Shown here: one piece after another, positions 1 to 28,785 of the stretch | How the letters are laid out: each line of letters opens with the position of its first letter | Position numbering within the stretch: position 1 is the stretch's first letter | DNA from: a virus | DNA: 28,785 bases | Direction: 5' to 3' (one strand) | Virus record (IMG/VR): IMGVR_UViG_3300020396_000028 | Coordinates: 1 to 28,785 of that record | Notes under the pieces: model-generated | The model's database searches: none | Seen by the model: the letters and a program-made list of their open reading frames with translations, nothing else | Told to the model about the DNA's origin: nothing | Made by a program: the position numbers and the translations under genes

Positions 1-839
1 TCAATTACACGAACTTCATTCGTAAGGTCATCAAGTAAACCAGTTCCAAAGTATAGGTTTGATTTCTCAGCGGCGATCATTGTGTTGTCAGCCATCCCTT
101 TAGATACTACAACTTGCACACCATCAAAGAATAAACCTCCTAATACTTGGTTTGTTCCTCTATCTTCGTAACCAGCTCCACCTAATCCATTAGCAGCAAA
201 ACCTCCTAAAGCTCTTGTGTAAGCACGCCCAATATTGCTAGAAACATATAATCTTAGATCATCTTTTCCGTAAACAGTTGAAGGAATAGCATCGACTACT
301 TTGCCCATTTCAGCAATTACGTTAGCAGCATTTACACCGCCAGCAACAGCAGCAATTTCTTGACCAGCTGGTAAAGCAGCATCTGCAGCTATTTTAACAG
401 CTAAGCCATCAAATTCTCCAGCATTAGCATTTACACCTTGCCAGATATTTTTTTCTGTTTTGTCAGCTACTTTAGCCGAAACGTGAGCTAATACAAAATC
501 TGTAAAAGATGCTGGAGCTTCAGCAAATGCAGAATATCCCATTTCTTGAGCTTGCCATGAGCTTTTTAATTCTTTTGAACACAATTCAAGATTTACTTGA
601 AACTCTTCAGTCTCTAATATTTGCTCTGTAAGTGTTAAAGTTCCTTCATTTGTTTTAAAATCACAAGAAGCATTTCTAACGATGTTGTCAGTAGATGCTT
701 TTTGTAATACTGTCTTAAATCTTACATTTGGCAAGATTGTAATTTCATTGTTTGCTAGTGTGTCTCCAGAAAGTAACGCTCCCGCGATGTATCTTCCACT
801 AAACTCTCCAGCGTAACTAGTTGTAATTGCTAAACTCAT
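1..839 (-). CDS. Major capsid protein, 3' end cut by the window edge
   Basis: The reading frame starts at the ATG at 839 and stays open to base 1, giving about 279 codons without a stop, so the C-terminus lies outside the window. The protein begins MSLAITTSYAGEFSGRYIAG and continues with a short-loop, Ala/Gly-rich soluble sequence; near the cut it reads NLYFGTGLLDDLTNEVRVI. Both stretches resemble the major capsid proteins I know from flavobacterial siphophages, which are probably HK97-fold shells. It lies immediately downstream of an acidic scaffold-like gene (25-nt gap) and two genes below an XkdF-type protease, the usual protease-scaffold-capsid order. The family assignment is from memory of sequence style plus context. 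The HK97 fold is inferred. Confidence 0.82.
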   Translation of the reverse strand, partial: MSLAITTSYAGEFSGRYIAGALLSGDTLANNEITILPNVRFKTVLQKASTDNIVRNASCDFKTNEGTLTLTEQILETEEFQVNLELCSKELKSSWQAQEMGYSAFAEAPASFTDFVLAHVSAKVADKTEKNIWQGVNANAGEFDGLAVKIAADAALPAGQEIAAVAGGVNAANVIAEMGKVVDAIPSTVYGKDDLRLYVSSNIGRAYTRALGGFAANGLGGAGYEDRGTNQVLGGLFFDGVQVVVSKGMADNTMIAAEKSNLYFGTGLLDDLTNEVRVI

Positions 840-864
840 TTTTATTTATTTTAGTTGTTATTTA

Positions 865-1500
865 TTATTTATTAAAATTTGATAATACTCTATCCATTGT
901 ATTAAGCTTTCTATTAGCTCCAATTTTAAATTTAGATAGGGTTTTAAAAGAATTTGGATTAGATACTATTGGATCAGCACTTGGCTCGTTTAATTCAGCT
1001 TGTACTTCATCTGGAATCTCTTGTGAAAGTTCAACAGTTAAGTTGTTTCCTTTTTCAATAGCAGATAATTCTTCTTTTAAACCTTCTTCAGATTTAATGT
1101 CAGCAATAGCGTCTTCAAGGTTTTTAATTCTAATTTCCATTCCCTTCCAATCAGCTACATCAGCTTCTTCAGCATAATCATCATCATCTTCTTCTTTTAA
1201 ATCTTCTGTAATTTCTTCGCCTTCTTCAGTTTCCTTAGATGGTACTTCATCAGATACTTCACGAACATCAGCTATAACGCCTTCTTCTTCGACTACTAAA
1301 AGTCTAGTATCTTCTAGGATATATTCTCCTACTGGGAGGGCTACTTTCTGGTCATCAGTAACTATAAACACTTCTTTGCCTTCTTCAAAAGAATCGGCTT
1401 CTATTATAGTGCCATTCTCTAGCTTGGTTTGTTCTAGCTTAACTTCTTCGTTAAGGTTAAGAACATCTTTGATTTTTTCAATCACATTGTTTGACTTCAT
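865..1500 (-). CDS. Acidic capsid scaffold-like protein
   Basis: This 211-aa protein is very acidic in the middle (EEGEEITEDLKEEDDDDYAEE around residues 93-113), then has a predicted helical or coiled-coil stretch (about 118-150) and a basic C-terminus (KFKIGANRKLNTMDRV). A long acidic helical body with a basic C-terminal capsid-binding tail is the typical layout of phage internal scaffolds. The gene sits directly upstream of the capsid gene and downstream of the protease-like gene. The likely job is to guide procapsid assembly and then be cleaved or expelled. No enzymatic motif is visible. An alternative is a capsid decoration or delta-domain-like protein. The start ATG is preceded by a TTATATATTAAT leader shared with neighbouring genes. 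Confidence 0.6.
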   Translation of the reverse strand: MKSNNVIEKIKDVLNLNEEVKLEQTKLENGTIIEADSFEEGKEVFIVTDDQKVALPVGEYILEDTRLLVVEEEGVIADVREVSDEVPSKETEEGEEITEDLKEEDDDDYAEEADVADWKGMEIRIKNLEDAIADIKSEEGLKEELSAIEKGNNLTVELSQEIPDEVQAELNEPSADPIVSNPNSFKTLSKFKIGANRKLNTMDRVLSNFNK

Positions 1501-1536
1501 ATTAATATATAATTTAGTTAAATTTATTTTGCATTT

Positions 1537-2064
1537 TTAAAGTAACTTTCTTAAATTTTGTAAAGTTTTTACATATTGATTGATAGGTATTTTAACACCT
1601 AATTCTTTAGCCATTTTATCAGCATTGGAAATAAGTTTGTCAAGTAAACCGATATTTTTTCGAGCTTCTTTAATTTTAGGTTCATTTTTCTTTTCAAGAG
1701 TTTTAACACTAGACTTTAAATTTTCGTAATTTTTAGAAGTACTTTCTAAATTTTTGTCTGCTCTATTACTTTCTTGTTTAGCACTTTCATATTTACTCTC
1801 TAAATCAAAAAATTTATCTCTTATTTTATCTGCTTTTGCAGCATCTTTTTTGATATTTTGCAATCCCTTTTCTAGTAGTTTTTTTTGTTTATCTAAAATT
1901 CCATTTCTATCTTTAACTTCTTTAATAATAGACTGTGATTCATTGTCTATCTTGTTTAAATCGTCTACAATCCCTAACTCAACTTTTTGAGTTGTTAGCT
2001 CGGTTTTACTTAGCCCTTTAATGGGTTGGTTAATATGTTTTAATACTGTTTTAATTGTACTCAT
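1537..2064 (-). CDS. Coiled-coil protein of the head module, function unknown
   Basis: This 175-aa, Lys/Glu-rich protein is almost entirely predicted helix. Heptad-like hydrophobic spacing runs from about residue 30 to 140 (for example DDLNKIDNESQSIIKEVKDR, then KKLLEKGLQNIKKDAAKADK). There is no signal peptide, membrane segment or catalytic motif. It sits between the Cys-rich mini-protein and the scaffold-like gene, so a virion or assembly role (second scaffold, core or ejected protein) is possible. That is inferred from position only. The gene opens with the AT-rich leader AACTAAATTATATATATAAA before the ATG, almost the same as that of the next gene. I do not recognise a named family. Confidence 0.6.
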   Translation of the reverse strand: MSTIKTVLKHINQPIKGLSKTELTTQKVELGIVDDLNKIDNESQSIIKEVKDRNGILDKQKKLLEKGLQNIKKDAAKADKIRDKFFDLESKYESAKQESNRADKNLESTSKNYENLKSSVKTLEKKNEPKIKEARKNIGLLDKLISNADKMAKELGVKIPINQYVKTLQNLRKLL

Positions 2065-2078
2065 TTTATATATATAAT

Positions 2079-2228
2079 TTAGTTACTAGTTTTTCCAATT
2101 CCTTGAGCTCTTAAGCTTCCATCACAGCACTTAGTACTATATGTATTGTCTTTACATAAGCAGCCTTTACGTGCGCCTCCTTTAGGGCTTGTGCGGCTAG
2201 GAGTTTCGTTCTTTTTGTTATTTGGCAT
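2079..2228 (-). CDS. Small Cys-rich 'CLC...CCDGSLRAQGIG' protein
   Basis: A 49-aa ORF starts MPNNKKNETPSRTSPKGGAR, continues KGCLCKDNTYSTKCCDGSLR and ends AQGIGKTSN. The four cysteines (C23, C25, C34, C35) and the CCDGSLxAQGIG signature recur, as far as I recall, in many short proteins encoded in structural modules of marine Bacteroidetes phages; the function is unknown. The start overlaps the 3' end of the protease-like gene by 11 nt, which implies translational coupling within the head operon. The N-terminus is basic and hydrophilic. A metal-binding or disulfide-stabilised minor virion protein is possible, but nothing in the sequence decides this. Confidence 0.75.
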   Translation of the reverse strand: MPNNKKNETPSRTSPKGGARKGCLCKDNTYSTKCCDGSLRAQGIGKTSN

Positions 2229-2820
2229 CGTGTTCTTTTATAATGTCTATAATTTGCTGAACTTGTAAATCTTCTTTAGATAAATCTTCTTTGATTTCTT
2301 CCTTAGGTCTTTCCATGCGATCCGCGAAAAATCCTTCTATACTGAAACCACGCACTAAACCCGTTTTCACAAATTCGTTCCATATTTTATCGTTGTTTAC
2401 TTTAACGCTTCCTACCCAAGTTCCCAAAGGCAATTCCATTCCGTACTTTACGCTCTTATCATGTACCTTATCTTCTACAAGCCATGATTCTACAAGGCTA
2501 AGTCCATTTATAGCGTACTGATGCTCCATTGTAGCGTTGTTTTGATTGCCTTGCATCAAATACATTTGAGAGGCTTTTAAGACAGTATCTTTTGAGAAAT
2601 ATATATAGTACTCATCTTCGCCATTCTTACGATATATTGGCTTGTTAGGTATCAATAAAGCACCCATTAAGATTCTACGCTCTTTGTCTACTTCAGCAAG
2701 TTTAAATTCTTGGCTTTTTAAGGCTATAAAGTCTTCTTCTATTGCTGGGTTTTCAACTACGCTAATAGCTTCAACCCCTATTTCTTGGTCTTCGTCTAGT
2801 ATTAATTCAACTATCCTCAT
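2218..2820 (-). CDS. XkdF-like prohead serine protease
   Basis: This 200-aa protein fits the phage XkdF putative serine protease family (Peptidase S78-type prohead proteases). It begins MRIVELILDEDQEIGVEAIS followed by VVENPAIEEDF, the common opening of this group. His100 in ATMEHQY and Ser160 in VRGFSIEGFF match the expected His and Ser of the catalytic set; a third residue (perhaps Glu111 or Asp144) is uncertain. The family processes scaffold and capsid proteins during head maturation. The gene lies between the tape measure and the scaffold/capsid genes. Its leader shares a 20-nt block with the scaffold gene leader. Length is usual for a stand-alone protease without fused domains. Confidence 0.83.
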   Translation of the reverse strand: MRIVELILDEDQEIGVEAISVVENPAIEEDFIALKSQEFKLAEVDKERRILMGALLIPNKPIYRKNGEDEYYIYFSKDTVLKASQMYLMQGNQNNATMEHQYAINGLSLVESWLVEDKVHDKSVKYGMELPLGTWVGSVKVNNDKIWNEFVKTGLVRGFSIEGFFADRMERPKEEIKEDLSKEDLQVQQIIDIIKEHDAK

Positions 2821-2855
2821 AATTATATATAACTTTTTTAAATTTATTTTGCATT

Positions 2856-4724
2856 TTAACCTATTGTAGCGCCCTCAACAATGTTATTTTGTAGGCTTTG
2901 TGCTGTGGTTACGTCATTAGCTACTACGAAAGCTTGTACTGGTTGCTGTGTCTGTCCACCTATTGCATCAGCTAGTTGGTTTGTATCACTAGCTCCAACT
3001 ATATTAAAGCTAGGAGGCTGTGAACCACCGCCACCACTAGGAGCGCTTCCAGATGCAGCACCTCCGCCGCCTTTACTATTTGGTATTTTAGTTTTTACAA
3101 TAGTTGCAACGTTAGCAATACCAGTAGCAATAATTCCAGCCGCTGCGATTGGACCAGCAATTCCACCTTGAGCTAAAGCCTTATTTGCACCTATGAAAGT
3201 GTCTATTGTTGCTTGTGCAATACCTATAAATTTTTGTGCTTGTGCATTCTCACCAGCTAAAGCACTAAGTCCATTTAACGCACCGCTTACAGCTTCTAAG
3301 TTTGATATCTTAGCGTCTTTAGTTTTTTGGTCTAAATCTTTTTTAGCTGTTTCAAGTTCAGTATCTCTAGTCAAATTAGTTTGTCTAGATTGTTCTGTAA
3401 AATCATCTAAAGCTATCTGAGCATCTATCTTAGCTTGTGTTTCTGCATTTGCATTATCTACAATAGCTTGAAGTCTAATAGTTTCTTGTTCAGCTTCTAG
3501 TAAATCAATTTCTTTTAATGCTTCTAGCCTTGCTAGTTCATCTGTGATTTGTTCAGCGTTAAATCTTTTACGCTCTATTGATAATGTGCTTTCACTTTCT
3601 AACTTAGAATTAGTCAGCTCTATTTGTTCTCTGTCAAGTGCTAAGTCGTTTGATAATTGTTCAGACCTTAACCCTTCAACTTGAGCTAAAACTCCTTCTT
3701 TGTTTGCTAAGGCATCTATTAAAGCAACTTGAGCCTCTATAGTATTGTTTTTATTTACTTCGTTTTGTGCTGCAGCTACTTGTAAATCAGCTTGTTTTAA
3801 CATTGCTGTTTCTTGCTCTGCTAGTACCTCTAAAAGCTTATCGTTAGCTTCTTTACGTTCAGCTACTGTATTACGTTCTTCATCTCTAACTTGTCTAAGT
3901 TGTTCAGCTTGTCTGTCATATTGTTCAACTAGCCTTGATTGTTGAGCGGCTGCAATTTCAGCACTATTTTTTAATTGAACATTTGTTTTAGCTGTTTCTA
4001 AAGCGGCTTTTACACTTATCTTCCCAAGTTCTTCTCCAGCTATTTTACCAATATTAGCAACCTCTCCAATAGCATCTCCTATATTTGTAGCTATATCTTT
4101 TCCAGCATCTAAAGCGTCATTAGCAACCTCTGCAATATTTACAGAAGTTTCTTTTATTTCTGCATTTAATCGCTTTATTGTTTCTGGATCTTTATCCCCA
4201 AAGAATGAATTCTCCCAAGCTAATTGAGCTGTTTGTAAAGCTAATTTAATAGCAAAAAAACCTAACTTTAATGGAGTTATACCTATTGTTATTAAACTAC
4301 CTAAAACTTTGCCAAGTCCATTAAAGTTTTCAGAGCTTTTAGCAATAGCCTCATAAACATTTATAACAGCTGTTACTACTTGATTTGCTACAATAGAAAA
4401 CGTTTCAAATGCTGTTGAGAATACATCTACAACCTTTTGATTTTGACTAAATATATCTTTTAATCCAGCGAGAGCCGATATAGCTAAACCAATACCAGCG
4501 GCTTTCATAGCAAGTCCTAAACCTTTAAACCCTTTACTTATAAGTCCAACTCCTTTTTGAGTTTTCTTTGAGCTTTTAGTTATATCATCTAGCCCTTTTT
4601 CTGTTGTATCTGAAAATTTAGAAAATGATTTATTAAGTTCTTGTATTGCATCTGCTAACTTTCCAAAGTCAGCTTGAGCGCCCTTACTATCTACATTTAA
4701 TTCTATTGTTTTCTCTATTGCCAT
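2856..4724 (-). CDS. Tail tape measure protein
   Basis: This 622-aa protein has a typical tape-measure layout. The N-terminal helical region starts MAIEKTIELNVDSKGAQADF. Hydrophobic segments follow at about 65-90 and 120-180. A long Glu/Gln/Ala-rich coiled coil spans about 215-470, with another hydrophobic Gly/Ala stretch at about 500-545. A Gly/Ser-rich linker then leads to a C-terminal module (PSFNIVGASDTNQLADAIGG ... DVTTAQSLQNNIVEGATIG) that I recognise from Bacteroidetes phage tape measures. The family sets tail length and is ejected with DNA. At about 0.15 nm per residue, 622 aa would give a tail of roughly 90 nm (inference). The gene follows the hub gene, where lambda-like order puts tape measure first. 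Its start overlaps the preceding 46-aa ORF by 10 nt. Confidence 0.85.
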   Translation of the reverse strand: MAIEKTIELNVDSKGAQADFGKLADAIQELNKSFSKFSDTTEKGLDDITKSSKKTQKGVGLISKGFKGLGLAMKAAGIGLAISALAGLKDIFSQNQKVVDVFSTAFETFSIVANQVVTAVINVYEAIAKSSENFNGLGKVLGSLITIGITPLKLGFFAIKLALQTAQLAWENSFFGDKDPETIKRLNAEIKETSVNIAEVANDALDAGKDIATNIGDAIGEVANIGKIAGEELGKISVKAALETAKTNVQLKNSAEIAAAQQSRLVEQYDRQAEQLRQVRDEERNTVAERKEANDKLLEVLAEQETAMLKQADLQVAAAQNEVNKNNTIEAQVALIDALANKEGVLAQVEGLRSEQLSNDLALDREQIELTNSKLESESTLSIERKRFNAEQITDELARLEALKEIDLLEAEQETIRLQAIVDNANAETQAKIDAQIALDDFTEQSRQTNLTRDTELETAKKDLDQKTKDAKISNLEAVSGALNGLSALAGENAQAQKFIGIAQATIDTFIGANKALAQGGIAGPIAAAGIIATGIANVATIVKTKIPNSKGGGGAASGSAPSGGGGSQPPSFNIVGASDTNQLADAIGGQTQQPVQAFVVANDVTTAQSLQNNIVEGATIG

Positions 4725-4855
4725 TTTATTTCTTGTTTAAGTGCCTTGTATCCCTCTTTTAAAGTTGTAGGTAGTTTATATTTACCTTGTGCTATTCTTA
4801 TAGACTCAGTCTCTCCGTTAGCGTATTTTAAACTCTCTAGTATTAATTTGATCAT
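4715..4855 (-). CDS. 46-aa conserved-style small protein between hub and tape measure
   Basis: A short ORF begins MIKLILESLKYANGETESIR and ends GYKALKQEIKWQ. Its ATG overlaps the hub gene stop (TAATG) and its TAG lies 10 nt inside the tape-measure gene, so it fills the whole gap with coupled starts at both ends. That tight packing is the main support for translation. The protein is basic and soluble with no membrane segment. No family is recognised. A tail assembly or chaperone role would be a guess from position. Confidence 0.6.
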   Translation of the reverse strand: MIKLILESLKYANGETESIRIAQGKYKLPTTLKEGYKALKQEIKWQ

Positions 4856-7437
4856 TAGTCTGTTTTTACGCTTAATAATGTGTCATTTGAATAAAATATT
4901 CCATCTGTAGTTGTGTATTGAACTCTAACCCCTATTTGATAGTTAGTATTTGAAGTTAAACCAGTAAGTGTAAGCCCTGAAATATCATCATCTACAGTTT
5001 GCTTAAACCCTCTGTTTACATATATACTATAGCCAGTTACTGTTGAGTCTGATAAAGGAACCCATCCTAAGGTTACAAAAGTAGTTCCCTTTGTTACTAC
5101 ATTAACAGCTGCTAACCTACCAAGATATGCGACTTGTGCGTTTTCTATTTGGCTAACAAATTGTTGTTTATTGTAAAGCTCTAAGTCTGTTTTATTAGTT
5201 AATAGATTTGTCTTAATAGAGTTAATTCTATAAGGTTTATTATTTATTACAAAAGTGTCATTCATTTTATATTTAGTAATTAAGCTTAAAGGCAAATAAG
5301 CGCTAACTTTTAAAAGTCTTGATTGTGGGTCAAAAATAGTATTAACATAATCTAAATATCCCTCATTAAATAAATTCCTTCCATCTCCCCCTACAGTCTG
5401 TAAAAACTCATCGTTTTCAACCCCAAAGTTTAAAGAAATTGAATTGTCTGCTATATATACATCACCGCCTAAATTACTAGGTCTGTTGTAGTTATTTATT
5501 GCTGTTGGTGTTCCGCTTTCGTCAAGTAAATTAAAAGTACCAGAAGCGTTAGTTTGTTCTATATATAAAAGTAAAGGCTGTCCTATTGTTGGCTCGAAGC
5601 TTCTATCTAGCATAGCACCTTGACCGATTGAAGTTAATGCGTCGGTATCTTCATTACTTAAGCGTTCGTACATCATTTTTTCAAAGTCAACCTCTATTTT
5701 ATAAATACCTCCGTCCCATTCATCATTACCGTACATTTCTTCGCTAAAAGAATTGTTTTGTAATTCATCTGAGTATTGAACTAAAAAGCTTTTTTTACTT
5801 TTGAATTTAAAAAGCATACTCTTATACTGAAATAATCGCTCCATTGTAGACTTAGCCATATCTACATACTTTGTAATGTCGTAGTTAAGACCAGTTTGCT
5901 CAAAATACCAAGCGTCATCGACGACCATATTATTGCCTTCTTTGTAAACTACAAAATTGAACATCTTAAAAAGATTGCTTAAAAAATCAATAACCTTCAT
6001 TTTAGGCATATGCTCAGTCACGTTTATTGTGTTTGTTATACTAGTTGATGCTGCATTGTAAACACATTCGTCTCCGTTTGTCTGAAAGTCTAAGAAAAAG
6101 AAGCCCTCTTCTACAGTTAGTTTTTGAGTTATTGCTAAAGTGCTTTCTGCTTGTATTTCTACCTTAAAATCTAGTTCAGATCCTATCCCACCAAACTGAC
6201 TACTTCTAAAACGTGTTTGTTTTGTTTGGTTATTTGTTAAGTTTTCAAAAGATTCTAGAACAGCGTTATCTGAAGACCTTTTAAATATAATAGAATAACT
6301 TACAGAAGTAGATGATGTAACTTCTAGCGTAACCCTAAAACTTCTAGTGATAGAGGTTGTTCCAGCAAAAACCCCAGAAGGAACAAAATATGAAACCCTT
6401 AAGTCTGGGTCAGGGCTTAAACCAGCATTGTAAGTCCAATCTGGAGCAGAACCATCGAAATTAGTTTGACCTCTAAATCTGTTGCTTAATATAAAAATAG
6501 AACCACCCTCTATGGCGTTACTCATATAACCCTCTTCTTTATGTAGCCACAAGTGTAAGTTTAAATATCTTGGGTTACTTAAAAGTGAGCCAGTTATATT
6601 AATCTGAGGGTAGGTGTCGTTAATAGCTTGTATCACTCTTTGAACTCTTATAGCTGGTTTAATATCAGTAAAAGAAAGTTCTGTGTTTGTTATATTATCT
6701 TTATATCCGCTATTAGTAAAACGCATATTTTTTGAGTGAGTTATTAAAGGAAAGCTAATGTCGCCAGTATTATTTATAAACTTATTTTTTACATTGTTAT
6801 AAGTGTATTCAAAATCAAGTGCTTCAAGTCCTTGTAAAGAGCTTAACATATCTTCATTTAAAACTTCTTTAAGTTCTACAGTATCTCCAAAGAAAACAAC
6901 CTTAAATGAATATGCCTTATTATCTTTTAACTCAACACTTTTGAATTGTATTTTACCTTTTTTGTAATCAATACCATTTAGCTTTATGATTGCATCGTGT
7001 CTATAGCGAGCATCAAAACTACTTTGAACGTCTGTATTTTCGTAATGCCTAAAAAGTTTGTTATTTTGCTTTGAAGCTGGTAGCGTAAACTGTTGACTAA
7101 ATGGTATAAATATTTTATTAAGGTCTTTAATGTTTAGTAAGCTATCGGTTACTGTTATGCTCTCGTCTTTAAACAAATCAGCCCTTAGGTATTCGCTTTC
7201 AATCCTATACTCTTCGCCTATTTGCGTGAAGATTGTACCGCTTAAAGTTAATGTCGTGTTGTTATCAATACTAACAATAGTTGCAACCGCTGAAGTTCTT
7301 AGGTTTGTTACTATATCCCCTACACTTACAGACGTTAAAAAAGCCGAACCAGTATCTATCAGCTTGTTAGTTGCTAAAGTTGAAGCTGTTCCGTTTAGTC
7401 TGTTATATCCTTTTATGTAAAGCTCTAATATTTGCAT
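4855..7437 (-). CDS. Baseplate hub / tail-associated protein with C-terminal FnIII-like domain
   Basis: This 860-aa protein opens MQILELYIKGYNRLNGTA. Residues 100-250 read like the assembly part of Bacteroidetes phage hub proteins (IFIPFSQQFTLPAS, then RYRHDAIIKLNGIDYKKGKI). A long central region includes HMPKMKVIDFLSNLFKMFNF near 480-500, typical of hub modules. The last 90 or so residues (LAAVNVVTKGTTFVTLGWVP ... GYSIYV ... GLTSNTNYQIGVRV) form a clear fibronectin type III-like repeat. Expected role: the baseplate hub at the tail tip that docks receptor-binding proteins. FnIII domains in tail proteins are thought to help surface attachment. The start follows the previous gene with no gap. 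Hub assignment rests on position next to the distal-tail-like gene plus motifs. Confidence 0.7.
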   Translation of the reverse strand: MQILELYIKGYNRLNGTASTLATNKLIDTGSAFLTSVSVGDIVTNLRTSAVATIVSIDNNTTLTLSGTIFTQIGEEYRIESEYLRADLFKDESITVTDSLLNIKDLNKIFIPFSQQFTLPASKQNNKLFRHYENTDVQSSFDARYRHDAIIKLNGIDYKKGKIQFKSVELKDNKAYSFKVVFFGDTVELKEVLNEDMLSSLQGLEALDFEYTYNNVKNKFINNTGDISFPLITHSKNMRFTNSGYKDNITNTELSFTDIKPAIRVQRVIQAINDTYPQINITGSLLSNPRYLNLHLWLHKEEGYMSNAIEGGSIFILSNRFRGQTNFDGSAPDWTYNAGLSPDPDLRVSYFVPSGVFAGTTSITRSFRVTLEVTSSTSVSYSIIFKRSSDNAVLESFENLTNNQTKQTRFRSSQFGGIGSELDFKVEIQAESTLAITQKLTVEEGFFFLDFQTNGDECVYNAASTSITNTINVTEHMPKMKVIDFLSNLFKMFNFVVYKEGNNMVVDDAWYFEQTGLNYDITKYVDMAKSTMERLFQYKSMLFKFKSKKSFLVQYSDELQNNSFSEEMYGNDEWDGGIYKIEVDFEKMMYERLSNEDTDALTSIGQGAMLDRSFEPTIGQPLLLYIEQTNASGTFNLLDESGTPTAINNYNRPSNLGGDVYIADNSISLNFGVENDEFLQTVGGDGRNLFNEGYLDYVNTIFDPQSRLLKVSAYLPLSLITKYKMNDTFVINNKPYRINSIKTNLLTNKTDLELYNKQQFVSQIENAQVAYLGRLAAVNVVTKGTTFVTLGWVPLSDSTVTGYSIYVNRGFKQTVDDDISGLTLTGLTSNTNYQIGVRVQYTTTDGIFYSNDTLLSVKTD

Positions 7438-8568
7438 CTAGCGTATGTTGTTTATAGTGTCGTAAGCAAACTCTATTTCTATTGTATAATTTATTAGCAT
7501 ATCGTTTAATTGTGTTTTAAAAGCTAGGCTTGAACTACTTACATTAATTGGCAATGTTTGGTTGTTTATTTCTATCCAACAATCTTCACTTAATTGCATC
7601 TCTTTAAAAACATCATTGTAGCTCTCTGGATAATAACCAGTATTTAATGTGAGCTTTTCGTTTCCGTTTTTAGTTAATACTTTCTGTTGGTGTCTGCTTG
7701 TATCGTAAGATCCATTTACTACAATGTTTCTTTTAAAGTCTTCTGTCTTAGTTGTAAGAGTTTCGTTAGTTCGTTTAAAAAACCAGATGTCTTGGAGTGC
7801 GCCAAACTTATTAATAAAGGTTAATTTATAAGGTTCGTATTTACACTCTTGTATATTATCTACTTTAACAACGTCAACGCCATTAGTACCGTCTATGTAA
7901 ATTGTATCTACTGGAAATATTGTAAAGTCATCAGCAAATTCTTGTAAGCATATACTATCTTCAAAAGTGCCTCCGTCTAATAAAACCCTTTGCTTAAAAT
8001 CATCAGCTCCGTTTGTTGTGTTTGTAACGTATTCTATTTGATTATCACTTTCGTTAGAGCTTGCAATGGTCTTAGTATAAATTTGTTCGTTATTAGAATA
8101 GAACGCAACGCTTGTGGTTATGCCAGTGTCTACAGCTAAATTCACTGGAGCATCATCTAACTTTAATATAGTTGTGTTTGATTGTAATAAACTCTGTAGG
8201 TTCTGAGGGTTAGCTCCATCTTCAAAGAATCCGTATCCATTAAAACCAGACTTAGGAGTTAATGAAGTGTACCCTTGAGCAACTCCTTGTATATAATTCT
8301 GGCTGTCTATGTCAACCCAAACGTTAGTACATTCATAAGCACCATTAAACGTACTTAAAATATAATCACTTACAAGCTCTCCGATTTCTATAGTTACCAC
8401 GTTAGCAATAGCTTGAGATGATAAAGTAAATTTTGCTCCAGTATCTCGGTCTGTTGTTTTAGTTCCAGTATAAACTCTAACTACAAAATCTACTTGAGTT
8501 AAGTTTGTAACTGCTGGAGAAGCTCCTACTGTTATGTAAAAAGGACTTCTTGTGTTAATTTTTGCCAT
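7438..8568 (-). CDS. Distal tail / baseplate-like structural protein
   Basis: This 376-aa, beta-rich protein begins MAKINTRSPFYITVGASPAV. Its early region has VRVYTGTKTTDRDTGAKF and EIGELVSDYI, a pattern shared by Bacteroidetes phage proteins encoded just before the hub. Many Thr, Ser and Asn residues and no membrane segment fit a virion protein. It is likely the adaptor between tail tube and hub, but there is no Dit signature I could point to. The start codon and leader (4 nt after HK97 gp10-like stop) form a 21-nt block identical to the tape measure start region. Its stop abuts the hub ATG. Confidence 0.6.
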   Translation of the reverse strand: MAKINTRSPFYITVGASPAVTNLTQVDFVVRVYTGTKTTDRDTGAKFTLSSQAIANVVTIEIGELVSDYILSTFNGAYECTNVWVDIDSQNYIQGVAQGYTSLTPKSGFNGYGFFEDGANPQNLQSLLQSNTTILKLDDAPVNLAVDTGITTSVAFYSNNEQIYTKTIASSNESDNQIEYVTNTTNGADDFKQRVLLDGGTFEDSICLQEFADDFTIFPVDTIYIDGTNGVDVVKVDNIQECKYEPYKLTFINKFGALQDIWFFKRTNETLTTKTEDFKRNIVVNGSYDTSRHQQKVLTKNGNEKLTLNTGYYPESYNDVFKEMQLSEDCWIEINNQTLPINVSSSSLAFKTQLNDMLINYTIEIEFAYDTINNIR

Positions 8569-8569
8569 T

Positions 8570-9100
8570 TTATTTCTTGTTTAATATAACTCCTATTTGT
8601 TTTTCTAGCCCTACTGAATAAGCTTCTAGTAATTCATCTGGTAATCTTTTAAAGGCAGCTACAAAAGGCTTTGTAAAAAACAAGCTAGGCTTAACGCCTT
8701 TTTGGTATATGCTTCTAGCTATTAAAAACGAAGTGCTTTTATAACTTAAAAACCTTCCGTTTTTTTTGTCTCTAAATTGAATACCCCTACGCTTAACCCA
8801 TTCATTAATCCCTTTTGTTAAACCTCCTTTTTTACCGCTACCAGTTCCATATCTGTAAGGACTGTTTGGAGCTTTAGCACTTGAAGATTTACCACGAACT
8901 CCTTTATCTACAAAGTCTCCATAACCATCCATTTCAAAACCTAGTGAAGCTCCTTTTGATGTTTCATTTAACTTATAACCTAAGCTATTATAAAGGTCTT
9001 TAGTGACGTTCTTATTGCCCTTAGTTAAGTTGCTTCTTGACTGTTGTATAACATACTTAGCAAACTTATTTAATTCGTTTTGTACTTCTTTGTTTAACAT
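8570..9100 (-). CDS. HK97 gp10-like head-tail/tail completion protein
   Basis: This 176-aa basic protein has MLNKEVQNELNKFAKYVIQQ at the N-terminus, then SRSNLTKGNKNVTKDLYNSL, GYGDFVDKGVRGKSS and SIYQKGVKPSLFFTKPF. The layout of an amphipathic N-terminal helix, a central 'FVDKG(V)RG' turn and a late 'I...G..P..FF' is typical of the HK97 gp10 family, which completes the head-tail joint or tail. It overlaps the tail-terminator-like gene by 7 nt (ATG inside its 3' end) and is followed within 4 nt by the distal-tail-like gene. Confidence is good for the family and moderate for the exact structural position. Confidence 0.75.
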   Translation of the reverse strand: MLNKEVQNELNKFAKYVIQQSRSNLTKGNKNVTKDLYNSLGYKLNETSKGASLGFEMDGYGDFVDKGVRGKSSSAKAPNSPYRYGTGSGKKGGLTKGINEWVKRRGIQFRDKKNGRFLSYKSTSFLIARSIYQKGVKPSLFFTKPFVAAFKRLPDELLEAYSVGLEKQIGVILNKK

Positions 9101-9564
9101 AGTGTTATATCGTTATTCACAAGCACGTCAAAAGTTGCTGTAAAACCAGCCACCTTACTATCAAACCTATCATAAAAAGGCTCACAGCTTGCATCTCCTT
9201 GAAGCTGGAACTGATTATTATATAAATCGCCCTTCCTTAGTACTTTAATTAATTTATTTAAAACTTGTAGTTGGGTGTTTAAAACATCTTGCTCATTGTT
9301 GTTTCCTCTGAATATATCCGTAGTCGCTTTTTTGCTTTCATCTACAACATCCATAGCTAAAACGCTAATGTTAAAATTGAGTACTGACTCTTGAACTGAG
9401 ACGTTATTAATTATAATGTGGCTTAAAGGATAAATACTCATTTTTGACAAATCAATATCGTAGATGTCCCCAGTCGTGCAAGTGTTAACATTTACGTCAG
9501 CTAGTAGCTGTTGTTCTATTGTTTCTGTTAGTAGGTAAAATCCCCTTATGCCTGTATTACTCAT
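9094..9564 (-). CDS. Tail terminator-like protein
   Basis: This 156-aa protein begins MSNTGIRGFYLLTETIEQQL. Conserved-looking parts are CTTGDIYDIDLSKMSIYPLS, then HIIINNVSVQESVLNFNISV and LAMDVVDESK, with a C-terminal FTATFDVLVNNDITLC. The pattern of short beta strands with PLSHI and a MDVVD segment matches the tail terminator-like family in flavobacterial phages. Terminators cap the growing tail tube and bind the head connector. The ATG lies just 1 nt after the stop of the frameshifted chaperone product at 9566, which supports translation of that -1 extension. An alternative is another head-tail completion protein. Confidence 0.6.
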   Translation of the reverse strand: MSNTGIRGFYLLTETIEQQLLADVNVNTCTTGDIYDIDLSKMSIYPLSHIIINNVSVQESVLNFNISVLAMDVVDESKKATTDIFRGNNNEQDVLNTQLQVLNKLIKVLRKGDLYNNQFQLQGDASCEPFYDRFDSKVAGFTATFDVLVNNDITLC

Positions 9565-9565
9565 T

Positions 9566-10296
9566 TTATTTAAATTTATTTTTTATCTGTAATGCTTCTA
9601 TTTCGTTTTTTTCTTTTGTAAATGCTAAGAATGTTAAGCACTCATGCATCCCTAGTTTAGTGATATATTCAAACTTTGTAATATCTCCGTTAGAGATTGC
9701 AAAGAGGCTGTTGTACCATCCGTATTTGGATGAGAAGTTAGATGCTGCGCTAAAGTCTCTTGATTGGCTTTGTCCAAAGAGTTCATCATAGTTAGAGATA
9801 AGTCTTTCCCTAAACTGTAAAAAAAAACAATGGCACCTAATACAGCATCCAATGGAAAGTCTTTAGCTATCTCGTTTGTATCTGGATCGTATTCTTTTAA
9901 TATGTATCTATTGCCTTGTTTTAAATCTATAGGTCTGTATAAAACATTCATAGCCCTATGTAAGTTATCTGTATCTCCTATAAAAGTGTCTAGGTCAATG
10001 TACTCTCCAAAGCTCATGTCTTCTAAATTGGGTATAAACCCATACTCTTGCTTCCCTAATTTAAAGCTGTTTATTAACTGGTGCTTGGTGTCAAACATAT
10101 TATTAATAATATCACAGATATCAGTTACATCTATAGCGTTTATGTTTCTAACAACAATTTTAGGCACTTTACAGAAGATTTCAATCATCTTTAAATGCAC
10201 CATAGAATCATTAGTTAAATCTAATTTTTCAAACTCTTGATATTGTCCAAGTGTAATCTCATTGAGACTATTGGGTATGTTTAGTTTAAGTTCCAT
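9566..10296 (-). CDS. Tail assembly chaperone, -1 frameshifted (G-T type) product
   Basis: Reading shifts by -1 at the T run, after codon 159 (Phe-Phe, 9825-9820). The new frame starts with TTA at 9820 and stays open for 84 codons to TAA at 9568-9566, giving a 243-aa fusion. The extension looks like real protein: LQFRERLISNYDELFGQ, then SSKYGWYNSLFAISNGDIT, KFEYITKLGMHECLTFLAF and a Lys/Glu-rich end. The terminator gene starts 1 nt beyond its stop, filling what would otherwise be an 87-nt gap. Known siphophages make such fusions at low frequency as tail chaperones. No obvious downstream pseudoknot was found by eye. The existence of the frame is seen directly; its use is inferred. Confidence 0.72.
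9652..10296 (-). CDS. Tail assembly chaperone, unshifted (G-type) product
   Basis: This 214-aa protein starts MELKLNIPNSLNEITLGQYQ. The first 150 or so residues carry DUF-like chaperone features (LEDMSFGEYIDLDTFIGD, LYRPI). The end, after VFFYSLGKDLSLTMMNSLDK, is a hydrophilic tail ending in QSLTEILQSLNISLN. In lambda-type tails a short G protein and a longer frameshifted G-T protein recruit tape measure and tube subunits. Here the gene lies between the packaging genes and the tail terminator, and it carries a U_UUU_UUU slippery site at codons 156-159. The unshifted tail resembles the 0-frame ends I recall from related phages, so both frames appear to be used. A single-base assembly error in the T run is the main alternative. 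Confidence 0.7.
   Translation of the reverse strand: MELKLNIPNSLNEITLGQYQEFEKLDLTNDSMVHLKMIEIFCKVPKIVVRNINAIDVTDICDIINNMFDTKHQLINSFKLGKQEYGFIPNLEDMSFGEYIDLDTFIGDTDNLHRAMNVLYRPIDLKQGNRYILKEYDPDTNEIAKDFPLDAVLGAIVFFYSLGKDLSLTMMNSLDKANQETLAQHLTSHPNTDGTTASLQSLTEILQSLNISLN
9817..9828 (-). other. Slippery site for -1 ribosomal frameshifting
   Basis: The minus strand reads GTTTTTTTTTAC, in 0-frame codons GTT TTT TTT TAC. The heptamer T_TTT_TTT allows both the P- and A-site tRNAs to re-pair after a -1 slip. It is placed just where the coding-looking -1 frame of the tail chaperone begins. Confidence 0.7.
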
Positions 10297-10339
10297 ATTT
10301 ATATATAAACTTTTTAGTTTTTTTTTAGTAAATTATTTT

Positions 10340-10534
10340 TTATGAATTGTATAATCTGTCAATGTCAGCTATCCACATTTTAATTTCTTGAGGTCTGCAT
10401 GAGCATGGCTCGTGATAGCGATGCTTGTAGTAACGAGCATGAAGCGTACATAAAAGCTTGTATTCTTTTTGTGGAAGCTTAGTAGATACAACAGCTTTAA
10501 AGCCTACCCAAGCCTCTCGATCTTCTTGTGTCAT
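10340..10534 (-). CDS. Small Cys/His-containing protein, unknown function
   Basis: This 64-aa protein begins MTQEDREAWVGFKAVVSTKL. Its distinctive second half is CTLHARYYKHRYHEPCSCRP followed by QEIKMWIADIDRLYNS. The Cys/His group (C29, H32, H37, H40, C43, C45) could bind a metal. I have seen similar 'LHA.Y..H...EPC.C.P..I..WI.D...LY' proteins in flavobacterial phages at this position between the sigma-like gene and the tail chaperone, but with no assigned role. The ATG overlaps the TGA of the preceding 47-aa ORF (ATGA), so translation is coupled. Confidence 0.65.
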   Translation of the reverse strand: MTQEDREAWVGFKAVVSTKLPQKEYKLLCTLHARYYKHRYHEPCSCRPQEIKMWIADIDRLYNS

Positions 10535-10674
10535 AAGTCTAAGTCAATATTATTCCAATGTTTTCTCCGTTTCTCACAGCCGCAATCTTTGCCTATTGCA
10601 TTGCTTATTTTTTTAACTAGCCAATGAATGCCAGTATAGTAAGTCATGTAATAAAATATATCTCCTAGTCTCAT
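10531..10674 (-). CDS. 47-aa protein with CGC motif, coupled on both sides
   Basis: The ORF reads MRLGDIFYYMTYYTGIHWLV, then KKISNAIGKDCGCEKRRKHW and ends NNIDLDL. Its start overlaps the upstream stop (TAATG) and its TGA overlaps the next ATG (ATGA), so it is packed like a real gene. The N-terminal 20 residues are hydrophobic/aromatic and the C-terminus has a 'CGC.KRR..W' motif that is common in small phage proteins next to a Cys/His partner. No known function. Confidence 0.65.
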   Translation of the reverse strand: MRLGDIFYYMTYYTGIHWLVKKISNAIGKDCGCEKRRKHWNNIDLDL

Positions 10675-11051
10675 TAGTCTTGTAGTTTTTCAAACTCTGC
10701 TGTTTGGGTTTTTATTAGTTCATCTTTGTTTTTAAAGTAGTTGTCAACTACAGCGTCAATCATGACTAGCTCATCAATAGAAGCTGTTTTAATCTTGTGT
10801 ATTAAACCATCTATTTTATTTAGTACATTAGTACACATCTCTGGGTTATTGTGATAGACTATGTTGTAGCCTTCCTGGTATATGCTCTCAAGCATTTTAC
10901 TAGTCTTGTTGACTTGTAGCTTTACGTTTTGTTTAAAGGCTTTAGAGCCTATAAGCTCATCGTTTGCTTCTAGTAGTAATTGACTCAGCATGACGCTTTT
11001 TAGATAGTTTAAATGCCTATCATTAATGTGGGGTTTTAATTCTTCTTTCAT
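10674..11051 (-). CDS. Helical hypothetical protein of the packaging/tail junction
   Basis: This 125-aa protein begins MKEELKPHINDRHLNYLKSV and is mostly helix, with a Lys/Glu-rich amphipathic pattern (VKLQVNKTSKMLESIYQEGY, then DELVMIDAVVDNYFKNKDEL). No membrane segment, zinc site or catalytic motif can be seen. It overlaps the sigma-like gene by 4 nt at its 5' end and the 47-aa ORF by its stop codon. The co-transcription suggests a role in late gene control or packaging, but nothing in the sequence proves it. Confidence 0.6.
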   Translation of the reverse strand: MKEELKPHINDRHLNYLKSVMLSQLLLEANDELIGSKAFKQNVKLQVNKTSKMLESIYQEGYNIVYHNNPEMCTNVLNKIDGLIHKIKTASIDELVMIDAVVDNYFKNKDELIKTQTAEFEKLQD

Positions 11052-11548
11052 AAATAGAAACTGTTTTTAACTCGTTTTTTTGTTTTTGTATAAGTGTTGT
11101 AAAGTGAATAGTAAGAAATGCCAGTATCTCGGCTAAGGCTAGCAATGCTTTTTCCAGACGCAACAATCTTGTAGACTTTTCTATCGTACCAGAATAAGTC
11201 ATTTAAAACATTGTCTACTTGATTTTGTTTTTTAGCATGCTTAAACTCATCAATAGGCTTTGAAATGTTTTGTTTAGGCTCTGACTCCATTTCTTCTAAA
11301 TAGACTTTTTTAATTTTCTTTTTCTTTTTGTGTAGTGTCAAGAATATGCCTCGTAAAATTTTATAACAGTAGTATTTGTTTACATCGTCTTTAAAAGTAA
11401 AATCAATGTTTTTATTTAAATCTTGTGATAGCTGGATGTATAGCTCTTGTACTACGTCCTCAGCTTGGCTAGGATTACATCCAAAAGATATGACAGCTCT
11501 AATCCATTCTTTGTGATAATTGTAAGCTAGTTCTAGTAATGTTTTCAT
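11048..11548 (-). CDS. Sigma-70-like factor of the late operon
   Basis: This 166-aa protein has two parts that resemble sigma-70 family regions. Near residues 25-44, NPSQAEDVVQELYIQLSQDL is the region 2 'EDVVQE.Y..L' core. At about 118-160, FWYDRKVYKIVASGKSIASL followed by SRDTGISYYSLYNTYTKTKK looks like a region 4 helix-turn-helix with the basic end KKRVKNSFYL. A Lys-rich linker (KKKKKIKK) separates the two. Such proteins bind core RNA polymerase and -35-type sequences. The gene follows the large terminase by 11 nt, so it might drive late transcription or, as region 4-like DNA binding, assist packaging. Both roles are inferred. It is shorter than ECF sigma factors. Confidence 0.65.
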   Translation of the reverse strand: MKTLLELAYNYHKEWIRAVISFGCNPSQAEDVVQELYIQLSQDLNKNIDFTFKDDVNKYYCYKILRGIFLTLHKKKKKIKKVYLEEMESEPKQNISKPIDEFKHAKKQNQVDNVLNDLFWYDRKVYKIVASGKSIASLSRDTGISYYSLYNTYTKTKKRVKNSFYL

Positions 11549-11559
11549 TTATAGTTTAG

Positions 11560-12723
11560 TTATTGTACGAAGTATTTACCTCTGTTTGGGTTTACTAATT
11601 GATAAGCTACAGCATATCTCAAGGCATCTAGTAGATGATCGTAACCAGCGCAAGGCGTTTGAGATTTCTTTTCTAGCCAGACGTAATTCTTAAGCTCGTT
11701 TATAAGCTCTAGGCTATTAGGATCTACTATTAGATCATAGTCTTGTAAAAGGCTAATACCAAATATTACGCTCCCTTGACCTTTTATGGTTGGAACTATA
11801 TTACAGCCTTGAGCTGATAAAGAAGAAATTAGTCTGGGGTCTGCTGAGTCAGCTACTATCAAATTGTTTCTAGCAAACTTTTTATTTAGTATATATATCT
11901 CACTAGCAGTTAATGATTTCTTGTAGAAACATTCTTGTAAATAAATTATCTTGTTATCTCTATCTATACAAGTTTTTATTAGTGTCGTTGGATCATTGCT
12001 AAAACCAAAATCTTGTCCGTAGATTGGCTTAGATACTTCTTTAAAGTTTCCTACTTTCCAGTTGGTATATACAGCACCTTGTAATATCCCAGTTAAACCT
12101 TCTCCATAAACGCGATACCAATTACCCCAATACTCATTCCCTTTGTCAGCTTTAGCTTTAGCCTTTAGTATTTCGCTTACAGCAGCTTCTGGAGCTGCTT
12201 CATTGTCTTTGTAAGTAAGAATTAACCACTCGGCTTCTAAATCGTTTTTAAGCTCTGTATGCGCCCAAAACTCAGCACTTGGGTTAAAGTCTATATAAAT
12301 ATGTTTTAAAGTCCTTACAGCTAACTGTAGGTAGGAATCAAAGCCACCAGCAATATTGTTAGCCTCATTGATGTAACAGATGTCACGTCTAGCACCTCTT
12401 AGCTTAGCTTCTGAGTCAGCACTAAAAAACTCTATTGTTGAGCCATTGCTAAAGGTGTATGTGAGTAAAGTTCTATTAAATCGCTCTGCATACCAACGTC
12501 CAGTCATCTGCATAATCTTCCTAAAGTCTCTTATAGCTCCACGTCTTAAGTGTGGTATAGACTCAGCTACTACTGATGTTTCTGTCTTAGGGTGTTTAAT
12601 AGAGTAGTCTATAAGCATGGCTAATATGCCAAAGGTCTTTGATGCTGAAGTTCCTCCTTGAACTACTCTAATCCGTTTGGATAGCTTCTGAATCTTCTGT
12701 ATAGCTGTTGTCTTCTGAAACAT
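11560..12723 (-). CDS. terL: Terminase large subunit
   Basis: This 387-aa protein has an ATPase plus nuclease layout. The Walker A-like motif GGTSASKT is at 23-30, the Walker B-like DICYINEA at 114-121 with catalytic Glu120, and motif III region near IYIDFNPSAEFW (142-153). The RNase H-like nuclease part has Asp238 in YGQDFGFSNDP, Asp292/Asp295 in VADSADP and Asp362/Asp366 in GYDHLLDALRYA. The motor packages DNA into the prohead and cuts it. Length is slightly short but complete for Terminase_3-like enzymes. The start overlaps the small subunit gene by 56 nt. The chosen Met gives about 20 residues before Walker A, as is usual in this group. Confidence 0.93.
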   Translation of the reverse strand: MFQKTTAIQKIQKLSKRIRVVQGGTSASKTFGILAMLIDYSIKHPKTETSVVAESIPHLRRGAIRDFRKIMQMTGRWYAERFNRTLLTYTFSNGSTIEFFSADSEAKLRGARRDICYINEANNIAGGFDSYLQLAVRTLKHIYIDFNPSAEFWAHTELKNDLEAEWLILTYKDNEAAPEAAVSEILKAKAKADKGNEYWGNWYRVYGEGLTGILQGAVYTNWKVGNFKEVSKPIYGQDFGFSNDPTTLIKTCIDRDNKIIYLQECFYKKSLTASEIYILNKKFARNNLIVADSADPRLISSLSAQGCNIVPTIKGQGSVIFGISLLQDYDLIVDPNSLELINELKNYVWLEKKSQTPCAGYDHLLDALRYAVAYQLVNPNRGKYFVQ

Positions 12724-12979
12724 CTAGAAATAATGGTTGTTCTATAAATTCATTTAAGCCTAAATTAATAGCTTTCTGTTCTGGGGTTACATAGCGTGCC
12801 ATTCTAACCATAAACTCAGCTTTTTGGTGGGAGTCTAATCCATTATATACTTTGCTTATTTCGTCAGCATTGAATACAACTTCTTGGAGTATTTCTTTAA
12901 TCTCTTTAGTGATCTTATTGTCAACTCCCTTAGGTCTTCCGTTTCTATTTCCGTATGAGTTCCCCTTTTTAAATGGCAT
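12668..12979 (-). CDS. terS: Terminase small subunit
   Basis: This 103-aa protein opens MPFKKGNSYGNRNGRPKGVD followed by NKITKEIKEILQEVVF, the basic 'GNxxGRPKGxxNKxTxEIK' start typical of Bacteroidetes phage small terminases. A helical middle (DSHQKAEFMVRMARYVTPEQ) and an acidic, disordered C-terminus (SEDNSYTEDSEAIQTD) follow. Small terminases recognise the packaging site and regulate the large subunit, which overlaps here by 56 nt downstream. No separate DNA-binding motif beyond the basic N-terminus is evident. The 77-nt stretch upstream may hold the late promoter, although no good TAnnTTTG match was found. Confidence 0.8.
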   Translation of the reverse strand: MPFKKGNSYGNRNGRPKGVDNKITKEIKEILQEVVFNADEISKVYNGLDSHQKAEFMVRMARYVTPEQKAINLGLNEFIEQPLFLDVSEDNSYTEDSEAIQTD

Positions 12980-12997
12980 TTTTAGTGTGTTTATTTG

Positions 12998-13012
12998 TGT
13001 ATATTTTATACA
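12998..13012. promoter_or_regulatory. Short palindrome in the leader of the terminase genes
   Basis: TGTATA-TTT-TATACA is a perfect 6-bp inverted repeat in the 77-nt gap between the 38-aa ORF and the small terminase. It could be an operator or chance in AT-rich DNA. No convincing -7 element accompanies it. Confidence 0.3.
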
Positions 13013-13056
13013 TCCTATTATTATATAAACATTTTCACTTTTTTTTATATAACCTT

Positions 13057-13173
13057 CTAGTAATAGTCATCGTATATATCAATTACTATGTTTTTTTCTT
13101 CTTGCGTTAATTCGTCAGGTAGTTTTTTAAACATCTTAAGCGAGATTTTTATAATTGTTGAGTATTTGTCCAT
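13057..13173 (-). CDS. 38-aa small protein
   Basis: The ORF reads MDKYSTIIKISLKMFKKLPD and ends with an acidic aromatic tail, ELTQEEKNIVIDIYDDYY. Its ATG overlaps the stop of the upstream 44-aa ORF (TAATG), the same coupling used at several other places in this genome. No family is recognised, and its short size means it could be non-functional. The downstream gap of 77 nt leads to the terminase genes. Confidence 0.45.
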   Translation of the reverse strand: MDKYSTIIKISLKMFKKLPDELTQEEKNIVIDIYDDYY

Positions 13174-13307
13174 TATATTTTATTATCTATTGTTTCAATT
13201 AAATGTCTTAGTTCGCTTCGTTCCCATTCTCCTAGCTTAACCCCATTGATTAAGAAATTAAAGTAGTCTTTTCTTTCAGCTCGTTTTAGTTCTATATTTA
13301 TATACAT
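13173..13307 (-). CDS. 44-aa small protein
   Basis: The ORF begins MYINIELKRAERKDYFNFLI and ends NGVKLGEWERSELRHLIETI-DNKI. It starts 2 nt after the methyltransferase stop and runs into the 38-aa ORF through a TAATG overlap, so it is probably translated. The sequence is amphipathic with a GEWER turn. The function is unknown and no catalytic or metal-binding motif is visible. Confidence 0.5.
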   Translation of the reverse strand: MYINIELKRAERKDYFNFLINGVKLGEWERSELRHLIETIDNKI

Positions 13308-13308
13308 C

Positions 13309-13935
13309 TTATTTAACTTTTAAAATTTCTATACATAATTCCTCTGGTATTTTACTTCTATTGTAATTACCTTTAAGTCCTTGCGTACCAGTTCTACTTC
13401 CTCTTGGTGCAGCTTCGTGGTGGCAATTCTTGTTTCCGTTGTGGCATTGTGGTCTAGGTTGCCAACCATCTGGATTTAATAACGACCTTAAATTATTAGT
13501 CCAGACGTCCGTAGGCTTTGCTCTAGTATCTGAATAAGTACAGTACCAAACAGTAGCTTTAGGAAGTCCAATCATAAACTTCTGCTTTCTTAACATTCCT
13601 CTTGGGTTTTCTATGTACCAATATTTAGGGTTTAGTTCTTTTATTATTTTTAAAGTTTTTTTAACTATTAAATCGCTTTTAACTGCAAAATCTGATAAAG
13701 GTTTATTATTTGGTCTATGATGTGATATTGCAGCAATACTGTAAGTAGTACAAGGAGGACTTGCCCATATGATGTCTGGCTTAAAAGGCACTTTGTTTGT
13801 GTCAAAATCTAATATATCTACTGCATAATCTATACCATCAAAAGCATTTAAATCAGAACTAAAAACCTCATAGCCTAAAGAATGTGCAGCTTTGCCAACA
13901 CATCTACTTCCAGCAAATAACTCTAATACTTTCAT
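13309..13935 (-). CDS. DNA (cytosine-5) methyltransferase-like protein
   Basis: This 208-aa protein carries the key class I methyltransferase motifs in C5 order. Motif I, LELFAGS, is at 4-10 (SAM binding). A DLN acidic turn is near 28. Motif IV, SPPCTTYS, is at 59-66 with Cys62 as the expected nucleophile. Motif VI, IENPRG, is at 108-113. The C-terminal part has a Cys/His-rich WQPRPQCHNGNKNCHHEAA (158-176) and TGTQGL. It is much shorter than restriction-type C5 enzymes and lacks an evident large target-recognition domain. Such small enzymes occur in phages and may protect DNA from host restriction or regulate packaging. No partner restriction enzyme is present. The overlap with the upstream gene is 4 nt. 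Confidence 0.83.
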   Translation of the reverse strand: MKVLELFAGSRCVGKAAHSLGYEVFSSDLNAFDGIDYAVDILDFDTNKVPFKPDIIWASPPCTTYSIAAISHHRPNNKPLSDFAVKSDLIVKKTLKIIKELNPKYWYIENPRGMLRKQKFMIGLPKATVWYCTYSDTRAKPTDVWTNNLRSLLNPDGWQPRPQCHNGNKNCHHEAAPRGSRTGTQGLKGNYNRSKIPEELCIEILKVK

Positions 13936-14363
13936 TCAAATTTTATGTTTTCATTAGGTAATGGAATATCTACATTAAAGAATTCCTTAATAAAATCTCT
14001 GCATTGCTTATGGAATACCTCTTGATCATGTGTGTTGTTTTCTGTGGTAGACTTTGGCGCTTTAATTATTTTATTGTCGTTTGTTACAATCTCGTATTGT
14101 AGGAAGTGCATTTTATAAAAGTCGTGTGCTTTCTCTCTATCCCAATGCTCTCCCCATTCATCTGCTATAGCTTGGATGGTTACTGGTATAATTACTGCCC
14201 AGTAGTAAGAGTTCTGGCTTATGGATCTATTCTTTTTTTTAAGCCTTATAACTATCTCAATGATTTTGCCTTCAAAGTTCTTTAGAGCTTTAACAACGCT
14301 TTGGTTTTCGTTAAGCCTTCCGTTTTTAACTTTGTTAGTTATTGTTACAGACTTCATGCGCAT
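13932..14363 (-). CDS. NinB/Orf-like recombination-associated protein
   Basis: This 143-aa protein begins MRMKSVTITNKVKNGRLNEN. Its middle has IVIRLKKKNRSISQNSYYWA followed by VIIPVTIQAIADEWGEHWDR, and the end has HKQCRDFIKEFFNVDIPLPN. The 'R(S/T).(S)QN.YYW..V' element with a following helical region is typical of lambda NinB (Orf), a single-strand DNA-binding recombination mediator, and length fits that family. It lies in a cluster with a DUF1064-type nuclease-like gene and a methyltransferase, as NinB does in many phages. The family call is by eye. A related DNA-binding hypothetical is the alternative. Confidence 0.55.
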   Translation of the reverse strand: MRMKSVTITNKVKNGRLNENQSVVKALKNFEGKIIEIVIRLKKKNRSISQNSYYWAVIIPVTIQAIADEWGEHWDREKAHDFYKMHFLQYEIVTNDNKIIKAPKSTTENNTHDQEVFHKQCRDFIKEFFNVDIPLPNENIKFE

Positions 14364-14584
14364 AAAGTATTTACGTGATAAAAATAATTGTCACGTCTTT
14401 TTTTCCATAATTTGATTTCGTCAAGTATTTTATTTGTTTTTATTTTTGTCAATTTAACTTCGATTATATATTCGTATAACGATTCAATAATTCTATCGCA
14501 GTAAGCAATCTCATTTTCATAATTAATTATTCTTCGGTTAGCTTCTTCTAACCTAATTATGAGCTTTTTACTAGATTTAATCAT
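14354..14584 (-). CDS. 76-aa coiled-coil small protein
   Basis: I chose the internal ATG at 14584 (MIKSSKKLIIRLEEANRRII), which follows the stop of the upstream 28-aa ORF closely. A longer start at 14623 would add 13 residues and overlap that ORF by 35 nt. The protein is nearly all predicted coiled coil (NYENEIAYCDRIIESLYEYI, then EVKLTKIKTNKILDEIKLWK) and ends in KRRDNYFYHVNTLCA. It overlaps the NinB-like gene by 10 nt. No family is recognised. Confidence 0.5.
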   Translation of the reverse strand: MIKSSKKLIIRLEEANRRIINYENEIAYCDRIIESLYEYIIEVKLTKIKTNKILDEIKLWKKRRDNYFYHVNTLCA

Positions 14585-14588
14585 TGGT

Positions 14589-14675
14589 CTAATAATTATC
14601 TGTAAATGATTTGTAGATAGCATAAAAAAACATTCCTATAGCTAAGGCAAAAATTAAATAATCGATTGCTGTCAT
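14589..14675 (-). CDS. 28-aa single-TM micro-protein
   Basis: The ORF reads MTAIDYLIFALAIGMFFYAI followed by YKSFTDNY. Residues 5-21 form one hydrophobic segment, so it would be a tiny inner-membrane peptide. Its ATG overlaps the TGA that closes the DUF1064 reading frame downstream of the hairpin, which suggests the DUF1064 C-terminal part is still translated to that stop. No function is known. Confidence 0.45.
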   Translation of the reverse strand: MTAIDYLIFALAIGMFFYAIYKSFTDNY

Positions 14676-14785
14676 TTTACTAATACTAGTTTTGCGCCTG
14701 GCTCAAGTTCTTCAAGTAGTGCTTCGGTTAATTTCCATTTAAGTCTCCAGATAGTTTTGTCCCCCCTACTAAAAAGTAAAGGGGA
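14672..14785 (-). pseudogene. Downstream in-frame C-terminal part of the DUF1064-like gene
   Basis: After the TAG at 14788-14786 the same frame continues with 11 codons (SPLLFSRGDKT), then ATC TGG AGA CTT, and reads IWRLKWKLTEALLEELEPGA followed by KLVLVK to TGA at 14674-14672. IWRLKWKL is what a DUF1064 C-terminus looks like after GFETP. The downstream part is intact, has no own start codon, and its stop overlaps the next ATG. It may be translated by readthrough or ribosome bypassing, or be the remnant of a broken gene. I label it pseudogene only because no start is available. Confidence 0.6.
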
Positions 14786-14786
14786 C
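14759..14786 (-). repeat. 12-bp stem hairpin inside the DUF1064-like gene
   Basis: The minus strand reads GTCCCCTTTACT-TTTT-AGTAGGGGGGAC: all 12 positions pair, two as G-U. The stem begins at the G of the TAG stop. It is followed by ACAAAAC, not a T-tract, so it does not look like a standard terminator. The 42-nt segment 14751-14792 carrying it is flanked by CTAT on both sides. Confidence 0.75.
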
Positions 14787-15058
14787 TAAGCAATAGGGGT
14801 TTCAAACCCCTTAACTTCTATTAGCTCGACAGTTCCATCGGCTAGGGTTATCTTAAAATCCATGAAGTAATTACAGATTTTTTTTCCGTTTACATATAAG
14901 CGGAGGGGGTACTGTGGAATAATTTCTGTAATTTCGCCAGCAAGCTCTCTCATGTGTAGCTCCATAGCGTAAGCAGCTTCTTTCTTGCTGTGATATGATC
15001 TGCCATTGTAAGTTTGCTTGACAGCTCCGTACTTATTTTGATATCTTTTCTTAAACAA
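14786..15058 (-). CDS. DUF1064-like endonuclease fold protein, upstream part ending at TAG
   Basis: This 90-aa frame begins MFKKRYQNKYGAVKQTYNGR and contains YHSKKEAAYAMELHMRELAG, ending ...ELIEVKGFETPIA. Glu27, Asp67 and the Glu81-Val-Lys83 pair fit a PD-(D/E)XK nuclease-type core, as in DUF1064. The family normally continues with a 'WRLK' helix after EVKGFETP, here found only beyond the TAG (see the next two entries). It could be a truncated protein, a pseudogene or a recoded gene. It is the first gene after the terminator at 15205-15233 and the AT-rich intergenic region. Start choice: the only in-frame ATG before the conserved part. Confidence 0.72.
   Translation of the reverse strand: MFKKRYQNKYGAVKQTYNGRSYHSKKEAAYAMELHMRELAGEITEIIPQYPLRLYVNGKKICNYFMDFKITLADGTVELIEVKGFETPIA
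14795..14811. repeat. Perfect 8-bp inverted repeat just upstream of the stop
   Basis: AGGGGTTT-c-AAACCCCT lies in the codons for KGFETP, with a 1-nt centre, and ends 8 nt before the large hairpin begins. It may form a second structure or cruciform, or compete for the CCCC/GGGG strands of the downstream hairpin. Confidence 0.55.
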
Positions 15059-15083
15059 AGTTTGGTTGTTTGCATAAAACTAA

Positions 15084-15123
15084 ACAATTTATTACACAAA
15101 TACAACAATTTGTAATACAATTT
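15084..15123. promoter_or_regulatory. AT-rich cluster of AAATTGT repeats and an inverted repeat
   Basis: ACAATTT occurs three times on the plus strand, at 15084-15090, 15105-15111 and 15117-15123. ATTACA (15091) and TGTAAT (15111-15116) form an inverted repeat across a 14-nt spacer. The block sits 25 nt upstream of the DUF1064-like start, between the end of the replication operon and the next operon. It could be an operator, promoter region or origin-type repeat. No perfect Bacteroidetes promoter was found here. Confidence 0.4.
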
Positions 15124-15153
15124 AATAAAAAACCTTTAAATATTTTAGAGTTA

Positions 15154-15173
15154 CAACCTCTTGACTATTTTTT
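15154..15173. repeat. Direct repeat copy 1 (CAACCTCTTGACTATTTTTT)
   Basis: An identical 20-nt copy lies at 15252-15271, 98 nt away, on either side of the terminator. The second copy covers the stop of the upstream gene. The pair may be a trace of a local duplication. Confidence 0.7.
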
Positions 15174-15204
15174 AATGCTGCTATAAATGGGTGCAAGTAG
15201 AAAT

Positions 15205-15233
15205 AAAAAAAGGAACTACATTTTTGTAATTCC
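15205..15233 (-). terminator. Rho-independent terminator of the early/replication operon
   Basis: On the minus strand GGAATTACA-AAAA-TGTAGTTCC pairs over 9 positions (one G-U) and is followed by TTTTTTT (15211-15205). It lies 29 nt after the stop of the last replication gene at 15263. This is the clearest terminator in the window and would separate early from following genes. Confidence 0.8.
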
Positions 15234-15251
15234 CTTCTTAAAAAATATTAG

Positions 15252-15271
15252 CAACCTCTTGACTATTTTTT
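15252..15271. repeat. Direct repeat copy 2 (CAACCTCTTGACTATTTTTT)
   Basis: The second copy of the 20-nt repeat overlaps the last codons and stop (TAG, 15265-15263) of the helicase-loader-like gene. Copy 1 is at 15154-15173. Confidence 0.7.
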
Positions 15272-15775
15272 TATGTAATGCTTACGCCTCATGTTATTGC
15301 TAAAGTTAAACGTGTCATCGCTTTGCCTATCGTTGTGTACTTGCTGAGACATCCTAGAAGCTTCGTCATAGCGTTCTTCTAAGTACGACCTAAAGAACTT
15401 TAGTATCTTATCAATGCCTAAACGTTCGTAGAACTCTCCGTAAGAGCCAGAAATAATACGTTTAAACAAAAGAGTCAAGTCTGATATTTTAAGCATGTAG
15501 AACTCTTCTACAATCATTCCAGCGCATAGTCTGACTTGTTCCTCGCTCATTGGCTTGTTAAGGTTTAAAATGTTGTTTAAATAAACTAGCCAAACCATTA
15601 CAAAATTAACTGTAAACTCTTTGCTTTGATCTCTTTTAAAACTTGCTAGGCTTGGTGCTTTAGAGTTTATTGCGTCTGCGACTGTAATCATCTTACTAGC
15701 ATGACTCATGCAGTTAGAAGGGTTGTAATTTTGTAACAACTTCTTGGAGGAAGTCTTCTGAATACTGCTGTCCAT
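15263..15775 (-). CDS. Putative replication accessory (helicase loader-like) protein
   Basis: This protein (170 aa from the ATG at 15775) has the run KKLLQNYNPSNCMSHASKMI, then FTVNFVMVWLVYLNNILNLN and MSEEQVRLCAGMIVEEFYML, followed by KISDLTLLFKRIISGSYGEF and YERLGIDKILKFFRSYLEER. I recognise this 'D(L/I)TLLF+RI+SG.YG.FYE.L....I..FF..Y.ER' pattern from Bacteroidetes mobile elements (DUF6633-like). It is found beside replication initiators, so helicase loading is a reasonable inference. Alternative starts are 15799 (86-nt overlap with the upstream gene) and 15709 (almost none). I prefer 15775 because it keeps the LLQNYNPSNC segment. It is followed by the operon terminator. Confidence 0.6.
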   Translation of the reverse strand: MDSSIQKTSSKKLLQNYNPSNCMSHASKMITVADAINSKAPSLASFKRDQSKEFTVNFVMVWLVYLNNILNLNKPMSEEQVRLCAGMIVEEFYMLKISDLTLLFKRIISGSYGEFYERLGIDKILKFFRSYLEERYDEASRMSQQVHNDRQSDDTFNFSNNMRRKHYIKK

Positions 15776-16442
15776 TTTTACTATTTTTCTTGCTTCCATT
15801 TGTCATCTGTTTTTCTGGGTAGATTCCTTTCCACCCCTTTGCCATTGCGTTGTTAATTGAGTCTATTGCGTGTTGTTCGCTTGTAGTCTTGTTGCCTAGT
15901 TGTGTAAGTGCTGCTTGTTCGCTGTGAATAGTTTTGTAATTAAAACCAAGCTCTAAGCGTTTGTACTGTTTCCAATTAGCCCAAGCGATGTCAAAGTTTT
16001 CTGTTTGATAAGGCTTTACAGCTTCTACTTTAACTTCTACTTCTATCTTCTTTTTTCTATCTTCATTCTTCATACTTCTATCTTCAATCTTCAATGAAGA
16101 CCTTTTTTTGGTTATCGTTTGGGTTTTAGGTCGTCCTCCTTTTTGTCCATTAAGTCGTTGTTTTTCTTTATAAGACTTAAGTTGTTTAAAAGACTCCATT
16201 AAACGAGAATTAAAGAAGTAGTCTCCATTATCATCAAACTTTTCTTTTATCATTTCTGGTAGGTTATCCCACTCAAAACCCACCAATAAGGCTAGCCTTT
16301 TTTTGGGTATTCCTTTTTCATCAAATATTGCCCATTGTCTAGCTAAAAGGGTTATGTATAAGCCACGTTCATCCATAGTTAGATCCATAACCCCAGTCAG
16401 AAAATCTTGAGCATAAAATTGAAATGCTGGTGCTTTAGGCAT
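15714..16442 (-). CDS. DUF1376-like replication initiator/primosomal protein
   Basis: This 242-aa protein starts MPKAPAFQFYAQDFLTGVMD, then LTMDERGLYITLLARQWAIF, the typical DUF1376/winged-helix N-terminus with 'F.FY..D(F/W)...M....RG.YI.LL..QW'. A basic linker follows (GQKGGRPKTQTITKKRSSLK). The C-terminal domain has FDIAWANWKQYKRLELGFNY and INNAMAKGWKGIYPEKQMTN, a 'S(I)...A...GW.GI(Y/F)P' end typical of DnaD-like phage replisome organisers. It likely binds origin DNA and recruits the helicase loader encoded next door. It overlaps the DnaA-like gene upstream by 8 nt. Confidence 0.7.
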   Translation of the reverse strand: MPKAPAFQFYAQDFLTGVMDLTMDERGLYITLLARQWAIFDEKGIPKKRLALLVGFEWDNLPEMIKEKFDDNGDYFFNSRLMESFKQLKSYKEKQRLNGQKGGRPKTQTITKKRSSLKIEDRSMKNEDRKKKIEVEVKVEAVKPYQTENFDIAWANWKQYKRLELGFNYKTIHSEQAALTQLGNKTTSEQHAIDSINNAMAKGWKGIYPEKQMTNGSKKNSKNGQQYSEDFLQEVVTKLQPF

Positions 16443-16890
16443 AAGATTCTTTTTTTAGTTTTATTTCCATATTATCCATTATATAGCTTTTTAATTTTTC
16501 GCAAATTTTTGACTGTTGAACATTAGTTATCTTTGACCAATTTTGAAAGATATAATCTCTTGAGTCTTCGTGAACTTTTTCTAAAATATTACAACACTTA
16601 AACAAGGCAAATCGAGCAGCTTCTCTAAAGTCTTTATCGGTAGCCATTAAGTTGTCAAAAAGTTTTACACCATGCAAACTCGAGCAATGACCTTGTTTTA
16701 AAAAGCTAGAAATTAAAAGATGTGAATGTGTAGTAAGTTTTCTTGATAAAGCATAAAATATAGCCCTAGCATCTACATAGTTTCTTTTTCTGGTTTTATG
16801 TCTTATATCTATATTATACATCTGACAAATAACTTCGTATATTTCTTCAAGATCATTAGGCACATATTTTAAATTAATATCTATTTTCAT
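16435..16890 (-). CDS. Stand-alone DnaA domain IV-like DNA-binding protein
   Basis: I use the ATG at 16890, giving 151 aa starting MKIDINLKYVPNDLEEIYEV. An earlier in-frame start at 16947 would add 19 residues that overlap the upstream gene. Residues 17-70 look like the DnaA C-terminal domain: IYEVICQMYNIDIRHKTRKR followed by NYVDARAIFYALSRKLTTHS, then LISSFLKQGHCSSLHGVKLF. The signature '(K)(T/S)R.R..V.AR....YL.R..T..S...I......H(S/T)(T/S)(V/L)..' is present, with H-C-S-S-L-H in place of D-H-(S/A)-T-V. DnaA domain IV binds DnaA boxes. No AAA+ domain is present. Placed next to replication genes, it could bind the phage origin or regulate host DnaA. The rest is helical and unassigned. Confidence 0.68.
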   Translation of the reverse strand: MKIDINLKYVPNDLEEIYEVICQMYNIDIRHKTRKRNYVDARAIFYALSRKLTTHSHLLISSFLKQGHCSSLHGVKLFDNLMATDKDFREAARFALFKCCNILEKVHEDSRDYIFQNWSKITNVQQSKICEKLKSYIMDNMEIKLKKESYA

Positions 16891-17068
16891 GTTGAAATAT
16901 TTCTTTGTTAATACTGTCCTTAGTACATTCTTTATAGAATGACACAATATGTCTTAAACTCTTATAGAGTTCAATGTTGTTCTTTTCTAGGTGCTTATCT
17001 AGTAGTATGTTTACATTCGCGAATCTCTCCCAATGCTGAACGTGTTTTTTATCTATTTTCGATTCCAT
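16874..17068 (-). CDS. 64-aa helical hypothetical protein
   Basis: The ORF begins MESKIDKKHVQHWERFANVN, continues ILLDKHLEKNNIELYKSLRH and ends with QHENRY. It is charged, helical and short, with no motif recognised. It starts 2 nt after the SSB-like gene and overlaps the DnaA-like gene by 17 nt, so it belongs to the replication operon. Confidence 0.5.
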   Translation of the reverse strand: MESKIDKKHVQHWERFANVNILLDKHLEKNNIELYKSLRHIVSFYKECTKDSINKEIFQHENRY

Positions 17069-17070
17069 AA

Positions 17071-17718
17071 TTAAAAGGGCATATCGTTAGATTCATTACT
17101 TTCAGATATTACTTTTTCAAGTAAACCACTTTCTAATAAATCAGTTTGCTTTTTATCCCATTCTGGAGTCTCTTTAATCATGTCCTGGAAAAATGGATGA
17201 AACTCGTTAAAAGCTTCTATACTAAAGTTAGTATCGTAATCCCATATAAAGCTCTCATTGATTTGCTTAGGTGCTTCTATGCCTTTAGGCATTGCTGAGA
17301 CTGCTGTAATATTAGCGTATGTTTTACCGTTCTTAGGAGATACGTTATGAATGACTGAAATCATGCAAGGCTCTCCTATAAGTGAATCTATTTCAAAGTC
17401 ATCAATTTCTTGAGGGGTTAATGTTTTACCTCTCCATGAGTTAACGTGTTTGAATAATTTTGCAGCTTCATAAAAAGTGAGGTTATACTCTATATTAATT
17501 GATAAGGGTTGTTTGCCTTTATCTTTGTCAAATATTCTCATTTCAGTAGGTAATTCAAAATAAAGCCAAATAGAATTTTTTGTCTTTGGATCTCCGTTGT
17601 ACTCATAGTTTCGAGTGCCTACATGAATCATCTTGTAACACCTAGCGATGTGCGTACCTGCTGGTGCTGTGTAGTCTGTTTTTGTTTGATTGTTTTTTTG
17701 TTCAAATTTGATTGCCAT
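17071..17718 (-). CDS. Phage SSB-like protein
   Basis: This 215-aa protein begins MAIKFEQKNNQTKTDYTAPA, then GTHIARCYKMIHVGTRNYEY and NSIWLYFELPTEM, with INIEYNLTFYEAAKLFKHVN and LIGEPCMISVIHNVSPKNGK later. It ends in an acidic tail with ESNDMPF, which resembles the 'DDIPF' C-terminal tip that bacterial SSB proteins use to recruit partners. The 'A.C....HVGT...EY.G......W..FELP' opening is common to phage single-strand-binding-like proteins in flavobacterial phages. It probably coats single-stranded DNA during phage replication. The classification is moderate, because OB-fold residues cannot be proved by eye. Confidence 0.6.
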   Translation of the reverse strand: MAIKFEQKNNQTKTDYTAPAGTHIARCYKMIHVGTRNYEYNGDPKTKNSIWLYFELPTEMRIFDKDKGKQPLSINIEYNLTFYEAAKLFKHVNSWRGKTLTPQEIDDFEIDSLIGEPCMISVIHNVSPKNGKTYANITAVSAMPKGIEAPKQINESFIWDYDTNFSIEAFNEFHPFFQDMIKETPEWDKKQTDLLESGLLEKVISESNESNDMPF

Positions 17719-17756
17719 TGTTTCTCTTTTTTTATAGTTATTATTTATTTATTGTT

Positions 17757-17882
17757 TTACATCATGTCAGCCTCAAAGCAAGTTCTTGAGCAAACGCTTC
17801 TGTTAGTTGTTGGTGTGCCACATACTGGACACTCATTGTAATCGTTATCATATGCTGGATTATCGTAGTCGTTTGTCTCCAT
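17757..17882 (-). CDS. 41-aa zinc-ribbon-like mini-protein
   Basis: The ORF reads METNDYDNPAYDNDYNECPV, then CGTPTTNRSVCSRTCFEADM and M. The ATG overlaps the previous stop (TAATG). Four cysteines form CPVCG (C18, C21) and CSRTC (C31, C35), a spacing that fits a small zinc ribbon (Cx2C...Cx3C). An acidic N-terminus precedes it. No partner is known. Confidence 0.6.
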   Translation of the reverse strand: METNDYDNPAYDNDYNECPVCGTPTTNRSVCSRTCFEADMM

Positions 17883-18250
17883 TACCACTCTATAAAAATT
17901 GAACTGTCTTTGTAGTCAATAGAGCAATCAGTAGGGCCAATAGAATGGTTTAAATTAATACCTTCATCTTCTAAAGTCCAGCCACTAGACTTAAATTCAT
18001 TTGTATCAATAATCTCAATGACTTCTAAAGTGTCTAGGTTTATTATTTCTACTTGTGCTTGTACTGTATAAGCGTTTATAGATTTAACTCCGTAATCCCT
18101 AAGCTCTACGTCAAACCTCCATCTAATAGAAACTGAAGCACCTAAATTAGACTCGTGTGTATCGTGAAAGAAAACTGGAACGTCTTCAATTTGTGTAATG
18201 AACTCGCCAAGCCCATTACTTTGCATTGTTTTAAATTTTTGTTGTATCAT
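17882..18250 (-). CDS. Hypothetical early protein, beta-rich
   Basis: This 122-aa protein begins MIQQKFKTMQSNGLGEFITQ and has a beta-strand pattern (VSIRWRFDVELRDYGVKSIN, then AYTVQAQVEIINLDTLEVIE), ending in an acidic DYKDSSIFIEW. There is no membrane segment or catalytic motif. It overlaps the HTH gene by 1 nt and the zinc-ribbon ORF by TAATG. The function is unknown. Its position in the early operon may suggest host takeover or replication control, as inference only. Confidence 0.55.
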   Translation of the reverse strand: MIQQKFKTMQSNGLGEFITQIEDVPVFFHDTHESNLGASVSIRWRFDVELRDYGVKSINAYTVQAQVEIINLDTLEVIEIIDTNEFKSSGWTLEDEGINLNHSIGPTDCSIDYKDSSIFIEW

Positions 18251-18501
18251 TATATAAATTGGTTTTTAGGAATTAAATATTTGTTACCTACACGATTAGC
18301 TTTAATTTTGCCTTTTTGTATATGATTGTAAGTAGTCATTGTGGTTTGGCTTAAATATTCGCTACATTCTTTTACGTTCATATTAACGTTACATTGTGAA
18401 GCGTTTACAGCCTTTTCTATTTGCTCTTGTATGTTTATAGCGTACACATCAGCAAACTCTTTAAACAGTTCTCGCATTTGATCTTTACTAGCTATAAGCA
18501 T
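18250..18501 (-). CDS. HTH_17 excisionase/Cro-like DNA-binding protein
   Basis: This 83-aa protein has an N-terminal helix (LIASKDQMRELFKEFADVYA) and then the typical helix-turn-helix_17 end: NVKECSEYLSQTTMTTYNHI followed by QKGKIKANRVGNKYLIPKNQ. The 'AA..L..(S)..TI......G.I.A.+.G..+.I....' layout is used by excisionases and MerR-like regulators. It is the second gene in the leftward early operon, opposite the repressor, so an excisionase or early regulator is likely. It overlaps the first gene by 10 nt. Confidence 0.68.
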   Translation of the reverse strand: MLIASKDQMRELFKEFADVYAINIQEQIEKAVNASQCNVNMNVKECSEYLSQTTMTTYNHIQKGKIKANRVGNKYLIPKNQFI

Positions 18502-18710
18502 GGCACTTGTTTTAAAAGGTTTTGCTTAATAATAGAGTTCTGTAATAAATCTACAACTCGTTCTTGGTGCTTATCTGGAATAGCCCAATAACCACCAAAC
18601 CAATTATTTCTAATTGATAAAGGCTTAATTTCAAATTCAGTAGAGCAAAGCATGATAAACGACTGTTTATCTTTTAGTTGTGTAAATAAGTTTTTTGTGT
18701 TTTCTAACAT
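18492..18710 (-). CDS. 72-aa first early gene product, unknown
   Basis: The ORF begins MLENTKNLFTQLKDKQSFIM and contains IKPLSIRNNWFGGYWAIPDK, ending NLLKQVPCL. It is the first gene after the divergent early promoter, with a leader of about 45 nt. The Trp/Gly-rich centre (NNWFGGYWAIP) gives it a folded, non-membrane look. No family is recognised. Anti-repressor or host-takeover roles would be plausible for a first early gene but are unsupported. Confidence 0.5.
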   Translation of the reverse strand: MLENTKNLFTQLKDKQSFIMLCSTEFEIKPLSIRNNWFGGYWAIPDKHQERVVDLLQNSIIKQNLLKQVPCL

Positions 18711-18739
18711 AATTTTTGTATATTTATAAGAACATAATA

Positions 18740-18751
18740 TAGTAATTACTA
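18740..18751. promoter_or_regulatory. Perfect 12-bp palindrome, candidate operator
   Basis: TAGTAATTACTA is a perfect palindrome located just downstream of the predicted start point of the leftward early promoter, within the repressor/early divergent region. It is a reasonable binding site for the adjacent repressor or the HTH_17 protein. Confidence 0.45.
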
Positions 18752-18763
18752 CTTATTGTTATA

Positions 18764-18795
18764 CAAATATACTAATAATAATAATACTATACAAA
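18764..18795 (-). promoter_or_regulatory. Bacteroidetes-type promoter for the leftward early operon
   Basis: On the minus strand, TTTG (18795-18792) is followed by 20 nt and TATATTTG (18771-18764), a full match to the -33 TTTG / -7 TAnnTTTG consensus. Transcription would start near 18757 and reach the gene at 18710. The spacer is a TATTATTATTATTAG run. Confidence 0.72.
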
Positions 18796-18816
18796 TTATT
18801 ACTTAAAAATACTTTA

Positions 18817-19329
18817 ATGAATACAAATTACTCGATAAGAATAAAAAAAATCTTACAAGATAAAAACTTGTCTGTTTTAGATTTTTGCAAGTTTATAGGG
18901 CTTAATTCTCCAGGAACTATTCATAAATTAATTCAAGACAATCGAAAGCCAAGCACTAAGACAATAGATAGAATATTAACTGCATTCCCAGAGTATACTA
19001 AAGATTGGCTTTTGTATGGAATTGAAGCTAAAAAAGGAGATGAGGATGATCTTACAGTTACAGCACAGCAAGTCATAAAATACTTTGAGAAAAAACAAAC
19101 TGAAGTAGAAAATAAATTTTATGAACAAGGACTTGAAGCATTACACTTACTAAGTAATAAAATAGATGAAGAAGCGCTAATCGTTAAAGATGGCGAAGAA
19201 GAACTAAAATCTTCTATAAATCTTTTACATGAACGTTTGTTAGAAATGGAGCGCTATATGTTTCTTATAGAAAAGGATGCAAAACAATTTGTTGTAAAAA
19301 TAGACAACTGTTTAGATTCAATAAAATAA
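18817..19329 (+). CDS. HTH repressor with coiled-coil C-terminus (no S24 protease)
   Basis: This is the first rightward gene. The 170-aa protein has an HTH_3-type N-terminus (SIRIKKILQDKNLSVLDFCK, FIGLNSPGTIHKLIQDNRKP, STKTIDRILTAFPEYTKDWL). The C-terminal half (about 85-165) is a coiled coil (FEKKQTEVENKFYEQGLEAL ... LLHERLLEMERYMFLIE). No LexA/S24 auto-cleavage domain (Ala-Gly, Ser-Lys dyad) is seen, so SOS-type cleavage induction is unlikely. It sits opposite the early operon with a shared 106-nt region holding the promoter and operator candidates. This is the probable lysogeny repressor. Another cI-like regulator of a different induction route is the alternative. Confidence 0.7.
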   Translation: MNTNYSIRIKKILQDKNLSVLDFCKFIGLNSPGTIHKLIQDNRKPSTKTIDRILTAFPEYTKDWLLYGIEAKKGDEDDLTVTAQQVIKYFEKKQTEVENKFYEQGLEALHLLSNKIDEEALIVKDGEEELKSSINLLHERLLEMERYMFLIEKDAKQFVVKIDNCLDSIK

Positions 19330-19347
19330 CATTTAAAAGAATATCTA

Positions 19348-19388
19348 TCAAAAATTAACAAAACCAAAATGTATAGGTTAATTTTTGA
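19348..19388. terminator. Perfect 12-bp inverted repeat downstream of the repressor
   Basis: TCAAAAATTAAC (19348-19359) and GTTAATTTTTGA (19377-19388) are perfect complements across 17 nt. The hairpin begins 19 nt after the repressor stop. It has AT-rich arms and no long T-tract, so it could be a weak terminator or a protein-binding site. Confidence 0.45.
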
Positions 19389-19410
19389 GAGATGTTGGGT
19401 AATTTATAAC

Positions 19411-19429
19411 TAGTTTTGTAATGAAACTA
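19411..19429 (+). promoter_or_regulatory. Possible rightward promoter element with overlapping inverted repeat
   Basis: TAGTTTTG (19411-19418) matches TAnnTTTG exactly, but the nearest upstream TTTG is at a 23-nt spacer, not 19-21. TAGTTT-TGTAATG-AAACTA is a 6-bp inverted repeat overlapping it. It might drive the 49-aa ORF starting at 19520. Confidence 0.35.
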
Positions 19430-19519
19430 ATTCATACTTTTAGTACATACTTAAAATCATTTTTAATAAATAAAAAATAATATTTAAAACAAATAAAAAT
19501 AATTATAAAAAGCTTACGC

Positions 19520-19669
19520 ATGACTTTATCGGAATACAACAAACTTTATCAAGAGAATTATAATCTCTATAATTTAGAAGAACAAAAAAAGCTAGATGAG
19601 ATATATAAAAAATTATACATTGCCAAACTAGCTAAAAAATTTAACCCCAAAGAGATTCCGAAATCGTAA
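19520..19669 (+). CDS. 49-aa rightward ORF, convergent with the integrase
   Basis: The ORF reads MTLSEYNKLYQENYNLYNLE, then EQKKLDEIYKKLYIAKLAKK and FNPKEIPKS. It is Lys/Asn/Tyr-rich, helical, and resembles real protein. It overlaps the end of the integrase gene by 29 nt on the opposite strand. No family is recognised. Coding is supported only by length and composition, so confidence is limited. Confidence 0.45.
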   Translation: MTLSEYNKLYQENYNLYNLEEQKKLDEIYKKLYIAKLAKKFNPKEIPKS

Positions 19670-20831
19670 ACAGATTATTTTTGTTTAGCTTTTTATATTT
19701 ACTTAATGTCTTGACGTCTTTAATACCAGTTACAGCCATTATAAAATGGTCTGCCATTCCTTTCTCAGCCATTAAAGTAATATAAGTTCTCCTGGCTGTG
19801 TGTGAAGCTACCATCTTCCACAAAGGTAATAGTTCAATAGTCTTCTGACTACCTCTGTAAGTAGTTTTTTTAATTTCATTATCAAACCCTAAGTCTTTAC
19901 ATACGGACTGTATGCGAACATTAAACTTTTGAGAGCTTATCTTAGGAAGTCTCCAGTCGTATTTATGTAATAGGTTTTTAAGTTTATCATGTAAAGGGAT
20001 TATACTATGGCTTTCTGTTTTCTCTGAACGTTTTATAATGAATTCTCCTTGTATATCAGCACGCTCAAAGACTGAGTAGTCAGAAAACCGCTGTCCAGAG
20101 TACACACCAATTAAAAACAAGTCTCTAGCCTTTTCATCAGATCCGTTTAAATCAGCATTTTCTAGTATTTCCACCTCTTTTGAATTTAAAGCCACGTCAT
20201 CGGATTGGTACTTTTTTACTGATACATTAGTATAGTCATTATTAACGTCAAACCCCTTACGATTACACCAAATAACAAAGGTTTTAAAGAAGGTTAAGTA
20301 TCTAGCGAGTGTATTGTCGTTTAATTTATCTTTGTGTCTTAAATAGGCTAAAAACGCTACATAAAAATCATCATCTAATTCTTTTATTTTATAAGTTTTA
20401 GATTGTTTGCTACAAAAGGCTTTATATTTTGAAAACACCACATTATATTTTTGCAATGTTCTAGCTGTAACAGTACCTTGTTGTTTTTTCTCCTTTAAAA
20501 ACTCGCTGTATAATTCAATAACATTATTAGCTATATTCTTTTTAGGCTTAAATACTTCGGTTAAATGCTCCTTTGTTAAATAAGCTCCATGTTTATTTAT
20601 AGTGCTTTGTAAAAGTTCATCTAATTTATTTAACTGGTGGGTTAATTGCCTAGATTCTACACTTGCAAGCCCTCTTTTGATTATTGGACTTCTACTTTTA
20701 AAATTCCAGTTGTTAGGATTTATGCTTAACTTTGTTGAAATTTGAAAATACTTTTTACTATTAGATACATAGTACTTTAATAGTATTATAGTCTCTTTGT
20801 CTGAATTTGGCTTTTTTAAATAAAAATACAT
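19641..20831 (-). CDS. int: Tyrosine recombinase integrase
   Basis: This 396-aa protein has an arm/core-binding N-terminal half (SAM-like at about 102-190, with KKYKAF-type helices) and the catalytic domain at the C-terminus. Arg248 (GVYSGQRFSDY) and Lys271 (SEKTESH) are present. The box II motif SHTARRTYITLMAEKG supplies His344 and Arg347, and Tyr379 lies in KTLSKYKKLN. The usual second His/Trp is replaced (TGIKDVKTLS). Size and pattern match the Bacteroidetes phage and conjugative-element integrases. It starts beside the attP-like region. A perfect -7-type TATATTTG (20843-20836) lies 4 nt upstream of the ATG, so the transcript would start at the ATG or nearly so (inference), and the promoter overlaps an arm repeat. 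Confidence 0.93.
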   Translation of the reverse strand: MYFYLKKPNSDKETIILLKYYVSNSKKYFQISTKLSINPNNWNFKSRSPIIKRGLASVESRQLTHQLNKLDELLQSTINKHGAYLTKEHLTEVFKPKKNIANNVIELYSEFLKEKKQQGTVTARTLQKYNVVFSKYKAFCSKQSKTYKIKELDDDFYVAFLAYLRHKDKLNDNTLARYLTFFKTFVIWCNRKGFDVNNDYTNVSVKKYQSDDVALNSKEVEILENADLNGSDEKARDLFLIGVYSGQRFSDYSVFERADIQGEFIIKRSEKTESHSIIPLHDKLKNLLHKYDWRLPKISSQKFNVRIQSVCKDLGFDNEIKKTTYRGSQKTIELLPLWKMVASHTARRTYITLMAEKGMADHFIMAVTGIKDVKTLSKYKKLNKNNLFTISESLWG

Positions 20832-20847
20832 ACTGCAAATATAGGCA

Positions 20848-20867
20848 GTAGAATAGATAGTAGAATA
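20848..20867. repeat. attP arm repeat copy 1
   Basis: GTAGAATAGATAGTAGAATA occurs here and again at 21026-21045. Each copy holds two GTAGAATA units 12 nt apart, which is the layout of integrase arm-binding sites. This copy lies just upstream of the integrase -7 element, about where RNA polymerase would bind. Confidence 0.7.
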
Positions 20868-20978
20868 TATAAGTTGTTTTAATTTATATTTAACTTATAA
20901 ATTAGTATAAACTCTTATAGTTATAAACTGATTAATTTATGTGTATTTATAGTGTTTATACATAAATAGTATAAATTT

Positions 20979-21000
20979 GTCCGAGTCTCGGCGACTCCAC
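20979..21000 (+). other. Candidate attP core with tRNA/tmRNA 3'-end-like sequence
   Basis: A GC-rich island in very AT-rich DNA reads CCGAGTCTCGG followed by CGACTCCAC. It resembles a T-stem and acceptor end of a tRNA or tmRNA (loop TCCGAGT, then CTCGG and CGACTCCA). Upstream bases do not complete a tRNA, so it is not a tRNA gene. It sits between the two arm repeats, as an attP core should. Confidence 0.5.
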
Positions 21001-21025
21001 TATCTACAGAGTAGATTGTCTTATG

Positions 21026-21045
21026 GTAGAATAGATAGTAGAATA
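21026..21045. repeat. attP arm repeat copy 2
   Basis: Identical to the 20-nt copy at 20848-20867 and in the same orientation, 178 nt apart. It lies on the other side of the GC-rich core, 13 nt before the stop of the metallophosphoesterase gene. Confidence 0.7.
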
Positions 21046-21057
21046 AACTACTAATAT

Positions 21058-21759
21058 TTAGAGATCCATAAGGCAATTTATTGCTGTATGACCACCAATT
21101 ACAACACCGCAGCCAATCGCTTGCTTTTTAAAGTTCTTTGCATAGGCAGCCGCATAAGAGCCACCATCCACACCGCAGCCTACCTGCATACCAAATACTT
21201 TAAAGTTTCTACCTACTGCCCATTCTACGTAGGCTTGTGTATGTATATGTCCTTGAACTGTAGACATCATATCGTTTTTTGACTTAGTTCTAGCAGTGCC
21301 GCCTTCGCCATGTACATACTGAACATCATCATAGACAATGCGCTCAGTCCAATTCCAATCAGTACCTAATACATCATTATAGGACTTTATCCAACGTTTA
21401 GGGATTTGTGAGTCAAACGCTTTTCTCATTATTATGCGATCATGGTTTCCAATGCACACATCAGCATGAGGAAACGCTTTAATCCATTTTTGAACATCAT
21501 TAATAGCATAGTCTAATTCATCCCCTCCACCCATGCCATCTGGATCGCTTACATGAAATGAGCTGTAATGATTATCTATAATATCTCCAATAAAAATAAC
21601 TTGGTTGCAATTATATTTTGCATAGGTTTCTTGACAAAACTCAAAATAACCATCTAATTCAAAAGGAGCGTGAATGTCTCCTATTACTAAAATTCTTCTT
21701 TCTTCTTTAATTAAATTCTCGTAAGCTTTTAAAACTTTACCGTTTAATCTTGGTCGCAT
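21058..21759 (-). CDS. Calcineurin-like metallophosphoesterase
   Basis: This 233-aa protein has all motifs of the metallophosphoesterase fold: GDIH (27-30), GDIIDNH (58-64), GNHD (104-107), a His at 150 in YVHGEG and GHIHT (170-174). These residues bind two metal ions. Substrates in phages may be nucleotides, nucleic-acid ends or other phosphoesters; none can be named here. The C-terminal part (GMQVGCGVDGGSYAAAYAKN) is typical of phage-encoded versions of this family. It lies between the holin and the attP region, with 3 nt to the holin gene, so it may be transcribed with the lysis genes. Confidence 0.85.
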   Translation of the reverse strand: MRPRLNGKVLKAYENLIKEERRILVIGDIHAPFELDGYFEFCQETYAKYNCNQVIFIGDIIDNHYSSFHVSDPDGMGGGDELDYAINDVQKWIKAFPHADVCIGNHDRIIMRKAFDSQIPKRWIKSYNDVLGTDWNWTERIVYDDVQYVHGEGGTARTKSKNDMMSTVQGHIHTQAYVEWAVGRNFKVFGMQVGCGVDGGSYAAAYAKNFKKQAIGCGVVIGGHTAINCLMDL

Positions 21760-21762
21760 ATA

Positions 21763-22158
21763 TTAGTTTTTGTTAATAGTAACGCTCTTAGCTATTTTCT
21801 CAGCACTTCTGCCCACTACATAGCCACCTATACCTAACTGAAGTAAATTCCAGAACTCATTCTCTAAAGGTGGAATAGTGAACCCACATAAAGGAGCTAA
21901 GAATTTTACATAAATAACTATAAAACCGAAAGCAAGCATTAGAATAGGTCTCCAGCTTCTTTGTAGCCAGTTTCCTTTTGCTTCAGCTATAATTATATCT
22001 GTCTGCATTTTTTGCAGCTCAAGCTCTTTCTCTTGTATTACTTTAAATATCTTGTTTTTAGCTTCTAAGCGTTCTTCGTCAGTAGTAAATAAGTTGTCTA
22101 TTATACCACCTATTTCTTTAATTACATTACCGCCTAAAAAGTCAAGTATCTTTTTCAT
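21763..22158 (-). CDS. Holin of the 3TM (Holin_3TMs) family
   Basis: This 131-aa protein has an amphipathic N-terminal half (EERLEAKNKIFKVIQEKELE) followed by SWRPILMLAFGFIVIYVKFL at about 68-87 and LLQLGIGGYVVGRSAEKIAK at about 105-124. The 'W.RSWRP.(L)M......I' motif is the hallmark of the Holin_3TMs family, and it precedes two membrane segments (about 70-90 and 103-118). Holins permeabilise the inner membrane to release or activate endolysin. It is directly adjacent to the M15 peptidase gene upstream (1-nt overlap). Confidence 0.85.
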   Translation of the reverse strand: MKKILDFLGGNVIKEIGGIIDNLFTTDEERLEAKNKIFKVIQEKELELQKMQTDIIIAEAKGNWLQRSWRPILMLAFGFIVIYVKFLAPLCGFTIPPLENEFWNLLQLGIGGYVVGRSAEKIAKSVTINKN

Positions 22159-22529
22159 TACCAGCGAGCTTTAGTCTTTCTTATATCGTAGTGTGTAAAA
22201 GTCTTATAGTTTCCTAAGCCTCCTTGTAGCATTAATCCCATACCTATAAGCTCATCAATTAGCCTATATACTTCTGCTGGTTTTAAGCCCTCTATTGTGA
22301 TATCAGCAGCTTTGCCTAGTAAGTGTTGGCTTGTTTTACTTCCTTTAACCTTATTGCTTGAGTTATGTTCTGGACTTCTGTAACCACTATTTACAGTTAT
22401 AGCTCTACCAGTATAATCTCTTAAGAATTGTAATTGCCCTACAAGTTTAACTATGTTTAAGTAAACCTCAGAAGGCATTTTGCTACCATCTTTAGAATCA
22501 AACTCTTTTAAGCTAAAGTTCTTAGTCAT
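22158..22529 (-). CDS. M15-type peptidase endolysin (Peptidase_M15_3)
   Basis: This 123-aa protein matches short phage D-Ala-D-Ala carboxypeptidase-like endolysins. YRSPEHN is at 50-56, the zinc-binding His69 and Asp76 lie in SQHLLGKAADI, and His113 is in FTHYDIR. It begins FSLKEFDSKDGSKMPSEVYL, the common start of this family. It cleaves cell-wall peptide cross-links. It overlaps the holin gene by 1 nt and the small membrane protein by 8 nt. No signal peptide is visible, so export relies on the holin. Confidence 0.9.
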   Translation of the reverse strand: MTKNFSLKEFDSKDGSKMPSEVYLNIVKLVGQLQFLRDYTGRAITVNSGYRSPEHNSSNKVKGSKTSQHLLGKAADITIEGLKPAEVYRLIDELIGMGLMLQGGLGNYKTFTHYDIRKTKARW

Positions 22530-22680
22530 TCTTTTTTTTATGTGTTTCGTATATCTTTTGAGCTGTATAGCCTATAGATAAAACTAATAGTATAACCTTT
22601 AAGCTGTTCTCTACGTGCGTAAAACTTACCATAAAAGAAATGGCGTTAAATGTTCCTAGTTTAAAATCCTCGATAGTCAT
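22522..22680 (-). CDS. 52-aa single-TM protein of the lysis cassette
   Basis: The ORF reads MTIEDFKLGTFNAISFMVSF, then THVENSLKVILLVLSIGYTA and a basic tail QKIYETHKKKND. Residues 28-42 form one hydrophobic segment flanked by a Lys-rich C-terminus. The ATG overlaps the upstream stop (TAATG) and the stop overlaps the endolysin start by 8 nt. Its place beside endolysin and holin suggests a second holin, antiholin or spanin-like component. That is inferred. Confidence 0.6.
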   Translation of the reverse strand: MTIEDFKLGTFNAISFMVSFTHVENSLKVILLVLSIGYTAQKIYETHKKKND

Positions 22681-23042
22681 TAGAATTTATGTTTTAAATA
22701 GTCAACTCCTAAAAATGAGTGTACTCCGTTACTGTCTAAGTCTACATTAGCCGACTTCCAACCATAAGGGTGGTTTGCTTTTATTAGTTCTCCGTCTTCA
22801 CTATAAGTATCCTCTAATCGCCAAGCTACGTCTAAGTGATACTTACTGCTTAATACTGGTGCTTTAGTTTCCTTGCCTTCGTCATCGTATTCTGCACGCT
22901 CTAAAACTATATTACCGAGTTTAACAATACTATGATTATGCGTTGGATATTCGTTACCGTCTTCATCTTTTGCTACGCCTAAACCCTTTATTTTAGCTTC
23001 AGCTGTTTCTTCGTTTTTAAACTCGTATTTTCCTATCTTCAT
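22680..23042 (-). CDS. Hypothetical protein conserved in flavobacterial phages
   Basis: This 120-aa acidic protein begins MKIGKYEFKNEETAEAKIKG, contains THNHSIVKLGNIVLERAEYD and ends VHSFLGVDYLKHKF. I recall similar proteins ('...SKYHVDV.W.......P..W....V....N..HSFLG..Y...KF') in phage genomes near the lysis and adhesin genes, but no function is known. No membrane segment or catalytic motif is visible. It is coupled to the 52-aa membrane protein by TAATG. Confidence 0.6.
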   Translation of the reverse strand: MKIGKYEFKNEETAEAKIKGLGVAKDEDGNEYPTHNHSIVKLGNIVLERAEYDDEGKETKAPVLSSKYHLDVAWRLEDTYSEDGELIKANHPYGWKSANVDLDSNGVHSFLGVDYLKHKF

Positions 23043-23054
23043 TGTATTTTTTAT

Positions 23055-23261
23055 TTACAAAAATTCGGTATCAATACCGTTATTACTTAATATTTCTAAC
23101 CATAAATCTTTTACAATGTAATAGTCTATTTCTTTCCATTTTGTACCCAAACATTGCGTAGGAGTTACACTATCGTAAGCCATTATATTTTGTCTTTTAT
23201 TATCCCAGCAAATAAAATATGTCTCTTGTTCTGGGTAGCATAAATCAATTCTTTTTTTCAT
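23055..23261 (-). CDS. 68-aa hypothetical protein
   Basis: The ORF begins MKKRIDLCYPEQETYFICWD and ends in LWLEILSNNGIDTEFL. It is soluble, with a few Trp and Cys residues and no clear motif. It lies 9 nt after the BspA-type gene stop and 12 nt before the next gene, with a TTAATATATAATT leader. Function unknown. Confidence 0.5.
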   Translation of the reverse strand: MKKRIDLCYPEQETYFICWDNKRQNIMAYDSVTPTQCLGTKWKEIDYYIVKDLWLEILSNNGIDTEFL

Positions 23262-23270
23262 AATTATATA

Positions 23271-24176
23271 TTAAGCAGGTCCACCATCTACAATAGTCCA
23301 GTTATAAGTATTTATTAATGTATTTCTTGCTGCTTCAGCAGCTCCTCCAGGAGTGTATTTTGCAGAGCCAAAGTCAATAGATAAGTTACTATTTAAACTT
23401 TGAGCCGCCCAACCTATAAGCGTTGCGTCATAATTTGCAGTAGACAAAGTTGTAGATTTAAACATTCTAGTTAAACTTGTGGCACTTGTCATATCCCAAG
23501 CTGCAAAGCTTTGGTCTATAGAGGTTACCTCAAAACAAAAACTAAAATTTGTCACGTTGCTTACGTCCCAATTACTTAAATCTTCATTGAATGAACTAGC
23601 AAAGTAAAAAGCGAATGTTAAAGATGTTACACTTGAAATGTCCCAATTTTTTAAACCACTTACAATACTACTAGCCGATCTAAATATTTGAGAAAAACTA
23701 TTTGTAGAGATAGTTGGCCCATCGGTCGCTATACAAGTCATATTTGATGCTCCGTTGAAAAATGACCCATCTATACTTTTTAAATTTAATCCATCTCCAT
23801 TACCCCAATTTTTTATTTCTTTTATTTTTAACCTATCTCCACTAGTATTAAGATACCAACTCTCTAAAGTTCCAGTAATTGTTATAGTATATATTCCACT
23901 TGTTGAATAAGTATGAGTAGTTTCGGCTTGATTGTAAGCTGTTATTGTGTCAGTTGTACCGTCTCCCCAGTCAACTTCTGCGTTTGTAGTTAATTCTCCT
24001 CGACTTGATAATGGTAGTTTAAACTGTGTTGAAGTAGAAACTCCAGATTGTGTAGTGTCTACATCAAAAACAAAACCAGTAAGACTAGTATTTGCTAAAT
24101 CAAAGTAAATCCCACCCCATCCGTCTTTCACTGGTAACCCCCAGTAAGTTGTTTTATATATTTCTCCGTATGCCAT
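23271..24176 (-). CDS. BspA-type repeat (DUF285) adhesin with PKD-like domain
   Basis: This 301-aa protein starts MAYGEIYKTTYWGLPVKDGW, a common start of virion proteins in this group. At 66-80 there is AEVDWGDGTTDTITA, a PKD-like 'WGDG' turn, with HTYSTSGIYTITITG closing the domain. From about 176 to 245 it has BspA/DUF285-type repeats of about 23 residues: LKNWDISSVTSLTFAFYFAS, then LSNWDVSNVTNFSFCFEVTS and AAWDMTSATSLTRMF. It ends YNWTIVDGGPA. Such repeats occur in surface adhesins, and here likely form a tail-tip or fibre protein for receptor binding. It follows two other fibre-like genes with TAATG-type coupling. Confidence 0.75.
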   Translation of the reverse strand: MAYGEIYKTTYWGLPVKDGWGGIYFDLANTSLTGFVFDVDTTQSGVSTSTQFKLPLSSRGELTTNAEVDWGDGTTDTITAYNQAETTHTYSTSGIYTITITGTLESWYLNTSGDRLKIKEIKNWGNGDGLNLKSIDGSFFNGASNMTCIATDGPTISTNSFSQIFRSASSIVSGLKNWDISSVTSLTFAFYFASSFNEDLSNWDVSNVTNFSFCFEVTSIDQSFAAWDMTSATSLTRMFKSTTLSTANYDATLIGWAAQSLNSNLSIDFGSAKYTPGGAAEAARNTLINTYNWTIVDGGPA

Positions 24177-25111
24177 TAGTTCATTATTATTTTTTTAATC
24201 AATCCATTACTTACTGTGTATGTAGTAGGTATAGTAGTAATTACGTTAGTCGTATTATCTGCGAAAGTTTCTGTAATAGTAGTTACTCCAGTAGGTGTAG
24301 TTACGCTACAAACATCTGCAAATCTTGTCTGTATTACAGTAGTTGTAATATAGCTAGTTTCAAAACTATTCTCTTCTACTTGACACCCCCATAAAAAACA
24401 ATTTGCTGAGGAGTTAATATCTGTACTATCAGTATTACCGTCTGAGCTTCTAGTACTAAAATAATTTGTTACTTGAGTATGAGTATCTGTCGTATACGTC
24501 ATTGAGATACGAAACCAACCATTTTTAAACTCTTTAACACTTGAGCTTAAAGCTGTAAAGTTGCTTGATGCTAAATACTGCGTAATTTGTTTAGTAGAAA
24601 AATTAAATCTTAAATCTATTCTACTAGGGTATTGTCCTTGAGCTCTAATAGCCAAAAAATTGCCTTCTCCTTGTTTTACAAAAACAGAAGTTGTATAAGT
24701 TTTAGCCACACTTGCTTTACTAATTGAATCTAGTACAAAACTAGAGTTTGTAGCGGTTCTTTGTAACTTATCAGCGTTAAATTCTCCGCTTGGAGATGTT
24801 GTGTTGTTAGCAGTTATAGTGCTTTGAATTTTAGTCCAAGCAGAATTATTAAATTCTTGACTATAAACTTGTAAATTAGTTGACTCGCTTTCTAAAAGTA
24901 AACTAGGACACTCTGGGTTTAATGGGTCATAAGTTAGCCTAGCTTGATTTAAAGCAACCCCTTCAATTAAACCATCTTTATTTACTCTGGTAGCGTCTGC
25001 ATCTACTGAAACCGTAAAGTCACCGCTTCCGTCACTTGGAAGTATTGAGTAAAGCTTGGCGTCGGCTGCATTATAGCCGCTTGGTATCATTGCTAGTTTT
25101 GGATTTTCCAT
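24176..25111 (-). CDS. Tail fibre / minor structural protein
   Basis: This 311-aa protein begins MENPKLAMIPSGYNAADAKL, then YSILPSDGSGDFTVSVDADA and TRVNKDGLIEGVALNQARL, followed by CPSLLLESESTNLQVYSQEF and a beta-sandwich carbohydrate-binding-like region (about 90-260, with LRFNFSTKQITQYLASS and KNGWFRISMTYTTDT). This opening ('PK.A..PS.Y...KLYS.LP.DG.GDF....A...TRVN..G.IE....N.ARL.Y') is common in flavobacterial phage tail fibre genes. A C-terminal stem ends VSNGLIKKIIMN. It probably binds host surface glycans. Overlaps of 1 nt join it to both neighbours. Confidence 0.7.
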   Translation of the reverse strand: MENPKLAMIPSGYNAADAKLYSILPSDGSGDFTVSVDADATRVNKDGLIEGVALNQARLTYDPLNPECPSLLLESESTNLQVYSQEFNNSAWTKIQSTITANNTTSPSGEFNADKLQRTATNSSFVLDSISKASVAKTYTTSVFVKQGEGNFLAIRAQGQYPSRIDLRFNFSTKQITQYLASSNFTALSSSVKEFKNGWFRISMTYTTDTHTQVTNYFSTRSSDGNTDSTDINSSANCFLWGCQVEENSFETSYITTTVIQTRFADVCSVTTPTGVTTITETFADNTTNVITTIPTTYTVSNGLIKKIIMN

Positions 25112-25557
25112 TATCTTTGTGTTATTATTGAAGTTGTAGCACTATACCACCATTGTCCATTTACTTGTAACCTCAATGTAATTACTTGATTTGCGTTTAT
25201 TGATAGTTTACGCCCAAAGTCAAATTTGACGTATTCTCTTACATTGTTTCCATAAGCTTGAGTTTGTGAGCCTAATAAAACATTATCAGCATAGACGCTA
25301 ATTGTTGCGCTACTTCCATTAGGAAATTGTCTACTAGAATAAGGCATACTAGCTAAACTTAAAGAAGTAAAATAAGCATCGTAAGGCACTGGTATGCCGC
25401 CATAAGCAAAAGGAAACGTTGTAGTCGATCCAGTGTCATATAACGTGTATGTGTTAATGCCGCTAATATAATGCCTCCAAGTTACAGACATTTTTTCACT
25501 AGTAAGACCGCTCCCAGTATACTGTCTGCTTTTAGCGTTTATTAAATTATTTATCAT
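25111..25557 (-). CDS. Beta-rich virion protein, likely tail fibre associated
   Basis: This 148-aa protein is rich in Ser, Thr, Tyr and Gly and reads as beta sandwich (VTWRHYISGINTYTLYDTGS, then SATISVYADNVLLGSQTQAY, ending VNGQWWYSATTSIITQR). It lies between the connector and the larger fibre genes. It is likely a fibre, collar or receptor-binding component. No named family is recognised. It overlaps the fibre gene by 1 nt and the 36-aa ORF by 11 nt. Confidence 0.55.
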   Translation of the reverse strand: MINNLINAKSRQYTGSGLTSEKMSVTWRHYISGINTYTLYDTGSTTTFPFAYGGIPVPYDAYFTSLSLASMPYSSRQFPNGSSATISVYADNVLLGSQTQAYGNNVREYVKFDFGRKLSINANQVITLRLQVNGQWWYSATTSIITQR

Positions 25558-25657
25558 CTTTTACTATTAAAAGTGCTTTTTTTTCCTTAAGCTGTATATA
25601 GCTTTTTAACCGTCTTATATTTTTTGCTTTTACTTTATATTTTGCTATACCACCCAT
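25547..25657 (-). CDS. 36-aa basic micro-protein
   Basis: The ORF reads MGGIAKYKVKAKNIRRLKSY and IQLKEKKALLIVKDDK. It overlaps the connector gene by 13 nt and the next gene by 11 nt, so it fills the 87-nt gap exactly. It is strongly basic, and coding is supported by the packing only. No function is known. Confidence 0.45.
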   Translation of the reverse strand: MGGIAKYKVKAKNIRRLKSYIQLKEKKALLIVKDDK

Positions 25658-26163
25658 CCATTAAAGGTTGTCGAGTCTGTATCTGGACTTATATCGTTGT
25701 TTGTATTGCTTGTAAATTCTGGAAACAATGAGCTATTAAAACATAAATAGTCTACCATTCTAGTAGAATAGTAATTTGCATACTCTCTAGCTTTAGAGAC
25801 TAAATAATCTACTTCGTTTTTATCTACGTTTTGTGCTGTCTCGCTTGATCCTTTTAAAATGCCTTTATTAGTAATTGAATAAGCTGAGAATGGGATATAA
25901 TTCATCTGAGCAAACCAAATTAAAGTAGGCTGTATATACTCATTAACTAATGTTAAATAATCTCCAGACAAACCAGCACCGCCAGCAGCTCCTGATATAA
26001 TATCTTCGCTGATTTTGTTGTATAAATCCGTTCCTAATAAATTCTGAATATCAATTATTTGAGCGATTTTCACAAATTGTACTATCTTGTCATAATCAGT
26101 ATTTCCATCAATAATACTATTTCTTACTAAGTCTTCTTGTGTTATAAATAATGCTGTAGCCAT
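25645..26163 (-). CDS. Head-tail connector (gp6-like/DUF6712) protein
   Basis: This 172-aa protein opens MATALFITQEDLVRNSIIDG, then NTDYDKIVQFVKIAQIIDIQ and NLLGTDLYNKISEDIISGAA. Later it has QPTLIWFAQMNYIPFSAYSI and VSKAREYANYYSTRMVDYLC. The pattern of helices and length match the Bacteroidetes head-tail adaptor family (DUF6712) that sits between portal and tail. Position one gene after the portal (7-nt gap) agrees. It likely forms the adaptor ring below the portal. Confidence 0.7.
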   Translation of the reverse strand: MATALFITQEDLVRNSIIDGNTDYDKIVQFVKIAQIIDIQNLLGTDLYNKISEDIISGAAGGAGLSGDYLTLVNEYIQPTLIWFAQMNYIPFSAYSITNKGILKGSSETAQNVDKNEVDYLVSKAREYANYYSTRMVDYLCFNSSLFPEFTSNTNNDISPDTDSTTFNGWVV

Positions 26164-26170
26164 ATCTTAT

Positions 26171-28108
26171 TTAATTTGGGTATGCGCCTCTGTTAGGCAT
26201 ATTTTCTGGCGCTATTCCAGCTTGTTTTGATCCTACTGGGTTTTTTATATAACTCTTTGGAATTGTTCTAGTCTTTTTATAGTTTCCTAAATTCTCTGAA
26301 GGCTCTGTATTGCTTTCTAATCTATAAAGCACTTTTTTGAATTTATGGCGGCAGTATATTCCGCCCTTAAATTTAAAAAGATTAAAAGGTTGACCATTGT
26401 GCCCAAACTCTCTGTTAACACCCTCGCGAGATGCTCTGTCTATATCTTCAATCGTCCACACAATACCAGCCCTAGCCATGTTCATCATGTTTTTACAAAA
26501 AGACCTCTGAGTTTTACTAGGCTTTTTTGAGCCTATCGCATAAGTGTATCTAATTTTATATAATCCATTTTTAGAATCTAAATAGCTAAAAGAACTCCCT
26601 TTTTTCTTAGAAGTTATTTCATCCTTTAATCCTAGCAAATCTTTTACTTTAGATAAGGTGTCTTTTTTATCATCAATCAAATAGTTAGCCCAGTCTTCAT
26701 TGCTTAAATCATTGTCTGCATCGATTTCATCTACATAAACATACTCAGATGACATTACGACTCCAGTATCTGCTAACGAGCCTAAAACATTGTCTGTTTC
26801 ATCTTCTGTTAGTTCTGCATTTTCGTGTGTTTTACAAGGCATATACCAGGTCTTTCCATCTTCTTCATGTTCGTGATAGCCTTCACAACCTTGCTCTAAA
26901 GCCTTAGCTTCTGCTTCTGCTATTGTCTCATAGGCTTGTTTGCCATCTATCTCTTTTAATTCTTGGCTTAACTTAACCCCCGTTTCTTCTTCCATTGTTT
27001 CGGAGTCCATAACATTTTCAAGGTCTTTAAACTCTAGCGGCTGAAGCGTTTTAAAGTATAATTTAAGCGATATCTGGTTGTAAGCTAGTATAGCATCAAA
27101 GGCATCTATTAAAAGCGTCTGAAATGGCTGTATAACGGTATTATCAAATAATAAAGAAGCTGTCTTTAATTCATCAGCATTTGAGCCTAAAGAAGTGCCT
27201 TGAGTTCCAATTCCCATAAGCATAGGAGACGTAACTCTATGACCTACCATTATTTTTCTAGTAGCTTCTTCGCTTACAAAATTATATGTATTGTGAGCAT
27301 CACTAATTGCCAATGTGTCTACTGTTGCAGCAGCCTCTGGGTTATCATTAAAACTAAGTACAAACTTAGCTCCAGAAGTGCCAGTAAATTTATCAGCTAT
27401 TCTATTCTCAAGCATTTGTCTTTCTTCAGCATTTGGCGTCCCATTGTTAAACTGTATTAACGTGTTTGGGCTAAAAGAGTTCATTGTATTGTTAAGATGA
27501 AAATTTGACACGAGCTGCTCTGTCTCTGCCCACTCTAAACAACCAGCATAGTCAACGCTAGAATAGTATTTGTAGCCAGCTCTGTAAGGCTTTACATATA
27601 CAATTTCTATATTTTCTTTACTAAAGCCAAAAGCTGGTATTCTTACAGTATTACTGACGTTTCTAACTTTAGCCCAATTATCTGAATAGTAGTATGCTTC
27701 TATTTCGCCTTTTTCATTACATTTTTCAGCTCTTAAGTTTTCAACCGCTATGTGTTCAACTCTTGCAATGGTTTTTCTATCCTTAGAATAAATTACTTGC
27801 ATAGCACACTGGCCCATAAGCTTCAAATCGTGAGATAGATTTTTAACCATGTCTTTCTTAAGTAAAGAAATCATTTGAGCGTATTGGTCTGGCTTTTTGC
27901 TTGAGTTTGTAGCATCTAATCCACGCCCGTAAATCATTAAGCTAATAGAGTTTATTATAGCGTTATTAGTTGGAGAGCCTTCGTATCTTTGAATCAAATA
28001 AGAAAAATAATCATTATTAGATCCAAAAGAAACCCATTCTTTGTTTGAGCTTTCTACAATCTCAGGAGACGCATAATTACTTAAATTTACTACTGTTAAG
28101 TCGTTCAT
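26171..28108 (-). CDS. Portal protein with long C-terminal extension
   Basis: Residues 1-370 of this 645-aa protein read as a phage portal: SNKEWVSFGSNNDYFSYLIQ, then a 'GRG' turn at 61-63, LSHDLKLMGQCAMQVIYSKD (91-110), YVKPYRAGYKYYSSVDYAGC and MVGHRVTSPMLMGI (287-300). A Cys/His patch follows (C408, H412, H414, C425, H428, in GYHEHEEDGKTWYMPCKTHE), which may bind metal. Residues 515-600 form another domain (YKIRYTYAIGSKKPSKTQRS ... RSFCKNMMNMARAGIVWTIE), related to extensions I recall on Bacteroidetes phage protease-type proteins. The portal forms the DNA entry ring. The extension might interact with scaffold or protease (inference). Confidence 0.75.
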   Translation of the reverse strand: MNDLTVVNLSNYASPEIVESSNKEWVSFGSNNDYFSYLIQRYEGSPTNNAIINSISLMIYGRGLDATNSSKKPDQYAQMISLLKKDMVKNLSHDLKLMGQCAMQVIYSKDRKTIARVEHIAVENLRAEKCNEKGEIEAYYYSDNWAKVRNVSNTVRIPAFGFSKENIEIVYVKPYRAGYKYYSSVDYAGCLEWAETEQLVSNFHLNNTMNSFSPNTLIQFNNGTPNAEERQMLENRIADKFTGTSGAKFVLSFNDNPEAAATVDTLAISDAHNTYNFVSEEATRKIMVGHRVTSPMLMGIGTQGTSLGSNADELKTASLLFDNTVIQPFQTLLIDAFDAILAYNQISLKLYFKTLQPLEFKDLENVMDSETMEEETGVKLSQELKEIDGKQAYETIAEAEAKALEQGCEGYHEHEEDGKTWYMPCKTHENAELTEDETDNVLGSLADTGVVMSSEYVYVDEIDADNDLSNEDWANYLIDDKKDTLSKVKDLLGLKDEITSKKKGSSFSYLDSKNGLYKIRYTYAIGSKKPSKTQRSFCKNMMNMARAGIVWTIEDIDRASREGVNREFGHNGQPFNLFKFKGGIYCRHKFKKVLYRLESNTEPSENLGNYKKTRTIPKSYIKNPVGSKQAGIAPENMPNRGAYPN

Positions 28109-28455
28109 ATTATAATGTATTCATTGCTTGCGCTGTCTTCGCTAACAAATTGATTTTTATTAATGCTGTAATAATCGTTTGCTGTTTGGTTTATTGTCTG
28201 GTCAGTACAAAACACTTTATCTTTGTAAATTATCTCTGACCCATTACTTACATTTAGTATATAAAACTGACCTTCTACTAAAGTTCCAAATACTGAAGCA
28301 AATCGTAAGTAATTTCCACTTACAGAAGATGCGCTTACAACACTTATAGGAGTGTTTGTACTTTCGCTTGTTATTGTTACGGTTAAATTGCCTACTGTAA
28401 AAACTCTAGGGATTATATTAAAGGTCTTATTTCCGCTTGTTTGTATTATCTGCAT
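28105..28455 (-). CDS. Small virion-associated protein
   Basis: This 116-aa, beta-rich protein begins MQIIQTSGNKTFNIIPRVFT and has VEGQFYILNVSNGSEIIYKD followed by KVFCTDQTI, a pattern ('EGQ.Y.L.V..GS.IIY+DK.FCT(D/N)Q') I recall in flavobacterial phages near the head or receptor-binding genes. It ends SASNEYIII. There is no signal or membrane segment. It overlaps the portal gene by 4 nt, so it is part of the same operon. A minor structural role is likely. Confidence 0.6.
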   Translation of the reverse strand: MQIIQTSGNKTFNIIPRVFTVGNLTVTITSESTNTPISVVSASSVSGNYLRFASVFGTLVEGQFYILNVSNGSEIIYKDKVFCTDQTINQTANDYYSINKNQFVSEDSASNEYIII

Positions 28456-28496
28456 ATTAATATATAACCAAACGCTAAAAATTTTGTATTACAGAT

Positions 28497-28531
28497 AAAA
28501 AAAAGGAGCTATCCGTTAAGATAACCCCTTT
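28497..28531 (-). terminator. Rho-independent terminator after the tail-tube-like gene
   Basis: On the minus strand AAAGGGGTTATC-TTAACG-GATAGCTCCTTT pairs over 12 positions (two G-U) and is followed by eight Ts in total. It lies 24 nt after the stop of the partial gene at 28555 and before the next gene at 28455. It would separate the tail-tube transcript from the portal/fibre operon, or act as a partial attenuator. Confidence 0.75.
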
Positions 28532-28554
28532 AATCAATCAAAAAAACAAACTTT

Positions 28555-28785
28555 TTAAGCTGTTGGGTCAATTTGTACCGCCGAAGCATCGTCTGTAATT
28601 ACTGTTGACGTTACAAAGAACGGTGGGTTTACTTCTTGTGCGTTAACAGTTAGTGTATAACCAGTCAAGTCTCCCATAGCTCCACCAGTTACGATAGTGC
28701 CTCCGTTTACGTCTCCACCATTGAGAAGCCCTACAACAAAGTAATTTCCGTTATAGTCTTCTACACATACATGAGGACGTGCTAC
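28555..28785 (-). CDS. Tail tube-like/structural protein, 5' end outside the window
   Basis: Only the last 76 residues are in view: VARPHVCVEDYNGNYFVVGL, then LNGGDVNGGTIVTGGAMGDL, TGYTLTVNAQEVNPPFFVTS and a soluble end (DDASAVQIDPTA). The 'VEDYNGNYF..G...G........TG.AMGDL.GYTLT' segment is one I recall from the C-termini of tail tube or other structural proteins in flavobacterial phages. Its terminator follows at 28531-28497, which fits a highly expressed virion protein. The assignment is moderate because most of the gene is missing. Confidence 0.55.
   Translation of the reverse strand, partial: VARPHVCVEDYNGNYFVVGLLNGGDVNGGTIVTGGAMGDLTGYTLTVNAQEVNPPFFVTSTVITDDASAVQIDPTA

Follow-up and report, generated by a model that had tools for sequence, protein, structure and literature searches.

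We identified a DUF1064 nuclease gene that, in one phage lineage, is interrupted by a 42-nt hairpin-forming insert carrying an in-frame TAG stop codon. In the reading that we consider likely, this palindrome-forming insertion ends the protein at residue 90, and the nuclease is probably inactive or crippled. The gene lies in a fragment of the virus record IMGVR_UViG_3300020396_000028, referred to here as the window (the whole 28,785 nt that were analysed), which has a G+C content of 33% and carries nearly all of its genes on the minus strand.

An interrupted DUF1064 gene

The gene and its parts are located as follows.
15058-14672, minus strand: DUF1064 (PD-(D/E)XK-type nuclease) gene, full frame with the insert, from a TTG start to a TGA end
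14786-15058, minus strand: open part before the stop, 90 codons plus TAG, matching PF06356 and PHROG 190
14786-14788, minus strand: in-frame TAG stop, by direct reading
14672-14752, minus strand: conserved C-terminal part, IWRLKWKLTEALLEELEPGAKLVLVK-TGA, stranded past the stop, from the alignment of relatives

The 90-residue part matches Pfam PF06356 (DUF1064) at E=3.7e-12, with 47.1 bits against a curated cut-off of 24.7, and PHROG 190 (Holliday junction resolvase) at E=8.6e-20, bearing out the DUF1064 identity given in the original prediction, which had been made from the letters of the sequence. An earlier sequence analysis placed DUF1064 in the PD-(D/E)XK nuclease superfamily (PMC1189080). 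The start codon at 15058 is TTG, and the aligned position in relatives is TTG or GTG. On the minus strand the frame reads EVKGFETPIA-TAG, passes through 11 sense codons and continues in the same frame as IWRLKWKL...LVLVK-TGA; past the TAG, a part that includes the stretch LTEALLEELEPGAK, it is free of stops until the TGA at 14672-14674. On re-reading, the frame, the in-frame TAG, the 42-nt length and both inverted repeats were as first described.

The next gene in the window, a short hydrophobic ORF, begins at 14675. Its ATG overlaps the stop codon of the DUF1064 gene as ATGA (14672-14675, minus strand), an arrangement found in nearly all of the 16 relatives inspected (L003-L040) that persists even where the following gene differs between them. 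This overlap suggests translational coupling at a point of gene exchange.

The insert, its hairpin and the neighboring palindrome

The insert brings with it, or lies beside, several repeats.
14753-14794, minus strand: 42-nt insert (ATT GCT TAG ... ACT), without counterpart in relatives except the same phage
14759-14786, minus strand: hairpin GTCCCCTTTACT-TTTT-AGTAGGGGGGAC, 12 bp of which two are G-U, TTTT loop, first base the G of TAG
14795-14811, minus strand: perfect 8-bp palindrome AGGGGTTT-G-AAACCCCT in the GFETP codons, not in relatives
14793-14796, minus strand: CTAT repeat, upstream copy, spanning the ATT Ile codon, by direct reading
14751-14754, minus strand: CTAT repeat, downstream copy, spanning the ATC Ile codon, by direct reading

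The 12-bp hairpin, which had been noted as starting at the G of TAG, proved to be the top fold of the window. At -20.1 kcal/mol it surpasses in stability every other 34-nt RNA fold on both strands, the next reaching -15.3. Folding of the 111-nt region gives a z-score of -3.3, and 1 of 200 shuffles was equally stable. The second strongest hairpin of the window, AAAGGGGTTATCTTAACGGATAGCTCCTTTTT at 28500-28533 on the minus strand, resembles an intrinsic terminator.

The perfect palindrome sits 8 nt 5' of the hairpin. In L003, the nearest insert-free relative at about 88% DNA identity, the same 17 bases read AAGGATTTGAGACAGAT, so that 6 of 17 differ, against 12% genome-wide, and the changes complete pairing around an older core, TTTGAAA. 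The CTAT repeats are compatible with a duplication upon insertion into an ancestral ACC-CCT-ATC-TGG. These repeats and the pair of Ile codons, both pointed out originally, are indeed present, but they amount to one feature and not to two independent ones.

One hairpin arm, CCCCTTTACTT, is over 11 nt and with one mismatch an inverse match to the CCCCTTAACTT region that lies upstream. No second copy of the insert was found in the window at up to three mismatches, and its 22-nt core was found in viral_contigs only in the same phage; a mobile palindromic element was rejected, there being no further copy in either. A known RNA element was likewise rejected, with no Rfam match across 14000-15800 at E up to 1, and a search for similar DNA in annotated phages gave only chance-level matches (best E=3). 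Elsewhere in the window, AAAAAATAGTCAAGAGGTTG occurs twice at about 15150-15270, flanking a terminator-like hairpin (GGGAATTACAAAAATGTAGTTCC plus a T run) between two genes; L003 has AAAAAATAGTCAAGAGGTTG once, beside the same GGGAATTACAAAAATGTAGTTCC hairpin.

Comparison with related loci

Searches with the 90-residue part gathered 50 related viral loci, and a profile search gathered 80. Over all loci, the spacing from GFxT to the following W is two residues in 57 of 58 distinct junctions and sixteen plus a stop in the remaining one, which belongs to the same phage. Among the 50 loci, all but that record read KGFxTxxW with no extra residue. In the comparison of homologues that the original prediction had proposed, relatives read GFET-xx-WRLK uninterrupted, and the 42 nt form an insert specific to this lineage. 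In viral_contigs, spaced pattern scans gave 41 contigs that all have exactly 7 nt between GAxAC and TGG, no match at 18-48 nt, and at 49-79 nt a single match, again the same phage and nothing else. Cellular genomes contributed four DUF1064-like loci, all distant and uninformative. With 57 junctions lacking the insert and one carrying it, the insert is derived and recent.

The sole insert-bearing exception is the IMG/VR contig 3300030390_001097 (L002), in which the insert is identical in sequence and place. Over 8,252 nt it differs from the window at 14 sites (99.83% identity). Two of these fall in the DUF1064 gene and both are synonymous: GCT/GCC at 14972, in the N-terminal part, and GGC/GGT at 14696, 3' of the TAG. 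Presence of the insert in two separate records argues against an assembly error. Hairpins in amplified DNA are prone to artefacts, but an assembly or amplification artefact is very improbable here, as a second IMG/VR record, distinct from the window at 14 other sites, has the same 42 nt at the same place.

A translated comparison of the window with the ORFs of related loci found this conserved 14-aa insertion plus stop, on which dozens of relatives agree, and no other interrupted gene. The remaining long gaps reflected variable proteins of unequal length, and where a stop fell within another alignment it came from a wrong-strand or wrong-frame ORF or a gene end. A single such site in the window argues against an element that recurs and is served by its own decoding machinery. 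In another phage contig (L050:4200-4700), the DUF1064 gene is frameshifted near AAAGCAAAAGG, the cause being a sequencing error or else another natural loss.

Predicted effect on the nuclease fold

A model of L003, here the nearest intact relative, resembles TnsA (1t0f, TM-score 0.63) and VRR_NUC (4qbn, 0.44), with no hit reaching E 0.001. Its last helix (88-104) and strand (108-113) correspond to what is encoded beyond the stop. Truncation would remove W90, K93, W94 and L110 (L003 numbering), which are invariant or nearly so in 26 relatives, the Lys being invariant and the Trp and Leu nearly invariant. The C-terminal helix and strand are present in every relative and, in the model, complete the PD-(D/E)XK core. 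The 90-residue part retains the catalytic residues up to EVK. The complete DUF1064 fold, in which a C-terminal helix and strand follow the (D/E)XK strand, is absent before the TAG and would be present only if the stop were recoded. Normal termination would yield a 90-residue product that is probably unstable or inactive. The gene thus shares sequence, the catalytic ELIEVKG strand and predicted fold with DUF1064/PD-(D/E)XK phage nucleases (PHROG 190, Holliday junction resolvase), but unlike them is broken by a stop after the catalytic strand.

Insertion and probable termination

We infer normal termination, loss of activity and a template-switch-like origin. A short palindrome-forming insertion would have entered the DUF1064 gene in this phage lineage, in the loop that follows the catalytic (D/E)XK strand and precedes the last helix, bringing the in-frame TAG along. 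Ribosomes stopping at this TAG would release a 90-residue protein with the EVK catalytic strand and without the final helix and strand, leaving the 26 codons past the stop as a remnant of the intact gene. Of the explanations initially offered, the best fit is loss of function through a small palindromic insertion, and bypassing fits poorly.

Several observations bear on termination. TAG ends 7 of the 45 genes in the window and is therefore an ordinary stop; ARAGORN found no tRNA, and hence no suppressor, on this record, which may be incomplete. Both points count in favor of termination, and a phage with reassigned TAG or a suppressor was rejected on the same grounds. Restart of translation was also rejected, since there is no in-frame ATG, GTG or TTG from the TAG to the TGG.

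As to origin, the insert may have arisen by a replication template switch or a similar palindrome-forming event, and a template switch is the likeliest origin, on sequence grounds that fall short of proof. Template-switch mutation leaves a footprint of clustered changes by which hairpins arise or become perfect (PMC8794818). As in such quasipalindrome-associated mutations, a new hairpin is accompanied here by clustered changes that perfect a neighboring palindrome near the older core TTTGAAA, and the 17 rewritten nucleotides beside the insert count for the insertion reading. Unlike in those mutations, the source of the arms is traced weakly, some bases of the insert are unmatched, and a 4-nt repeat flanks it. 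By shuffling, the inverse match gives p of about 0.02 for the arm and 0.06 for the whole insert, so a local source for the switch is weakly indicated.

Some features run against insertion followed by termination. The insert length is a multiple of three with a single stop inside, although neither an in-frame length (one in three) nor a single stop (about one in two) is rare by chance, and a palindromic insertion alone would account for the striking hairpin. The downstream frame is intact, and both differences from L002 are synonymous, one of them C-terminal. Normal termination would also break the ATGA overlap by which the next gene is probably coupled.

Alternatives to a probable loss of function

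The best of the recoding alternatives is readthrough, which we nevertheless regard as unlikely. Some readthrough of the TAG would yield a full-length protein with a 14-residue loop insertion (PIAxSPLLFSRGDKTI); the insert preserves the frame, and there is one stop to pass. When the readthrough chain is modelled, the nuclease core retains high confidence, with a pLDDT of about 90 or above over most of it, and the insert forms a disordered low-confidence loop (residues 90-98) ahead of the last helix. Neither polymorphism in the gene changes an amino acid, and the one 3' of the stop may be mild evidence for continued constraint, although it is one site only. The ATGA overlap with the next ATG, near-universal in relatives, would favor ribosomes reaching the true end. 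However, no relative has extra residues at this junction, TAG is an ordinary stop in this phage, and the record holds no suppressor tRNA. Known readthrough stimulators have a spacer between the stop and the structure, which is missing here because the hairpin starts at the stop. Taken as a whole, in-frame recoding, whether by skipping or by reading through the 42-nt hairpin insert, with the full nuclease still made, has in our estimate a low probability.

About equally improbable is a 90-residue protein that works as a variant, the change being adaptive or functionally neutral. The catalytic residues through EVK are kept, the sole N-terminal polymorphism is synonymous, and the insert is common to two records; against this, the C-terminal helix and strand occur in all relatives and complete the PD-(D/E)XK core in the model.

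Slightly less probable again is bypassing of the kind known from T4 gene 60, in which the ribosome would skip the 42 nt to give GFETPI-WRLK, a joined product that would equal the sequence of relatives exactly. In both cases the insert splits a phage gene that relatives have uninterrupted, and the layouts are alike: the stop lies at a strong stem-loop, another stem-loop is found shortly 5' of it, and the gap is of similar size (42 versus 50 nt). We took the requirements of gene 60 from PMC11194080 and PMC5009743. The perfect 8-bp palindrome at 14795-14811 is a 5' stem-loop of the gene 60 type. A Lys-Lys pair (Lys59-Lys60) lies 30 residues before Ala90, the distance given for KKYK of gene 60 (PMC5009743), but it is part of a family motif (NGKKICNY) general in insert-free relatives. 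Take-off in gene 60 occurs at the codon directly 5' of the stop, and the landing codon is a match to it (PMC5009743, PMC11194080). In the present gene GCT precedes the stop, no GCN lies between the TAG and the TGG, and the ATT/ATC pair stands one codon off the stop; take-off from ATT would occur with GCT in the A site in place of the stop. Any insertion with a CTAT repeat would produce this pair. The T4-style bypassing with re-pairing of tRNA-Ile that was proposed at the outset therefore fails on the GCT codon, and its displaced Ile pair is a by-product of CTAT. The stem, starting at the G of TAG, excludes both GCT and ATT. Compared with gene 60, then, the take-off codon lies outside the stem, there is no landing-codon match, the gap is zero-frame, no nascent-peptide signal is specific to the insert, and the joined product is a putative one.

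Mitochondria of Magnusiomyces capitatus contain 81 bypassing inserts across 12 genes (PMC5009743). As there, a short insert interrupts a conserved gene; unlike there, the insert is single, with no others detected in the window, and it sits in a phage with ordinary stop usage. According to a 2016 review, no natural in-frame stop hopping was known (PMC5009743), and in-frame bypassing, if true, would be a first.

Implications

If the product is made, this gene would be the second from a phage, and the first in frame, in which a stem-loop insert is decoded around; the element is compact and lends itself to reporter assays. If it is a plain interruption, the gene would be a clear natural example of a phage nuclease inactivated by a hairpin-forming insertion.
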